Part shown: positions 1 to 64,000 of the stretch, in pieces | Numbering within the stretch: the first letter of the stretch is position 1 | Layout of the letters: the number at the start of each line of letters is the position of its first letter | Source of the DNA: Paenibacillus sp. W2I17 | Lineage (GTDB): Bacteria; Bacillota; Bacilli; Paenibacillales; Paenibacillaceae | Reading direction: 5' to 3' | Assembly (NCBI RefSeq): GCF_030815985.1 | Contig: NZ_JAUSXM010000001.1 | Coordinates: forward strand, 2,418,001 to 2,482,000 | Length of the DNA stretch: 64,000 bases | Notes under the pieces: model-generated | The model's input: the letters and a program-made list of their open reading frames with translations, nothing else | The model's database searches: none | Told to the model about the DNA's origin: nothing | Position numbers and translations under genes: made by a program

Positions 1-419
1 CCCTTAAAGCGGCCCATCTCCAATTGTTCTATCAACCGCTCCTCATCCATGACCAGAATCTCAGCCAATTGCCCCGAGGTGTAATAATCAGCGGGATTGT
101 AATCGAGCAGCACAGGAACAGACGTATCATATAGTTCTTTGATCAGATTCTCAAATGAATGCCGACCCAGGTTCTCCATATCTCTATAAAACTGCAAATG
201 TTGGGACACCATATTACGGAAAGATTTATTCTCCAGATGCATCCACAACGTATTGCAGGCCTGAACACTCATATGATTTTGTTCCACATCGTAAAATTGA
301 ACTTCTTCAATCTTCATGTATTTCTCTTGAAATGCTACGATCTTAATCAAAGGTACATTTCGTTTACGCGACGCTTTCTTCAAATGGGCTCTAAATTGTT
401 CATAGTTCATTACATTCAT
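1..419 (-). CDS. Partial hypothetical protein (5' part of gene)
   Basis: An open frame on the minus strand starts with ATG at 419 (second in-frame ATG at 410) and runs without a stop through the left edge, so only about 139 N-terminal residues are visible. The start follows a weak purine-rich stretch (GGCAGGGATAA). The protein begins MNVMNYEQFRAHLKK and is charged and mostly helical in character, with no signal peptide or membrane segment. I recognise no family motif. It is the last gene of the minus-strand run in this window and sits behind the terminator of the upstream flavoprotein, so it has its own transcription. It is called coding because the frame is open to the edge, codon use is ordinary and the start is near a plausible leader. 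Confidence 0.6.
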   Translation of the reverse strand, partial: MNVMNYEQFRAHLKKASRKRNVPLIKIVAFQEKYMKIEEVQFYDVEQNHMSVQACNTLWMHLENKSFRNMVSQHLQFYRDMENLGRHSFENLIKELYDTSVPVLLDYNPADYYTSGQLAEILVMDEERLIEQLEMGRFK

Positions 420-502
420 CTATTATCCCTGCCTTTAACATGTTCCAACCGACATTTTACAACAAATTAAAGGCAAGTGTAACCTTCATCACATGAAAAA
501 CG

Positions 503-533
503 AAAAAACGTGCAGCATCAGATGCCACACGTT
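503..533 (-). terminator. Rho-independent terminator of the flavoprotein gene
   Basis: Arms AACGTG..GCATC and GATGC..CACGTT (507-533, with a two-base internal mismatch) are followed on the minus strand by six T (503-508), 20 bp after the stop codon at 554. Confidence 0.75.
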
Positions 534-553
534 CACAATATTATAGAATGCGA

Positions 554-1984
554 TTACTCAGCGAGGGCACCGCTTTTCACCCACGTAGCCGTAAATTCCT
601 GTTCTTCATACGCATAGAATTGCTGCAAAATAATCTCCCGATCATCGAGGAACAACTGATCCGCTATGGCAGAGACTAGTTTCGGCACCGCGTTCTTGGT
701 TCCCGATATTGCCGATGCCGACAGACCACAGCTGGCAAGTGCAGAGTAGTTGAATACAAACAGTCCGTGCAACGGTTTCTCACCCTGTTCACTCCTGCTT
801 GTCATTGCAAACCCGGAACTCAGGTATGGATGTGCGTCCAGCAACGCATTGCGATGCTCTGTTGGAGCCTGGTAACAATCCTCCCAACGCGCGATGTATG
901 GCTCCACAAGCTTCAGTTCAGGACGGAGTGCCGGATCACTGAGAAGACCTGTGCTAATAATCAGAAAATCAAACTCATATGCTCCCTGTGCGGTATGCAC
1001 AATCGCGCCTTGGTCTGTTGCTTCTACACTCAGCCAAGGCGAATTCAAATGCAGTTCGAATCCAGGCCAGGCTGCCGCACGATTAAACGTATCGTTGGTT
1101 GGTGGTTGATTGAATTTGAAGAAATGAGAGATCACTTCATATTTATCCGCAACCGGAAGAGCGTGGTATCGCTCAATCATACCGGATTGTTCCATCTGAC
1201 GAATGGGATTAACACTAGGCAGTTGTTCCCGCCGTACAAATACATGAGCTTCAGCCACACCCGTGGCAAGGGCATAACTCGCATTATCGAATGCAGAGGC
1301 ACCGCCGCCAAGCACAGCAATTCTTTTACCTTTTAACCGATCAAAATCAATCGCTTCAGACGTATGGGCATACAGCTCCCGAGGTAATCTATCGGCAATC
1401 ATGGAAGGTACATGCCACTCTCCGCCCCCTTGAATTCCCGTAGCAAACACGACTTTACGAGCAAGTATGACATCCATCTGAGTTCCTGCTTTGTTCACAT
1501 GAAGTCGATGTATTCCGTTCTCTGTTGGCTCAACCAGTGTCAATTTCACCTCATTAAGCACAGGCAGATTCAATACTTCCCGATACCAGCGCAAATAATT
1601 CATCCAGTCTCCACGCGGGATTTTGTCTACCTCTTCCCAACCTTCGGGCCCTACCTGTGCTTCCCACCATGAGCGAAAGGTTAACGAGGGGATCCCCAGA
1701 TCGATGGAAGTCAGATGCTTGGGTGTACGCAAAGTAACCATACGTGCATAAGTCTCCCAAGGTCCTTCAAGCCCCGATGCATTCTCATCAATAACAACAA
1801 TATTGGAGATCCGTTCACGAAGAAGTCCAAATGCCGCCCCTAATCCACTCTGGCCTCCACCCACAATGACGACATCATAGACATGACCATCTGCATGTTC
1901 TCTCGGACGTACCCAGTTCGCGCCACCAAATGACAAATAAGCCAGATCATTCTTCACACGTTCATTCAAAGCTTCCAGGCTCAT
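554..1984 (-). CDS. FAD/NAD(P)-binding oxidoreductase, CzcO/flavin-monooxygenase-like
   Basis: This 476-residue cytosolic flavoprotein resembles the predicted flavin-containing monooxygenase/CzcO group. It probably binds FAD at the first Rossmann motif VVIVGGGQSGLGAA (about residues 38-51) and NAD(P)H at the second, IAVLGGGASAFDNA (about 220-233). The WWEAQVG and PWETYARM segments after the first dinucleotide fold are typical of this group's substrate side. The substrate cannot be read from sequence. The ATG at 1984 has an AAAGGG leader. It is monocistronic: a terminator follows and about 290 bases without genes lie upstream. The alternative reading is a thioredoxin-reductase-like disulfide enzyme, but no CxxC motif is present. 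Confidence 0.8.
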   Translation of the reverse strand: MSLEALNERVKNDLAYLSFGGANWVRPREHADGHVYDVVIVGGGQSGLGAAFGLLRERISNIVVIDENASGLEGPWETYARMVTLRTPKHLTSIDLGIPSLTFRSWWEAQVGPEGWEEVDKIPRGDWMNYLRWYREVLNLPVLNEVKLTLVEPTENGIHRLHVNKAGTQMDVILARKVVFATGIQGGGEWHVPSMIADRLPRELYAHTSEAIDFDRLKGKRIAVLGGGASAFDNASYALATGVAEAHVFVRREQLPSVNPIRQMEQSGMIERYHALPVADKYEVISHFFKFNQPPTNDTFNRAAAWPGFELHLNSPWLSVEATDQGAIVHTAQGAYEFDFLIISTGLLSDPALRPELKLVEPYIARWEDCYQAPTEHRNALLDAHPYLSSGFAMTSRSEQGEKPLHGLFVFNYSALASCGLSASAISGTKNAVPKLVSAIADQLFLDDREIILQQFYAYEEQEFTATWVKSGALAE

Positions 1985-2270
1985 GATTCATCAACCCTTT
2001 CGAGATACATATATGAACTAGTCTTTCTTTAATTATTTGATGTAAGTTTGTTGTCAGTTATATTGAGAGTAATTGTGCTTTTTGTTTGTTTTTCTGAAAT
2101 ATATTAGCGTTATTATATGAGTTATCGGGGATGAATTGAAGTTGGCGGCAGATTTATTGTCATCAACACTAAAAATAACTGACATGCTTGTTAATCTGCA
2201 CGAAATACCTAACTGGATGGTACTTTCTCTTATAAAGTGCTTTTTTCCTGATGGATGCTCTACAGAAAAT
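1985..2270. other. Intergenic, AT-rich, no supported gene
   Basis: The stretch between the flavoprotein start and the terminator of the next gene is AT-rich. A 77-codon minus-strand frame (2054-2287) overlaps the terminator hairpin, has no ribosome binding site and gives no recognisable protein. It should hold the promoter of the flavoprotein gene, but I could not pick one confidently. Confidence 0.5.
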
Positions 2271-2308
2271 GAAAAAAGACAGACCAAGATGTAACCTTGG
2301 TCTGTCTT
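2271..2308 (-). terminator. Rho-independent terminator of the UPF0291 gene
   Basis: A perfect 13-bp stem (2276-2288 with 2296-2308) and 7-nt loop are followed on the minus strand by a run of T (2272-2277), 13 bp past the stop codon. Confidence 0.92.
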
Positions 2309-2320
2309 ATTAAAGGAATG

Positions 2321-2560
2321 CTATTGGCCGGCCTGTTCACGGCGCTGCAATTTTTCGTTGGTTAATTTCTCAGGGGTCACATCATGACCCAGTGGGTCCA
2401 CAACGGATACTGCCAGCATGGTTGTCAGTACCTGACCTCGAATAGCCTGCAAATATTGTTTTCTAAGCTCCTGCTGCTCGCTTTGTTCTGCTTTTGTCAA
2501 ACCGACACTGCTGCGTTGTTTTCGACTTAATTCGTTAATGCGTCCCAAAATAGGAATCAT
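2321..2560 (-). CDS. UPF0291 (DUF896) family small protein, YnzC-like
   Basis: This 79-residue cytosolic protein matches the UPF0291/DUF896 family: an N-terminal helical hairpin (GRINELSRKQ, then LTKAEQSEQQELRKQYL) followed by the hallmark VVDPLGHDVTPEKL. Family members are about 75-80 residues. In Bacillus subtilis ynzC lies in the SOS operon yneA-yneB-ynzC, but its molecular role is not established. Here it stands alone. The ATG at 2560 is chosen because GAGGTGG lies 5-6 bases upstream; an in-frame GTG at 2569 lies inside that ribosome binding site and is unlikely to be the start. A perfect inverted repeat (2593-2613) lies just upstream. Confidence 0.88.
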   Translation of the reverse strand: MIPILGRINELSRKQRSSVGLTKAEQSEQQELRKQYLQAIRGQVLTTMLAVSVVDPLGHDVTPEKLTNEKLQRREQAGQ

Positions 2561-2592
2561 GAAATCCACCTCACTTGTTAGTCCACTTTCCA

Positions 2593-2613
2593 GAAGATAT
2601 TTCGAATATCTTC
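2593..2613. repeat. Inverted repeat upstream of the UPF0291 gene
   Basis: Nine-base perfect arms (GAAGATATT / AATATCTTC) flank a TCG centre, 33 bases upstream of the 2560 start and 59 bases past the collagen-like gene's stop. No T-run follows on either strand, so an operator or mRNA hairpin fits better than an intrinsic terminator. It does not match the LexA box (CGAAC-N4-GTTCG). Confidence 0.6.
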
Positions 2614-2671
2614 AAACTAACTTATTACAACTTTACGAATTTGTCCATAGGCGCAATCCGTTGAGAAGTGT

Positions 2672-8941
<6,270 letters not shown>

Positions 8942-9029
8942 TCAAATCCCCGCATTTTACAATAGTACACTCTATGCCCTGGACTAACTTTGTGCGCCCC
9001 CTATTCCATATACCTATAAAACCTTCATA

Positions 9030-9049
9030 GTTAGTGATCAATCAATTAC
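9030..9049. promoter_or_regulatory. Fourth copy of the TetR-type palindrome, ahead of the collagen-like gene
   Basis: The site read on the minus strand is GTAATTGATTGATCACTAAC. It matches the palindromes beside the tetR gene at 18 of 20 positions. It lies 119-138 bases upstream of the collagen-like GTG and 26-45 bases past the stop of the NAD(P)-binding gene. Confidence 0.6.
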
Positions 9050-9074
9050 ATTTCTCTAAAAAATATATTCCCTT

Positions 9075-10034
9075 CTACTCCCCCTGCAACCCCAACTCCT
9101 TAATCGTCAACGCAATTCCTTCTTCAAAAGATGTTGCCACAACCGGGCCAATCCGTTCCTCATACTTCTGTCTACTCAAGATCAGGGGTTCCTCGGTCAG
9201 ATATAACATTTCTACAATTTCTTTCATAACGGGTACACCTAGTCCAATCAACGACAATCCCACTCTTCCTAACGCCATCACAGGTTTGCTTCTTCCCGCA
9301 GCCTTCTGTGCCAATCGCACGATGTCATGACCCGAGATGATCCCCGATCCAGGAATGTTCCAGTTCTGTCCATACGTCGTCTCTCTGCTTGCCAGCTCCA
9401 CCACCATGACCGCAGCATCCGGTAAATAGATGTACTCTCTGGGTACCTTCATATTCCCGATAAAAAAAGCCATCTTTCCTTTTGCTATCGCTTCAAGGGT
9501 TGAACCCAGATAGGAAGCCTGATTGGCCGATGGGCCATAATAGTCTGGCAAGCGAACAATCATCACCTGAGCTCTGCTCCATCTTGTGCTGAATAACATC
9601 TGTTCATAGGCAAGTCGTGTCTTGCCTTTGCGCGTATGTGGCTCTTTCGGATGTTCTTCGGTTACTTCCTTCATTTGTCTTCTGCCATAGGAGTAGATTC
9701 CATCTATTACCACCACGTTCAGACCCAAGTGTTCTGCCGCCGCCATCACAGATTCGCCGAGCGGAATCAGCCTGCTCTCCATCTCGTTATAAGGGACATT
9801 CGCACAATGAAATATGACATCGGCACCCCGGGAAGCAGCAATAATATCCTCCGACCGAAATGCATCTCCAACTGCAATTAGCAGGTGATCCGGAGGTCCC
9901 AACTTTACCGCAAGTTGATCCAGTTTTTGACGGGAGCGCCCAAATGCGATCGTACAAATCCCTCGTCTAATCAATTCCTCCGTAATCGCTGCACCTGTTC
10001 CACCTGTGGCTCCAATAACAATAGCCTTTTTCAT
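9075..10034 (-). CDS. NAD(P)-binding epimerase/NmrA-like protein
   Basis: This 319-residue cytosolic protein of the extended/atypical SDR class begins with the dinucleotide-binding motif MKKAIVIGATGGTGAA. Further Rossmann-fold signatures are ADVIFHCAN and VVVIDGIYSYGR, and the DYYGPSANQ region matches NAD-dependent epimerase/dehydratase-like proteins. Substrate and reaction are not deducible. The start is ATG at 10034 with AGAGG about ten bases upstream; the longer reading from ATG 10058 would place that binding site inside the gene. It follows the tetR gene on the same strand and is preceded by two operator-like palindromes overlapping a good sigma-A promoter, so it is very probably the main target of that repressor. 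The role in detoxification or redox is inferred from this arrangement. Confidence 0.82.
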   Translation of the reverse strand: MKKAIVIGATGGTGAAITEELIRRGICTIAFGRSRQKLDQLAVKLGPPDHLLIAVGDAFRSEDIIAASRGADVIFHCANVPYNEMESRLIPLGESVMAAAEHLGLNVVVIDGIYSYGRRQMKEVTEEHPKEPHTRKGKTRLAYEQMLFSTRWSRAQVMIVRLPDYYGPSANQASYLGSTLEAIAKGKMAFFIGNMKVPREYIYLPDAAVMVVELASRETTYGQNWNIPGSGIISGHDIVRLAQKAAGRSKPVMALGRVGLSLIGLGVPVMKEIVEMLYLTEEPLILSRQKYEERIGPVVATSFEEGIALTIKELGLQGE

Positions 10035-10058
10035 CGTATATCTACCTCTTCCATCCAT

Positions 10059-10125
10059 TTAGTGATTGATCAATTACTTACCTGAAAACAATATAAACCA
10101 TATTTAGTGATTGATCAATAACTAA
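10059..10125 (-). promoter_or_regulatory. Sigma-A promoter with twin TetR-type operators
   Basis: On the minus strand, TTGATC (10113-10118), a 17-base spacer and TATATT (10090-10095) form a sigma-A promoter. Palindrome TTAGTGATTGATCAATAACTAA (10104-10125 on the plus strand, one mismatched pair) contains the -35 box. A second, AGTGATTGATCAATTACT (10061-10078), lies at the expected start of the transcript. Binding there would block initiation. Confidence 0.8.
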
Positions 10126-10153
10126 AATTCAAAAAGGGACTTTACCTCCCTCT

Positions 10154-10675
10154 CTATCGTTCCTTCAGCTCCGGCATATCCAGTGCATTAGATACATTAC
10201 ACAACATCCCGATTGCCAGAAAAATCATGGTTCTTTTTAGCGGTTCAGCAATTCCTGCAACGGTGAAAGCTTCCAGTACCATGCTTCGTACATCACTAAT
10301 GCCTTTTTGCATGGCCTGACGAATGACTTCCTCCCTGATCGTTTGCGCCTGCATCTGAAGCAAGATTTCGCTCTTGTGCGATTCCAGAATCTTATCATAG
10401 GCTTCAATGAGATCATTCTCTAACTGATCTGGTGTCGCCGTCTCCACCACAATTCGAAACGAATCAATCACCCGTGTCCATGAGACCTCAATTGCAGTTA
10501 ATAATAAAGCTTCTTTTGTTTTGAAAAAACGAAATATATACGGCTGTGAGATCTGTGCCCGTTCAGCCACCTGGGCTGTAGTCGCACGATAATAGCCAAT
10601 TTCCGCGAAGACGTCAATTGCTGCAGAGATAATATCATTTCGCCGGTTAACTGACGCTGCTGTATCCTTTGCCAT
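10154..10675 (-). CDS. TetR/AcrR family transcriptional repressor
   Basis: This 173-residue regulator has a TetR N-terminal helix-turn-helix at about residues 12-58 (IISAAIDVFAEIGYYRATT, AERAQISQPYIFRFFKTKE). A short ligand-binding C-terminal half follows, ending in a hydrophobic helix (FLAIGMLCNVSNAL). The ATG at 10675 has GGAGGGCGG upstream. Matching palindromes lie immediately upstream (10695-10718) and downstream (10061-10125), consistent with autoregulation and control of the NAD(P)-binding gene. It resembles YxaF/LmrA-like detoxification repressors in size, but its ligand is unknown. Confidence 0.92.
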   Translation of the reverse strand: MAKDTAASVNRRNDIISAAIDVFAEIGYYRATTAQVAERAQISQPYIFRFFKTKEALLLTAIEVSWTRVIDSFRIVVETATPDQLENDLIEAYDKILESHKSEILLQMQAQTIREEVIRQAMQKGISDVRSMVLEAFTVAGIAEPLKRTMIFLAIGMLCNVSNALDMPELKER

Positions 10676-10694
10676 GATAATCCGCCCTCCAAAA

Positions 10695-10718
10695 GTTAGT
10701 GATTAATTGATCAATAGC
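10695..10718. promoter_or_regulatory. Operator-like palindrome upstream of tetR
   Basis: TTAGTGATTAATTGATCAATAGC shares the TTAGTGATT half-site and the ATTGATCAAT core with the three sister sites. It lies about 20 bases upstream of the tetR start, which suggests autoregulation. Confidence 0.65.
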
Positions 10719-10910
10719 TTGAAGTATAACGAATACTATCCCTCAATGCAAAGGTATCGTGAAGTTGCACAAAGCCAACAAACCCGCAGACGCTGGCTCA
10801 AGCCGCTGCAGGTTGTGTAACTTGTCGATCATAGATTCTAACCACTGGAAACCGAAGAGAACACGGATTGTCTGAAACAGATTCGTACCATGCGGTACAA
10901 GAGTGTCTGT
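10719..10910 (-). other. Untranslated 3' region with a long hairpin after the FhuF-like gene
   Basis: No gene is seen. Arms AAGTTGCACAA (10762-10772) and TTGTGTAACTT (10813-10823) pair with one G-U on the minus strand and enclose further GC-rich arms. No T-run follows, so it is at best a weak terminator or a structured mRNA tail. Confidence 0.35.
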
Positions 10911-11723
10911 TCACTGCTGGAGAAGTTTGCGCAATCGGGATTCCGAATCCAGCTTCGGACAACTATTACAATATGCATGTGCGTGACTGCCGCTCCCAAC
11001 CTGATATGCCAAACAACAATATCGGCGTATCAGGAACGGCGGTCCCTGCCACCCGGAATGTTCGAAGGACTGCAGCTCATTGGCAAATGTACATGCATTA
11101 TCGTTTTGCCGATCCAGCCAGAGGCTTTGATCTGCTTGAATCTTTGCAAGCCGTTCATCTGTCTTCCATATGCTCTGATCATTGATCATTCGTGCATACA
11201 ATTGTTGCACATTATGGGCAACCAGAGACCACATGACCTTATCGTTCGCTCCTGTAGCGAAGGCTACCGCTCGCAGGACAGGTTCCAGATGTAGCAGCAC
11301 TCTTTTCTTGAGCAAACCACTCTCTGATCTGCGCTGAACAGGATCTCCACCCTCCAGAAAGGAGCTCTTCAACCGAGTCTCGTATCGCATGCCACCTGCT
11401 CCATTCAATTCAAACCGCACATCATCATCTGCAACGCTAAGTATAGTATCGTATAGACTGAAAGCTGAGATTACGGACATAACAAATACGGAGTAACGTT
11501 TGGCAAAAAGTGTACCGACGGCCGCGCTTCCTTTGTCGCCCAATTGAAGCCCTTGCTGCACAGCCTGTTCACGCAATATCAAGTTTCGTTTCTCTTCATT
11601 CAGCAGATCCTTCACATGGAAAGGATACTTGGAATCATCACAAGTCGCTTGGATCTTCGTCACAAAAAATTGCTGTAACGCTTCCGACATCTCTGAATAA
11701 TCATGTCTTGGATAACGTCTCAT
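10911..11723 (-). CDS. FhuF-like (2Fe-2S) ferric-siderophore reductase
   Basis: This 270-residue protein ends with four cysteines spaced CC-x10-C-x2-C (RRYCC .. AYCNSCP, about residues 234-250). That is the 2Fe-2S ligand pattern of the FhuF C-terminal domain, which reduces ferric siderophores in the cytosol and releases iron. The rest is a helical FhuF-like body without membrane segments. The ATG at 11723 overlaps the stop of the upstream binding-protein gene by four bases (ATGA), indicating translational coupling. Together with the substrate-binding lipoprotein and the AraC-type regulator it forms an iron-uptake module. Reductase function is known for E. coli FhuF and is inferred here. Confidence 0.85.
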   Translation of the reverse strand: MRRYPRHDYSEMSEALQQFFVTKIQATCDDSKYPFHVKDLLNEEKRNLILREQAVQQGLQLGDKGSAAVGTLFAKRYSVFVMSVISAFSLYDTILSVADDDVRFELNGAGGMRYETRLKSSFLEGGDPVQRRSESGLLKKRVLLHLEPVLRAVAFATGANDKVMWSLVAHNVQQLYARMINDQSIWKTDERLAKIQADQSLWLDRQNDNACTFANELQSFEHSGWQGPPFLIRRYCCLAYQVGSGSHAHAYCNSCPKLDSESRLRKLLQQ

Positions 11724-12694
11724 CTATTAATCATGTCTTCAACTTCGTTGATAATCTCGCTTCGCCCAATTGCTCCCCAGCCCTTAAACAACCAGAACGA
11801 ATCTGTCGTATAGACCTGATCTGCACCAACAGCCGGTACTTCCTTCCAGAGTGAGCTTGCGTTGATGTTGTTTAAATACTCATCGGCATTCGGGTCAATC
11901 TCCAGAACTACGAAATCAGCATCCACATCTGCAATTTTCTCCATGGACAGGTCCTCACGTTGTTCGGCAGGTGTCACAGTCGTTGGCACAAATCCAAGAT
12001 CATGATACAAAAGTGTGTTGGTTGGATGTCCTTTTGCCGCGTAAATTTGTAAGGTCTTCTCTCTTACACGCAGATAAGCCAGCTTTTTTGGATCCAGTTG
12101 TTCGATCTTCGCTTTTAGTTGCTTCGCCTGCTGCTCTACCTCGGCTATCTTTTCTTTTGCCAGATCCACTTTGTTGTACATCCCGGCAATGGTCAACAGA
12201 TCCTGTGTCCAATAGGTTGTATCATCAGCATAATCCAGCCATTCAGTACCAAGTACAATCGTCGGAGCGATTTTCTCCAACTGATCATACGTACTCTCCG
12301 CAGTTCGACTCTCAATAACGATGACATCCGGATCAATCTGAAGGATAGCCTCCAGGTTAGGACTATCTGCCGACCCTACCGTTGGAACGCCGGCAAGTTG
12401 ATCTGCAAGGTAAGGCAAATAATCTCCTCCGTAACGAACTTCTACATTAACGCCTGCTGGTTTCTCACCAATCGTCAACATGTGATCGATGTAAGCAGCA
12501 GATAATACCACCATACGCTCTATCTTTTGCGGTACAACCGCAGTTCCTTTAAGATGCTCAATCGTTTGCGTACCACTCTCTTCCACAGGTGTATCCTGTT
12601 GCGGAGGCGTTACTTCTGATGCCTTGCTACATGCCGTCAGAACGAGCACAAGCAGGGACAACAGTATCATCGTTGCTGCTCTCTGTCTTACCAT
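11720..12694 (-). CDS. Iron-siderophore ABC transporter substrate-binding lipoprotein
   Basis: This 324-residue protein has a lipoprotein signal peptide with lipobox LTAC (Cys at about residue 22) and a class III periplasmic-binding fold (FecB/BtuF type). Typical segments are KIERMVVLS, LEAILQIDPDVIVIES and the C-terminal VYTTDSFWLFKGWGAIG. It should capture a ferric siderophore outside the membrane and pass it to a permease. No permease or ATPase gene is adjacent, so it probably works with a transporter encoded elsewhere. A near-consensus Fur box lies 26-44 bases upstream of the ATG, so iron repression is likely. It is translationally coupled to the FhuF-like reductase. The specific siderophore cannot be read. 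Confidence 0.93.
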   Translation of the reverse strand: MVRQRAATMILLSLLVLVLTACSKASEVTPPQQDTPVEESGTQTIEHLKGTAVVPQKIERMVVLSAAYIDHMLTIGEKPAGVNVEVRYGGDYLPYLADQLAGVPTVGSADSPNLEAILQIDPDVIVIESRTAESTYDQLEKIAPTIVLGTEWLDYADDTTYWTQDLLTIAGMYNKVDLAKEKIAEVEQQAKQLKAKIEQLDPKKLAYLRVREKTLQIYAAKGHPTNTLLYHDLGFVPTTVTPAEQREDLSMEKIADVDADFVVLEIDPNADEYLNNINASSLWKEVPAVGADQVYTTDSFWLFKGWGAIGRSEIINEVEDMINR

Positions 12695-12719
12695 TTGTAG
12701 TAAATCCCCTCTACTATTT

Positions 12720-12738
12720 AATAATAATAATCATTATC
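12720..12738 (-). promoter_or_regulatory. Fur box of the binding-protein/reductase operon
   Basis: GATAATGATTATTATTATT on the minus strand matches the 19-bp Fur consensus at 16 positions. In the 7-1-7 description (TGATAAT-N-ATTATCA) it matches 14 of 15. Confidence 0.85.
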
Positions 12739-12802
12739 ACTATAGTAGGGAAAAGCGTACAGGCTTACCATGGATTATTCCACTCTCTTCTCTTGCACAA
12801 TA

Positions 12803-14404
12803 TCACCGTAAGGTAACCCCAAGTTGCTCTGCCACATATCGCATGGCCCACATGCGCCCGGTTGGACCCAGCGTTTTGAAGAAAATATCTCCTGCATTAT
12901 ATACATGGCCTTCTTGAACAGCCTTTAATGCCAACCATGCACTGGATTGTTGTAATTGCCTCAGTTGAGCACGTGCCTCTTTTGTGGGATCGACCATTAC
13001 AAACACATGATCCGCTTCGTATAACTGCAAATCGCGTACTTTACTCTCTACAGCCCACTGTTGTTCCGGAAAATCACGAGGCAAATAAAATCCCAGATCA
13101 TCATACAATAGCGCCCCTGTCTGGTTATTCAATCCATACATTCGGTAGAAATGAGAAGTCACCCGGATGAACATGGCGCTCTGTTTCCCCCACCTCGATT
13201 GAATGCGCCCTCGAAGAACTCGGCTCAGTTCAGCATGTTGTTCTATCCACTGTACAGCCTGTTCAGTGCGGCCCATAATGTCCGCCATATACAGAAGCCT
13301 CTCCCCAAAATGGTTGGTGTGCTCCAGCATGGTGGTAGGCGCGATACGATGCAGGGAGTCATTTGGCTCCAAACGATCACTTGTAATGATCAGGTCCGGT
13401 TGGACTCGCCTCAAACCATCATAGTTCTGATTGAAGCTATCCAGGATAAGTCCCTGATGACTGTGTGCTTGAAGCGCAGGTATAGCAACATGACGAGCCA
13501 CCCTCTGACCATAGGATAAAACGGATACTGGCCTCAAACCGAGCGTTATCACATAATCGTCCAACCCGTAATACAAGGTGGCAATGCGATTCACTTTATT
13601 TTTCATATACAACGTTGGGGCGATTCCTTCGTTTTTCTTGAAGACTCTGCTGAAATAGTGCTCGTCCTTATAACCCACTTGCTCCGCAATTTCCTTGATT
13701 TTATCTGAAGAAAATAACAGCTGCTTGGCCTTTGCCATACGTAGTTTCAGTATATATTCAATCGGGGTCATATTTAATTGCCGTTTAAATGTTCTTATAA
13801 AATGATTCACACTAAGCCCTGCCATGCGGGCCATCTGATCAATTCGAATGTCTTCCATATACTGATGCGTCATATATTCAAGTGCCAAATCCATCCCTGC
13901 TACAGGGGGAGTTGCTTCTTTCACGTGCATCATTAACTGAATCAACAACTGATGCAAAAGATGTTTCCTGCGCGTCTTTTCCAGACTCGTAAACGAGTGT
14001 TTTCCACTCACCAGGGTATCCATCATCTCCTGAATATCACGTCTATTGGAAGGAACATTAAGTTTGCCCGTCACAGGGAGATCAAATGCCTCGGTATGCC
14101 AAGCATTCCCACGCCTGGTAAGTGTAACACAGGAAAATAAAATAATCTGATATCGGACAGGTGCTTCCATATTCGTCTGAAACTCCACATGTATTCCTGG
14201 CTTCAACAAAAACCACTCGTCTTGAGACACGGTATGTACAATGTTATCCATAGACAAAGATCCCTTGCCAGCGATGACCCTGCAAATGGCGAACCTTTTC
14301 CAGATCCGACGCTGTACAGCCCCCGGATTGCTAGAGTAATGGCAGACGTGGACAGCAGAGAAATGTAGTTGCTCCAGTTGTTTGATCCAATCATTTTCCT
14401 CCAT
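12803..14404 (-). CDS. AraC-family regulator fused to an iron-siderophore binding domain, Btr-like
   Basis: This 533-residue cytosolic fusion has an AraC HTH pair in the middle (about residues 175-272; MARMAGLSVNHFIRTFKRQ and IAEQVGYKDEHYFSRVFKK). A C-terminal FecB-like binding domain follows (about 275-530; RRVQPDLIITSDR). An N-terminal arm of about 150 residues is cupin-like. The layout is that of Bacillus Btr (YbbB), which binds ferric bacillibactin and activates its uptake genes. It has no signal peptide, so the binding domain senses siderophore inside the cell. It is transcribed in the same direction as the uptake genes it probably activates, 108 bases downstream. A Fur-like site lies 125 bases upstream of its start. 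Confidence 0.9.
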   Translation of the reverse strand: MEENDWIKQLEQLHFSAVHVCHYSSNPGAVQRRIWKRFAICRVIAGKGSLSMDNIVHTVSQDEWFLLKPGIHVEFQTNMEAPVRYQIILFSCVTLTRRGNAWHTEAFDLPVTGKLNVPSNRRDIQEMMDTLVSGKHSFTSLEKTRRKHLLHQLLIQLMMHVKEATPPVAGMDLALEYMTHQYMEDIRIDQMARMAGLSVNHFIRTFKRQLNMTPIEYILKLRMAKAKQLLFSSDKIKEIAEQVGYKDEHYFSRVFKKNEGIAPTLYMKNKVNRIATLYYGLDDYVITLGLRPVSVLSYGQRVARHVAIPALQAHSHQGLILDSFNQNYDGLRRVQPDLIITSDRLEPNDSLHRIAPTTMLEHTNHFGERLLYMADIMGRTEQAVQWIEQHAELSRVLRGRIQSRWGKQSAMFIRVTSHFYRMYGLNNQTGALLYDDLGFYLPRDFPEQQWAVESKVRDLQLYEADHVFVMVDPTKEARAQLRQLQQSSAWLALKAVQEGHVYNAGDIFFKTLGPTGRMWAMRYVAEQLGVTLR

Positions 14405-14688
14405 GATGACGTCACCTCCCTGTTTGGATCGAACCCTGTAATCGCCTGATTAAAGCTGATCGTAACCAGCTGCAATTCCAGTTAATATGGATCTTTTCCA
14501 TACTCAATTCCCTTTATTATAGATAGATTGATAACAATTCTCAATAACATAAACAATCAATATTAACTTATCCATTTGGACAACATATACGGACTGCAAC
14601 GTAACATAACGGGATAATAACGCTAGAATCAGCAACATTTTCTAACCTGTTGCAAAATCATAAAAGGCATGATATATTAATTGAGCCA
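14405..14688. promoter_or_regulatory. Divergent intergenic region with a Fur-like site at 14529-14543
   Basis: The region separates the Btr-like gene (minus) from the marR cluster (plus). TGATAACAATTCTCA (14529-14543) matches the 7-1-7 Fur consensus at 13 of 15 positions and is placed to control the Btr-like gene. No further gene is seen. Confidence 0.65.
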
Positions 14689-14768
14689 TCAATGATTGAC
14701 GCATCAAATATTGATACATCAATGATCGAGAGCATCCAAATAATCATTAGGCAATGGCATTGTATACT
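14689..14768 (+). promoter_or_regulatory. Tandem TCAA/TTGA palindromes and -10 box ahead of marR
   Basis: Three imperfect dyads lie in a row: TCAATGATTGA (14689-14699), ATCAAATATTGAT (14703-14715) and ATCAATGATCGA (14718-14729). A -10 box TATACT follows at 14763-14768, with only a weak -35. They are likely binding sites of the MarR protein encoded next. Confidence 0.6.
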
Positions 14769-14834
14769 GCAACATTAATCATTGGTTAACATGCGCCGTT
14801 GTTCATGATTCAGATTCACCCGGGAGGTCTAGTC

Positions 14835-15254
14835 ATGACACGTATTGTTTCCAAAGAAGAACAAATCATCAATCTGTTGAACGTGTTGGGTAATAAAATC
14901 AGTCCCAAGTTCGAACGCTGTACAGGTATCAGTTCCTCTCGCTTTGAAATTCTGCATGAGCTGGATCAGGTAGATGAGATTAACCAATCCATGCTGCAGA
15001 AAATCATTAACATTGATAGTGCTGCGATTACACGCCACTTGAAACAGCTTGAGGCGGACCTGATGGTTACAAGACGCAAGAACCCCGAAGATAATCGGGT
15101 CACTTTTGTTCGTCTGACGGACCACGGTCGGAAGCAGATTGAAGGCTACAAAGCAGAGAAGACCAATTTTATCAACCAGATTTTACAGGATTTCAGTGAA
15201 GACGAAGTTCAGTCACTCGCCGATCTCCTGGAACGTATGCACAACAATTTCTAA
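14835..15254 (+). CDS. MarR family transcriptional regulator
   Basis: This 139-residue winged-helix regulator shows the MarR pattern: QSMLQKIINIDSAAITRHLKQLEADLMVTRRKNPEDNR, with the RKxPxDxR-type wing at about residues 70-84. The start ATG 14835 has GGGAGGT seven bases upstream; an upstream in-frame ATG at 14799 has no such site. It is followed 27 bases later by a nitroreductase and then by an ABM monooxygenase, so it probably represses this cluster from the palindromes upstream of it. This gene set resembles quinone- or electrophile-responsive MarR loci of Bacillus. No conserved Cys sensor near the N-terminus is evident apart from Cys in the KFERCTG segment (about residue 29). Confidence 0.9.
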   Translation: MTRIVSKEEQIINLLNVLGNKISPKFERCTGISSSRFEILHELDQVDEINQSMLQKIINIDSAAITRHLKQLEADLMVTRRKNPEDNRVTFVRLTDHGRKQIEGYKAEKTNFINQILQDFSEDEVQSLADLLERMHNNF

Positions 15255-15281
15255 ACCCATATATAGAGGAGAGATCCATGC

Positions 15282-15932
15282 ATGAGTACAATTCAAAGCA
15301 AATTCCAAAAAACCAATGATTTTAACGAAATTACCTACGGTCGCCGTTCTGTTAAACTTTACGATCCTGAAGTGAAAATTAGCCGTGAAGAGATGACAGA
15401 AATTCTGTCCGAAGCTTCCCGTGCACCATCTTCGATCAATTTGCAGCCTTGGCGTTTTCTGGTTGTTGATACGGCTGAAGGTAAAGAAAAGCTTGCTCCA
15501 CTTGCGAGATTTAATCAAAATCAAGTGTTGACTTCTGCCGCTGTTATTGGCGTATTTATTGATATGAACAACGTTGAATACATGGATGAGATTTTTGGTA
15601 AAGCTGTAGAACTTGGTTACATGCCACAAGACATTAAGGATATGCAGCTCAAAACTGTAATGCCTTATTACGAAAAGATGGCTGCTTCCGATCTTCGCGA
15701 CGTTAACCTGATCGATGCTGGCCTTGCTTCAATGCAATTGATGCTTGCTGCACGTGCTCATGGTTATGACACCAACCCAATTGGTGGTTATGAGAAAGAT
15801 CAAATTGCAGAAGCATTTGGCATGGACAAAGAGCGTTATCAACCCGTTATGTTGATCTCGATCGGTAAATCGGCCAAAGAAGGTCACCCTTCCTACCGTC
15901 TGCCTGTAGAAACCATCACAACTTGGGCATAA
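15282..15932 (+). CDS. Nitroreductase family flavoprotein
   Basis: This 216-residue FMN-dependent enzyme has the nitroreductase N-terminal signature YGRRSVKLYDPE and EASRAPSSINLQPWRF (about residues 19-60), and the C-terminal segment MLISIGKSAKEGHPSYRLP. Family members reduce nitro compounds or quinones with NAD(P)H by two-electron transfer. The ATG at 15282 lies behind AGAGGAGAG; the out-of-frame ATG at 15278 leads to a different reading and is not used. Its position after marR and before an ABM monooxygenase suggests quinone or electrophile detoxification. Confidence 0.93.
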   Translation: MSTIQSKFQKTNDFNEITYGRRSVKLYDPEVKISREEMTEILSEASRAPSSINLQPWRFLVVDTAEGKEKLAPLARFNQNQVLTSAAVIGVFIDMNNVEYMDEIFGKAVELGYMPQDIKDMQLKTVMPYYEKMAASDLRDVNLIDAGLASMQLMLAARAHGYDTNPIGGYEKDQIAEAFGMDKERYQPVMLISIGKSAKEGHPSYRLPVETITTWA

Positions 15933-16029
15933 TATCAGGGACGGTTTCCCTGTAAGTCTCGATTATATTGGTCAATAAGCATACATTCTTAACACATTCC
16001 AAACAAACACAATATGGAGGTTATACATT

Positions 16030-16326
16030 ATGATTATCATTCACGCTCATCTGCAAGTTAAACCGGACCAAGAGCAAGCATTCCTCGCATCTGCGAAAGA
16101 ACTGATTGCTGCAACACGCCAAGAAGAAGGTAACATCAGCTACGACCTGGCAAAAAGCACAGAACACGAACAACAATACACGATGATCGAGCTGTGGAAA
16201 GATGAAGCTGCTACAGCTTCCCACAACACAAGCGCGCATTTCCAAGCTTTTGTTCAACAAGCAGCAGCATTCATGGCCGCTCCAATGAACGTTGAAGTAT
16301 TTGCTGGAGAACAAGTTAAAGCATAA
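16030..16326 (+). CDS. Antibiotic biosynthesis monooxygenase (ABM) domain protein, YgiN-like
   Basis: This 98-residue ferredoxin-like dimeric protein starts with IIIHAHLQVKPDQEQAFL and contains EEGNISYDL and IELWKDEAA. These are characteristic of the ABM superfamily (quinol monooxygenase YgiN, heme-degrading relatives). It is cytosolic. The ATG has ATGGAGGTT upstream. A 97-base gap separates it from the nitroreductase and a terminator follows, so it is the last gene of the marR cluster. In concert with the nitroreductase it may handle quinones; heme degradation is less likely because the typical paired N/H residues are not evident. Confidence 0.88.
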   Translation: MIIIHAHLQVKPDQEQAFLASAKELIAATRQEEGNISYDLAKSTEHEQQYTMIELWKDEAATASHNTSAHFQAFVQQAAAFMAAPMNVEVFAGEQVKA

Positions 16327-16363
16327 TAGCTGAATGGCTGACATGCGAATTGGCATGTAAAGA

Positions 16364-16399
16364 AGCCGCTCTTGGTCATATGACCGAGGGTGGCTTTTT
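16364..16399 (+). terminator. Rho-independent terminator of the marR-nitroreductase-ABM cluster
   Basis: Arms AGCCGCTCTTGGTC (16364-16377) and GACCGAGGGTGGCT (16382-16395) pair with G-U wobbles. TTTTT follows, 38 bases after the ABM stop. Confidence 0.88.
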
Positions 16400-16435
16400 C
16401 ATTCCCTTTGAAAAGTAAGTTCGACACACTGCCAA

Positions 16436-17356
16436 TTAGTTCTCATGTTTGACCGTAATCACGACATTTCCCCTCTTTCGCCCTGTTTCCACATAACGAT
16501 AAGCTTCCCGAATTTGCTCCAAGGCATAACGTCTGTCAATCACCGCTTGCATCTCACCAGCCTCCATCAACTCTTTAAGAAGTATCAGATCCTTCGCAGT
16601 AACCCTTGCGATGCCTTGCCCATCAACAGTGACATATGTGCCGTTAGATGCCAATAGGCGCCGACACTGACCTTTCGAGATTTTGCCAACTGCATCCAAT
16701 ATCAGATCATACCGCTGACTTGTTTTTGTAAAGTCTTCCTTCATATAATCGATAACATGCTCGGCACCAAGTGACTTCGCGAACTCCACATTCGTTGTAC
16801 TGCATACTCCCGTCACTTCTGCTCCAAAATATTTCGCAAGCTGTACAGCAGCAGTTCCTACGGCTCCCGAAGCTCCATAGATGAGCACTTTCATTCCCCG
16901 TTTAATGTTTCCTTTGCGCAGAAAATATAAGGCCGTAGTTCCACCAAACGGAATTGCTGCTGCTTCCTCATACGTTGCGTTGAGGGGTTTCAGAGCGACT
17001 GGATCCTCTTCGGACAGACATATATACTGAGCATGGGCACCAAAAGACAATCCATTGATGGCATACACCTGATCACCTAACTTAAATTGCTTTACTTCCT
17101 TGCCAATCGCCGTAACTTCTCCTGCCAACTCTACGCCCAGGACCGAATTTCGAGGTTTTCGGAATCCCAAAAAAAGACGCATCGGTACCCAGTACAGAAA
17201 CGGAACATTGGAACCACGAACTCTGCAGTCCCCGGATGTTACAGTTGTTGCGTGTATTTTAATCTGAATCTCATGATCTTTGGGTGATGGCTTCGCTATG
17301 TCTTTAAGCTGCAACACATCTGGTGATCCATACTTCGTACATATGATAGCTCTCAT
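16436..17356 (-). CDS. Zinc-independent medium-chain dehydrogenase/quinone oxidoreductase-like
   Basis: This 306-residue protein is a medium-chain dehydrogenase/reductase: a GroES-like N-terminal half (LGVELAGEVTAIG, about residues 74-86) and a Rossmann domain with VLIYGASGAVGTAAVQLAKYFGA (about 150-172). The catalytic and structural zinc cysteines of classical alcohol dehydrogenases are missing, which places it in the NADPH quinone oxidoreductase/enoyl reductase-like branch (similar to B. subtilis YogA). It is cytosolic. The ATG at 17356 sits behind GGGGGGAAAG. The neighbouring gene upstream on the same strand is the large LuxR/MalT-type regulator, which may control it, but spacing (93 bases) gives no proof. 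Confidence 0.88.
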   Translation of the reverse strand: MRAIICTKYGSPDVLQLKDIAKPSPKDHEIQIKIHATTVTSGDCRVRGSNVPFLYWVPMRLFLGFRKPRNSVLGVELAGEVTAIGKEVKQFKLGDQVYAINGLSFGAHAQYICLSEEDPVALKPLNATYEEAAAIPFGGTTALYFLRKGNIKRGMKVLIYGASGAVGTAAVQLAKYFGAEVTGVCSTTNVEFAKSLGAEHVIDYMKEDFTKTSQRYDLILDAVGKISKGQCRRLLASNGTYVTVDGQGIARVTAKDLILLKELMEAGEMQAVIDRRYALEQIREAYRYVETGRKRGNVVITVKHEN

Positions 17357-17449
17357 ATCTTTCCCCCCACATGTTCCTGTTTGCCATGAGTATATCGGGA
17401 AGTGGGTTCGGCCCCTAGATACTTAAGTATTGTTTCAAGGATACACCCG

Positions 17450-20140
17450 TTACAGGAGTTTCCATTCACGTGCTTTTGCCACGGCTTCGGTTCGTCGCTT
17501 CACCTGCATTTTGTCAAAAATAATCCGGTTATGTCCTTTCACGGTAGGCAGCGCAATATGAAGTATCTCACTAATCTCCCGATTGGATCTTTCCTGCGCA
17601 ATCAGATGTAATACTTCGAGCTCTCTCACACTTAACGGATCAATTCGCAGTTCAGAAACGTACGGATATACATCTGTCTCTTCCGAAATCATTTCAATTC
17701 TGTTGTCCTTAGCTTCATCAAATGCAGCCAGTAATTGAAGCAGATATAAATGTGAGTCACCGCGTACTGTTACCCTCTTCAAAAGTCTGTGCACAACAAC
17801 ACCTTCGTCTACAAATACACGAATGAAGCCTGCTGGCTCTGCCATCGTCATGGCCTCAGTCAGGAACTCGATAGCTTGTGTTCTATTTCCATGTTCCTCA
17901 TGAATAACCGCCAGAAGGATTGTTGCCTTGAGCTGTTCATCCTTGAAGCCTTTGGTTATGGCCAAGCGAAGACAGGATTCCATCATACCAAGTGCCTCCA
18001 AGGTGTTCCCCTGTTTCAGCAATACTCTGGCCTGACTAAGCGCATGATTTCTGTCCCATGATAATCGCATTGCCTTTTTCAGATCGCCCTGACGAAGGAG
18101 CACAAGAACGTATGCAGCAGTAATATCAGGGATCGCCTTTGTAAAATTTAACCGTTGGGCCGTTTCGTTGATTCTATCTAACATGATAGCGGCTTTATGA
18201 AGATCCGCCTTCGCAAGCGTCACTCGGGCGAGCCATAACTCACTTGCAACAACCCTGTCCGTTTGGACAAATTGATGTGCCAACTGCACACTCTGTTGAG
18301 CGTGCAACATCGCCACATCAAGATTATTCCATTCATAATGCACTCGCGCCAGACCCAAATGGGCTTCACATGCAATGGGTAGCGGTGGCTTACCTGCCAT
18401 AAGTACCACCTTCTGATAGGATTCAGCTGCCAGATGTAGTTGATTGTTGAATTCCTGTATATTCCCCAAGCCCAGTGTCGCCATCATGGTGATGGTATGA
18501 TGTCCGATCCTGGTACTGTTCGCTAATGATTCCTCGTAAGACAATTCGGCTTCCACACGTTTTCCCTGAAGCTGGTATGCATATCCCAATGTCCAAGCTG
18601 TCGCTGCACGAATGGGCAGATTATTAGGATGCAAATATTTGAGTGCTCGAAGTGACTCCGTAATAATCGTATCCGCATCGTGCCGACTGACAGCCAGCGT
18701 GGCTCGGATGGAAGCGATATGTCCGATGAGATCAGAATTGATCTTTTCAGGTTCCATATTTTGTAACGCTTGTTCAGCAGACTGCAATTTAGGTTCCACG
18801 TCTATCATATGTCCTGATACTAATAACGCAGCCGCATGCATCACCCATAAGGAAGGTATTGAATCCATTTCTGCTGAGGATAGAGAACTCAACCATTGCA
18901 AGGCAGGAGCAGCACCCCCGCGAAAAAGAAGTGGCATACCTTTACCTTCCAACAGATCCGATGCCCGATGAGTATCTGCCGCAGCTACAGCATGATTGAA
19001 AGCCTCCAGCTCCATTTGATGCTTCTCATACCAGATGCTCGCTCGCTTATGTATCTCAGTAACAGACAGATTGGTGTCAGCTGTGTCGGCGTAATTTGAA
19101 TTCTGGTGTACTCTTTTACGCAATAAATCTGCAAATAGATGATGGTAACGATACCATCGCCTCTCATTGTCCAAGGGAACGATGAAAAGATTGGCTTGCT
19201 CCAGCCACTCCAACATGTCCTGTCCGGTAAAATCAACGGATTCATGTTCCTTTGGTTCATCTATATCCAAGATCGCATCACACAATGAACCGCATAATCG
19301 ATCCAACATGCACGTTTTCAACAAAAAGTTCTGTACCTGTTCGGTTAGCCCTTGTAATATTTCTTCCATTAGATAGTCCAGTACAAATGGGTCCCTGCCA
19401 CTGAACGTTTCCATAAAGTGTTTCGGATCAGAAGAACCCTGCATGGATAAGGCCGCTAACTGCAACCCGGCAACCCAGCCTTCTGTTCGTTTTTCAAGGA
19501 GAGCAACATGTTCCTCTGAAAGTTTCAATCCCATGACCCGATCCAAAAACTCAATGCTTTCGGCAGAAGTAAAACGCAGATCACTACCACGTATTTCAAT
19601 CAATTCCCCCTTTGCCCGCAGTCGAGCCAAAGGTAACTTGGGTTGCTGACGCGTAGTCATGACGATATGCATATGCGGGGGCATGTGCCTCAGTAAGTAG
19701 ACAAGCGCATGATTGATCACTTCGGAAGTCATGAGATGATAATCATCCAGAACAAGTACAAAATGATTTGTTATTTGAGAAACTTCATTAAGAAGGTATG
19801 TAATAATGGTCTCGATCGGTGGCGGCTCGGAAGATTGAACAAATCCCATGATTCCTTCAGCAAGCTTGGGGACAATCGTCTGTAACGAAGCACATAGATA
19901 TGTCAAAAAACGTGAAGGATCGTTATCCGCTTCTTCCAGCGAAAGCCAAGCTGTATCTATTGAAGAAAACTTAACCCATTGATTGACTAGTAGTGTTTTT
20001 CCTGATCCTGCAGGAGCAGAGACCAGTATGAGTTTAGCGTGCATCCCCTCGCCGAAACGGACATACAGGCGGGGACGATCCACTACATGGGAGCGCTGAA
20101 CTGGAATGGTTAATTTCGTAGATAAGATCGGTGCATACAT
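17450..20140 (-). CDS. MalT/LuxR-type (LAL) transcriptional regulator
   Basis: This 896-residue ATP-dependent activator of the MalT/LAL class has a Walker A motif SAPAGSGKT (about residues 43-51), a Walker B-like FVLVLDDYHLM (about 132-142) and a winged-helix-like region. A long TPR-like helical middle follows (about 380-800). The C-terminal LuxR helix-turn-helix is SVRELEVLHLIAQERSNREIS .. TVKGHNR (about 832-890). Proteins of this class sense a small molecule through the TPR region and activate catabolic genes. The ATG at 20140 is preferred because GGAGG lies eight bases upstream; an ATG at 20155 overlaps that site. No sugar operon is adjacent, so its target is unknown. Confidence 0.92.
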   Translation of the reverse strand: MYAPILSTKLTIPVQRSHVVDRPRLYVRFGEGMHAKLILVSAPAGSGKTLLVNQWVKFSSIDTAWLSLEEADNDPSRFLTYLCASLQTIVPKLAEGIMGFVQSSEPPPIETIITYLLNEVSQITNHFVLVLDDYHLMTSEVINHALVYLLRHMPPHMHIVMTTRQQPKLPLARLRAKGELIEIRGSDLRFTSAESIEFLDRVMGLKLSEEHVALLEKRTEGWVAGLQLAALSMQGSSDPKHFMETFSGRDPFVLDYLMEEILQGLTEQVQNFLLKTCMLDRLCGSLCDAILDIDEPKEHESVDFTGQDMLEWLEQANLFIVPLDNERRWYRYHHLFADLLRKRVHQNSNYADTADTNLSVTEIHKRASIWYEKHQMELEAFNHAVAAADTHRASDLLEGKGMPLLFRGGAAPALQWLSSLSSAEMDSIPSLWVMHAAALLVSGHMIDVEPKLQSAEQALQNMEPEKINSDLIGHIASIRATLAVSRHDADTIITESLRALKYLHPNNLPIRAATAWTLGYAYQLQGKRVEAELSYEESLANSTRIGHHTITMMATLGLGNIQEFNNQLHLAAESYQKVVLMAGKPPLPIACEAHLGLARVHYEWNNLDVAMLHAQQSVQLAHQFVQTDRVVASELWLARVTLAKADLHKAAIMLDRINETAQRLNFTKAIPDITAAYVLVLLRQGDLKKAMRLSWDRNHALSQARVLLKQGNTLEALGMMESCLRLAITKGFKDEQLKATILLAVIHEEHGNRTQAIEFLTEAMTMAEPAGFIRVFVDEGVVVHRLLKRVTVRGDSHLYLLQLLAAFDEAKDNRIEMISEETDVYPYVSELRIDPLSVRELEVLHLIAQERSNREISEILHIALPTVKGHNRIIFDKMQVKRRTEAVAKAREWKLL

Positions 20141-20226
20141 GAGCCAAACCTCCATTCAAGGGTCTCGAACAGCAACTGTATCGTTTCATATATCGTTTTG
20201 GCATCTATACTACCATAAATATCAAT

Positions 20227-20252
20227 AAGACACGCCATAAAAGACGTGTCTT
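20227..20252 (-). terminator. Terminator-like hairpin after the BBE flavoprotein gene
   Basis: An eight-base stem AAGACACG / CGTGTCTT with a 10-base loop lies 64 bases past the stop at 20316. The T-tract is broken on both strands, so termination may be weak. Confidence 0.55.
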
Positions 20253-20315
20253 TATTATTAGATGTATTTCACTTCTGATTAGCACAAGTTGCTAGTAAAA
20301 ATGAATGGCTCTACC

Positions 20316-21665
20316 TTACACTATCCGAGCCGGAGTGATACTTTGCGGATTGTTGAACACATTTTTCGGGTCATACTTGGCTTTGACTCTCCGCAGTCTG
20401 GCATAGTTGGCTCCATAGTACACTAAACCGGGATTTTTGATCCCTTGATCCGGAACATTGATGTAAGAACCCACGATGTAGGGTTGCAACTTCTTCCGCG
20501 TGTTCCGAGTGAGTGCAATGTTTTTAGCGGCATTGGATGGTTTGACCCACGTACTGTTCCATTCCACATAGAACTTCTCTTTTCGCCAGAAGAACGCGGT
20601 AGATCTAGGTGATTTACGACTTACCGCTCCGCCCCAGTTGAGGAAATAGAATCCGCCTGGTCCCTCTTCCAGGTTCTCCAAGAATGATCGCATCGATTTA
20701 ATGGCTTGGTCGGGGAATGGTTTTCGTCCAAAACCGGACGAGAACTGGTTGCTATACCGTTGAGTCTCGGTCGGATCAGGTTGTAATAAGAACTTCACAA
20801 CTTCTGTGTAAGGTAACAAGCGAATAATGGAGCTTGTCGGTGTGCCAACACTTGTAATCGGCTGCAATAGACGAAGAGCCTCTGTTTTTGATCCTAGGAA
20901 CAGCCCCTCCATGACAACATTGCCACCCTTTTTCGGTCCGATGGATAACTCGCTGCCCAATCTTGTATCAACAGAGGGAGCCCACTTCTGCCATACTTTG
21001 AGTACTTTTTCGAATTGAGCCCATGGCCAGGTAATCTTAAATACAGTCGCCTTGGCTGGAGCACGGCGCACTTTGAATTTGTAACGGGTGTATACTCCGA
21101 AGTTACCACCGCCCCCTCCCCGCGAGGCCCAAAAGAGATCCGAATTATGATTTTTATTAGCCCGAATCACTTTTCCTTTGGCGTCCACCATCTCTACCTC
21201 AAGCAGGTTATCACTGATGAGACCGATGGTACGCTGGAGAGGCCCAATTCCCCCTCCTAATGTAATTCCACCGATCCCTACAGTAGGGCTGTCACCAAAA
21301 GGAGCTATGAATCCTTGCTTGGCAAGGGTATTCGCAATTCTTCCCACTCGGTTTCCTGTTCCAACAACAACCGTTCCATTTTTTTTATCAAGTTTGATGG
21401 AATTCAGATCACTCACATCAATCACAATTCCGCCGTTAACCTGTGAAAGGTTGACTTCAAGTGCATGCCTGCCGCTTCGCGGCCTGATCGGTACATTGTT
21501 TTCACGAGCCCATCGGATAGCGTTGGATACATCTTTCGTCTTTTGGGCAAAAACAAAAACTTTAGGATATTTGTCGGTATGCGGGTCCCAGTTCTTACGC
21601 GCCGCTTCATATCCTGGATCACCCTTATAAATAACCCGTCCGGTAAGCTTTGTTGATGATTTCAC
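20316..21665 (-). CDS. FAD-linked oxidoreductase with BBE domain, CotQ/YvdP-like
   Basis: This 449-residue protein has a PP-loop FAD-binding domain: PRSGRHALE supplies the His that becomes covalently 8-alpha-linked to FAD (about residue 66), followed by GGGIGPLQR and ASRGGGGGNFG. A C-terminal berberine-bridge-like segment KYDPKNVFNNPQSI lies near the end. Such enzymes oxidise sugars or alkaloid-like substrates; the B. subtilis relative YvdP (CotQ) is a spore coat protein. The usual second FAD ligand Cys of bicovalent members is not evident in the GIGPLQR loop, so single covalent attachment is expected. The start is GTG at 21665, with AGGGAG upstream; GTG 21674 is an alternative. No signal peptide is present. 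Spore location is inference. Confidence 0.87.
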   Translation of the reverse strand: MKSSTKLTGRVIYKGDPGYEAARKNWDPHTDKYPKVFVFAQKTKDVSNAIRWARENNVPIRPRSGRHALEVNLSQVNGGIVIDVSDLNSIKLDKKNGTVVVGTGNRVGRIANTLAKQGFIAPFGDSPTVGIGGITLGGGIGPLQRTIGLISDNLLEVEMVDAKGKVIRANKNHNSDLFWASRGGGGGNFGVYTRYKFKVRRAPAKATVFKITWPWAQFEKVLKVWQKWAPSVDTRLGSELSIGPKKGGNVVMEGLFLGSKTEALRLLQPITSVGTPTSSIIRLLPYTEVVKFLLQPDPTETQRYSNQFSSGFGRKPFPDQAIKSMRSFLENLEEGPGGFYFLNWGGAVSRKSPRSTAFFWRKEKFYVEWNSTWVKPSNAAKNIALTRNTRKKLQPYIVGSYINVPDQGIKNPGLVYYGANYARLRRVKAKYDPKNVFNNPQSITPARIV

Positions 21666-21840
21666 ACGTCCCACTCCCTGCTGAATAATCGTCCTACAGC
21701 CTCTGCTGCATCAAGCACTTTATACTGTATGACGGACATTCGCGGAGGGAATGGGCTGGTGCCCTTAATTTTCAAGGTTCGCTTTTCAGATTGAGTTAGG
21801 CCACAGCACAGCCTTGAGGAAAATCCCTTTTATCTCGAAA

Positions 21841-22368
21841 CTAGTCGCTGCCCGAATCGGAATCAATTCTGATTAACTTGCGCGCTTCCTGTTCTTTTTC
21901 ACCATACCAGACGAGCGCATCGGCAAACAGATCCATGATGCGAACAAAGTTCTGCTTATCCGCTTCTGAAATCTGATCTGCATACTTGAAAATCTCATCA
22001 TAACAAAGCTCCCTTACAAATTCGGTGTACTTCGCATATACCTCGCGACCTTTCTCCGAAGGTTTGACGTATATGTCTTTGCGGTTACCGCTTAAATGAA
22101 ATTTTTCGAGCAGGCCTTTTTCCGTCAGATTCTTTACGTTCTTGGAAAATGTACTGCGGCTTACACCCAGGCGTGCGGCCATTTCCGACATCTTCTCTTC
22201 TTTGTCCTCGGCTTCCAGAATGTATTCCAGCGTCTGAATCTGTGAAGCCGAGAACATCATGTCTGTACCGTAGTTTCGTTGCAACTTGTAAGTGTTCGAG
22301 TACGCATTACCATATTTGATAATTTTCTCAATCAGTTCCCGATGGTCGCCCATCCAATCTAATTTCAT
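21841..22368 (-). CDS. MarR family transcriptional regulator
   Basis: This 175-residue winged-helix protein carries the MarR fold at about residues 45-110 (EEKMSEMAARLGVSRSTFSKNV, then LTEKGLLEKFHLSGNRKDIYV with the D/R wing). Helices for dimerisation surround it. The ATG at 22368 is preceded by AAAGGGA. It lies 44 bases downstream of the alpha/beta hydrolase gene on the same strand, so the two probably form an operon. A palindrome upstream of the hydrolase (23320-23344) is a natural operator for it. Confidence 0.9.
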   Translation of the reverse strand: MKLDWMGDHRELIEKIIKYGNAYSNTYKLQRNYGTDMMFSASQIQTLEYILEAEDKEEKMSEMAARLGVSRSTFSKNVKNLTEKGLLEKFHLSGNRKDIYVKPSEKGREVYAKYTEFVRELCYDEIFKYADQISEADKQNFVRIMDLFADALVWYGEKEQEARKLIRIDSDSGSD

Positions 22369-22412
22369 GAGTAATCCCTTTCATATTCAGATTCTCTCTT
22401 ACTCTACTGAAA

Positions 22413-23222
22413 TCAGATTCGTTTTTCAATCCATGTAATTGCTTCCTCAATAACATCATCACGAGTCAGTTCATTAAATATCTCATGCATCAGATGAGCA
22501 TAAATTTTGAGTGTTTTATCTGTTGAAGCGATATCGCCGTAAAAGTCACGGGAATCCTGTTCACTGACCAGCCCATCATTGGCCCCATGGAGAAGAAGTA
22601 CGGGATCTGTAAATTGCTTGGCATTCTCCTTGAGCCATGTTATGCCATTTCCCAGACTATTAAATAAATCTACAGAGATCTGCTTTTCAACCAGCGGGTC
22701 ATTCGCGTAAGCGGATACAACTGCGGGATCACTGCATACGCCGCTGCCCAGCTCATTTGGGAAATACGTGCCTGCAGGAAGATCCATCGGCAGTTCTCCG
22801 GCAACTTTTGTATTGTAACGAGTGAGTGCTCCGGATAGTACGATGCCTTTGACCTTGCCTGGATATTTCGTTCCAAAGGACGAGGTTGCAAAACCGCCCA
22901 TACTATGTCCGATGATAAACAGCGGAAGATCGCCGCTCTCTTGCAATGCCGCCTCGACAATGACATGAACATCTTCAATAAGATGATCAAATTCTTTATA
23001 GAACGTACGCTGTCCCTCGGATCTGGCATGACCACGATGGTCAAACCGATACACGCTAAACCCGCGCTGATTCAGCTTCTCTGTCAAATAATCGTAGCGC
23101 CCTGCATGCTCAGCTAGTCCGTGTACAATGACGACAGCGGCTTTTGCATTTTCCACTGTATCCTTGCTGAAATAAAGCTGTGTACCGTCGAAGGATTGAA
23201 TTCTTGTCTCGATTTTAGGCAT
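22413..23222 (-). CDS. Alpha/beta hydrolase, monoacylglycerol lipase/lysophospholipase-like
   Basis: This 269-residue serine hydrolase has the oxyanion region VIVHGLAEHAGRYDYL and the nucleophile elbow GHSMGG (Ser about residue 98). The acid region is LLLHGANDGLVSEQDS and the His lies in YAHLMHEIFNE. This combination is typical of monoacylglycerol lipase/PldB-like enzymes that release fatty acids from monoglycerides or lysolipids in the cytosol or at the membrane. The start is uncertain: ATG 23222 (AAAGGACGG about ten bases upstream) gives the family's usual N-terminus MPKIETRIQSFDG; ATG 23270 has GGAGG only two bases away, too close for good initiation. It is cotranscribed with the MarR gene downstream. 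Confidence 0.87.
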   Translation of the reverse strand: MPKIETRIQSFDGTQLYFSKDTVENAKAAVVIVHGLAEHAGRYDYLTEKLNQRGFSVYRFDHRGHARSEGQRTFYKEFDHLIEDVHVIVEAALQESGDLPLFIIGHSMGGFATSSFGTKYPGKVKGIVLSGALTRYNTKVAGELPMDLPAGTYFPNELGSGVCSDPAVVSAYANDPLVEKQISVDLFNSLGNGITWLKENAKQFTDPVLLLHGANDGLVSEQDSRDFYGDIASTDKTLKIYAHLMHEIFNELTRDDVIEEAITWIEKRI

Positions 23223-23319
23223 CGTTTTCCCGTCCTTTGTGTTGTCCAAGCTTAAGCTCCGAGAGATCATTTCCTCCGCCCTACCATGGACACACTTATT
23301 ATTATTTCACTTAAAAATA

Positions 23320-23344
23320 ATATTGTTTCTTACGTAAACAATAT
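23320..23344. promoter_or_regulatory. Palindromic operator candidate of the hydrolase-marR operon
   Basis: Nine-base perfect arms ATATTGTTT and AAACAATAT flank a 7-base centre that itself contains TTACGTAA. The site is about 100 bases upstream of the hydrolase start, where the promoter is expected. Confidence 0.7.
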
Positions 23345-23496
23345 ATCATCCGACATAGCTGTTGTCCACAACAATTTTAAAGCGCTTCCAAATAAAACTC
23401 ACTGATTAAACAGATAAAAAAGTGGACGGAAAAAGTTCTTTCGCCCAACTTTTTTAACAGAGTGAATCAATAGAAACTGCCTTATAATTAACGTGT

Positions 23497-26400
23497 CTAC
23501 ATCAAACCCAACAGATTATAGATCATCACTGCTGCTTCTGCACGGCTAGCATTCTTCTTCGGTGCAAACTCATCGTTACCTACACCGTTTATTATGCCTG
23601 CTCCCTGTATTGCCTCTACCGCTTGCTTCGCATAACTTGCGATGTTTGCTTCATCCTTGAAGGCTGTAACTTCACCACTTGCTAACGCTAGTTGCTTAAT
23701 TTGGATCGCCTTGTGTACCATAACCGCCATATCTTCTCGCGTAATGTTCTCATGAACTCCGAATCGTCCATTTGGTTTCCCGTTCACAATCCCCAGCTTC
23801 TGCGCGGTTGCGATATTTCCATGGTACCATTCTCCTTGCTTCACATCACTAAAACTTGTCATTGCTCTCTCATCCGATAGCTCAAACATATTCATCAGCA
23901 TGGTGATGAATTCTGCTCTTGTCACTTGACCATTCGGATTAAACTCGCCGTCGCCTACACCCTTCACAATGCCTCTTGCTCCCAATGCTGAGATCGCATC
24001 CTTCGCCCAATCTTGGGTCACATCCTTAAAGCTCGTTGCAACATACGCTACCGTATACTTGCTTAGATACGTTGGCTTGAACTCTACTTTTCCTGTCGCT
24101 GCATTGTATTTACCATTCGTCACCACTCTTAGCTCTCCGTTGTCCTTCACATCGTATACAACGACGTTGTTTGGATTTTCGTTAGCCTTTAGTGTGTATG
24201 GCAGTTCAATCACGAGATCATCTCTGCCATCAAACTCTGTAAGTTTATTATCATCAATCATTAGCTCAATATCGTATACGACCTCACCGTTCAGCTGAGC
24301 TTGTGTGCCAGCTGGCAGTTGATTAGCTGCGATTTTCTTAATCGACAATCCTAACGTTTTCCCTGCACTTGTTCCTGTTCCAAGCAGTTCGGTTGCCACT
24401 GTTACGACTGCAGAGCCTATGTTGATCTCGATGCGATCTACCATAGAAGCTCCACTTGTTAAGCGTGCATCTACTGTGAGCTCAATCGTTAGCCCGTTCA
24501 AGCTTGCATCAGCTTCAACTTGCATGTGTAACTTACCGCCTGTCGTTTGATCAAGCGCACGCTTCACCGTATCCGCACTTAACTTCACTTTAGAAGCACC
24601 GCTCTCATTTACGATCGGCTTAATGTTTATTTGACCGTTGTCCATTACCACTGGATCACTTCCACCTGAAGCTGGTGGTGCTGTAGGTGCAGGGATATTA
24701 CCGCCACCACTTCCATCACCACTGCTTGGTGCTTGTGGTGTTCCTGACACCACAACCCCTGCTGACTCATACCCTGCTGCGTTTACCGTAGTAATACGGA
24801 ATTCATAACGCATACCATTCGCAAGTCCTGTGACTTCATAACTGCTAGCCGCATGATTCACCGTTACCGTCTTAAACTCTGTATTTCCAAGACCTGTAAT
24901 CTTAATAGCGACCAGATCGCTGTCTGTAGGATTACTCCATTTCAAAGTCAGCTTCTGATTACCTGCTGTTACACTTGTTCTGGTCACTTCTCCTGGTGCA
25001 GTCGGTTCCACCAATGGTGTTACCGTTACCGTAGCGCTTGATGATAAACCACCAACCACTGTAGTTACTGTAATCCTTGCTGTTCCTGGTGACACCGCTG
25101 TTACTTGACCTGTCGCACTTACAGTGGCTACAGCTGTATTGCTTGAGCTCCATGTTACTGCTTTTTTCGTTGCATTAGCTGGTGTTACCGTAGCTGTCAA
25201 TTGCCCTGATTGACCTTCTACGATTGACATCGTCGTTTTGTCCAAGCTAATTCCGCTAACGGGTACGTTCTTTCCATTGAGTGCATCATACTCACTTTGT
25301 GTAATTGGAATTACCGTTCCGTGACGCGGACTAGCTGGTAAGTTGTAGTTAGAAGATAATGTCCAGGCACCTGATGCAAGATTAGTTGTCTCGAATGGAA
25401 CATAACCTCTTCCACCAAACTCATCTACGAATAAATACCATTTTTCATCGGTATTCGATTTGAAGATCGTTGGACCCTCAACCCATTTGATGTTACCAAC
25501 ACCTTGATTAATCATCTTGAAGGTTGGATCTAAGATCGAGTCACCCACCTCTTGGAAGATCATCTTGCCAAATGGAGCAGAAGCTCCGTTGTTTTGCTCA
25601 TCCTTCGTAAAGCGATACACTTTTCCTTCATGCTCAATCATCGTTGTGTCAATGATTGAATATCCATAATCCAAATATACTTGCGGTTCAGTAAACGTAT
25701 AGAAATCTCTTGTCTTGCTATACATCATTTTTTGATAAGCATTGCCTGTATGGGATGCGTCATCAAACATTCTTGATGCCCAAAATACGATATATTCACC
25801 TGTTTTGTTATCGTACATAATTTCTGGTGCCCATGTATTACCCGCTTCTTCCGGTGCAACCTCTACCATGCGTTGATCTGTCCAGTTGACTAGATCATTC
25901 GATTCCCAAACCATAATGGAACGACTGCCCCATGTCTGTGCTCTGCCCCAGTTACCATTGCCGTTAATTTTCAGATCGGTGGCGATCATGTAGAACTTAT
26001 CACCTTCAGGCGAGCGAATGATGAACGGATCACGTACCCCCTTCTCCCCTAAGGTAGAGGTTAATACAGGTTTACCATTATTCAATTCTCGCCAGTTCAG
26101 CGGATCATTACCGTTACTTAGTGCAAAGTAAACTTGCTCCCCTGTTGCAGTACCTTCTCCAGTGAAATATGTGAAAAAGTATCCCGCATATTTTTCATCA
26201 GCAGGCAGTTCCTTCACATTCGCAATGAATTCCTTCGTAGTCGATGCTGAATTTAATGTAATCGTAGCTGTAAGCTTCACGCCCACATTTCCACTACCGT
26301 GTGCCGGACGTTTTACTTCTCCAGTAACCGAAACGACGTTTGGTTGAGCAGAAGCCCAAGTAATTGTTGTTCCATATAGACCAGATGTTGGTAATGCCAG

Positions 26401-29400
26401 ATGACCTCTTACATCATTAATGTTATGAACGACTAGCGCTGTTTTTGCTTCATCTACAGAAGTGACATCGTTTGGCAATGCCTTAACCGTCAACTGAAAA
26501 GTTTTGTTAACTGTCTCTGTACCATCTGTAAATACTGCTGTTAACGTTACAACTTGATCACCTGTTGCGTTAGCTGGTCTGGTTACGGCACCTGTAGTTG
26601 AGATGACATTCCCCTTATCTGAAGTCCAGCTTATTGTTGTGCCATAAGCACCTGATGTTGGCAATGTTACATTGCTTATAATCGCATCTTTTGATGCATT
26701 AGAAGCAAGAAGATCATGAATCGTTAATTTCTCTGTCGCAGCCGATACAAGCATGCCCTCCATTAAAGCAATCTTCTGATCTGCATGAGCCTTAAGTGAT
26801 GTAATATCTGCCGCAGTCATAGCACCATCATAGATTTGGAAGTCTGCAATCATACCGCCGAAGTATGGATCAGCTGTATAGAATGACTTACCGATGGTTC
26901 CACTACTGCCTGAAGTATTTTTTATTTGTGCTAGTGTCATTCCATTCGTTGAGCCTGATGCAACAGCAACACCATCAATATAAAGCGTTAGTGTACCATC
27001 CGTGCCTGAAACAACAGTCGTAACTACTTTCCATTCATTATTCTTTAAGCCCGTGGTAGAAGTTGAAGACTCATTATTCCAAGCATTCGTCGCGATACCA
27101 AGGCGAGCTAGACCGTTAGCGTTATAACGTGGTGTGAAATACGTATAGTGCGTATTATTGTTTGGTCTTCCTAATGCATATAACCACTCCGCAGCGTTTT
27201 TACCGCTCCAGTTCACAATGGATGAAACGGTCATATCCGTTAATCCATCAAGTACTCCTTGGGGTAGTTCTACATAAGAGTTAGTTGTGCCACCAGTAAA
27301 GCTTAGTACACCAGCATCTTGTGTACGAATCCATTCTGCTTTAGACGGATTCATCCATTTTCCGTTGAAGTTTCCTGTTTGGTCAATAACCGTCGCACCA
27401 TCGATATCATTCATATCATAGTGAAGAATGAGCTCTGCCCCAGATGGCTGCTCTACTGGAGGAGTAACGTCTTCATCAGCTAATGTTGCAATCTCTTCAA
27501 CGGATAATGGACGATTATAAATACGGAAATCATCAAATTTACCATCAAATAAACTATGAGAGCTGTTTCTCGATTTACCAATATAATTCATCGTTGTTTC
27601 CAGTAACATTCTCGGCTCAACGTTAAATGTCGAGCTACGTTTAACCTCTTGACCATTCACATACAATACTGCATCAAATTCATCCATTGTAATTGCAACA
27701 TGCTGCCAAGTCTTTGTTGGTAATAACCCGGAATTTCTCACCGCATATTTATATTCTGATCCCAGTCGCGTGCTGTCATTGCTAAATTTCTCTGTAAAAG
27801 GGGTTACGACAGCAAACTCTAGACTACCTGTATCACCTTGTGTGCTCAAGTACATGGTGTTGCGGTTAACCTGTCTGCCTGTTTCGGAAGCAAAATCAAA
27901 TATTCTTTGATTTGCTTGATTTCTGTCCATTTGAACCCATGTAGAGAACGTAGCCTTCTCAAGATTCAAGGATTGAATCAAGTTATCTGGCAGCTTCACA
28001 TATCCTGTTGATCCATTAAGCTCTAGTGCACCACCCGTTTTACCGATACGATCCTCTTCATTAATCGTTGCTCCACCTACTAGTGTTGCGTGATGACCAT
28101 TGCCAGAAATGTCATTCAACGTTGTACCATTTACTGTATCTTCATCAAATGAGTAATGTACAACCGGGTCTGTTGATGGTGCTGGACCTTTCCATGCATA
28201 CTTCTCTTGCAAAGCATCATACTCTGCACGTGAGATTGGAATTACCGTCCCGTGTCGTGGTCCTGGCGGCAGTGCATATTTATCACTACTTAATACATTG
28301 TTCATATATTGCGTGCTACTATCCAGATCTGTTGTATATCGGACATGATATGGCCATGAATCAAGGAACAGATACCATTTGTCTTTATTATTATCCTTAA
28401 AAATCGTCTGCCCTTCGTTGTTTCCATTATTTCCGATCAAGCCAAGTTTATTATCACGTGTACCCGGAACAGCGTCGTATTGAAGGCCGTTTGCTGCAAT
28501 ACCGTCCTTGTCATAATAAAAAGTTGGTGCTTTCTCCACATACACTTTAGTATTCACTTCTGATTTGGTGAATCGGTACAACATATCATTATGCTCAATA
28601 AACGTCGTATCAATCGTCGGAAGTGACTCATCAATCATGACCTTTGGCTCAGAGAAGTTGTAGAAGTCTCTTGTTGTTGCGTAGTACATCACATTGTACT
28701 GACCTGCAGGTCTGCCGTTATAATCACCATATGTCTCTGTGTTTTTCATCGATGATGCCCAAAATACGATATACTCTCCAGTTACTGGATCATAGATAGC
28801 TTCTGGTGCCCACGTATTTCCTCCAGTCTTAGGAGCAACCTCGATCATACGTTGCTCGCTCCAATGAACGAGATCCTCCGACTCCCAAATCATCATGTAA
28901 TGACTACCCGTAATTTGAGCTTGGTCGAAATTTGTACTTTCGCCCATTTTCAAATCGGTTGCCAGCATATAGAATTTATCCCCTTCTGGTGACCGTATAA
29001 CGAATGGATCACGAAGTCCTTTTTCACCCATATCCGATTGAAGGATCGACTTACCATTATTCAACCCTTTCCAGAACAATGGATCTTCAGCTGTAGCGAA
29101 GGATATCTCTTCACCACCCTCATATTCACCTGTAAAGTATGCAAAGAAGTAAGCATCATGCTGTACTGGCGCAATTGCTTGTTTAATCGTAACGTTAAAC
29201 GTAAGCTCTTTAGAAGCTGCACCATTCGTAATTGTAGCTATTAGCGTAACGGGCGTATCCGTAGCTTGACGGTTTACCCAGCCTAGCTGTGTAGCGTCAC
29301 CAGCCGCTTCAGACGTTCCTTTCACAACTGCCGGTCTGCTAGATAACCATGTAATGGTGGAGCCTTGTTCACCTGTAGCAACAAGACGTAAGTTACCTTT

Positions 29401-31800
29401 AACGTTGTCAGCATTGTAGATCTCTATTTGTTCAGCGTCCAGATCAACCTTCTGCTGATCATCGAATTGCTTCAAGATCGTAACAGGGAATACAGCTGTA
29501 GTTGATACGCCTTGATACGTTAAAGTAGCCGTAAGCTCTGCCTGAACATTACCTGCTTGAACAGCGGGACGCTGTACAGTGCCATGGTTAGAAATGACCG
29601 TAGGATGACTAGAACTCCAAGTAATGCTCACGCCGTTTTTACCGCTTGTTGGTAATGTAACGTTTCTCGTTATCTTATCGGTGCTTTTATCGCCTTCACC
29701 TAAGTAATGACTGATGTCAAGTTGATTCGCGGCATCATCAACAGTGAGCTGACGTATTTTTGAGATGTGAGTTGCTCCTTCTTGTTGATATAACTCGCCT
29801 ACTTCTTGCTCTGTCAACGCGCGATCATATACTTGAAAATCAGCTACGCTACCTTGAAGATATGGATCGTTTGAGAAGATTGATTTACCGATAAAGCCAG
29901 AGAAAGTAGCATCCGGATTAATAATTTCTGACAGCTTTAGTCCCTTTGCATTACCCGAAGCAACCTTAACTCCATCCACGAATAACGTTATCCTATTGCT
30001 AGCTTCGGACAATGACACCGTTACATGCTTCCACTGTCCACCGATAAGGTTTGAGTTTGCGCTACCTATAACTAATGCTTCGTTCGGCCAGCCATTTTTA
30101 GAGATACCTGTAGCAATCATATTACCTGATCCACTACCGTGACGTGGTGTTACGAAGAAATATTTGTTCGTTTCTGGTGTTAATACAGTACCCAAACCGA
30201 AGATCCAGCGATTCGTACCATCATTCGTCCAGTTCACGATTGAAGATACTGTAATCTCATTCAGACCGTATAGTAGATCTAGTCCATTTGAGCCCTTAGG
30301 AATCTCAACATGCCCACTATTAGATGTAGAGCTTCCACCATTGAAGGAAACAAAGCCAACCTCACTGTTTGAAATGAATTGTCCATTGTTTGGATTTCTA
30401 AATATTCCGTCAAATGTAACTGCCTTATTAGCAACATCCTTCAGTACGAGTTGACCGTCTACTTCTTCAGTCGTTTTCATGTTGTAATGAAGAATAAGAT
30501 CATCTTTTAGCGATTCTCCCTTAACGGTAACGGCTGATGTGGCTGTATACTCTCCATCTTCAGTCTGTACCGTAATTGTGGCTGTACCTTCACTAACAGC
30601 TGTAACTTTACCCGTTGAATTGATAATCGCTACACTGGAGTCACTCGATGTCCAGATAACTCTTTTATTCGTTGCATTTGAAGGTGAAATAGTAGCCACT
30701 AATATCTCGCTGTCCCCCGCTGATAAAATAAATGTAGGTTCATTAAGCGAAACATTCTTAACGGCAATCTGCTCAATAGAGTCATCCTTAGGTAGTAAGG
30801 TAACCATGAACTCCTTCGTTGCCTGGCTTCCACCTAAAGAAATGGTTGCAGTTAGCGTCACTTGTTGTTCAATTTCTCGTAAGATCACTTCACCCGTTGG
30901 ACTGATCGCACTCTCATCACTAGACGTCAATGAGATCATTGCGCCATTCTTATCTTCAGTAGGTAGTTCAAGAGATTCTGTAACTGCCGATAAGTCACCT
31001 AACGTTAGCTCTATTTTGCCTTGTTGTACTTGTTTTTCATTAAACGATTGTTCATATACTTCAGCGATATCTTCATTATTTAGTGCCTCTCCGTAAATTC
31101 TTAAATCTTGAAAGCTGCCCGCAAAAGTAGCATCCCCTAAATAATTGGAGCGACCGATGTAAGCATGCAAATCCGTACCAAAGCTTGCTGTTGTTTTCTC
31201 TTTGGCGGTCGTGCCTATATGAACACCGTTAATATAACCTGTAATAGAGCGTTCTGTAATAACCGTTGTATAGTGAACCCATTGACCTTCGTACGGTGTC
31301 GTTGAAGTGCCTGATACCCCTACCTCAGTTGTCCAAGGCTGGTCAACATTATTGTTATTCGTAAATACTGACTTAAAATCACCACTTGGATTCGATGGAT
31401 TAAACATCCAGTAATTCGTTGGCAAGTTATTGCCAGCTGCTGGAGTACCGTAGAATAATGCTGAGTAGTTCCCACTTCCAGTGTTGCTCTTGATCCATAC
31501 AGATATCGTTGTATTTTCTTGATTATCAAACATACCAGTAGGAAGCTGAACGTAGTTCGTATTACTATCTGTTCCCCCAGGCAGAGTGAGACCATCGGTG
31601 TACGTAATGTTTCCTACGGCCGTTCCATGCTTTTCATTACCTGATATATCCTCTACATCCTCAAGCAATGGATAATGCGCCAACATCGTTGGTGTTATTG
31701 TGTCTGCTGAAGCTTGATTGCTAAATGGCAGAACAAGATTAAACCAGTTACTGAAGGTCATAAGTAAAACTAACATTAGGATTGTAATTTTCTTCCGCAT
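23497..31800 (-). CDS. Giant SLH-anchored multidomain glycoside hydrolase (2 x GH43, 4 x LamG)
   Basis: This 2767-residue secreted protein has, in order: signal peptide (1-32); LamG (about 36-255); Ig-like repeat; BIG2 (345-433); LamG (435-675); two Ig-like repeats; GH43 propeller (about 880-1200); LamG (1217-1440); LamG (1460-1670); two Ig-like repeats; second GH43 propeller (about 1870-2178); BIG2 (2182-2263); FN3 (2268-2353); an unassigned beta domain (2383-2590); three SLH repeats (2592-2767). Both GH43 copies keep the acid triad: RDPF, TIDTT or IIDTT, and NEGQTIF or VEGPTIF. They probably act on arabinose- or galactose-containing plant polysaccharides on the cell surface, held by SLH binding to pyruvylated cell-wall glycan. 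The two halves look like a duplicated [LamG-Ig-GH43] block. The ATG at 31800 follows GAAGGGAAG. The exact substrate is unknown. Confidence 0.92.
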   Translation of the reverse strand: MRKKITILMLVLLMTFSNWFNLVLPFSNQASADTITPTMLAHYPLLEDVEDISGNEKHGTAVGNITYTDGLTLPGGTDSNTNYVQLPTGMFDNQENTTISVWIKSNTGSGNYSALFYGTPAAGNNLPTNYWMFNPSNPSGDFKSVFTNNNNVDQPWTTEVGVSGTSTTPYEGQWVHYTTVITERSITGYINGVHIGTTAKEKTTASFGTDLHAYIGRSNYLGDATFAGSFQDLRIYGEALNNEDIAEVYEQSFNEKQVQQGKIELTLGDLSAVTESLELPTEDKNGAMISLTSSDESAISPTGEVILREIEQQVTLTATISLGGSQATKEFMVTLLPKDDSIEQIAVKNVSLNEPTFILSAGDSEILVATISPSNATNKRVIWTSSDSSVAIINSTGKVTAVSEGTATITVQTEDGEYTATSAVTVKGESLKDDLILHYNMKTTEEVDGQLVLKDVANKAVTFDGIFRNPNNGQFISNSEVGFVSFNGGSSTSNSGHVEIPKGSNGLDLLYGLNEITVSSIVNWTNDGTNRWIFGLGTVLTPETNKYFFVTPRHGSGSGNMIATGISKNGWPNEALVIGSANSNLIGGQWKHVTVSLSEASNRITLFVDGVKVASGNAKGLKLSEIINPDATFSGFIGKSIFSNDPYLQGSVADFQVYDRALTEQEVGELYQQEGATHISKIRQLTVDDAANQLDISHYLGEGDKSTDKITRNVTLPTSGKNGVSITWSSSHPTVISNHGTVQRPAVQAGNVQAELTATLTYQGVSTTAVFPVTILKQFDDQQKVDLDAEQIEIYNADNVKGNLRLVATGEQGSTITWLSSRPAVVKGTSEAAGDATQLGWVNRQATDTPVTLIATITNGAASKELTFNVTIKQAIAPVQHDAYFFAYFTGEYEGGEEISFATAEDPLFWKGLNNGKSILQSDMGEKGLRDPFVIRSPEGDKFYMLATDLKMGESTNFDQAQITGSHYMMIWESEDLVHWSEQRMIEVAPKTGGNTWAPEAIYDPVTGEYIVFWASSMKNTETYGDYNGRPAGQYNVMYYATTRDFYNFSEPKVMIDESLPTIDTTFIEHNDMLYRFTKSEVNTKVYVEKAPTFYYDKDGIAANGLQYDAVPGTRDNKLGLIGNNGNNEGQTIFKDNNKDKWYLFLDSWPYHVRYTTDLDSSTQYMNNVLSSDKYALPPGPRHGTVIPISRAEYDALQEKYAWKGPAPSTDPVVHYSFDEDTVNGTTLNDISGNGHHATLVGGATINEEDRIGKTGGALELNGSTGYVKLPDNLIQSLNLEKATFSTWVQMDRNQANQRIFDFASETGRQVNRNTMYLSTQGDTGSLEFAVVTPFTEKFSNDSTRLGSEYKYAVRNSGLLPTKTWQHVAITMDEFDAVLYVNGQEVKRSSTFNVEPRMLLETTMNYIGKSRNSSHSLFDGKFDDFRIYNRPLSVEEIATLADEDVTPPVEQPSGAELILHYDMNDIDGATVIDQTGNFNGKWMNPSKAEWIRTQDAGVLSFTGGTTNSYVELPQGVLDGLTDMTVSSIVNWSGKNAAEWLYALGRPNNNTHYTYFTPRYNANGLARLGIATNAWNNESSTSTTGLKNNEWKVVTTVVSGTDGTLTLYIDGVAVASGSTNGMTLAQIKNTSGSSGTIGKSFYTADPYFGGMIADFQIYDGAMTAADITSLKAHADQKIALMEGMLVSAATEKLTIHDLLASNASKDAIISNVTLPTSGAYGTTISWTSDKGNVISTTGAVTRPANATGDQVVTLTAVFTDGTETVNKTFQLTVKALPNDVTSVDEAKTALVVHNINDVRGHLALPTSGLYGTTITWASAQPNVVSVTGEVKRPAHGSGNVGVKLTATITLNSASTTKEFIANVKELPADEKYAGYFFTYFTGEGTATGEQVYFALSNGNDPLNWRELNNGKPVLTSTLGEKGVRDPFIIRSPEGDKFYMIATDLKINGNGNWGRAQTWGSRSIMVWESNDLVNWTDQRMVEVAPEEAGNTWAPEIMYDNKTGEYIVFWASRMFDDASHTGNAYQKMMYSKTRDFYTFTEPQVYLDYGYSIIDTTMIEHEGKVYRFTKDEQNNGASAPFGKMIFQEVGDSILDPTFKMINQGVGNIKWVEGPTIFKSNTDEKWYLFVDEFGGRGYVPFETTNLASGAWTLSSNYNLPASPRHGTVIPITQSEYDALNGKNVPVSGISLDKTTMSIVEGQSGQLTATVTPANATKKAVTWSSSNTAVATVSATGQVTAVSPGTARITVTTVVGGLSSSATVTVTPLVEPTAPGEVTRTSVTAGNQKLTLKWSNPTDSDLVAIKITGLGNTEFKTVTVNHAASSYEVTGLANGMRYEFRITTVNAAGYESAGVVVSGTPQAPSSGDGSGGGNIPAPTAPPASGGSDPVVMDNGQINIKPIVNESGASKVKLSADTVKRALDQTTGGKLHMQVEADASLNGLTIELTVDARLTSGASMVDRIEINIGSAVVTVATELLGTGTSAGKTLGLSIKKIAANQLPAGTQAQLNGEVVYDIELMIDDNKLTEFDGRDDLVIELPYTLKANENPNNVVVYDVKDNGELRVVTNGKYNAATGKVEFKPTYLSKYTVAYVATSFKDVTQDWAKDAISALGARGIVKGVGDGEFNPNGQVTRAEFITMLMNMFELSDERAMTSFSDVKQGEWYHGNIATAQKLGIVNGKPNGRFGVHENITREDMAVMVHKAIQIKQLALASGEVTAFKDEANIASYAKQAVEAIQGAGIINGVGNDEFAPKKNASRAEAAVMIYNLLGLM

Positions 31801-32194
31801 AGCATTCTTCCCTTCGATTAATTTTCAGAAGCATACAACCCATATCTCTCACCTATAAAACCAGACCACCTCGCTCAAGGAAATAGAGATACGTTTTTTA
31901 AAAAAAGAATGCGCTTACATTTCTTCTCATATTACGTCTACAACACTTCCAATTCAATGTAGTATCTTGTTAATAAGGTGGATTTTTTTATTGATTCACT
32001 CAAACTTCAACACTATCCCTATACTCCGAAGTAATCGTTTTCATTCCAAATATACTCTATGTTTAAATTAAAGGATTGAACGCCTGATAAACATAATATA
32101 TATAGTTGGGCGCTTGTCATATGCACAACGTGTCCGAATACGATGCGGTAAGCCATGGGCGCACCGGATCGAAAAATAAGGAGGATTTTCATTT
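31801..32194. promoter_or_regulatory. Divergent promoter region with a cre-like site
   Basis: This 394-bp AT-rich gap separates two divergent surface-protein genes. TGTAAGCGCATTCT on the minus strand (31906-31919) matches the catabolite-responsive element TGWAANCGNTNWCA at 12 of 14 positions and is placed about 110 bases upstream of the GH43 gene. Glucose repression of that gene is plausible. No small gene is seen. Confidence 0.55.
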
Positions 32195-35100
32195 ATGCCA
32201 AAACGATTTAGCAGAATGCTCGCGTTCCTCTGTTGCTTGGTAATGGTTGCGTCGCTAATGCCTACCAGCTATGCCGCCGCCACTGACAACATCGAGAACG
32301 CAGAAGCGAATGAAACACCCACCGCCATTTTTGGAACTCCCGAACTCGGGTCAAACGACCCACTCTGGGGACAGACCATGGAGCATCACATCAACAAAAG
32401 CACTGTGCCCGCCGATCCCAGACCCCATGCCACGGGCACAGCCAGAATCCTTTGGGACCATGACTACCTGTATTCCAGAGTAGTTGTGAATGACAGTAAT
32501 CTATATCAGGGAGCTGGCGGAGATCACCAGTACGACAGCCTGGAGTTTTATGTCGGCACCGGAACCGGAGGCTCAAACCAATGGCGCGTCAGCGCGACGG
32601 GCGTGTTCTCAGGGCAGGCCGCTCCGGGCAGAGCTGCATGGACCCAGATCACGGAAACAGGATATATCGTGGAGATGAGAATACCCAAAAGAACCTTGAC
32701 CTTGGAGGAGGGCAAGCTTACCTTTGAGGTTTATATTAATAACTCGACGGAAAAGGGCGGTGACCGCTATGAAGTCGTTTCCAGTTTCGGAGATCCGGAC
32801 GCGGCTTACACCAGCGCTGCTTCTTTTACAGACAGCCTGCAGCTCTCTTTAGCCAATGAAGTGGACACCAGATTCTCAATCACCGCCACTGCGGGACCGG
32901 GCGGCCGAATAACGCCGAACCCACCCGGCGATGTTCTGAGAGTAGATCGGGACTCTAACAAAGAATTTACGTTTACCCCCGATTCCGGCAAAATTGTGGA
33001 TACTGTAACGGTAGACGGCGAGACCGTGACTCTATCTGCTGGCACTTATACCTTTTCGAATATTGAGACTAACCATACAATTCACGTAACATTTAAAAAT
33101 GATCCGGACGCGGGGATACTTCCCTTTATCGTATGGAATGACAACTTCGCCAGTGGCGAGTACACAACGGCTGTCATCATTGACTTAGGCGAGGGGAAAG
33201 CAGCGTTAGGCTCCGAGCTTAATCCGGGCTTGTTTACCTTGTCAGCCAGGAACACAACCCTGAACGGCGAAGCGGTGACCTTTGAAGGGACGCGCAAGAT
33301 CACAAGGGTATACGCTAATGACGAACCGAAGGTACGCGGCTATCTGGGGTCGGTAAGCAATTCACCGGATTATCAGGACGGACTGGCAAGCGGCCGTTAC
33401 ATCGTAGTTGAGTCTGAGTTTTATTCAGCGAGCGGCGGCAAAACAACGCTGGATGGCAGCAGTAACTCGACAAAGCAGGTTTACAACATCGTCCCAAACG
33501 GAGAGATCGTACTGACAGAGGGGAGTCCACTTCGCAACGTGGTTTTTGAACAGGAAAAAGTTGTGAATCCGATCCTTGACAAGTTTACAACATTCACGGA
33601 CAATTCGGTCAATCGCTCGCTCTATCTTCACAAGGATGAAGACGGTAAAGTGATCAAAGGATTGCCGCTGTATGTTTATACCCACGGCATGTCACGCGGC
33701 GGCACAAACGCTGCGACAGACCAAAAAGCGGCCATGAAATCCGCCAACGGCTCAGTCGCTCTAATGAAAAAAATGGAGAAAAATCCTGACAAGTACGCCA
33801 GCCATGTACTGAATATTTCCTATAATGGCGTATCTGTTCCCTCAACAGAGAATGTTAAGAAGGTCATAGACGCCCTGATTGCCAGCGGCGAAGTAGACCC
33901 TAATCGTGTTTACGCGGCGGGCTTCTCATGGGGCGGCCAGTATACAAACAACTTAGTTAACAGCCATCCTGGCTTCTTCGCCGCCGCCGCACCTATGGCC
34001 CCGGTAAGCGGTTCACCGAATGCTAAGGACAACGACGCTCACAACAATCTGGCCTATTGGATGTTTGTAAATGCTCATAACGTTGCAGGCTACCAGACTA
34101 ACCTCAATAACTTCATCAATAACAATATGCCGAAAATGATCAACGCGAGGGCTTCGCGCTTTGAGAGCAATGAGGTCCTTACGTGGCCCTACAATCAATT
34201 TGATCAGCCAAATCTGAGGCCGAATCCGGCCAACACACCTGTTCTGGCTGATTACATAGCGCATGAAGTTGAAGCGGCGGTTCTTTACAACCAGATAACT
34301 ATGGAGAATTGGAGCATAGCTCCCACGGCGCAGTCCGCTAACTTGCCGGCTTGGAACAATGACTACACAGACGTCTTTGATTGGATGTTCGCGCAGAGAA
34401 AACCGGTCGTGCCCGGTGCTCCGAGCGGCTTTAAGGCGACAGCGGGTGACGGACAGGTCACATTGAGCTGGACCGCCCCTGCTGACGACGGTGGCAGTGC
34501 GATATTGGGCTACAAGGTATGGTATGGCAACGTGACGCCGGTCACATTGGATGCGGCGGAGACCAAATATACCTTCAAGAACCTGACAAACGGCCAAGGC
34601 TACAACTTCACCATCATCGCGGTGAATGCAAAGGGCGACGGCGCGGAGATCAGTGCGACGACGACGCCACTGAAGACGACGACTCCCACTGTGCCTGATT
34701 CTGGCGGCAATACGGGCAACACCGGAAACACCGGAAATACCGGAAACATGGGTAATACGGGCAACACCGACAATACGGGCACCGGGACAAACGCTGGAAC
34801 GCCGAAGTCGACCTACACAGTGAATACACCGAAGGATAAGCCCGCGGTCACAGACAAAAACGGCAACACCACCCTCCCTGGCGGCGGCGAGATTGCGACC
34901 AAAGGCGGGACGAAGATTAAGGTACCCGAAGGCACAACGATAGACTCAAACGGTAAGGTAACCATTCCGGCAGACAAGAGCGCCGAAGTGACACTACCCG
35001 GCGGCAGCAGCACAGTGACCATTTCGGACGGCTCGACGATCGCGAGCGACGGTACGGTCACAGTAGGTGGCAAAGACGCGCATGTGAACCTGCCAAACGG

Positions 35101-35824
35101 CAACCGTGTGGATATCCACGGCGGATCGAAGATACGGAGCGGCGGAGCGGTTGTGGTAGGACCGAGCGGCGCAAGAGTTGACTTAGACAACGGCATGTCG
35201 CTGAACATCCGTGAGGGTACGGAGCTGACGTTTGATGACGCCACCCCACTGGGCTTCCTCGTGATATCGGGCAATCCTTTCAGGGATGCCAACATGGACG
35301 ACTGGTTCTACAACGATATAAATTTCGCCTACACATACGATCTTTTCAACGGCACGACGTCCACAACGTTCTCACCGGGAACCGCAATGACGCGTGCAAT
35401 GTTCGTGCAGGTACTGTCCAATCTTGAGAACGTAAACCTCTCCAGCTACACAAGTTCCCGCTTTAGCGACGTGACGGACGGACAGTGGTACACCGCGGCA
35501 GCCGAGTGGGCGGCCGAAAAAAGCATAGTTAAAGGTACAAACGCAGACCTGTTTGACCCCAATTCACCGATGACGCGCGAGCAGATGCTGGTTATACTGT
35601 ACAACTACATGAAGTACAAGGGCTATGAGATACCTGAAAGCCACGCTAAGTCCTTCGCGGACGAGAGTGAGATCAGCTCCTGGGCGTTGGAGGCCGTTCA
35701 GGCGCTGCAAGGCAACGGCATTGTATTAGGCAAACCGGGCAACTTTTTTGCTCCCAAAGCCACCGCCTCCCGCGCCGAAGTAGCCACGATCTTTGTAAGG
35801 TTCGTCGAATATCCGGCTAAGTGA
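32195..35824 (+). CDS. SLH-anchored secreted esterase with CBM9-like domain
   Basis: This 1209-residue secreted protein has a signal peptide (1-27); a CBM9-like sugar-binding domain (about 40-230); a small beta-repeat domain (230-303); a linker domain; an alpha/beta hydrolase (about 445-740) with nucleophile motif AGFSWGGQ (Ser near 578); FN3 (740-835); a GNTG-repeat linker; a beta-solenoid-like stretch rich in GTTIDSNGKV-type repeats (870-1020); and three SLH repeats (1026-1209). The hydrolase looks like the PHB-depolymerase/feruloyl-esterase (CE1-like) class, so it may remove ester groups from plant cell-wall polysaccharide at the bacterial surface. ATG 32195 has AAGGAGG. Codon use is clearly richer in G and C (GCG, GGC, CCG) than the divergent GH43 gene, which suggests transfer. 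Substrate is inference. Confidence 0.85.
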   Translation: MPKRFSRMLAFLCCLVMVASLMPTSYAAATDNIENAEANETPTAIFGTPELGSNDPLWGQTMEHHINKSTVPADPRPHATGTARILWDHDYLYSRVVVNDSNLYQGAGGDHQYDSLEFYVGTGTGGSNQWRVSATGVFSGQAAPGRAAWTQITETGYIVEMRIPKRTLTLEEGKLTFEVYINNSTEKGGDRYEVVSSFGDPDAAYTSAASFTDSLQLSLANEVDTRFSITATAGPGGRITPNPPGDVLRVDRDSNKEFTFTPDSGKIVDTVTVDGETVTLSAGTYTFSNIETNHTIHVTFKNDPDAGILPFIVWNDNFASGEYTTAVIIDLGEGKAALGSELNPGLFTLSARNTTLNGEAVTFEGTRKITRVYANDEPKVRGYLGSVSNSPDYQDGLASGRYIVVESEFYSASGGKTTLDGSSNSTKQVYNIVPNGEIVLTEGSPLRNVVFEQEKVVNPILDKFTTFTDNSVNRSLYLHKDEDGKVIKGLPLYVYTHGMSRGGTNAATDQKAAMKSANGSVALMKKMEKNPDKYASHVLNISYNGVSVPSTENVKKVIDALIASGEVDPNRVYAAGFSWGGQYTNNLVNSHPGFFAAAAPMAPVSGSPNAKDNDAHNNLAYWMFVNAHNVAGYQTNLNNFINNNMPKMINARASRFESNEVLTWPYNQFDQPNLRPNPANTPVLADYIAHEVEAAVLYNQITMENWSIAPTAQSANLPAWNNDYTDVFDWMFAQRKPVVPGAPSGFKATAGDGQVTLSWTAPADDGGSAILGYKVWYGNVTPVTLDAAETKYTFKNLTNGQGYNFTIIAVNAKGDGAEISATTTPLKTTTPTVPDSGGNTGNTGNTGNTGNMGNTGNTDNTGTGTNAGTPKSTYTVNTPKDKPAVTDKNGNTTLPGGGEIATKGGTKIKVPEGTTIDSNGKVTIPADKSAEVTLPGGSSTVTISDGSTIASDGTVTVGGKDAHVNLPNGNRVDIHGGSKIRSGGAVVVGPSGARVDLDNGMSLNIREGTELTFDDATPLGFLVISGNPFRDANMDDWFYNDINFAYTYDLFNGTTSTTFSPGTAMTRAMFVQVLSNLENVNLSSYTSSRFSDVTDGQWYTAAAEWAAEKSIVKGTNADLFDPNSPMTREQMLVILYNYMKYKGYEIPESHAKSFADESEISSWALEAVQALQGNGIVLGKPGNFFAPKATASRAEVATIFVRFVEYPAK

Positions 35825-35845
35825 AAGCGCATACAGAATTAAGGT

Positions 35846-35893
35846 GACCCCTCCCGGTTGGACAATATCCAGCCGGAAGGGTCTCCTTGTTTT
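35846..35893 (+). terminator. Terminator of the SLH-esterase gene
   Basis: A long stem GACCC..CCGGTTGGA / TCCAGCCGG..GGGTC (35846-35883) is followed by TCCTTGTTTT, 22 bases past the stop. Confidence 0.8.
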
Positions 35894-35986
35894 CAAACTG
35901 CACTTTTTTTGACAACTCCACGGTCAGGAATTTTAGTATTTGCTACCCTTAAAGTAATATCCTATCTAAAATCGCTTGATAAGATA

Positions 35987-36181
35987 ATGAAGAAACGCGG
36001 ACTTGAACAGAAAGACGTCGTTCAAATTACCGGCATAAATCGCAATACTGTAAAGGCGCTCGCGTTGAACGCCAACGCGCGGATAGATTTCCCAACGCTC
36101 AATACCTTGTGCGAAAAGTTGGACGTGCTGCCTGGCGATTTAATCGAATACATACCTAATACCGAGGAAAGTGCCGAGTAA
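35987..36181 (+). CDS. Small XRE-family (Cro/CI) HTH regulator, YozG-like
   Basis: The visible protein from ATG 35987 is 64 residues: KKRGLEQKDVVQITGINRNTVKAL forms the helix-turn-helix, and FPTLNTLCEKLDVLPGDLIEYIP is the characteristic tail of short YozG-like regulators. Homologous sequence seems to begin before this ATG (VISYLKSLDKIMKKRG), but the frame upstream contains no good start: the only earlier one is a TTG at 35858 inside the preceding terminator. There is no clear ribosome binding site. It may therefore be a start-less remnant or use the internal ATG. It is the left-most recognisable gene of the accessory island and ends in its own hairpin. Confidence 0.6.
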   Translation: MKKRGLEQKDVVQITGINRNTVKALALNANARIDFPTLNTLCEKLDVLPGDLIEYIPNTEESAE

Positions 36182-36192
36182 ACGTAAAAAAC

Positions 36193-36232
36193 ACCGCTAA
36201 CCCATACTTAGGGATTACGGTGTATTTATTAT
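36193..36232 (+). terminator. Terminator of the XRE regulator gene
   Basis: ACACCGCTAACCC / GGGATTACGGTGT (36193-36205 with 36213-36225, small internal bulge) is followed by ATTTATTAT, 12 bases after the stop. Confidence 0.75.
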
Positions 36233-36293
36233 ATGTAGTGGGTTACATTTTCCCATTATAAGCTAATAAAATAACTATATTCGTTATTTAATA

Positions 36294-36322
36294 TTGTAAT
36301 GCGTTACATTTGGGGGTAAAAT
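36294..36322 (+). promoter_or_regulatory. Promoter of the antitoxin RNA
   Basis: TTGTAA (36294-36299), a 17-base spacer and TAAAAT (36317-36322) direct plus-strand transcription from about 36329 into the 3' end of the minus-strand toxin gene. Confidence 0.65.
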
Positions 36323-36328
36323 TGAATT

Positions 36329-36420
36329 ACCACTGTAAATCATAATTTACAGAGGACAAGAGCGGTACATCATCTAAGAAATAACCGCAGTCTTTGGAGA
36401 GAGGCGGTTATTTCTGCTTG
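36329..36420 (+). ncRNA. Candidate antisense antitoxin RNA of the type I toxin
   Basis: The predicted transcript starts near 36329, forms hairpin CTGTAAAT-CATA-ATTTACAG (36333-36340 with 36345-36352), and runs antisense through the toxin mRNA tail. It can end at the shared 12-bp hairpin AGAAATAACCGC / GCGGTTATTTCT (36377-36388 with 36404-36415). This convergent, 3'-overlapping design is that of B. subtilis BsrG/SR4-type systems. The T-tract after the hairpin is weak, so a longer form ending at the hairpin near 36617 is possible. No transcript evidence is available from sequence alone. Confidence 0.55.
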
Positions 36421-36535
36421 GTACGTATAATTAACACTATTAATGTCGCGAACGAAATCATAAGGATAAGTGTCTCATAGGTGGACATGCTACCACCTCC
36501 CCTCATATGAAGGTAGGCAAAGCCCGCTCTTGTCC
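36354..36535. repeat. 12-bp inverted repeat linking the 5' and 3' ends of the toxin mRNA
   Basis: GGACAAGAGCGG at 36354-36365 is the exact reverse complement of CCGCTCTTGTCC at 36524-36535. On the minus-strand toxin transcript these are the tail and the extreme 5' end. Such long-range closure keeps full-length mRNAs of several type I toxins untranslated. Confidence 0.85.
36408..36488 (-). CDS. Type I toxin, putative holin-like hydrophobic peptide (26 aa)
   Basis: The 26-residue peptide starts MSTYETLILMISFATL and ends in IIRTKQK: one membrane helix with a short charged tail. It fits the putative holin-like toxin family found in Bacillus and Paenibacillus type I toxin-antitoxin loci. ATG 36488 follows an excellent GGAGGTGG. 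A -10 box TATACT lies 55 bases upstream. The mRNA 5' end (GGACAAGAGCGG) is complementary to its own 3' tail, and an antisense promoter faces it. When translated it would insert in the membrane and depolarise or damage it; this activity is known for family members and inferred here. Confidence 0.8.
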   Translation of the reverse strand: MSTYETLILMISFATLIVLIIRTKQK

Positions 36536-36542
36536 ACTTTCC

Positions 36543-36548
36543 AGTATA
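36543..36548 (-). promoter_or_regulatory. -10 box of the type I toxin gene
   Basis: TATACT on the minus strand is preceded by a weak -35 (TTTCAT at 17 bases). Initiation 6-7 bases downstream would start the transcript at the 5' arm of the long-range repeat. Confidence 0.55.
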
Positions 36549-36588
36549 CACGCGGATTCAAAATTATGAAATAATAAATATTGAGACA

Positions 36589-36765
36589 CACCGGGCCGTT
36601 AACCATACGGCTCTTTTTTGCATGGTTTACCATGGAATCAGCGCGTTTTGGCTTCGCTAAGGGGAACGTACACGAAAGGGCATACGCGGCTAAATGTACG
36701 GTGATCTTACGGGAATTTAGCCGCGAATGAAAAAGAACCGCTAAGCCTGCGTGCGGGCTGCGGTT
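36589..36765. other. Run of three hairpins between toxin and nuclease remnant
   Basis: The stretch contains GGGCCGT/ACGGCTC followed by TTTTTT on the plus strand (about 36591-36617), a perfect 10-bp stem GCGGCTAAAT / ATTTAGCCGC (36686-36695 with 36715-36724), and AGAACCGC / GCGGTTCT (36733-36765). The last has TTTTT on the minus strand and serves as terminator of the nuclease remnant. No coding frame is seen. Confidence 0.6.
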
Positions 36766-36795
36766 CTACTTTTCATCAATTTGAGTTACGCCAGT

Positions 36796-37583
36796 TTAAT
36801 GTGATTCAACAGGTGAGCCACTTATAGAAACATAATCTTGCCATTTAAATTTGTTAAAATGACCACTAGTATTTAAAAGATCATTTATCACTTGTTCTTT
36901 CTCCTCTGGATTTTCTCGGATATGAAAGTATAAAGCCAGTAAGTCTACTCCAGTGATTAAACAATGATCTCGATTATTACTATATGTCATCATCTGGTCA
37001 GGGAAAGGTTTTTCAATTCTTTCTTCTAAAGGAACATCTTTAAAAGCGTTTACTACTAAAATGCCTTTAGGCTTTATGTCCTTTGTCGCGAGATATTCGC
37101 TCACCCATTTTTCTAGTTGCGCAGCATGTTTTTCTGCAGCACTTTTAGTAACCCCTTTTACTTCTACTACTGCTACTTGACCTTTATATACTAATATAAG
37201 ATCGTCTCTTCCTGGTATACCCTCACTAACTTCAAAGCCGAGGTAACCAAAAACCCTACCCACTATATTTTCCAAGGGTTGACCTGTCCCAGCAAAGAGA
37301 ATTTTCAACTCCTCCAAGGATTTTAAATCTGAACCCAACTTCTCTATCTCAAATTCTAACATTTTCAATTCATCATTTTTCTTTGTTATTTCCTGTTTAA
37401 CTTTTTTTCCTCGGGCACCTCCGTTAAAAAACTCCACTCAGGAAGTGTTTTAATATAATCGTGATCAGGTTTGCGGATTTGACTATGTATACTCGCCAAG
37501 CATGTAGATAGAGCGTATATTTGATTTTTGTCAAGTATAATTAGTAGGGGGGTAATTTCTCTTTTATTTGAACAAAGATGAAG
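36796..37583 (-). pseudogene. PD-(D/E)XK nuclease-like gene, 5'-truncated and frameshifted
   Basis: The 213-codon frame from GTG 37437 to 36796 encodes a coiled-coil stretch and then a restriction-endonuclase-like core: GRDDLILVYKG and VVEVKG give the D-x-ExK pattern, and HAAQLEKWVSEY follows. GTG 37437 has no ribosome binding site. In the -1-related frame directly upstream, coding-like sequence (DKNQIYALSTCLASIHSQI, then PDHDYIKTLPEWSFLTEV) runs from about 37583 and joins smoothly at a run of seven A (37402-37408). So the real gene is longer and shifted by one base at this run. No ATG or GTG start exists in that upstream frame, which opens only 28 bases from the second toxin gene, so the 5' end seems lost. 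The alternative is programmed -1 frameshifting at A AAA AAG. Confidence 0.65.
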
Positions 37584-37613
37584 TTACACTTAATTTATGA
37601 GAAAGGTGATGAG

Positions 37614-37724
37614 ATGAGTACATACGAGGCACTTGACGTCATGCTTAACTTTGGTACTTTTATTTTCGCAATGTTGGCCTTCATTACGTCAGTAATTTTC
37701 TTTTTACACGTAAAAAAGCGATAG
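37614..37724 (+). CDS. Second putative holin-like type I toxin peptide (36 aa)
   Basis: The 36-residue peptide MSTYEALDVMLNFGTFIFA .. FFLHVKKR has the same MSTYE start as the toxin at 36488, one long membrane helix and a basic tail. ATG 37614 has AAAGGTGAT six bases upstream. A -10-like TATAAT lies at 37536-37541, though its -35 is poor. A terminator follows at 37805-37837. It belongs to the putative holin-like toxin class. The facing antisense RNA is less clear here than at the first locus. Confidence 0.7.
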   Translation: MSTYEALDVMLNFGTFIFAMLAFITSVIFFLHVKKR

Positions 37725-37804
37725 CCTCCCCGCCAAGAGCTGCTACCGCGATCTAATTTATGTAATAATCATAAACCTTACCGCCAACACACGCAATACC
37801 CAGG

Positions 37805-37837
37805 AAGACGCAGTCTACTCCAAAGCTGCGTCTTTTT
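37805..37837 (+). terminator. Terminator after the second toxin gene
   Basis: A perfect nine-base stem AAGACGCAG / CTGCGTCTT with a 12-base loop is followed by TTT after the stem's final TT, 81 bases past the toxin stop. Confidence 0.85.
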
Positions 37838-37884
37838 CTGTCTACTTGCGGAATCATGCCCTGCGCGGGACCTCCTTACGCCTA

Positions 37885-38493
37885 TTACTTCGTCTCACCT
37901 ACGAGCTTAAACGTTCCGCCCGTCGACTCACCAATGTTATAATTTTGAACCGTGAGCTGTACGAAAGTAGAATCGTTCCAAGCTGGCGCGTTAGGAGATT
38001 TAGTATAGTATTCGCTCACTGCTTTGATGATTGCGTCAGATTTAGCGCGTAGCTCACGATCAGACAGTTCGTAGGCCCCCTTATTTTTGTACAATAATGA
38101 GAGAGCAGGTTGATTTTCGACGTCTATAACAACATCGCTTAAATTACCGTCATCGCCCCAACTGAACCTAATTTTATTTACAACGAAATCATCCGTAACA
38201 ATTCCGTCTTCGATATCGTGGGCCAACGCTGTTAAATAAGTTAGCTTGCGATATGTATCTTGCTCCTCATTAATAACTGCTTGCGCGTCTGCAGTTTTTT
38301 GTAATTCATCATTCTTTTTCGAGATTGACACAATCTGTTCGGAAAGTTTATCAGTCTTGCTTGATAGTTCTGAATTCTGAACAAATAAATAAATTGATGC
38401 GGCGACTGCTAAAGCCGAAATCCCCAACGCAACTGCAGATAATACATTTATGCGCTGCTTTGGCTTGCTTTCTGATAAAGTTAATTCGTCCAT
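37885..38493 (-). CDS. Membrane-anchored coiled-coil protein of unknown function
   Basis: This 202-residue protein has a short cytosolic head, one membrane helix at about residues 19-43 (VLSAVALGISALAVAASIYLF), and a coiled coil at about 45-75 (SSKTDKLSEQIVSISKKNDELQ). An extracytoplasmic mixed domain with several aromatic residues follows. I recognise no family. It sits between the second toxin and the broken integrase and is read in the same direction as the integrase, a typical place for cargo or phage-derived lysogenic genes. The start ATG 38493 is preceded by AGGGGAGAAGG, and a TATAAT -10 box lies at 38547-38552 on the minus strand. Confidence 0.75.
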   Translation of the reverse strand: MDELTLSESKPKQRINVLSAVALGISALAVAASIYLFVQNSELSSKTDKLSEQIVSISKKNDELQKTADAQAVINEEQDTYRKLTYLTALAHDIEDGIVTDDFVVNKIRFSWGDDGNLSDVVIDVENQPALSLLYKNKGAYELSDRELRAKSDAIIKAVSEYYTKSPNAPAWNDSTFVQLTVQNYNIGESTGGTFKLVGETK

Positions 38494-38565
38494 TATGTAC
38501 CTTCTCCCCTGCGTTTTTATAGTTCTATTCTACTATATACAGGAAAATTATACTATATATAAACG

Positions 38566-38612
38566 ACAAAAGACGCAGCCCTCAACGGAAATTTATCCGC
38601 GAGAACTGCGCC
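38566..38612 (-). terminator. Terminator after the integrase remnant
   Basis: GCGCAG..CTC..CGG pairs with CCG..GAG..CTGCGT across 38572-38612 with small internal loops. TCTTTTG follows on the minus strand, 35 bases past the integrase stop. Confidence 0.65.
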
Positions 38613-38647
38613 TCATTTTATACTTCGCTTGCGCGCTTGATGGGTCA

Positions 38648-39686
38648 CTAAGACTGTCGGTTCGTCTTGCGCGGCTTTTCAAGTTTCCCAATAACAGCGT
38701 TCAGAGGGGAAAACTCGTCATGGTTCTTCTTCACGTTCTTATCGGACAAATGCGTATAGTGAGCGGTCATACGCCCGTCAGCGTGTCCGAGGATGTCCTG
38801 TAGATGGCGCTGTGATCCGCCTTCCTCTAAAAATAGCGTCGCCCCTGAGTGACGCAGTAAGTGCGGATACACGCGCTTCTCAATTCCGGCTCGATCCGCG
38901 TACTTCTTCAATTGATGGCGGAAGTGATTCGGAAGCAGGCGCTCACCGTAATTATTAAGGAATATATATTCACTTCCAAACTCCGTTGATTCGCGGATTA
39001 ACTCTTGCATCAGCTTAGCAGTTCGTTTTGTGATCGGTACAATTCGTGGCTTACACGTCTTGGTCACTTCCCGTCGTAAAGTTGCACAACATGCGGTAAA
39101 GTCTACGTCAGTCTTACGTAATGTTAACGCCTCGTCTACGCGTAACATCCCATCAATCAAGAGATTTATTACAACGAAATCTCGAAAGTCGCTGTACGTT
39201 GGTTTGGCGCTTTTAGAAGGTCGCTCATCTCCTCCGCGGTAAGTACCTCAATATCCTTCCCAATGTCCTGTACGTTCTTTAAATACGTAAACGAGTCTGC
39301 TTCAATTACTTCCTCTTCTTTTAAAAACTTAAACATCGTCTTCATATTCTTAATGCGCGTGTTAATTGATTCGGAAGAAGTCCCACAGTGCGAACAGATT
39401 CCGGAACTTTACAGTTATCGCTAAACCTCCGTTTTTCATCACGTAACCAAATTATGTAATCACGCCCTACCTCAACGTTGATATTCCGGATGTCACGAAT
39501 GATCTTACGCTCATCCAGAAATTCACAAAAGTAATTGTAATTCTGTACGTATGTCTTTAGCGCATTCTCCGCACGACCCTCGGATTTCTTCGCCTGGTAG
39601 TAATAATCAAACAGGTAGTCTAACGAATGTTGTAAGCGCGTTGATGTGCGCTCACTCTTAATTGTTCTTCCTTTACGTTTATCCAT
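38648..39686 (-). pseudogene. Tyrosine recombinase (phage/ICE integrase) broken by two frameshifts
   Basis: Start ATG 39686 has AAGGAGG nine bases upstream. The first frame encodes the N-terminal SAM-like core-binding domain (SLDYLFDYYYQAKKSEGRAE .. YCEFLDE-like). Near 39390 the reading must move to a second frame (TSSESINTRIKNMKTMFKFL, then DIEVLTAEEMSDLLKAPNQ). Near 39212 it must move again to the third, which carries the catalytic domain with RHSGATLF, LGHADGRMTAHY and the terminal Tyr. Each step equals loss of one base. Restored, the protein would be about 346 residues, normal for an integrase. It lies 51 bases from the 5'... side of the island next to tRNA-Ala, the usual site for such enzymes. 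Sequencing error at two sites is the main alternative to true decay. Confidence 0.85.
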
Positions 39687-39787
39687 TCCATACCGCCTCC
39701 TTCGATAATAAGTACGGTAAGAAAACGAGGGATTAGGCGCGCATATCTGCGAGTTGTCCACGTTAACAGTCAACGTCTAGACAAACG

Positions 39788-39809
39788 AAAAAACCCGCTA
39801 TATTAGCGG
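39788..39809 (-). terminator. Terminator of tRNA-Ala
   Basis: CCGCTA-ATA-TAGCGG on the minus strand (39795-39809) is followed by six T (39788-39793), 15 bases past the tRNA. Confidence 0.88.
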
Positions 39810-39823
39810 ATTCTCTAAGAGTA

Positions 39824-39896
39824 TGGAGCCTAGGGGGATCGAACCCCTGACCTCATCGCTGCCAGCGATGCGCTCTCCCAGCTGAGCTAAGGCCCC
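39824..39896 (-). tRNA. tRNA-Ala (anticodon GGC)
   Basis: The 73-nt cloverleaf starts GGGGCCT and ends AGGCTCCA, including the G3-U70 wobble pair that identifies alanine tRNAs. The D arm is GCTCAGCTGGGAGAGC, the anticodon stem CATCG/CGATG encloses loop CTGGCAG (anticodon GGC), and the T arm has GGTTCGATCC. CCA is not encoded. The broken integrase lies just beyond its 3' end, so this is the probable attachment site of the island. Confidence 0.98.
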
Positions 39897-40080
39897 AGGA
39901 TATGAAATAGATAACTTGTCCAACACTGCTACGTTCCACAGGCGACTCCTATATCATATAAAATCCAGCTTTCGCTGTCAATCACTTTTTAAGATCCAAA
40001 GTGATTGGAGAAGAACAACCGATTTCTCTGGTACACACGGACTGGAACTCCAGACTGCTCTTCTCCCTTTACCAACTTCA

Positions 40081-40548
40081 CTAATCCTCCAGATCGTCTT
40101 TGGACAACAGGGATTTCAGTTCTTTCATGAACATATTGATATCTTTGAACTGGCGATATACCGACGCAAAACGGACATACGCCACTTCATCGACTGGAAA
40201 CAACTGTTCCATCAATAGCTCACCAATCTGGCGACTCTCAACTTCAGCATCCGCTGTATTACGCAGAGATTTCTCTACTTCAGATACCATCATCTCCAGG
40301 GTCTCTACGGAGACTGGACGTTTCTCACAGGCACGAATAAGCCCGCGGAGAATCTTGTCCCGGCTGAACTCTTCACGACTGCCATCTTTCTTAATAACAA
40401 TCAGTGGAGTCTCCTCAATCATCTCAAACGTTGTAAATCTTCGGGCACACTGCTCACACTCACGGCGACGACGAATGGATTTTGCCTCGTTGGCCGGACG
40501 CGAATCAAGCACTTTGGTACCCATATAACCGCAATAAGGACACTTCAA
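40081..40548 (-). CDS. nrdR: Transcriptional repressor NrdR
   Basis: This 155-residue repressor has an N-terminal zinc ribbon (CPYC at 3-6 and CEQC about 31-34) and an ATP-cone domain (about 46-136, beginning [14 protein letters not shown]). NrdR senses dATP/ATP through the ATP-cone and represses ribonucleotide reductase genes by binding NrdR boxes. Length and sequence are standard. The start is TTG at 40548 (LKCPYCGY), behind GGGAAG. It is in the usual neighbourhood of polA-coaE in Bacillales, here separated by a convergent SASP gene. Confidence 0.97.
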
Positions 40549-40625
40549 ATCAGATCACTTCCCACTTTTACTTTTTACCACATATTCCCTGTACTGATTT
40601 TGTAATGAAAAATGCATTGCCGACA

Positions 40626-40632
40626 CATAATA
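40626..40632 (+). promoter_or_regulatory. Sigma-G-like -10 element of the SASP gene
   Basis: CATAATA lies 31 bases upstream of the SASP start and fits the forespore sigma-G/sigma-F -10 consensus. The matching -35 (TGTAAT or TGAAAA) is less clear. Confidence 0.45.
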
Positions 40633-40663
40633 CTTTTACCAACCCGCGAGGAGGTGAACAGCA

Positions 40664-40885
40664 ATGGCACAAAGCAATGGTAACTCCAACAACCTGGTGG
40701 TAACTAAAGCTTCCGCAGCACTCGAGCAAATGAAATATGAAGTTGCTCAAGAACTCGGAATCAGCATCCCACAAGACGGATACCAAGGTAACATGACTTC
40801 TTACGAGAACGGTTCGATCGGTGGATACATCACGAAGCGTCTGGTAACAATTGCAGAACAGCAATTGGCAGGTCAATACCAATAA
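40664..40885 (+). CDS. Alpha/beta-type small acid-soluble spore protein
   Basis: This 73-residue protein has both SASP signatures: the germination-protease site region MKYEVAQELGI (cleavage after Glu) and the C-terminal DNA-binding segment GGYITKRLVTIAEQQL. Alpha/beta SASPs coat and protect DNA in dormant spores and supply amino acids at germination. ATG 40664 has GAGGAGGTG. A terminator-like hairpin follows. It is a single-gene unit, convergent with the lytic transglycosylase gene, and directly shows that the organism forms endospores. Confidence 0.97.
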   Translation: MAQSNGNSNNLVVTKASAALEQMKYEVAQELGISIPQDGYQGNMTSYENGSIGGYITKRLVTIAEQQLAGQYQ

Positions 40886-40906
40886 TATCTGCATCGTAAT
40901 ACGCTA

Positions 40907-40952
40907 CACAGAGGAGCATGGAGCGGCCGGTGAATAACCGGCCTGCTCTGTG
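40907..40952 (+). terminator. Terminator hairpin after the SASP gene
   Basis: Outer arms CACAGAG / CTCTGTG and inner arms GGCCGGT / ACCGGCC form a long hairpin 22 bases past the stop. The following T-tract (CTTCTACTT) is weak. Confidence 0.65.
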
Positions 40953-40967
40953 CTTCTACTTATATAC

Positions 40968-41531
40968 TTAGAACGTATTATAGATCTTTACATACTGATT
41001 ATAATAGTAAATGACTCTTTGTACATAGTGACGCGTCTCACCAAACGGAATATCTTTCACTGTATCGAACGAGCCATCCCATACACCATCTCTAAGCCAA
41101 CTGTTCACTTTGCCTGGACCCGCATTATAGGCAGCGATCATAACTGCTTCATTGCCATCGAATTGATCGGACAGATTCCGCAGATACCATGTCCCTAATT
41201 GAATATTTCGTTCTGGCTCGTGCTTTAATTCCTCCAGCGAAGTGTCGGGAATTTTGGCTTGTTCCAGTATCCAGTTCGCCGTGTCCGGCATCAGTTGCAT
41301 GAGCCCAATGGCACCTCGTTTGGATTCCTTGCTTGTCTTGAAATTGGTCTCCACCTTGATAATGGAAGCAATCAGAAACGGATCAACCTCATAACTCTGA
41401 GATTGGGCACGGATCTCTTCCTTATAATGTATGGGATAGAACCATGCCATCCAGTTTGTATTCAGAAATAACACCAGTACAAAGGACACAAACATCAACA
41501 GCAGTACACGTTTCTTACGCAATATTCTCAT
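40968..41531 (-). CDS. Membrane-anchored lytic transglycosylase (SLT domain)
   Basis: This 187-residue protein has an N-terminal membrane anchor (LLLMFVSFVLVLFL, about residues 9-22). The extracytoplasmic SLT domain has the catalytic Glu in IKVETNF (about residue 61), GLMQLMP (about 77-83) and AYNAGPGKVNSWL (about 134-146). It cleaves the glycan strands of peptidoglycan, forming anhydro-muramic ends, probably in wall turnover or sporulation. Its ATG overlaps the coaE stop by four bases, so it is translated with coaE. This coaE-SLT pairing is common in Paenibacillus-type genomes. Confidence 0.95.
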   Translation of the reverse strand: MRILRKKRVLLLMFVSFVLVLFLNTNWMAWFYPIHYKEEIRAQSQSYEVDPFLIASIIKVETNFKTSKESKRGAIGLMQLMPDTANWILEQAKIPDTSLEELKHEPERNIQLGTWYLRNLSDQFDGNEAVMIAAYNAGPGKVNSWLRDGVWDGSFDTVKDIPFGETRHYVQRVIYYYNQYVKIYNTF

Positions 41532-42124
41532 AACAAACCCTTACGCTGTAGATATGAGTCAATTTGCTGTTCCGTCGCAGGCCATAAGCCGCTGTTATCG
41601 ATGACAATGTCTGCCAGCTGTTTTTTGCGCTCAATATCCATCTGTACATCCATTCGAGCCTCAGCCTGTGCTGCAGTCATTCCATCCCGACTCATCAAGC
41701 GATCTCGTTGCACCGATCTCGGGACATATACAACCATGACTTCCTCGAAACCGTCCTCCAGACCTGATTCGTAGAGCAAAGGAATATCAGATACCACAAG
41801 TTTATCCGGATGTTGCAACGCGTATGCAGCAGCCCGTTCGCGCATCTCTCTTCGGATTGCCGGATGTGTGATGGCCTCCAATGCCTTTCGTTCCTCAGGT
41901 TGTTGAAAAACAATACTCCCGAGCTTTTTCCGATCCAGTGTTCCATCTTCGTTCAGTATGGCTTGTCCAAACCGCTTAACAGCGGCGGCCAACACGGGAT
42001 GCCCGGGCATCATAACTTCCCGGGCAATAACGTCTGCATCGATGAGCAACGCTCCCTTACTGGCGAGATAGGCGGAAACACTGCTTTTGCCTGTCGCGAT
42101 CCCGCCGGTTAAGCCTATATTCAT
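41528..42124 (-). CDS. coaE: Dephospho-CoA kinase
   Basis: This 198-residue cytosolic P-loop kinase carries out the last step of coenzyme A synthesis, phosphorylating the 3'-hydroxyl of dephospho-CoA. Walker A is GLTGGIATGKSSV (residues 4-16). DADVIARE and HPAIRREM are the usual substrate-binding segments, and VVSDIPLLYESG is the family motif. ATG 42124 has GAGGTG upstream. It lies in the polA-mutM-ytaF-coaE group and overlaps the SLT gene downstream. Confidence 0.97.
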   Translation of the reverse strand: MNIGLTGGIATGKSSVSAYLASKGALLIDADVIAREVMMPGHPVLAAAVKRFGQAILNEDGTLDRKKLGSIVFQQPEERKALEAITHPAIRREMRERAAAYALQHPDKLVVSDIPLLYESGLEDGFEEVMVVYVPRSVQRDRLMSRDGMTAAQAEARMDVQMDIERKKQLADIVIDNSGLWPATEQQIDSYLQRKGLL

Positions 42125-42133
42125 CGTTTCACC

Positions 42134-42907
42134 TCATAACAACTTCATTATTCCCATAATCATTAACAATAGTGCTGGCAGTATAGACAGTCTTCGCATC
42201 CAGCGCAGAGCTGAGAATCGCAGTCCAACTTTCATCCCAAGTAACAGAAACGCTCCACTAAACAGCGCAATAATGAGTGCCGTCCACAGTGTAGGGAATC
42301 CTAGAAGTGCCGCTCCCAATCCTGCTCCAAACGCATCCAGAGACAAGGCAATACCAAGCCACATCGCTTCTTGGGCAGATATACTTCCCGAGTTATCCAT
42401 ATCCGCCTTGGAGGGACTGCGAAGGATCTGAATGACGACCCCCAGCTTACGCAGCTCCAATGTAAAAACCATGCGTTCCAGTGATCCACCTGAAGCCGAC
42501 TGCTCCAGATCCAGCGCAAGCACCTGATTCCTGCCCTTTGAATCCGACAGTCTCTCTTGTGCTTCTCCCACCCCAGTTACCGTTGCTTCTGTTCTCTCAC
42601 CCGTTCCAGCGTCTGTTTCCAGTTGTTCTTTGCCTTGCTTTCGAATAAGTTGCAACAGTGACCATGCACCAATACCTATCAATATAACGGCTCCCACGAT
42701 CGAAGCGATATCCGGTGACACCACATGGGACAACAACACACCTACTTGCATCGACAAGGCAATAACCAATCCCGAACAGATCGAAATAACAGCGATAGAT
42801 AACAGGGGAATCTTAGTCCTCCGTAACCCATATGTAATCCCGACTCCAAAACCATCTAAACTAAGCGCCAAAGCAAGCGCCAGCAATGAAATAAAATGAT
42901 GCAGCAC
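42134..42907 (-). CDS. ytaF: Sporulation membrane protein YtaF (MntP-like fold)
   Basis: This 257-residue polytopic membrane protein has about six helices. The two homologous segments LALALSLDGFGVGITYG (near residue 10) and IALSLDAFGAGLGAALLG (near 190) are typical of the YtaF/MntP superfamily. The hydrophilic loop between the halves contains a perfect EF-hand-like calcium loop, DMDNSGSISAQE (DNA 42368-42403). YtaF belongs to the sporulation gene set of Bacillales, but its transported ion is not established. The start is GTG at 42907 with GAGGAGG nine bases upstream. It sits between mutM and coaE, nine bases from the latter. Confidence 0.93.
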   Translation of the reverse strand: MLHHFISLLALALALSLDGFGVGITYGLRRTKIPLLSIAVISICSGLVIALSMQVGVLLSHVVSPDIASIVGAVILIGIGAWSLLQLIRKQGKEQLETDAGTGERTEATVTGVGEAQERLSDSKGRNQVLALDLEQSASGGSLERMVFTLELRKLGVVIQILRSPSKADMDNSGSISAQEAMWLGIALSLDAFGAGLGAALLGFPTLWTALIIALFSGAFLLLGMKVGLRFSALRWMRRLSILPALLLMIMGIMKLL

Positions 42908-43049
42908 CCCGGACTCCTCCTCTGTGCGGTACTCGTGCCAACTGAAGATGCCAGTATGGGTATACGCCCGCTTATTTCTGCCATATCAGTATATGGAGGG
43001 AGGAATCCAAGGGTGCTATGATTTCATCATTTCGTTCATTCAGTTCATG

Positions 43050-43877
43050 TTACAGCAGCTGACAGTTCGGACAAAAATGCGTGCCACGGCCACCAACCAC
43101 CGTTTTTTCAATTAACGTACCACAAGTTGTACAAGGTTCTGATTTGCGTCCATAGATTTTCAGTTGATGCTGGAACATCCCCATCTCACCCTGTCCATTC
43201 ACATAGGACTTGATGGAAGATCCACCTGCATTCACTGCATCTTGCAACGTAGCCACAATCGCTTCATGAAGCACCGTTAACTGAGCTTCAGTCAGTGTCT
43301 TGGCGATGGTCTCGGGATGGATACCTGCGCGAAATAGAGCCTCGTCCACATAAATATTCCCGATACCGACCACATATGCCTGATTTAAAAGTACAGCCTT
43401 GATTTTGGTTGTACGCTTGCCAACCGCCTCGCGGAATGCAGTTACCGTAAAGGCTGGATCAAGCGGCTCCAGTCCCAGCTTCAGCAAAGGTTTGGACACC
43501 AGTTCCTCACCTGCATTAAACAGATGCATCGTACCGAACTGACGCACGTCCTTATAACGCAATTCCGTACCATCATTAAAATGGAAGATCACATGTGTAT
43601 GTTTCTCCACATCTTCATGCTGCTCGTACACACCGTACCTTCCTTCCATCCGCAGATGGGAGACAAGCACCAGCCCGTCCAGCAAAATACGCAAAAACTT
43701 GCCGCGGCGCTCCACCCCAATGACGGTATGTCCCGCGAGTTCCATTGCAAATGCATCTATATCGTCCGGCCGCTGAATAATCCGCGGCAAGCTAACGGTA
43801 ACATGATCAATCGTTTTGCCCACAATAAGTTGATTCAGTGTTCTTCTGACTGTTTCGACTTCCGGTAATTCCGGCAT
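43050..43877 (-). CDS. mutM: Formamidopyrimidine-DNA glycosylase (Fpg)
   Basis: This 275-residue DNA repair glycosylase/AP lyase removes 8-oxoguanine and ring-opened purines. It begins MPELPEVETVRRTL with the catalytic Pro2 and Glu3, has the conserved Lys in RRGKFLRI (about residue 59), and ends with a four-Cys zinc finger (EPCTTCG .. THFCPNCQ, about residues 245-273). It follows polA in the same direction, as in Bacillus. Length and motifs are standard. Confidence 0.98.
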   Translation of the reverse strand: MPELPEVETVRRTLNQLIVGKTIDHVTVSLPRIIQRPDDIDAFAMELAGHTVIGVERRGKFLRILLDGLVLVSHLRMEGRYGVYEQHEDVEKHTHVIFHFNDGTELRYKDVRQFGTMHLFNAGEELVSKPLLKLGLEPLDPAFTVTAFREAVGKRTTKIKAVLLNQAYVVGIGNIYVDEALFRAGIHPETIAKTLTEAQLTVLHEAIVATLQDAVNAGGSSIKSYVNGQGEMGMFQHQLKIYGRKSEPCTTCGTLIEKTVVGGRGTHFCPNCQLL

Positions 43878-43995
43878 GATGTTCTCACCTCCCCTATATT
43901 ATAACGGAAGATGGCGCTCAGCGGGACCCTTTTCTTATATCTCAAACATGGAAAGGCCTTTTGTAAAATACCGGAAAAACCGCGCAGCACTTGAT

Positions 43996-46650
43996 TTATT
44001 TCGCTTCGTACCAGTTATCACCAAAGCTGACTTCTGCTTTCAGCGGAACCGACAGTTCCAATGCTTTTTCCATAACAGAAGGGACTAACTCTTTCATCAG
44101 TTCCAATTCATCCGCAGGCACTTCGAATACAAGTTCATCGTGCACCTGAAGCAACATACGGCTCTTCAACTTGCGTTCCCGCAGCGCTTCATCCATCTGT
44201 ACCATGGCCAGCTTGATGATATCTGCCGCTGTTCCCTGAATCGGTGTATTCATCGCCGTACGCTCTGCGAAGGAACGCAGATTGAAGTTACTGGCGTTAA
44301 TCTCTGGCAGGTAGCGACGTCGTTCCAACAACGTTTTGACGTAACCATCCTGGCGAGCTTCCTTCACAATGTCATCCATATATCGGCGGACACCCTGGAA
44401 TACTTCAAAATACTGATCAATAAACTGTGCGGCCTCTTTACGTGTAATATGCAGGTTCTGTGATAAGCCATAATCACTTATGCCATACACGATACCAAAG
44501 TTAACTGCCTTGGCGGAACGACGCATATCCCCATCCACATCCTCAGGCTTCACGCCGAATACATCCGAAGCGGTCTTTGTATGAATATCCATATCATTAA
44601 CAAATGCTTCCTTCAAGCGCTCATCGTCCGAAATGTGTGCCAATACACGCAGTTCAATCTGGGAATAGTCTGCTGCCAAAATGGACCATCCGGGCTCGGA
44701 AGGAACAAATACCTTCCGGATTTTGCGACCTTCCTCCATCCGAATCGGAATGTTCTGCAAGTTCGGGAATTGACTGCTAAGTCGTCCCGTTGCAGCAATG
44801 GTCTGACGATAATACGTATGCACCTTGCCATCCCGATTGGATATCTCTTTGAGTAATCCTTCCACATAAGTGGATTGCAGCTTGGCAAGCTGACGATATT
44901 GCAGAATATGCTTGACCACATCATTATAAGGAGCCAATTTCTCCAATACTTCCGCATCTGTGGAATAACCCGTTTTTGTTTTCTTCACCACTGGCAAGCC
45001 CAGTCTATCAAACAAAATCTCACCCAGTTGCTTTGGTGAATTCAGATTAAATTCCGTTCCTGACAGCTTGTAGATCTCAGCCATCAACCTGCTAATCTGT
45101 TCTTCAAACTCACTGCCCAAAGCCTGCAGATCGGCTGTATTGGCCTTGATGCCCTGTTTCTCCATGTCCGCCAATATGCGTGACAACGGCATCTCCAGTT
45201 CATGGAACAGTGAATTCATCTCATCCGTTTCCAACACCTGCTCCTGAAGTGGAATAATGGCTGCGACTGCAGCAGCTTTGCGGCACAGGAAATCACCCAA
45301 GATCTCCACTTCGGGTACCTTGTACTTGGCCCCTTTGCCCATAACCGTGTCATCCTCCACAAGTGACGGCAGACCATACTTGGTCGTGAGTCCACTAATC
45401 GTCTGGTTGGATTCCGTTGGATCAAGCAAATACGCAGCCAGTTGTACATCAAATGACGCACCAGCGAATTCAATGCCATGTGCATGCAGGGCCAGGTCTA
45501 CACGATGAAGATCATAACCGCGCTTCGGCTGGTCTGAATTACCAAGCCATGCCCGCACTGGAGCCGCAGCCTCGGAATGAAGCAATTCGGGAGATATGAA
45601 CGTATATGTTCCAGCGGAACCTACAGCAAGTCCAATCAATTTTGCTTGGTGCGGGTTATCCCCATGTGTCTCCACGTGGAGGACATCAATGGAATCGAGG
45701 GAACTGAACAGCTCACTGATGTTGTCCTCTGTTGCAATGGAGGATTCAACTTCTGCAGCAGGGACCGCTTCCTGTTCAGAACCGATGCTGCCACTGAACG
45801 ACAGGCGTTCGAGCAAGGATTTGAATTCCAGCTTGGCCAATGCAGGGCCCGCATGTTCTTCTTTTAATCCAGCGAATTGCATATCCTCCCACGTCTGCTC
45901 CAGCGGAACTTCCCGGTGAATCGTCGCGAGTTGTTTGCTCATCCTAGCATCTTCGGCATGGGCCTCGATCTTTTCTTTCATCTTGCCTTTCAACTCACTT
46001 GTACCGTTCAGCACATCTTCTACCGATCCGAACTGATGCAGCAGCTTCAAAGCTGTCTTCTCTCCAACCCCGGGAATGCCTGGAATGTTATCGGACGCAT
46101 CGCCCATCAGACCCTTGAGATCAATGATTTGCAATGGAGTCAGACCATAACGCTCCTTAATCTGAGCAGGATCATACAGCTCAATATCGGTTACCCCTTT
46201 ACGTGTCAGCCCGATATGTACATTTTCGGAGGCAAGCTGCAGCATATCTTTGTCACCCGATACAACAAGCACCTGTCTGCCCGCTTCATCTGCGCGTTTG
46301 GTTAACGTTCCGATGATGTCATCCGCTTCGAATCCAGCCAGCTCAAACTGAGCAATGCCAAGTCCTTTCAGCAGTTCTTTGAGCAAAGGGAATTGCTCTG
46401 ACAACTCTGGTGGTGTTTTCTCCCGTCCACCCTTGTATTCCTGATACCCTTCGTGGCGGAACGTGATTTTGCCTGCATCAAATGCAACCATAACATGTGT
46501 AGGTTTATGCTCTTCAAGCAGTCTTAGCAGCATTGTGGTGAAGCCATATACCGCATTGGTATGCAGACCTTTTGAGTTGGTCAGAGGCGGCATTGCAAAA
46601 AACGCCCTGTAAATAATGCTATTTCCATCTATGAGAATAAACTTGTCCAT
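43996..46650 (-). CDS. polA: DNA polymerase I
   Basis: This 884-residue enzyme has an N-terminal 5'-3' exonuclease/FEN domain (about 1-290; IDGNSIIYRAFFA, SGDKDMLQLA). A middle domain (about 310-480) corresponds to the 3'-5' exonuclease but lacks its acidic DxE motif, as in other Bacillus-group Pol I. The polymerase domain has motif A DYSQIELRVL (about 662), motif B RRSAKAVNFGIVYG (about 716) and motif C VHDELVFE (about 839). It works in Okazaki-fragment maturation and excision repair. ATG 46650 follows a GAGGTGC-type site. A terminator separates it from the phoU operon upstream. Confidence 0.98.
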   Translation of the reverse strand: MDKFILIDGNSIIYRAFFAMPPLTNSKGLHTNAVYGFTTMLLRLLEEHKPTHVMVAFDAGKITFRHEGYQEYKGGREKTPPELSEQFPLLKELLKGLGIAQFELAGFEADDIIGTLTKRADEAGRQVLVVSGDKDMLQLASENVHIGLTRKGVTDIELYDPAQIKERYGLTPLQIIDLKGLMGDASDNIPGIPGVGEKTALKLLHQFGSVEDVLNGTSELKGKMKEKIEAHAEDARMSKQLATIHREVPLEQTWEDMQFAGLKEEHAGPALAKLEFKSLLERLSFSGSIGSEQEAVPAAEVESSIATEDNISELFSSLDSIDVLHVETHGDNPHQAKLIGLAVGSAGTYTFISPELLHSEAAAPVRAWLGNSDQPKRGYDLHRVDLALHAHGIEFAGASFDVQLAAYLLDPTESNQTISGLTTKYGLPSLVEDDTVMGKGAKYKVPEVEILGDFLCRKAAAVAAIIPLQEQVLETDEMNSLFHELEMPLSRILADMEKQGIKANTADLQALGSEFEEQISRLMAEIYKLSGTEFNLNSPKQLGEILFDRLGLPVVKKTKTGYSTDAEVLEKLAPYNDVVKHILQYRQLAKLQSTYVEGLLKEISNRDGKVHTYYRQTIAATGRLSSQFPNLQNIPIRMEEGRKIRKVFVPSEPGWSILAADYSQIELRVLAHISDDERLKEAFVNDMDIHTKTASDVFGVKPEDVDGDMRRSAKAVNFGIVYGISDYGLSQNLHITRKEAAQFIDQYFEVFQGVRRYMDDIVKEARQDGYVKTLLERRRYLPEINASNFNLRSFAERTAMNTPIQGTAADIIKLAMVQMDEALRERKLKSRMLLQVHDELVFEVPADELELMKELVPSVMEKALELSVPLKAEVSFGDNWYEAK

Positions 46651-46765
46651 TCCAGCACCTCGCGTATTATATGGTCAACCTCTTCAAATTACATCTACTC
46701 TCATGATACCATACCCACCTGTCACATCAAAAAGAATAGCCTCTTTTCACTTCATTTTTAATTGC

Positions 46766-46820
46766 AAAAAAGAACCTTCTCCGCAGACAGCTGTACACAG
46801 CCTACCTGAGAGAAAGTCCT
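46766..46820 (-). terminator. Terminator of the pstB-phoU operon
   Basis: A long imperfect stem GGACTTTCTC / GAGAAGGTTC with an inner GGCTGTGTACAGCTGTC element ends in six T (46766-46771) on the minus strand. Confidence 0.75.
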
Positions 46821-46884
46821 TTTCCATTCATATGATTGCATTACTTAATCAGTACTGATTCCCCAATTCCAAAGCAATACTCTT

Positions 46885-47544
46885 CTATTGATTCAGATCC
46901 GGACGTTTACCTGTCACCAGGTACACCGTGCTCTCACCAATGTTGGTTGCATGATCGCCAATCCGTTCAATGTAACGTCCAACCATCATCAGCAGCATAG
47001 CCTGTGAAGCCTGATTAGGATGCTCTGTCATTAACGTGTAGAGATCACTGATCATATGGCTGTACAGTTGATCGACCTGATCGTCCGTCTGAGCCATTTT
47101 ATAGGCCAGGTCTGTGTTTTCTTTCAGGAAAGATTCGATGGATTCATCAATCATGGATTTCACGATTTCTGCCATTTGCGGGATATCCACCAGAGGTTTA
47201 ATCAGCTTCTGTCCATCCATCCGGAGTGTCACCTTCGCCACGTCGAGCGCAAGATCTCCCATACGCTCCAGATCACTGGAGATTTTGAATGCCACGATAA
47301 TACGTCTGAGATCCTTCGCCACCGGCTGTTGTGTGATGATCAGTTTGGAGCCAAGTTCCATAATTTTGTCTTCAAGGGCATTCAGATTCGCATCATTCTT
47401 GATGATGACCTGAGCTTTCTCCGCGTTCATCGTTTGTAAACTCTCAATAGCACCATCCAATGCTGCTCCTACATGTTCACCCATTTGTTTGAGCAAGGTA
47501 CGCAGCTCTTCAAGCTCCTGATCAAATTCTTTTCTGCGAATCAT
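46885..47544 (-). CDS. phoU: Phosphate transport system accessory protein PhoU
   Basis: This 219-residue all-helical protein is made of two PhoU repeats; ITQQPVAKDLRRI and SSDLERMGDLALDVA in the first, and RYIERIGDHATNIGE in the second, carry the metal-binding motifs. PhoU couples the Pst transporter to the PhoR kinase and keeps the Pho response off in phosphate-rich cells. The start ATG 47544 (MIRRKEFD) gives the usual family length; GGAGG lies eleven bases upstream. An earlier ATG at 47592 lacks support. It follows pstB by 63 bases in one operon. Confidence 0.96.
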   Translation of the reverse strand: MIRRKEFDQELEELRTLLKQMGEHVGAALDGAIESLQTMNAEKAQVIIKNDANLNALEDKIMELGSKLIITQQPVAKDLRRIIVAFKISSDLERMGDLALDVAKVTLRMDGQKLIKPLVDIPQMAEIVKSMIDESIESFLKENTDLAYKMAQTDDQVDQLYSHMISDLYTLMTEHPNQASQAMLLMMVGRYIERIGDHATNIGESTVYLVTGKRPDLNQ

Positions 47545-47607
47545 AGATTTCATGTCCTCCTTATCCATCATCTCCGGGTATGCCGGGATCATTCCAATTC
47601 AGCTCGC

Positions 47608-48363
47608 TTAACCGAACCTTCCAGATATATAATCCTCAGTCCGGGAATCTTGCGGTGTGGAGAATAACGTCTCCGTATCAGCTGCCTCCACCACTTCACC
47701 ATTCAGGAAAAATACCGTGCGTCCAGATACCCGTGCCGCCTGGTGCATATTGTGGGTAACCATAACGATTGTGTACTTGTGATGCAACTCCTTCACCAGT
47801 TCCTCAATCTTCAATGTGGAGATCGGGTCGAGTGCAGACGTTGCTTCATCCATCAGCAGAACGTCTGGCTGTACAGCCAGCGCCCGTGCAATACAGAGAC
47901 GCTGTTGTTGTCCGCCGGACAAACTAAGTGCCGACTTTTTCAATACATCCTTTACTTCATCCCATAGGGCAGCATGGACAAGACTTTGTTCCACCAACTG
48001 ATCCAGTTCAGCCTTTTGGGTTACCCCGTGCAAGCGCGGTCCATAAGCCACGTTATCGTATATGGATTTTGGAAAAGGATTCGGTTGTTGAAACACCATG
48101 CCAACTCGTTTGCGCAGTGTCTCCACTTCAATCTCATTACTGTAAATGTCAGAGCCATTCAGCATAACCTGTCCTTCCACACGAACACCCGGAATCATGT
48201 CATTCATCCGGTTTAACGTGCGAAGCAATGTCGATTTACCACAACCTGACGGCCCGATGAACGCAGTAACGGTTTTTTCCGGCAGATCCATCGATATATT
48301 TTTAAGCGCGTGATGCGTATCATAATATAAATTAAGATTTTCAATGTGAATGAGGTCCTTCAT
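47608..48363 (-). CDS. pstB: Phosphate ABC transporter ATP-binding protein PstB
   Basis: This 251-residue ABC ATPase has Walker [10 protein letters not shown] (about residues 37-45), the signature [16 protein letters not shown] (about 147-162) and Walker [14 protein letters not shown] (about 169-181). The [13 protein letters not shown] insert is typical of PstB, which powers high-affinity phosphate uptake. PstS, PstC and PstA genes are not adjacent; the upstream neighbour is the CBS-chemoreceptor gene. A three-element PhoP-box array lies 112-150 bases upstream, so phosphate-starvation induction is expected. Confidence 0.97.
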
Positions 48364-48474
48364 GGATGTTCACTTCTCCTTCGCTGCAGGGACACAGAAA
48401 CTCCCTTTACGTCGAGACCGATACTGATAATCTTTCATCGCTGCTCGGCCATCTTTAATATCCTACCCTTTCAT

Positions 48475-48513
48475 TGTAAAAACAGTATCACTTTCATGTT
48501 AACGGAATGTAAA
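48475..48513 (-). promoter_or_regulatory. PhoP box upstream of pstB
   Basis: On the minus strand TTTACA, TTAACA and TTTACA occur at plus positions 48508-48513, 48497-48502 and 48475-48480. They fall on one 11-bp period with a degenerate element at 48486. This is the direct-repeat layout bound by PhoP dimers. Confidence 0.8.
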
Positions 48514-48590
48514 AAAGACATCCTTAACCTTCATGATCTGCTTGATGGATCAATCTGATTCCTGATGTCTGCCTTATTGACTACTTTATA

Positions 48591-49772
48591 TTACTCTCCA
48601 TTCGAAACCATCTCATCCAGCTTCGTACGAATGTGCTCTGCAACTTCTCCAGCTTTCCCGCCTTCCATGGCGATCTCCTCTGCTATACGAGACAAATCTC
48701 TCACCGCACTGTTCAGTTGTCGGAACGTTGCTCCCCCTGCGGTGACATGCACCGAACTGTCGTCAATCTCCGCTCCGCTTGCCTTAACCAGTTCAACAGT
48801 CTGAAGGGTCAATCCACCAATATTCTCTAGCAATGAAGACATGTTCCCCGCAACCTCACGGGTCTGTTTCGCGAGCGCTCGAATCTCGCCTGCAACAATC
48901 TGAAAACCACGTCCATATTCACCGGCATGAGCTGCTTCGATGGAAGCATTCAGGGCGAGGAGACCACTTTGATCTGCCAGGGAGCGAATGGATTGTGCCA
49001 TGCCTGAACCTGTTTTGATCGAATTCAGCATGTGATCTGCATGTTGTCCTTGACTCTCCATATGCTGATGTACCCGGTTATAGGAAGCATCAACGTGTTT
49101 CAAACTCTCTTCACCCTTCTTGGACAATGCCATGATCTCACGGGCCTCATGTACAGTCTGATTGGCTGCATTCACCAACTTGGTGACCGCATTGTTGATT
49201 CTGGATATCTCCTGTCTGCTCTCGGTTACTGTACGTATGCGCTCTTCCGTAACAGCCTGCTGCAATCTGCGGGAGAGCGACATTACGTCACGCATCGTCA
49301 GCACACCAAGCAGTCTGCCTTGTTCCGTAACCAGCAGACAATCATAGAAATGCTGTTCATTCCGTCCAAGTGCGATATCAATAATCGTTGAGGCTTCCAT
49401 ATGAATATCTGCAATAACCGGAGATGTATTCACTACTTGTATGACCGGCTTACGGTAGAATAGATCTGCGGCAAAACGGCCATTTAACATCCGATATAAC
49501 GTCTCTCGCATTAACAATCCAGTGGGTTTCATCTGCTCATCACACAGTACAATACATGGGTGTTCCTGATCCTGATTCATCATCGTGGCAGCTTCTCCAC
49601 ATGTGGTATGGACTCCGGCGACAGGTACCTGACGATAATAGTCATGCAAATGGATTACAGGTTCTTCAGCAACAACCGTTACTTCATGATGCTGCTGTTC
49701 GGGTGTCGCTATTTCTTCATTATGTAAAACAACATGAGGCTGGTCAGGTTTCACTTCGAGCAACATGGGCAT
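48591..49772 (-). CDS. CBS-domain methyl-accepting chemotaxis-like signalling protein
   Basis: This 393-residue soluble protein has no signal peptide and no membrane helix. About residues 50-185 form a CBS pair (TCGEAATMMNQDQEHPCIVLCDEQ, then GRLLGVLTMRDVMSLSRRL). Residues about 185-390 are a short chemoreceptor signalling coiled coil with the hairpin tip region RSLADQSGLLALNASIEAAHAGEYGRGFQIVAGEIRALA. CBS domains bind adenine nucleotides, so it may report energy or nucleotide state to CheA or to another partner. Start: ATG 49772, with AAAGGAGA twelve bases upstream. It stands between phoP and pstB behind its own PhoP box, which marks it as a Pho-regulon member. Confidence 0.9.
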   Translation of the reverse strand: MPMLLEVKPDQPHVVLHNEEIATPEQQHHEVTVVAEEPVIHLHDYYRQVPVAGVHTTCGEAATMMNQDQEHPCIVLCDEQMKPTGLLMRETLYRMLNGRFAADLFYRKPVIQVVNTSPVIADIHMEASTIIDIALGRNEQHFYDCLLVTEQGRLLGVLTMRDVMSLSRRLQQAVTEERIRTVTESRQEISRINNAVTKLVNAANQTVHEAREIMALSKKGEESLKHVDASYNRVHQHMESQGQHADHMLNSIKTGSGMAQSIRSLADQSGLLALNASIEAAHAGEYGRGFQIVAGEIRALAKQTREVAGNMSSLLENIGGLTLQTVELVKASGAEIDDSSVHVTAGGATFRQLNSAVRDLSRIAEEIAMEGGKAGEVAEHIRTKLDEMVSNGE

Positions 49773-49865
49773 AAATGCGCAATCTCCTTTACGTAATACC
49801 TCCGTCTTGAGGTGGGTTATGTAGGTACAAAGTATCACTCAGATAAGTCCATGCTACTCCCTCTA

Positions 49866-49904
49866 CGTAAAGAAAAATCTTCCTTTATGTTAAATGAACG
49901 TAAA
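49866..49904 (-). promoter_or_regulatory. PhoP box upstream of the CBS-chemoreceptor gene
   Basis: On the minus strand TTTACG (49899-49904), TTAACA (49888-49893) and TTTACG (49866-49871) lie on one 11-bp period with one degenerate element. The geometry is the same as upstream of pstB. Confidence 0.75.
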
Positions 49905-49908
49905 ATAA

Positions 49909-49946
49909 AACTCCCCGATCATTGCTAACTTGAATGATGGGGAGTT
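49909..49946 (-). terminator. Terminator overlapping the 3' end of phoP
   Basis: ACTCCCCATCATT pairs with AATGATCGGGGAGT (49910-49946, one mismatch) and TTTTATTTTA follows on the minus strand. The first arm lies in the last codons of phoP. Confidence 0.85.
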
Positions 49947-50653
49947 TTTCTTTTTACAACCAATTTATAACCTACACCACGAATCGAATCAATGTGAACT
50001 GATTCCGGGTCCAGCTCCAGCTTTTTACGTAATGAACTGACGTGAACATCCACGGTTCGTTGACCTCCGATATAATCGAAGCCCCACACAGCGTTCATCA
50101 GATCATCCCTTGTCAGTACCACACCCGGCTTTTTGGCCAAATATAAAAGTACTTCGAACTCTTTCGGACGCAGACTGATGGATTGTCCACCCAGTGTCAC
50201 TTCATATTTCAGAGGATAAATCTCCAGCTCTCCCAGAATAATTCGTGAGCCATCTTTGTCCTCAAGCTGTGGTAAATCTTCGCCATTGGAATAACGTCGT
50301 AATACCGCATCCACTCGGGCTAATAACTCAGATACACCAAATGGTTTGGTAATATAATCATCGGCACCCGATTTCAGTCCCTGTACAACCTCGGCTTCAC
50401 CGTTCTTGGCCGTCAGAATGATAACAGGTGTACTGACACCCTGTATTCTTAACTTGTTCAGAATGTCCAGACCATTCATGCCTGGAAGCATCAGATCCAG
50501 CAAAATGAGATCAAATTCCTGGGACAAGGCCCGATCATATCCTGCAGATCCGTGATCCTCTGCCGTAACGTCGTAACCTTCCTGTGTCAGGTTATACGTG
50601 AGTAATCTTGATAATGTAGGTTCATCTTCAATAACTAGCAAACGCTGTGCCAT
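49925..50653 (-). CDS. phoP: Response regulator PhoP (OmpR family)
   Basis: This 242-residue regulator has a receiver domain (acidic pair EDE near residues 8-10, phospho-Asp in LILLDLMLP near 53, Lys in TKPFG near 103) and a C-terminal OmpR winged helix (LRPKEFEVLLYLAKKPG, then GQRTVDVHVSSLRKKLE). It is called PhoP from its place beside the matching kinase, pstB-phoU and polA, and because a PhoP box precedes it. ATG 50653 has AAGGGG upstream; an ATG at 50707 would overlap the promoter. In Bacillus the order is phoP-phoR in one operon; here phoP lies downstream of phoR with its own promoter. Confidence 0.92.
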   Translation of the reverse strand: MAQRLLVIEDEPTLSRLLTYNLTQEGYDVTAEDHGSAGYDRALSQEFDLILLDLMLPGMNGLDILNKLRIQGVSTPVIILTAKNGEAEVVQGLKSGADDYITKPFGVSELLARVDAVLRRYSNGEDLPQLEDKDGSRIILGELEIYPLKYEVTLGGQSISLRPKEFEVLLYLAKKPGVVLTRDDLMNAVWGFDYIGGQRTVDVHVSSLRKKLELDPESVHIDSIRGVGYKLVVKRKTPHHSS

Positions 50654-50702
50654 GATACCCCTTCTCTCTTCATAGGTTGTCTGTTGCCACAACACTTTTT
50701 CT

Positions 50703-50734
50703 ATCATAGCACTAATTTGTTAACGCGGTGTAAA
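50703..50734 (-). promoter_or_regulatory. PhoP box and -10 element of phoP
   Basis: TTTACA (50729-50734) and TTAACA (50718-50723) on the minus strand are spaced 11 bp. A -10 box TATGAT follows at 50703-50708. This allows autoregulated transcription of phoP apart from phoR. Confidence 0.75.
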
Positions 50735-50769
50735 ACAATACACACTTTTTACATTTTGATACCAGACGC

Positions 50770-52590
50770 CTACATCTCTTCTTCCTGAATGAAAGGAAGG
50801 ATCACACGGAACGTTGTCCCCATGCCCAGTTCACTCTCTACAGACAATTTGCCATGATGCAATTCCACCAGATGTTTAACGATGGAAAGTCCAAGGCCTG
50901 TGCCCCCTGAATTACGGGATCTGCCTTTATCAACACGATAGAACCGTTCGAAGATTCGCGGCAAATCTTTTTTCGGTATGCCAATGCCTGTATCTGACAC
51001 CGCAAAGACAACTTCATCATCGTTATCCATCGTCACCTGTAACTTCACTCGTCCACCATCGGGGGTATAGTTGATTCCGTTGGATAACAGATTGATGAAT
51101 ATCTGCTTCATCTTGTCCTCATCCGCTTCAATGTACAGTTCCTCCGGAACATGCATTTCCAGACGAATCTGCTTTTTCTCCGCCACCTTGGACAAGGTGC
51201 CCAGCACCATTTCGAAGAAAGAGTGTACATGAACAGGTGAGCATTGCAGCGGTGCGCGTTTCGATTCAATTTTGGATAACTCCAGAATATCCCCAATTAA
51301 TCGGTTAAGTCGATCTCCTTCATCATAGATGATTTTCAGGAATGATCGCTCTGTCTCCTTATCCTGTACCCCGCCGCTAAGCAACGTTTCAGCAAACCCT
51401 TTGACCGCAGCGACTGGTGTCTTGAGCTCATGAGAGACATTTGCAACAAACTCACTGCGCATGGACTCCAATCGGCGAATCGCTGTCACGTCCTGCAACA
51501 GGAACAACATGCCTCGATACCCGCCATCATCTTCGGACATCGGTACTCCATCAATACGGATCAATTTTTCCTCCGGGTTGAACACACTCACTTCTTCATG
51601 CATCCGTTCTTTCAATGCAACACTCTCTTCAATGGTACGAGTTAATTCGTAGTGTCTTTTCAATTCAGTATAAGGTTTACCCGTAACCTTTCCTGCCTGA
51701 ATACCAAGCATACGCTCCGCTTCCCGATTGACCAGTGCAATGGATTGCCCTGCGTCGATCATGACAATACCTCCGGTCATGTTCGCGAGGACACTCTGTA
51801 ACAACGCTTCATTGTCACGGATCGTCTTCAGCTGGGACTGCAAGCTGTCTGCCATTCCGTTTATGGCAAGCCCCAGCTGTCCGATCTCATCTCTACGCGT
51901 TACATCAACTCTGGCATCGTATTCCAGCTTGGTGATCCGATGGGCCACTTTTGTAATATGCTCAATCGGGGAGGTTAACCCACGTGCAACCCGATAACTG
52001 ACAAACGCGACAATTAAGAACAATAGCCCAAGTGCAGCAAACATAATCATCCAACCACGCTGAAGCCCTTGATCCACAGCCTGTAGACTCATGGATAGAC
52101 GAATGTAGCCATCAAATTTGCCGCTAGGGATTTCAATCATGTCACTTTGATCCGAATTCACAGGTAGTGCTACATACAGCATGTCTTGTCCCAATGTCTC
52201 ACTGTAACGTATGGATTGCCCGTACCCATCTCCGACGGCACCCTTAATCTCCTCACGGTTCAAGTGATTATCCATGGATGCCGGATCACTCTCGGAATCT
52301 CCAATGACCATGCCGTCTTTATTGATGAAGGTTACACGGGAATCCGTCAGACGATCCAGTTCCAGCGCCCGATCTGAATAATACTTTCGTGTGGCTTCCG
52401 AGGTTGGATCACTTGCATCATGGAATGGAAAAGTTGCTTTGAGCAAATTAATCTCGCGCACCATGGTTTGCTCCAATGCGGCTATATGCGTAGTCTTAAA
52501 CACTCTGCCCATCGTATATCCAGCCACAATGACGGATACGCCGATCAGCACCATCATAATGATGGCAAGGCGAATTCGGAACGGTCTCAT
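50770..52590 (-). CDS. phoR: Sensor histidine kinase PhoR
   Basis: This 606-residue membrane kinase has a first helix (about 8-28), an extracytoplasmic sensor (about 30-178), a second helix (about 180-200), HAMP (about 200-250) and a PAS domain (about 262-365). HisKA follows with phospho-His in NVSHELKTP (about 389), then HATPase_c with the N box NLLSNGINYTPDGG and glycine boxes DTGIGIP and GGTGLGLSIVKHL. Architecture equals B. subtilis PhoR. It phosphorylates PhoP when phosphate is short. ATG 52590 has AAAGGAAGAG. It is upstream of phoP on the same strand, the reverse of the Bacillus order. Confidence 0.93.
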   Translation of the reverse strand: MRPFRIRLAIIMMVLIGVSVIVAGYTMGRVFKTTHIAALEQTMVREINLLKATFPFHDASDPTSEATRKYYSDRALELDRLTDSRVTFINKDGMVIGDSESDPASMDNHLNREEIKGAVGDGYGQSIRYSETLGQDMLYVALPVNSDQSDMIEIPSGKFDGYIRLSMSLQAVDQGLQRGWMIMFAALGLLFLIVAFVSYRVARGLTSPIEHITKVAHRITKLEYDARVDVTRRDEIGQLGLAINGMADSLQSQLKTIRDNEALLQSVLANMTGGIVMIDAGQSIALVNREAERMLGIQAGKVTGKPYTELKRHYELTRTIEESVALKERMHEEVSVFNPEEKLIRIDGVPMSEDDGGYRGMLFLLQDVTAIRRLESMRSEFVANVSHELKTPVAAVKGFAETLLSGGVQDKETERSFLKIIYDEGDRLNRLIGDILELSKIESKRAPLQCSPVHVHSFFEMVLGTLSKVAEKKQIRLEMHVPEELYIEADEDKMKQIFINLLSNGINYTPDGGRVKLQVTMDNDDEVVFAVSDTGIGIPKKDLPRIFERFYRVDKGRSRNSGGTGLGLSIVKHLVELHHGKLSVESELGMGTTFRVILPFIQEEEM

Positions 52591-52633
52591 CTATCTCTTC
52601 CTTTATGATCAGATTAATATCTAATGAATTGCT

Positions 52634-52981
52634 CTACATTGAATCCAGTTCAATTCGGTCCCCACGGGTACCCGGATTGGAAATTACAAGAAACTCCACT
52701 TCTTCGTCGCTCCGATTCATCATCTGATGCGGCATTCCGGGTGCAATCTCTATTCCTTCATGGGTTTCCAGCACAAACGTTTCTCCATTAAGTTCCATGC
52801 ATGCTTCACCGCTGAGGATGAAAAAAAACTGACGGCTTACCGAATGATAATGTCGTATTTCAGCCGTTCCTGCGGGCATTCGTTCATGAATGATGCTCAA
52901 TTTTTCGTTTTGAACGAGATGCCAACCGTCGCACTGGGCACCCCATATATAATGTGCTGCATTCTGTTTGCTAATTTTCAT
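52634..52981 (-). CDS. Cupin domain protein
   Basis: This 115-residue beta-barrel protein has the two cupin motifs: AEIRHYHSVSRQFFFILSGE (with His, His and a Gln/Glu-position ligand) and IAPGMPHQMMN (with the third His). Such proteins usually bind a metal and act as isomerases, dioxygenases or sugar-binding modules; no specific role can be given. The ATG at 52981 follows GGGGGGAC; an ATG at 53020 is an unsupported alternative. It ends 43 bases before phoR on the same strand, with no terminator visible in between. Confidence 0.85.
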   Translation of the reverse strand: MKISKQNAAHYIWGAQCDGWHLVQNEKLSIIHERMPAGTAEIRHYHSVSRQFFFILSGEACMELNGETFVLETHEGIEIAPGMPHQMMNRSDEEVEFLVISNPGTRGDRIELDSM

Positions 52982-53184
52982 ATGACTTGTCCCCCCGAGT
53001 ATAATTGCTCGATCTATCATATCACAGATTAGGGGCCTCCCAATCTTTTAGTCAATACTGTGCAATACGCTATTCAACTGCAGTCAGACAAGGCTAATAA
53101 TAAAATATCATAGTTGTATCAACAGAGATGCCGACTTTTGTAAACAGGTGCTAAATCGCATCTTTGACATACATATTCACCTGA

Positions 53185-53233
53185 TATAAAAAAGACGCAC
53201 CGCTCAGCCATGCTGAAAGCGATACGCCTCTCT
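53185..53233 (-). terminator. Terminator of the SDR gene
   Basis: GGCGTATCGCTTTCAGC pairs with GCTGAGCGGTGCGTC, with a two-base bulge and G-U pairs. TTTTTT follows on the minus strand, 43 bases past the stop. Confidence 0.75.
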
Positions 53234-53275
53234 ATAATAATCAATCCTATCCTGAGTTTAAACGTTCATTACGTA

Positions 53276-54145
53276 TTATCCGTTCACCACTTCGCCACCA
53301 TTCACATGTATCACCTGTCCGCTCACATACGAAGAATCATCTGAAGCTAGATATACATAGGCGGGAGCCAGTTCATCCGGTTGTCCTGGCCGCTTCATTG
53401 GCTGCGTTGCGCCGAACTCACTTACTTTTTTCTCATCAAATGTGGATGGAATGAGTGGTGTCCAGATCGGCCCTGGTGCAACGGCATTGACACGAATTCC
53501 CTTCTCAATCACATTCATCGACAGCGAACGAGTGAACGAAGTGATTGCTCCTTTGGTAGATGAATAGTCAAGCAGGGTCGGGCTACCGCGATAGGCTGTG
53601 ATGGAGGTTGTATTAATTATCGTACTGCCCTGCTTCAGATGTGGCAGGGCTGCTTGTGTCACATAGAACATGCCGAAGATATTGGTACGGAATGTACGCT
53701 CCAGCTGTTCTGGCGTAATATCCTCCAGATTCTGCTGTGGATGCTGTTCTGCTGCGTTATTCACGACAATGTCCAGTTTGCCCAGTTCATCTACTGTCTG
53801 CTGAACCGATCTCTTCGCAAAGGCATCATCACCAATGTCACCTGCAATCAAGATGCACTTGCGTCCTTCCTGTTCGACCTGACGCTTCGTTTCTTTGGCA
53901 TCTTCGTGCTCGTTCAGGTATACAATGGCGACATCCGCGCCTTCCTTGGCATACGTAACAGCAACAGCACGTCCAATTCCGCTGTCCCCCCCTGTAATAA
54001 GCGCCACCTTACCCGTCAGTTTACCTGCTGCCTTGTATTCAGGCTTCTCAAATTCCGGTCTGGGATGCATCTCTGATTCGATTCCGGGGCGTTGATCCTG
54101 GTGCTGTGCCGGCATTGTTTTTTGATTTTGTGGTGTAGTTGACAT
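53276..54145 (-). CDS. Short-chain dehydrogenase, general-stress type (YdaD/YhdF-like)
   Basis: This 289-residue classical SDR has NAD(P) motif TGGDSGIGRA (about residues 51-60), the NNAAEQHPQ segment (about 129-137) and catalytic Ser and YSSTK (about 194-198). The N-terminal 40 residues, rich in P, Q and charged residues, are typical of the YdaD/YhdF/YhxC group. That group is induced by general stress in Bacillus. Substrate is unknown. ATG 54145 has GAGAGGAGAA. It is a single-gene unit ended by a terminator. Confidence 0.92.
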   Translation of the reverse strand: MSTTPQNQKTMPAQHQDQRPGIESEMHPRPEFEKPEYKAAGKLTGKVALITGGDSGIGRAVAVTYAKEGADVAIVYLNEHEDAKETKRQVEQEGRKCILIAGDIGDDAFAKRSVQQTVDELGKLDIVVNNAAEQHPQQNLEDITPEQLERTFRTNIFGMFYVTQAALPHLKQGSTIINTTSITAYRGSPTLLDYSSTKGAITSFTRSLSMNVIEKGIRVNAVAPGPIWTPLIPSTFDEKKVSEFGATQPMKRPGQPDELAPAYVYLASDDSSYVSGQVIHVNGGEVVNG

Positions 54146-54534
54146 CTAACATTCTCCTCTCAAAATGTGAACATATTTGGATTACAGAAGACATGGACAT
54201 AACTGCACACTTCCTTGTCTTTCGTTCTCTGAAAAAAGTCTCATTCTGTAGGATGGCAGTAACAGTCCAGATTATTCTTCTGCGATCAACAGCAACTCAA
54301 GCCTCAGCGCGCTGTCTCTAATCGTTATTTACCACGATCTTCGGACATCAGACAACCGATTTGCTTTAATGCCTGTTTTGCTAAAATTCGAAATTTATTC
54401 GAAATTAGACTGTTTCATGATACAAAGTGTATTCCTATGCTGCTTGGGCTGATGTACAATGTACAGTATACTGATGTGCTTTAACTTTCATTTTTATTGG
54501 TTTAATCATTCTAACCTAACATGGAGACCTGACA
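54146..54534 (+). promoter_or_regulatory. Divergent gap; promoter of the diguanylate cyclase gene at 54444-54472
   Basis: TTGGGC (54444-54449), a 17-base spacer and TATACT (54467-54472) form a sigma-A promoter on the plus strand. A short dyad GTAC-AAT-GTAC lies in the spacer. No gene or RNA is seen in the rest of the gap. Confidence 0.7.
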
Positions 54535-56094
54535 ATGGAATCGCATATTAATACATATATAACACTCGTAGCTACTTCAGCTGTGCTGAATGTCTTTTTG
54601 TGTTTATATACCTATTTCAGAAGATCCGAGATCCCCAGTTCCAAAATATTCATTCTCTACACAGCAGCGCTCTCCATATACACTTTTGGTTATGCAATTG
54701 AGCTGGCCAGCAACACGCTGGAACAGATGAAGTTTTGGACCACCGTAGAGTATATAGGCATGCCCTTCTCCGCATCTCTTGGCCTCATGTTGATGATAAA
54801 GTACACAGGAAAAACGTTATCCAAAAAGGTAACTGCCGGGCTGTTTGTAATCCCTTCCATTACACTAGGTATGGTTGCAACCAATGACTTTCATCATCTA
54901 TTTTATAAAAAAGTATGGCTGAGAGAAGATAGTCCCGTTCCTCTGATGGATATCGCAGTGGGTCAATGGTATGTTGTACACGGTGCATTCACCTTCTCCT
55001 GTCTGTTATGTGCCTGCCTCATCCTGATTGGACAATGGAGACATACCAAGAAGATGTATCGTCGTCAATTACTTACTCTCATTACTTCACAGATTATTCC
55101 TATGGTCGCAGCTTTTCTGTATTTACTTGGTGTGACCCCCAGCGGGATGGACCCCGTACCCGTACTCATGTGTATCACGTCTGCCATGTATATCTGGGCG
55201 ATTCTATCCTCACGTCTACTGACCATCGTACCCATCGCCAAAGACAGTATTTTCGAGAGCATGCGTGAAGGTGTTATTGTACTGGATAGTTTCAATCGAC
55301 TGGTCGATTACAACCGATCTCTGCGTGACATGTTGCCAGAGCTTGATACAACCATGATTGGCCAACCCTTGGATGATATCTGGCTTAATCTTGCTGGAAA
55401 GACGTTTCCCGTTGAATACGGAAGAGAAGGATTACAAACCGATCTGTACTGGCAGTTAAATGGAGAGACCGTCTGTTATCAGGTCAGGACATCTTACGTG
55501 TATAACAAGGATGTACAGACTGTGGGCAGTCTAATTATGTTAATCGATATAACGGAACAACGCTTCTTGCAAGAACAGCTGAAACAACTGGCTTATTTCG
55601 ATGGTCTGACCAAAATCTATAACCGCACTCAATTTTTGTATAGAGGCCGGGAGATTTTGAGTGAAGCTCAGCTTAATCCGCAACCTGTCTCATTTATTTT
55701 ATTTGATATTGATTACTTTAAACGCATCAACGATACCTACGGGCATGATGTTGGCGATCAGGCCATCATTCATGTGGTCTCTGTTTGTAATCGTTATTTA
55801 AGCCCTGAGATGTTGTTCGCCCGTTATGGAGGCGAAGAGTTTGTCATCGCTCTTCCGAATACCTCGCTTCAAGAAGCCGAGAAACTTGCCGAACAACTGA
55901 GAGTTGCCTTGTTGAATGACCCCCTGGACGTTAAGGGAGTGCCTATTACGCTGACCTCAAGCTTTGGTATTGCCCAGTACAAAGGAGGGTCAGATTCGCT
56001 GGAGTCCTTGTTACGCGACGCTGATACTGCCTTGTACGAATCCAAGCGTAATGGTCGAAATGCAGTGCGTGCGTATACTGTGAGTACAACCTAA
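54535..56094 (+). CDS. Membrane diguanylate cyclase (7TM sensor, PAS-like, GGDEF)
   Basis: This 519-residue protein has an N-terminal histidine-kinase-type 7TM domain (about residues 5-222), a PAS-like segment (about 225-330) and a GGDEF domain (about 345-512). The active-site motif is RYGGEEFVIALP, preceded by FILFDIDYFKRINDTYGHDVGD with the metal-binding Asp. It should make cyclic di-GMP, and its product controls motility versus attachment. The RxxD inhibitory site normally found five residues before the GGEEF motif is replaced by SPEM, so product inhibition through that site is not expected. The ATG has GGAGACC upstream. A strong terminator follows. Confidence 0.94.
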   Translation: MESHINTYITLVATSAVLNVFLCLYTYFRRSEIPSSKIFILYTAALSIYTFGYAIELASNTLEQMKFWTTVEYIGMPFSASLGLMLMIKYTGKTLSKKVTAGLFVIPSITLGMVATNDFHHLFYKKVWLREDSPVPLMDIAVGQWYVVHGAFTFSCLLCACLILIGQWRHTKKMYRRQLLTLITSQIIPMVAAFLYLLGVTPSGMDPVPVLMCITSAMYIWAILSSRLLTIVPIAKDSIFESMREGVIVLDSFNRLVDYNRSLRDMLPELDTTMIGQPLDDIWLNLAGKTFPVEYGREGLQTDLYWQLNGETVCYQVRTSYVYNKDVQTVGSLIMLIDITEQRFLQEQLKQLAYFDGLTKIYNRTQFLYRGREILSEAQLNPQPVSFILFDIDYFKRINDTYGHDVGDQAIIHVVSVCNRYLSPEMLFARYGGEEFVIALPNTSLQEAEKLAEQLRVALLNDPLDVKGVPITLTSSFGIAQYKGGSDSLESLLRDADTALYESKRNGRNAVRAYTVSTT

Positions 56095-56206
56095 CCAATT
56101 TAGACCATGTCTGATGGAACATGCATGATGTTATGTATGGTAGTGATCCCTCTAGTTCCAGTTCAAATAAACCAAGGACTGCTGATTTCATCTTGGTAAT
56201 AACAAA

Positions 56207-56237
56207 AAATAGACAGCCAATGAGGCTGTCTATTTTT
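56207..56237 (+). terminator. Terminator of the diguanylate cyclase gene
   Basis: AAATAGACAGCC / GGCTGTCTATTT (56207-56218 with 56224-56235) is followed by further T. Confidence 0.93.
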
Positions 56238-56358
56238 CATTTGTTTCAACGAAACACCATCTTACATATCATCCGGCTTGTCCTAATTACGTCTGCAAAC
56301 GCTTAACCAACAACTAACAATACTTCTTCGTAGGGTGGATTAACTGTCCACAACGCAC

Positions 56359-56793
56359 TTAGATCACCTGATTATTCACCATCAGGTACACCATGATTAG
56401 CAAGAATACAGCCAGAAGTGTACTAAACATACGGATCTTGCTTTGCTCAGGACCCACATCACGTTTGTTTTTCACACCTTCAGCAGCGAGTCGCAGCGGT
56501 TTACCCATAATTCCTCCAATAGCCGCAATAGCCAAGAGCAGAACAACAACGACAGCCATCCAGACATGAGAATATTCACCTTTTGTCATCAGGTAACCAC
56601 CAGTAAGAAGTTGGATTACAAGTCCATACTGCGCAACTTTGTTCAAAGAACGCAGCGATGCAAAGGCTCCCTCTTGTGCTGCAGCATTCAAGGTACGGAT
56701 TTTACCGACCACAAATGGCAGAATCAAATAGAATCCCATCGCCAGTGCTCCAACAATATGGAGCAGATACATAATCATTGTCAAAATTTTCAT
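56359..56793 (-). CDS. Small four-helix membrane protein
   Basis: This protein of about 144 residues has four membrane helices: one at the N-terminus (MYLLHIVGALAMGFYLILPF), two in the middle (YGLVIQLLTGGYLM and WMAVVVVLLLAIAAIGGIM) and one at the C-terminus (FSTLLAVFLLIMVYLMV). No catalytic motif is seen. Its layout recalls DUF2269-like or CopD-related membrane proteins, but I do not assign it. The start is uncertain: ATG 56793 abuts the GGAGG site, TTG 56784 has nine-base spacing and may be the true start. It is downstream of the mdh terminator. Confidence 0.75.
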   Translation of the reverse strand: MKILTMIMYLLHIVGALAMGFYLILPFVVGKIRTLNAAAQEGAFASLRSLNKVAQYGLVIQLLTGGYLMTKGEYSHVWMAVVVVLLLAIAAIGGIMGKPLRLAAEGVKNKRDVGPEQSKIRMFSTLLAVFLLIMVYLMVNNQVI

Positions 56794-56860
56794 CCTCCTC
56801 AACATTTTCGGTGTGCTATACATCACATCCCATTATACTGGGGAACTTATCCAAAGAAAA

Positions 56861-56888
56861 GAAAACCTCCGGATCTCCGGAGGTTTTC
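56861..56888 (-). terminator. Bidirectional-type terminator after mdh
   Basis: A perfect 12-bp stem GAAAACCTCCGG / CCGGAGGTTTTC with an ATCT loop lies 30 bases past the mdh stop. T-rich sequence flanks both ends. Confidence 0.93.
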
Positions 56889-56918
56889 TTTTTATTTCTG
56901 TTCAAAAAGTGATCAAAC

Positions 56919-57860
56919 TTATAAGTTTACTACCGAAATGACGTTGCGTACCGAATCAGCCGATTTGTCCAATCCTGCTTTTTCTTCCGCTGTCAGTTCA
57001 AGTTCGAATATTTTCTCAATGCCGTTACCACCCAGAATGGTTGGTACACCGAGGAACAGATCATTGTAGCCATATTCACCTTCAAGATAAGCGATCACTG
57101 GAATGATGCGTTTCTTGTCCTTCAAAATCGCTTCGGTCATCTGAACGAGTGAAGCCGCTGGTGCATAATAGGCACTGCCGTTACCCAGCAAATTCACAAT
57201 CTCGCCTCCGCCAACACGTGTGCGTTGAACAATGGATTCGATCCGTTCAGCCGGAATCAGCGTATCGATCGGAATGCCTCCCACGCTCGAATAACGAACG
57301 AGGGGTACCATATCATCTCCGTGGCCGCCAAGAACGAATCCACGAACATCTTCAACAGATACGTTCAACTCTTGCGCAATGAAGGTACAATAACGTGCTG
57401 TATCCAGAACACCTGACTGACCGATAACACGGTTTTTAGGAAAACCAAGGGTCTGATAAGCTGCATAAGTCATCGCATCCACCGGGTTGCTTAGAATAAT
57501 GACGATGGAATCAGGGCAATATTTTTTCACATTTTCACAAACGGACTTCACAATACCCGCATTCGTATTGACCAGATCGTCGCGGCTCATACCCGGTTTA
57601 CGGGCGATACCTGCCGTGATGATTACAATCTCAGAACCTGCAGTATCTTCGTAGTTGGAAGTACCGACGATATGACTGTCGAATCCTTGAACAGGACTTG
57701 CTTCCATCATATCGAGTGCTTTCCCCTTCGTCGGGTTCTCCAGTTGAGGAATATCAACCAGCACAACATCCCCGAGTTCTTTTTGGGCAAGCATTAATGC
57801 GGTCGTAGCACCGGTAAAACCGGCGCCGACTACTGTGATTTTTTTGCGCTGAATAGTCAA
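56919..57860 (-). CDS. mdh: Malate dehydrogenase (LDH-like)
   Basis: This 313-residue NAD enzyme oxidises malate to oxaloacetate in the TCA cycle. It has [13 protein letters not shown] (about residues 10-22), [13 protein letters not shown], the catalytic Asp in SGVLDTARY and His in [12 protein letters not shown]. Substrate-specificity Arg residues of the mobile loop lie in [13 protein letters not shown]. It belongs to the LDH-like MDH branch normal in Bacillus. The start is TTG at 57860 behind AAGGGGAG. It lies 15 bases after icd, in a citZ-icd-mdh cluster. Confidence 0.97.
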
Positions 57861-57875
57861 GATTCACATCTCCCC

Positions 57876-59168
57876 TTACAGGTTTTTAATGATTTGATCC
57901 GCGAATTCAGAACATTTCACTTCAGTAGCGCCGTCCATCAGACGTGCAAAGTCATACGTTACTGTTTTATTGTTAATGGATGTTTCCATACCTTTGTAGA
58001 TCAGGTTAGCTGCTTCTTGCCATCCCAAGTGCTCAAGCAACATTACTCCGGACAGAATAACGGAACCAGGGTTCACGACATCTTTGTCCGCGTATTTAGG
58101 TGCAGTACCGTGAGTTGCTTCGAAGATAGCATGTCCTGTTACGTAGTTGATGTTCGCTCCAGGAGCGATACCAATTCCGCCAACTTGCGCTGCAAGTGCA
58201 TCGGACAGATAGTCACCGTTCAGGTTCAATGTTGCGATAACATCAAATTCGCCTGGACGAGTCAATACTTGTTGCAGAGCGATATCGGCAATCGCATCTT
58301 TTACGATGATTTTACCAGCATCTTCAGCGGCTTTTTGAGCTGCATTCGCTGCATCTGTACCTTCGTTATCTTTGATGATGTCGTATTGTGCCCAAGTGAA
58401 TACTTTGTCAGCGAACTCATCTTCAGCCACTTCGTATCCCCAGTTTTTGAAGGCACCTTCGGTAAATTTCATGATATTACCTTTGTGTACCAATGTAACA
58501 CTCTTACGGTTATGATCAATCGCGTATTGAATTGCTGCACGTACCAAACGTTTCGAACCTTCGGAAGAAACTGGTTTGATACCAATACCGGAAGTCTCAG
58601 GGAAACGGATTTTGTTAGCACCCATCTCTTGTTGCAGGAACTGGATCACTTTTTTCACTTCTTCAGAACCTTCCGCATACTCGATTCCTGCATAGATATC
58701 TTCCGTATTCTCACGGAAAATGACCATGTCTACCAGCTCAGGACGTTTAACCGGAGAAGGTACACCGTCGAAATAACGAACAGGACGCAAGCATGTGTAC
58801 AGGTCAAGCTCTTGACGCAGGGCTACGTTCAGGGAACGAATACCGCCACCGATTGGCGTAGTCAATGGTCCTTTGATCGCTACGATATACTCACGAATGG
58901 CTTCCAGTGTATCATTCGGCAACCACTCACCGTATGTATCGAATGCTTTTTGTCCAGCAAACACTTCATACCATGCGATTTTTTTGTTGCCATCATAAGC
59001 TTTTTCAACAGCTGCATCCAATACACGTTTGGAAGCTTTCCAGATATCACGGCCTGTACCGTCACCTTCGATAAATGGAATGATTGGATTACTAGGTACT
59101 TGAAGTGTACCGTTATCAATTTGGATTTTTTCGCCTTCAGTTGGGTGAGCAAATTTTTCTAATTTCAT
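57876..59168 (-). CDS. icd: Isocitrate dehydrogenase (NADP+)
   Basis: This 430-residue enzyme converts isocitrate to 2-oxoglutarate and CO2, producing [14 protein letters not shown], the phosphorylatable-Ser region [19 protein letters not shown] (substrate Ser and Arg residues), [14 protein letters not shown] and [16 protein letters not shown] are family landmarks. ATG 59168 follows AGGAGG. It lies between citZ (147-base gap) and mdh (15-base gap). A 422-codon frame on the opposite strand is a coding shadow. Confidence 0.98.
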
Positions 59169-59315
59169 AGTTAAAATTCCTCCTAGGTTTCGTATATGCA
59201 GTATTCATCATACCACTAGTCTTGTTGAGAGAAGGGTCCTGAGAGCTTAAGCCAGTAAAGCCTCTGCTTTCCAACCCTTCACCTCGTCTATATTATTATA
59301 CTGTTTTTGGGGCTA

Positions 59316-60428
59316 TTAGCGAAGTTCAATAGAAACGTATTTCTGTTCTGTAGGGCCAGTGTACTCCGCACGTGGACGAATGATGCGATTGTCCGCAAGC
59401 TGTTCCAAAATATGTGCAGTCCATCCAGACACCCTGCTGATCGCAAAGATCGGAGTGAACAATTCCTGTTCGATCTCCAGTTGGGTATATACAGAAGCAG
59501 AATAGAAGTCTACGTTAGGCTTCAATCCTTTTTGTCCTGTTACCAGTTCCTCGATCTTCACAGACATATCATACAAACGCGTATCATTGTTCATCTCGCC
59601 AAGTTCCTTGGACATCTTCTGTAGATGTTTGGCGCGTGGATCACCGTTTTTGTACACCCGATGTCCAAAGCCCATGATTTTTTCACGATTATTCAGTTTT
59701 TCCTGAATTGCCGCTTCAAGACGATCAGGCGTACCGATCTCATTCAACATTTTCATAACAGCTTCGTTAGCACCACCATGCAGTGGTCCCTTCAGTGCGC
59801 CAATGGCGGAAGTTACACCGGAATAGATGTCCGACAGCGTAGCAACCGTTACACGGGCTGCAAATGTCGAAGCGTTCAACTCGTGATCCGCATGCAGGAC
59901 AAGGGCTTGATCCAATGCTTTCACTGCGGTCTCGGATGGTTCTTCACCAGTCATCATATATAAAAAGTTCTCTGCGATGGAAGCGCCTTCTTTTGGAGCC
60001 ACAGGTTCTTTGCCCTGACGGATACGGGCGATGGCTGCCACAATCGTTGGCAACTGTGCTTGCAACTTAACCGCTTTGTTCTCATTCGCTTCCGTAGTCA
60101 TCTCATCCGCTTGCTCGTCGTACAGTGCAAGTGCAGAGATAGCGGAACGAAGTGCTGCCATGGTACTGACGTTTTTCGGATACAATTGGATTTGTGCAAT
60201 CAACTCGCTCGGAATCGGCGCGTAATCGCTCAGGCTTTTACGAAGGGATTTCAGTTCATCCGTTGTTGGCAATTTACCAAACCACAACAAATAGGCAACT
60301 TCTTCAAAGCTGGCATGTTCAGCCAAATCGTCGATATCGTAACCACGGTATGTGAGCACACCGTCTACAATAGAACTGATCGAAGAGGTTGTTGCAACGA
60401 TGCCTTCCAGACCTTTGGTAGCTGTCAT
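59316..60428 (-). CDS. citZ: Citrate synthase
   Basis: This 370-residue enzyme condenses oxaloacetate and acetyl-CoA. Catalytic residues are His in GPLHGGANEAV and GFGHRVYK, and Asp in NVDFYSASVY. The N-terminal TYRGYDIDDLAEHASFEEVAYLLWFG is the signature of the short Gram-positive form. Start ATG 60428 has AAAGGAGAG nine bases upstream; ATG 60434 is too near that site. A sigma-A promoter lies about 160 bases upstream, giving a long leader. Confidence 0.98.
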   Translation of the reverse strand: MTATKGLEGIVATTSSISSIVDGVLTYRGYDIDDLAEHASFEEVAYLLWFGKLPTTDELKSLRKSLSDYAPIPSELIAQIQLYPKNVSTMAALRSAISALALYDEQADEMTTEANENKAVKLQAQLPTIVAAIARIRQGKEPVAPKEGASIAENFLYMMTGEEPSETAVKALDQALVLHADHELNASTFAARVTVATLSDIYSGVTSAIGALKGPLHGGANEAVMKMLNEIGTPDRLEAAIQEKLNNREKIMGFGHRVYKNGDPRAKHLQKMSKELGEMNNDTRLYDMSVKIEELVTGQKGLKPNVDFYSASVYTQLEIEQELFTPIFAISRVSGWTAHILEQLADNRIIRPRAEYTGPTEQKYVSIELR

Positions 60429-60587
60429 ATACATCTCTCCTTTAATAAGCGAAATCAGGAACCATTCCAGAGTGTCATATAAGTGCCAAAATGCACCTAT
60501 TCTCTTTTTGTAAACATTTTCATTTTAAAATTAACAAATATTTCAAACTACGGTTTTCCTATCTGTCAATCGGTATTTACTTATAAC

Positions 60588-60616
60588 ATCATACTGGATT
60601 TTGTCGTTTATGTGAA
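60588..60616 (-). promoter_or_regulatory. Sigma-A promoter of citZ
   Basis: TTCACA (60611-60616), a 17-base spacer and TATGAT (60588-60593) on the minus strand predict a start near 60581 and a leader of about 150 nt. Confidence 0.6.
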
Positions 60617-60647
60617 CATGATGAGAGTTCATTCGCACATCAAACTT

Positions 60648-60666
60648 CTTTATCGGACCGATAAAG
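60648..60666. promoter_or_regulatory. Perfect 19-bp palindrome upstream of the citZ promoter
   Basis: CTTTATCGGACCGATAAAG has perfect nine-base arms around one central A. It lies 32 bases upstream of the citZ -35 box, a usual place for an activator or distal repressor site. Confidence 0.65.
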
Positions 60667-60800
60667 CATTTTTGAAAGCCTTTACAAAAACAAGGTTGAC
60701 ATTTAATGTTTTTTAACCAATCCTGTCGTATGAAGAACTTTCTATTGCTATATTCTGTAATACTAAGGCATACTCTAGGCAAAAGAAAGAATCCCCATAC

Positions 60801-60832
60801 ATCTTGTTCAAAAATCCGCTTTTGAACAAGAT
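60801..60832. repeat. Perfect 13-bp inverted repeat upstream of ytvI
   Basis: ATCTTGTTCAAAA and TTTTGAACAAGAT flank ATCCGC. No T-run follows on either strand, so it is not a plain terminator. It lies 127-158 bases upstream of the ytvI start in an otherwise empty 530-bp gap. Confidence 0.65.
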
Positions 60833-60958
60833 CTGGTAACATCCCGGCGTTTCAAAACCTTGTAAATGCTCTATATTAATTAAGATAGCCATCTATTTCT
60901 AATACTGCTTCATGGATCATACATAGGTCGGCTTAATTGAAATAAGGAGAGTTGATGC

Positions 60959-62077
60959 TTGGATAGAATAATAATGAAACGCCTGCTCCGTGGCTTATGG
61001 GTTATCATTGCGGCCGTTCTGATCGCCGTTGCCATATACTTGCTGTTCCCGCTTTTGTACCCTTTTGCGATTGCCTGGATTATCGCCTATGCCATGAATC
61101 CTTTAGTGAAACTGCTTCAGCATCGAGCACGATTCCCGCGCTGGCTGGCTGTGACTCTTTCATTGATCCTTTATTTTGGAGCCATTGCGGTGGTGCTGTC
61201 TGCGGCGATTACCCGCATGGTTAAAGAAGTCATTTCACTTACGACAAGCTTTGATCTTCATGTTGATGAGATCAAGGACACGTTTGTGCGCTGGACCCAG
61301 AATGACACCATTCAAAGTTTGACTGCGCAGATCAATGAATTTTACAAGGAAAATCCCAACTATCAGGAAACCATCAACAGCAATATTAGTAAAACAACTG
61401 AAACGGTGGGTACAGCCGTCACAGATCTGGTCACCGGATTTTTCAACATGATTCTGAGTCTGCTGACTTCCCTGCCGAACATGGGCGCGGTATTAATCGT
61501 TGTTCTGTTGTCTACATTCTTCATTAGCAAAAGTTGGACCAGGCACAACATCACCGTATCGGGATGGGTACCCTCTTCCATTCGCAAGCCGATATCCGAC
61601 ATATGGACTGACCTTAAGAAGGCACTGTTCGGATACGCAAGAGCACAATTGATCATGATCTCGATTACAGCACTATTCGTCATGATTGGACTGCTTATAT
61701 TGCAAGTCAATTCAGCCTTCACCATCGCTCTGATGATTGGTTTGGTCGATCTGCTTCCTTATCTGGGTGTTGGCCTTATCATGGTGCCTTGGGCAGCGTA
61801 CCTCTTTATGAATGGGGATCTGTATCTGGGTATTGGCATTAGTATTATCTATCTGATCTTACTGATCGCCCGTCAGATTATTGAACCGAAGGTACTTGCA
61901 AGCAGTGTAGGGCTCGACCCACTCGCCACGCTAGTTGGCATGTTTGTGGGTTTGAAGTTGTTCGGTGTTCTGGGCTTGATTATTGGCCCTGTCAGTCTCG
62001 TGATTCTCGATGCGTTCAATCGGGCTAACGTATTACGCGACCTCAGAACGTATATCATCAACGGACGTGTCCGATGA
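60959..62077 (+). CDS. ytvI: Sporulation integral membrane protein YtvI (AI-2E transporter family)
   Basis: This 372-residue polytopic protein of the PerM/AI-2E exporter superfamily has N-terminal helices (VIIAAVLIAVAIYLLFPLLYPF), a hydrophilic loop (about 95-150), and C-terminal helices including MIGLVDLLPYLGVGLIMVPW, GIGISIIYLILLIARQIIEP and GLKLFGVLGLIIGPVSLV. The P-x-LGVG and EPKV elements are typical. It is the YtvI member found near citZ in spore formers; its substrate is unknown. TTG 60959 has AAGGAG nine bases upstream; ATG 60974 is an alternative start. It is transcribed divergently from citZ. Confidence 0.92.
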   Translation: MDRIIMKRLLRGLWVIIAAVLIAVAIYLLFPLLYPFAIAWIIAYAMNPLVKLLQHRARFPRWLAVTLSLILYFGAIAVVLSAAITRMVKEVISLTTSFDLHVDEIKDTFVRWTQNDTIQSLTAQINEFYKENPNYQETINSNISKTTETVGTAVTDLVTGFFNMILSLLTSLPNMGAVLIVVLLSTFFISKSWTRHNITVSGWVPSSIRKPISDIWTDLKKALFGYARAQLIMISITALFVMIGLLILQVNSAFTIALMIGLVDLLPYLGVGLIMVPWAAYLFMNGDLYLGIGISIIYLILLIARQIIEPKVLASSVGLDPLATLVGMFVGLKLFGVLGLIIGPVSLVILDAFNRANVLRDLRTYIINGRVR

Positions 62078-62108
62078 GGCATCATCTTATGAGCACGCAG
62101 GAAAATAG

Positions 62109-62154
62109 AAAAAGGCTTCGTTCAACAGAAATGATCTGCTGAGCGGAGCCTTTT
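62109..62154. terminator. Bidirectional terminator between ytvI and fxsA
   Basis: AAAAGGCTTCG / CGGAGCCTTTT closes a hairpin with an inner TCA..TGA stem. T-rich sequence follows on both strands; the two genes converge here. Confidence 0.82.
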
Positions 62155-62178
62155 CCATTATGCATAACAACTGGTGTT

Positions 62179-62577
62179 TCATTTCGGACGACGATAAAAC
62201 GTAATTTTTCCACTTTTCATTTTTTTCTCCAGCCACCCCAGGAAGAACAGACGGTAAACTGGACGTGTTAATGGAAATACCAGTGTAAACCCGATCAGAT
62301 CCGTCACAAAACCTGGAATCAAAAGCAAGAAACCACCGACAAAAATAAAAAGACCATCGACCATTTTTCTTCCAGGTACCTTGCCACGCTCCATCTCGGA
62401 TTTGGCGTCCACAAGTACTTTTCGCCCTTCAAACTGCAACATTGCTATACCAATCAAGGACGTGAGAATCATGAGAAGCAATGTCTTTCCGGCTCCGATC
62501 CAGTCACTCATCAGAATAAAACCAAATAATTCAATCACCGGAATGATTAAGAGTAAAGCCCACATCCATTTTCGCAT
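62179..62577 (-). CDS. fxsA: FxsA family membrane protein
   Basis: This 132-residue membrane protein matches FxsA/UPF0716: LLIIPVIELFGFI (about residues 8-20), the second helix LLLMILTSLIGIAMLQFEG, and the family segment VDGLFIFVGGFLLLIPGFVTDLIGFTL. In E. coli overproduction of FxsA relieves phage T7 exclusion by F plasmid PifA; its role here is unknown. ATG 62577 has AAAGGGG. It begins eight bases after the thioesterase stop, so the two are probably cotranscribed. Confidence 0.93.
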   Translation of the reverse strand: MRKWMWALLLIIPVIELFGFILMSDWIGAGKTLLLMILTSLIGIAMLQFEGRKVLVDAKSEMERGKVPGRKMVDGLFIFVGGFLLLIPGFVTDLIGFTLVFPLTRPVYRLFFLGWLEKKMKSGKITFYRRPK

Positions 62578-62585
62578 TGACTATA

Positions 62586-63092
62586 TTACCCCTTTCCCGA
62601 AAGCCACACCTTTTCAAGCGCGCTGTATAACTCAGAGGCTGTTTTATCCAGCCGAACTGGCTTCCAGTCCCCATTCACCCATACATGCTGGGTAGAACCT
62701 GTAACTAGCCTTTCACCGGGGAGTGATTCATCAGCTGACCATACCCGTTCTCCAATCGCCATATGCTCATCCGGTTCTTCAGACATGCGTCTTACGTCAT
62801 ACTCATAATTCAGTCGCAGACCACTAAATGCAGCAATACGGGTGAAAATGATAATCTCATCATCATATCGGGCAGGCTTGTGATACTTCACATCCAGTCC
62901 GGTTACGGGAAGCAGTAACCCCTGTTCCTCCATTTTACGATATGTATACCCCATTTGGCGAATCATCTCAGTTCGACCGATTTCAAACCAATTCAAATAG
63001 TTCGCGTGGTAGACCACGCCCATCTGGTCACTTTCTTGATAGCGTACACGAAGACGTGCCGCATACCAGCTACCATTGCTCTGTTCTCGCAC
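62586..63092 (-). CDS. Acyl-CoA thioesterase, YbgC/FadM (hotdog) type
   Basis: This 168-residue hotdog-fold protein has the 4-hydroxybenzoyl-CoA thioesterase signature VRYQESDQMGVVYHANYLNWFEIGRTE, with the catalytic Asp in the ESDQMG segment. It probably hydrolyses acyl-CoAs in the cytosol. The start is GTG at 63092 because AAGGAGG lies exactly eight bases upstream. Longer readings to 63212 run back through the pyk terminator and have no binding site. A TTGACA box (63144-63149, minus strand) may be its -35. The C-terminal half continues LRLNYEYDVRRM and matches YneP-like proteins. It is followed by fxsA. Confidence 0.9.
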   Translation of the reverse strand: MREQSNGSWYAARLRVRYQESDQMGVVYHANYLNWFEIGRTEMIRQMGYTYRKMEEQGLLLPVTGLDVKYHKPARYDDEIIIFTRIAAFSGLRLNYEYDVRRMSEEPDEHMAIGERVWSADESLPGERLVTGSTQHVWVNGDWKPVRLDKTASELYSALEKVWLSGKG

Positions 63093-63156
63093 GTTATCGG
63101 CCTCCTTCGTTCTATCATTCATACGTGTTACATGGTTGTAAAGTGTCAATAAGATG

Positions 63157-63191
63157 GAAAAAAAGCAACGGGACAATAATGCCCCATTGCT
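63157..63191 (-). terminator. Terminator of pyk
   Basis: AGCAATGGG / CCCGTTGCT (63164-63172 with 63183-63191) with a 10-base loop is followed by seven T (63157-63163) on the minus strand. Confidence 0.92.
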
Positions 63192-63223
63192 TCTTTCCTG
63201 TTGCTTCTCCATCCAAGACGCTA

Positions 63224-64000
63224 TTAAGCGTTGTTTGGAATTTGGCTTACTTTAATCAGGTTGGTAGAACCGGAACGACCCAAAGGTACACCTGCTGTAA
63301 TCACAACCAGGTCTCCTTCTTTAACAAGTCCGGATTTTACGCCACCTTCAATTGCATTTTCGAACAAAGCATCCGTGGAATCAACCAGTCTTCCTTTGAC
63401 AGGCGTTACACCCCAAGCCAGAGCCAAACGACGGGAAGTTCTGTCTTCCGTTGTCACAGCGATGATTGGAGATTCTGGACGATACTTGGAAATCATGCGT
63501 GCAGTATGTCCTGATTCAGTCGAAGTAATGATCGCTTTTGCGTTCAAATCTTGAGCTTGGAGAGCAACCGATTGGCTGATTGCTTCTGTAACTGTTGTTT
63601 GTTGAGCAACACGTTGTTTCAGGTACAACTCTTGGTAAGGCAGAGCAGATTCTGCTTTTTCAGCAATACGGGACATGGTCAGAACAGATTCAACCGGGTA
63701 TTTACCCGCAGCTGTCTCACCGGACAACATGATTGCGTCCGTACCGTCAAAGATCGCATTCGCCACGTCACTAGCTTCCGCACGTGTTGGACGCGGGTTA
63801 CGCTGCATGGAATCCAGCATTTGTGTAGCTGTGATAACCGGTTTACCTGCAACATTACATTTTTGGATCATGCGTTTTTGTACCAATGGTACTTCTTCCG
63901 CAGGAATCTCAACACCCAGGTCTCCACGAGCAACCATCAGGCCGTCAGACACTTCAAGGATTTCGTCGAGGTTATCGACACCTTGTTGGTTTTCGATTTT
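63224..64000 (-). CDS. pyk: Pyruvate kinase, 3' part
   Basis: The last 258 residues of pyruvate kinase are visible; the 5' part lies beyond the right edge. It converts phosphoenolpyruvate and ADP to pyruvate and [15 protein letters not shown], the [10 protein letters not shown] catalytic region and [21 protein letters not shown] form the active-site side of the TIM barrel. The C-terminal allosteric domain ([14 protein letters not shown] .. TESGHTARM .. GVTPVKG) ends in [20 protein letters not shown]. The extra PEP-utiliser-like C-terminal extension present in B. subtilis and Geobacillus enzymes is absent. Confidence 0.97.

What the first reader, a model, noticed from the sequence alone, without database searches (positions are those of the whole stretch)
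36294..36548. Complete type I toxin-antitoxin locus with 5'/3' mRNA closure and a facing antisense promoter
Seen in sequence: a 26-codon hydrophobic peptide gene (36488-36408, minus) with a strong GGAGGTGG site and TATACT -10; a 12-bp perfect inverted repeat that places the predicted mRNA 5' end (36524-36535) complementary to its own tail (36354-36365); a 12-bp hairpin at the gene's end; and a TTGTAA-N17-TAAAAT promoter (36294-36322) reading convergently into the tail. Known: BsrG/SR4-type and related type I toxins use exactly these parts, with long-range closure hiding the ribosome binding site until 3' trimming. Inferred: the plus-strand RNA is the antitoxin and competes for the same tail arm that closes the mRNA. 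The two activities would be coupled, because the antitoxin spans 36354-36365.
Basis: partly seen in the sequence, partly recalled or inferred. Interest (0 to 1): 0.72.

Follow-up and report, generated by a model that had tools for sequence, protein, structure and literature searches.

The report
Toxin-antitoxin locus with operator-controlled antitoxin
This is a small bacterial gene of the type I toxin-antitoxin kind whose messenger is predicted to fold end to end, and whose antidote-RNA promoter carries a conserved palindrome that looks like a protein-binding site, so some regulator, from a phage or from the host, may be able to switch the antidote off.

Summary
Window 36408-36488(-) encodes a 26-aa Hol_Tox peptide (PF16935, E 2.5e-8). 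Three other genomes of the genus hold the same module. In all four, both 12-nt closure arms, both -10 boxes, the SD and the antisense -35 are invariant. Folding supports 5'/3' closure in 4 of 4 (mean arm pairing 0.97-0.99); other Hol_Tox loci keep closure with other arms.

Not noticed before: the antisense (antitoxin) promoter contains a 14-bp palindrome, TGTAATGCGTTACA. Of 76 distinct Hol_Tox loci in hand, 10 (two toxin families) carry it 93-109 nt after the stop; the other 66 show background only. It also occurs (up to 1 mismatch) 22-32 times on each of four 200-215-kb replicons, at least one with phage genes, once before the SPbeta lysogeny operon, and in host sugar-gene promoters, often beside LacI-type genes. 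Likeliest reading: a type I toxin-antitoxin whose antitoxin is repressible. Whether a phage, host or island protein binds is unresolved. Transcripts, toxicity and binding were not tested.

The parts
36408..36488 (-). Hol_Tox ORF, 26 aa, MSTYETLILMISFATLIVLIIRTKQK
   Evidence: Pfam PF16935 E 2.5e-8; codon changes in orthologs
36493..36500 (-). Shine-Dalgarno GGAGGTGG, locally sequestered (pairs with 36479-36484 in the predicted fold)
36543..36548 (-). toxin promoter -10 TATACT (weak -35); invariant in 4 of 4
36524..36535 (-). 5' closure arm GGACAAGAGCGG at the predicted mRNA 5' end
   Evidence: arm pairing probability mean 0.97-0.99
36354..36365 (-). 3' closure arm CCGCTCTTGTCC in the mRNA tail; the same bases lie within the predicted antisense RNA
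36377..36415 (.). 12-bp symmetric hairpin at the stop codon; candidate terminator of the antisense RNA and stem in the mRNA
36329..36418 (+). predicted antisense (antitoxin) RNA, about 90 nt: 5' stem-loop, single-stranded GGACAAGAGCGG segment, terminal hairpin
   Evidence: fold z -4.8; transcript not observed
36294..36322 (+). antisense promoter TTGTAA-N17-TAAAAT, both boxes invariant in 4 of 4
36295..36308 (.). palindrome TGTAATGCGTTACA overlapping the antisense -35 and spacer (one mismatch in the G053 copy)
   Evidence: 36302-36311 invariant at 9 of 10 positions
36234..36247 (.). imperfect second copy TGTAGTGGGTTACA; not kept as a full site in the orthologs
36266..36292 (-). AT-rich hairpin followed by a T-rich stretch, candidate 3' end of the toxin mRNA (weak, fold z -1.7)
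35987..36181 (+). HTH_26 Cro/CI-type small regulator (64 aa), neighbour; candidate but unproven reader of the palindrome
   Evidence: Pfam E 8.1e-15 on the longer ORF; PHROG transcriptional regulator E 5.8e-7; similar genes within about 3 kb of 5 other palindrome-bearing TA loci

Best explanation
A chromosomal-island type I toxin-antitoxin locus. The minus-strand mRNA (about 36536 to 36330 or 36262) encodes a one-helix membrane peptide of the Hol_Tox kind. The mRNA 5' end pairs with its own tail, which most likely shields both ends from nucleases and presents a fixed structure, while local hairpins keep the ribosome site shut. The plus-strand RNA from about 36329 is the antitoxin: it pairs with the 3' half of the mRNA, including the closing arm (to which it offers the same 12-nt sequence as the mRNA 5' end), and probably leads to RNase III cleavage. 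The antitoxin promoter carries a palindromic operator, so a DNA-binding repressor can switch the antitoxin off and let the toxin be made. Shown: sequence, conservation, predicted folds, site statistics. Inferred: transcripts, membrane insertion, toxicity, antitoxin action, end protection, and that the palindrome is bound and represses.
For: Hol_Tox membership. Module conserved in 4 genomes, outside it 2/32 and 9/40 invariant. Closure; with other arms in other Hol_Tox loci, 22 of 32 representatives had at most 2 of 200 shuffles as good. Palindrome at the tail of 10 of 76 distinct Hol_Tox loci at 0-1 mismatch, none of the other 66 better than 4, upstream control none better than 3; two toxin families with different arms and promoter geometry. 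Palindrome at up to 1 mismatch 32 and 30 times on two related 206-215-kb replicons (control 1 each), 24 and 22 times on two Bacillus 204-212-kb plasmids (control 0). On the P. urinalis replicon a TATAAT-like box ends 3-7 nt before the palindrome at 14 of 32 sites (11 of the 14 exact ones), against 21 of 256 shifted control places.
Against: No expression data. The antisense promoter boxes are weak by themselves. Over 75 genus genomes the 17-mer at up to 1 mismatch is not enriched in number (26 sites against 22 for the reversed control). In family a the left palindrome half coincides with the -35 box, so part of its conservation needs no regulator. The second palindrome of the window is not kept in the orthologs. 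The candidate toxin mRNA terminator is weak. 8 of 32 Hol_Tox representatives show no closure signal, including the second Hol_Tox of this window. The weak ComI (competence inhibitor) match of that second peptide warns that a Hol_Tox peptide need not be a toxin (below cut-off).
Confidence: 0.6

Rival explanations
1. The palindrome is read by a host LacI-family sugar regulator, so the antitoxin answers to beta-glucoside or related sugars rather than to a phage.
For: Exact TGTAAYGCRTTACA occurs at 58 places in 29 of 75 genomes (control 0). Of 16 host places read (of 40 that are neither at a TA locus nor on G065:C23), 11 lie next to a GH4-type gene and 9 have a LacI-type gene on the other side; all 16 directly follow a TTGA.. 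box (types judged by eye, one LacI and one GH4 protein tested, the GH4 one below the model's cut-off). The window's own genome has TGTAACCCGTTACA between a LacI-like and a GH1-like gene, after TTGACG (types by eye).
Against: In the own genome sites at up to 1 mismatch number 5 against 8 in the control, and the TA copy is the only exact one; most of the host sites read are TGTAATGCATTACA, the TA sites are TGTAATGCGTTACATTT or one mismatch from it. The geometry of family b (boxes by eye) resembles the phage-replicon promoters, not the host ones.
Confidence: 0.3
2. The palindrome is read by a repressor of phage-plasmids (such as the one with an MrpR-like protein); entry of such an element silences the antitoxin and triggers the toxin.
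For: (22-32 sites per replicon, often just after a -10-like box); in family b the antisense promoter has a -10-like box, 5 nt, palindrome in L092, L102, L159 (by eye). The P. urinalis replicon encodes an MrpR homolog (PF22822 E 1.8e-23; PDB MrpR/YopR chains E about 1e-27). None of the 7 genus genomes with palindrome-bearing TA loci has that homolog at E 0.001, 12 of 75 do. SPbeta has the exact palindrome, annotated as such, before yopM.
Against: The binder is unknown: 9 of the 10 SPbeta promoters reported as MrpR targets have no such palindrome within 350 nt (best 4-6 mismatches), so SPBRE is a different motif. Absence of the homolog in 7 of 7 genomes has a chance of about 0.28 (own arithmetic from 12 of 75). 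Host sites exist too. In G065 the homolog lies on another contig than the sites.
Confidence: 0.25
3. The palindrome is the operator of the small HTH_26 regulators carried by the same islands.
For: HTH_26 genes within about 3 kb of palindrome-bearing TA loci in the window, G013, G026, G063, L129 and L159, 6 of 9 surroundings scanned.
Against: No convincing hit in the stretches around the G067, G056 and G053 loci (the G067 contig ends about 1 kb beyond the TA, so that island is cut). The six 19-kb island stretches hold only the TA copy apart from one 2-mismatch site in L179. No HTH_26 hit on G065:C23, which has 30 sites.
Confidence: 0.15
4. The peptide is a small membrane protein with another role (for example ComI-like competence inhibition) and the antisense RNA tunes it; no toxicity.
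For: The neighbouring Hol_Tox peptide 37614-37724 matches the ComI model weakly (E 1.7e-5, 24.5 bits against a cut-off of 55).
Against: The 26-aa peptide itself has no NCBIfam hit; the convergent antisense architecture is that of type I toxins.
Confidence: 0.15

Closest known systems
BsrG/SR4, TxpA/RatA, BsrE/SR5 (B. subtilis type I TA)
   Same: Small hydrophobic toxin, antisense RNA overlapping the mRNA 3' part, ribosome site sequestered by a few local base pairs, prophage/island location (PMC6562991, sections 2.1-2.9 read).
   Different: 26-aa peptide, predicted antisense RNA of about 90 nt, exact 12-nt end closure, and a palindromic operator-like site on the antitoxin promoter, which those sections do not describe; for bsrG, bsrE and yonT they describe mainly post-transcriptional control.
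Hol_Tox family (PF16935) loci of the same genus
   Same: Peptide family; closure is common: in 15 of the 18 non-orthologous representatives with a strong duplex, the tail side of the printed duplex begins 41-51 nt after the stop.
   Different: Only 10 of 76 distinct loci in hand carry the palindrome.
par/Fst-RNAII of Enterococcus (recalled)
   Same: Convergent RNAs meeting at a symmetric hairpin.
   Different: par uses direct repeats, giving complementary 5' ends; here the repeats are inverted, so both RNAs carry the same 12 nt.
hok/Sok and AapA1 (long-range pairing recalled; processing also in PMC6562991)
   Same: Long-range end-to-end pairing of the toxin mRNA.
   Different: No sign that 3' removal opens the ribosome site.
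SPbeta lysogeny control (MrpR/SPBRE, yopM-R operon)
   Same: Exact palindrome TTGTAATGCATTACAA before yopM; a phage repressor site at a type I toxin promoter (spbT/yonT) is reported (PMC10516654, passages).
   Different: There the reported site is SPBRE and lies at the toxin promoter; here another palindrome lies at the antitoxin promoter.

Membership tests
Hol_Tox (PF16935) | profile score over the curated cut-off | tested here: met
   34.1 bits against 23.3
type I toxin-antitoxin | short hydrophobic peptide with strong SD | tested here: met
type I toxin-antitoxin | antisense RNA gene overlapping the toxin mRNA | tested here: inconclusive
   promoter boxes invariant in 4 of 4, hairpin arms largely kept; no transcript data
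type I toxin-antitoxin | peptide toxic, RNA neutralises | not testable with these tools
   needs an induction assay
BsrG/TxpA-like | local sequestration of the SD | tested here: met
   SD unpaired 0.03-0.20 in predicted folds
BsrG/TxpA-like | antitoxin-induced change around the SD (BsrG), RNase III cleavage | not testable with these tools
   needs structure probing and RNase III mutants
hok/AapA1-type 3'-processing control | removal of the 3' arm opens the ribosome site | tested here: not met
   predicted SD occlusion not lost in truncated RNA in 4 of 4
par/Fst | direct repeats at the two RNA 5' ends (recalled) | tested here: not met
   the shared 12-mer is an inverted repeat
SPbeta SPBRE / MrpR site | same motif as at the reported MrpR targets | tested here: not met
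   palindrome before yopM only, 4-6 mismatches at the other 9

The most novel reading that the evidence does not exclude
The antitoxin promoter copies the operator of temperate phage-plasmids: when such an element enters and makes its repressor to establish lysogeny, that repressor silences the antitoxin RNA and the resident island kills or arrests the cell. The toxin-antitoxin locus would be an alarm that senses the phage's own immunity protein.
Probability: 0.2. Interest if true: 0.85.

Novelty: new variant of a known kind. Interest (0 to 1): 0.45.

Why it matters
Chromosomal and island type I toxins rarely have a known trigger. A conserved operator-like site on the antitoxin promoter gives a direct, testable trigger.

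Tried and rejected
Closure as SD switch: rejected. Palindrome as SPBRE: rejected. Reader sought as a phage integrase-type protein with PF00589: no hit in 3 plasmid records; the MrpR homolog was found by reading translations and then confirmed. HTH_26 as common reader: not found at all loci. Rfam at gathering thresholds: only a tRNA in the window. Phage collection search with the locus DNA: one chance-level 26-nt hit. PADLOC on five window proteins: only weak hits to two neighbours, none to the two Hol_Tox peptides or the HTH. The cross-pairing control is flawed (two loci with two toxins share an id and were overwritten, and members of one arm family serve as each other's control); I use instead. 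Paper searches showed, in the listings and passages seen, no palindromic operator on a type I antitoxin promoter; the library lacks most subscription papers. Passages only, not used as support: PMC8270828, PMC12373285, PMC9700832, PMC8612738. Not examined: 24 of the 40 exact palindrome places that lie neither at a TA locus nor on G065:C23; the Hol_Tox matches beyond the fetched loci.

Full report
What is there. Window 36408-36488(-) is a 26-aa peptide frame with a strong SD. It scores 34.1 bits against Pfam Hol_Tox (cut-off 23.3); NCBIfam has no hit for it. The 12-nt inverted repeat, the 12-bp hairpin at the stop and the antisense boxes are present at the stated places. Hol_Tox is common in the genus: 64 of 75 genomes at E 0.01 or better, 61 over the cut-off.

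Conservation. A DNA search of the 75 genus genomes found three further copies of the module: G067 97%, G056 82%, G053 80%. In 394 family genomes 9 matched at E 0.001: these four, and five that match only over the 3' half of the toxin gene and the hairpin after it. An exact search for the two arms in the public species collection gave two records, P. taichungensis DSM 19942 and P. xylanexedens DSM 21292, whose contig lengths equal those of G056:C66 and G067:C41; the window's own genome and the G053 copy were not returned, so that search is not complete. The viral collection gave none. Invariant positions among the four: arms 12/12 and 12/12, toxin -10 6/6, antisense -35 with left palindrome half 8/8, antisense -10 6/6, stretch upstream of the toxin promoter 24/32; outside the module 2/32 and 9/40. 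Synonymous against other codon changes are 2 and 0, 11 and 2, 10 and 5 for the three orthologs.

Closure. The predicted mRNA 36536-36330 folds at -71.6 kcal/mol against -47.7 for shuffles (0 of 200 as good), with the 12 nt at its start paired to the tail. In the four orthologs the arm pairing probability averages 0.97-0.99 with each of three 3' ends tried. Because the arms do not vary among the four, they give no covariation; the support for pairing as such comes from other Hol_Tox loci, where other sequences pair at similar places. Of 32 representatives chosen from 61 loci, 22 (four of them the orthologs here) had at most 2 of 200 shuffles with as strong a 5'-to-tail duplex, 2 had 4 and 6, and 8 had 39 to 175. 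The neighbour Hol_Tox of this window is among the 8. Representatives are related to each other, so 22 is not 22 independent events.

What closure does. The SD is mostly paired with the arm present (mean unpaired 0.06-0.20) and with the tail arm left out (0.03-0.16) in the four orthologs; local hairpins do this. The review of B. subtilis systems says that RBSs there are held in four or five GC pairs and assigns processing control to Gram-negative systems (PMC6562991, sections 2.1-2.9 read). I therefore read closure as end protection and a structural platform, and the antitoxin as acting by duplex formation and probably RNase III; both are inference. The predicted antisense RNA has a 5' stem, an open stretch with GGACAAGAGCGG and a strong terminal hairpin. 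It offers the tail the same sequence as the mRNA 5' end, so strand exchange is possible; that step is inference too.

The palindrome. TGTAATGCGTTACA covers the antisense -35 and part of the spacer (36295-36308). Positions 36302-36311, its right half with TTT and not needed for a -35 box, are kept at 9 of 10, while the remaining spacer 36312-36316 is kept at 2 of 5. Of 76 distinct Hol_Tox loci in hand, 10 have the palindrome at 0-1 mismatch, all 93-109 nt after the stop; 66 have nothing better than 4 mismatches, and upstream control stretches nothing better than 3. Three of the ten (L129, L159, L190) were fetched only with patterns that contain the palindrome; the other seven also came from peptide searches, although the peptide was taken from a palindrome-bearing locus. 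The ten fall in two toxin families. In family a (this locus) the palindrome overlaps the -35. In family b (MTVYE[ST]LSLMI.., arms GCAAG[AG]CATAGC/GCTATGTCTTGC) it follows an antisense -10-like box by 5 nt (L092, L102, L159) or 10 nt (L095, L129) (sequences; boxes assigned by eye). Two more distant family-b-like loci, L193 and L194, lack it.

Where else the palindrome is. Over 75 genomes the 17-mer with up to 1 mismatch is not enriched in number (26 sites against 22 for the reversed pattern), but 10 of the 26 are on one 206-kb contig, G065:C23, and 7 are at Hol_Tox tails. G065:C23 has the length of IMG/VR contig UViG_2609460327_000001. It holds 30 sites at up to 1 mismatch (13 exact), control 1; the P. 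urinalis plasmid NZ_CP118109.1 (214,846 bp, annotated terminase, major capsid protein, ParM), which shares many of the flanking sequences, holds 32 (14 exact), control 1. A B. halotolerans and a B. licheniformis plasmid of 204 and 212 kb hold 24 and 22, control 0; I saw only short annotated parts of these two and did not establish that they are phages. On the P. urinalis replicon a TATAAT-like box ends 3-7 nt before the palindrome at 14 of 32 sites, 11 of 14 exact ones, against 21 of 256 places shifted by 60-150 nt; this is where a repressor would cover the start of transcription. The same replicon encodes a 348-aa protein with both MrpR domains (PF22822 1.8e-23, PF22823 2.7e-14) that matches solved MrpR/YopR chains. 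MrpR is the SPbeta master repressor (PMC10516654, passages). In SPbeta the exact palindrome lies before yopM, first gene of the operon that ends with yopR (mrpR), and is annotated as a palindrome; nine of the ten reported MrpR target promoters lack it.

Results against a phage-only reading. Exact TGTAAYGCRTTACA occurs at 58 places in 29 of 75 genomes, reversed control 0: 13 on G065:C23, 5 at TA loci, 40 elsewhere. I read 16 of those 40: 11 lie next to a GH4-type gene, 3 at a Cof-type HAD phosphatase gene, 1 before a PTS component, 1 near a transporter gene; 9 of the 16 have a LacI-type gene on the other side; all 16 directly follow a TTGA.. box, TTGACA in 13 (types by eye, five proteins tested). 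In the window's own genome only the TA copy is exact, and sites at up to 1 mismatch are 5 against 8 in the control, yet one of them (L223) lies between a LacI-like and a GH1-like gene after TTGACG. A host sugar regulator is thus at least as credible a reader as a phage repressor. Island HTH_26 genes occur within about 3 kb of 6 of the 9 palindrome-bearing TA loci whose surroundings I scanned (window, G013, G026, G063, L129, L159; not seen at G067, whose contig is cut about 1 kb beyond the TA, nor at G056 and G053), so they are a third candidate. No MrpR homolog at E 0.001 was found in the 7 genus genomes with palindrome-bearing TA loci, against 12 of 75 with one; by my arithmetic this has a chance of about 0.28 and is weak.

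Setting. The locus appears to lie in a variable island at a tRNA-Ala gene: integrase pieces in several frames lie between it and the tRNA, and in G067 a 3' piece of the same tRNA stands about 0.4 kb from the antisense promoter (by eye). L071, L095 and L102 also have integrase genes near. Two Hol_Tox peptides lie 1.1 kb apart in the window.

Verdict. The locus is a well-supported Hol_Tox type I-like toxin-antitoxin candidate, ordinary in kind. The closure is well supported at sequence level but is not the ribosome-site switch. The new point is a conserved operator-like palindrome on the antitoxin promoter of two toxin families; its reader is open.

Noticed in passing
window 37614-37724(+): Second Hol_Tox peptide (36 aa, Pfam E 9.6e-11), opposite strand, 1.1 kb away, weak ComI and PepG1 model matches; no closure signal.
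   Followed up: partly
window 38648-39773(-): Tyrosine integrase sequence spread over several frames next to tRNA-Ala 39823-39897; marks the island.
   Followed up: partly
L034 1080-1123: 3' piece of the tRNA-Ala near the TA locus in G067, looks like an attachment-site remnant (by eye).
   Followed up: no
window 36796-37437(-): 213-aa protein without a Pfam match; only a weak Cas4 hit in PADLOC (E 0.013).
   Followed up: no
window 37885-38493(-) and L092 1951-2559: 202-aa protein with a 38% identical relative beside a family-b TA locus in G013.
   Followed up: partly
L185:18692-19738 (NZ_CP118109.1): MrpR homolog, annotated as hypothetical, on a Paenibacillus phage-like plasmid with 32 palindrome sites; G065 has a 75% identical copy on contig C4.
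   Followed up: partly
L203:32857-32872 (SPbeta NC_001884.1): Exact palindrome TTGTAATGCATTACAA before the yopM lysogeny operon, absent from nine other reported MrpR targets; reader unknown.
   Followed up: partly
L205-L220: Host promoters with TTGACA or similar directly followed by TGTAATGCATTACA or a close form, 9 of 16 beside a LacI-type gene: an apparent host regulon.
   Followed up: partly
L122 1554-1600: In another genus the hairpin after the toxin stop is kept with changed bases (ATAGACCGC..GCGGTCTAT), a sign of paired changes (by eye).
   Followed up: no
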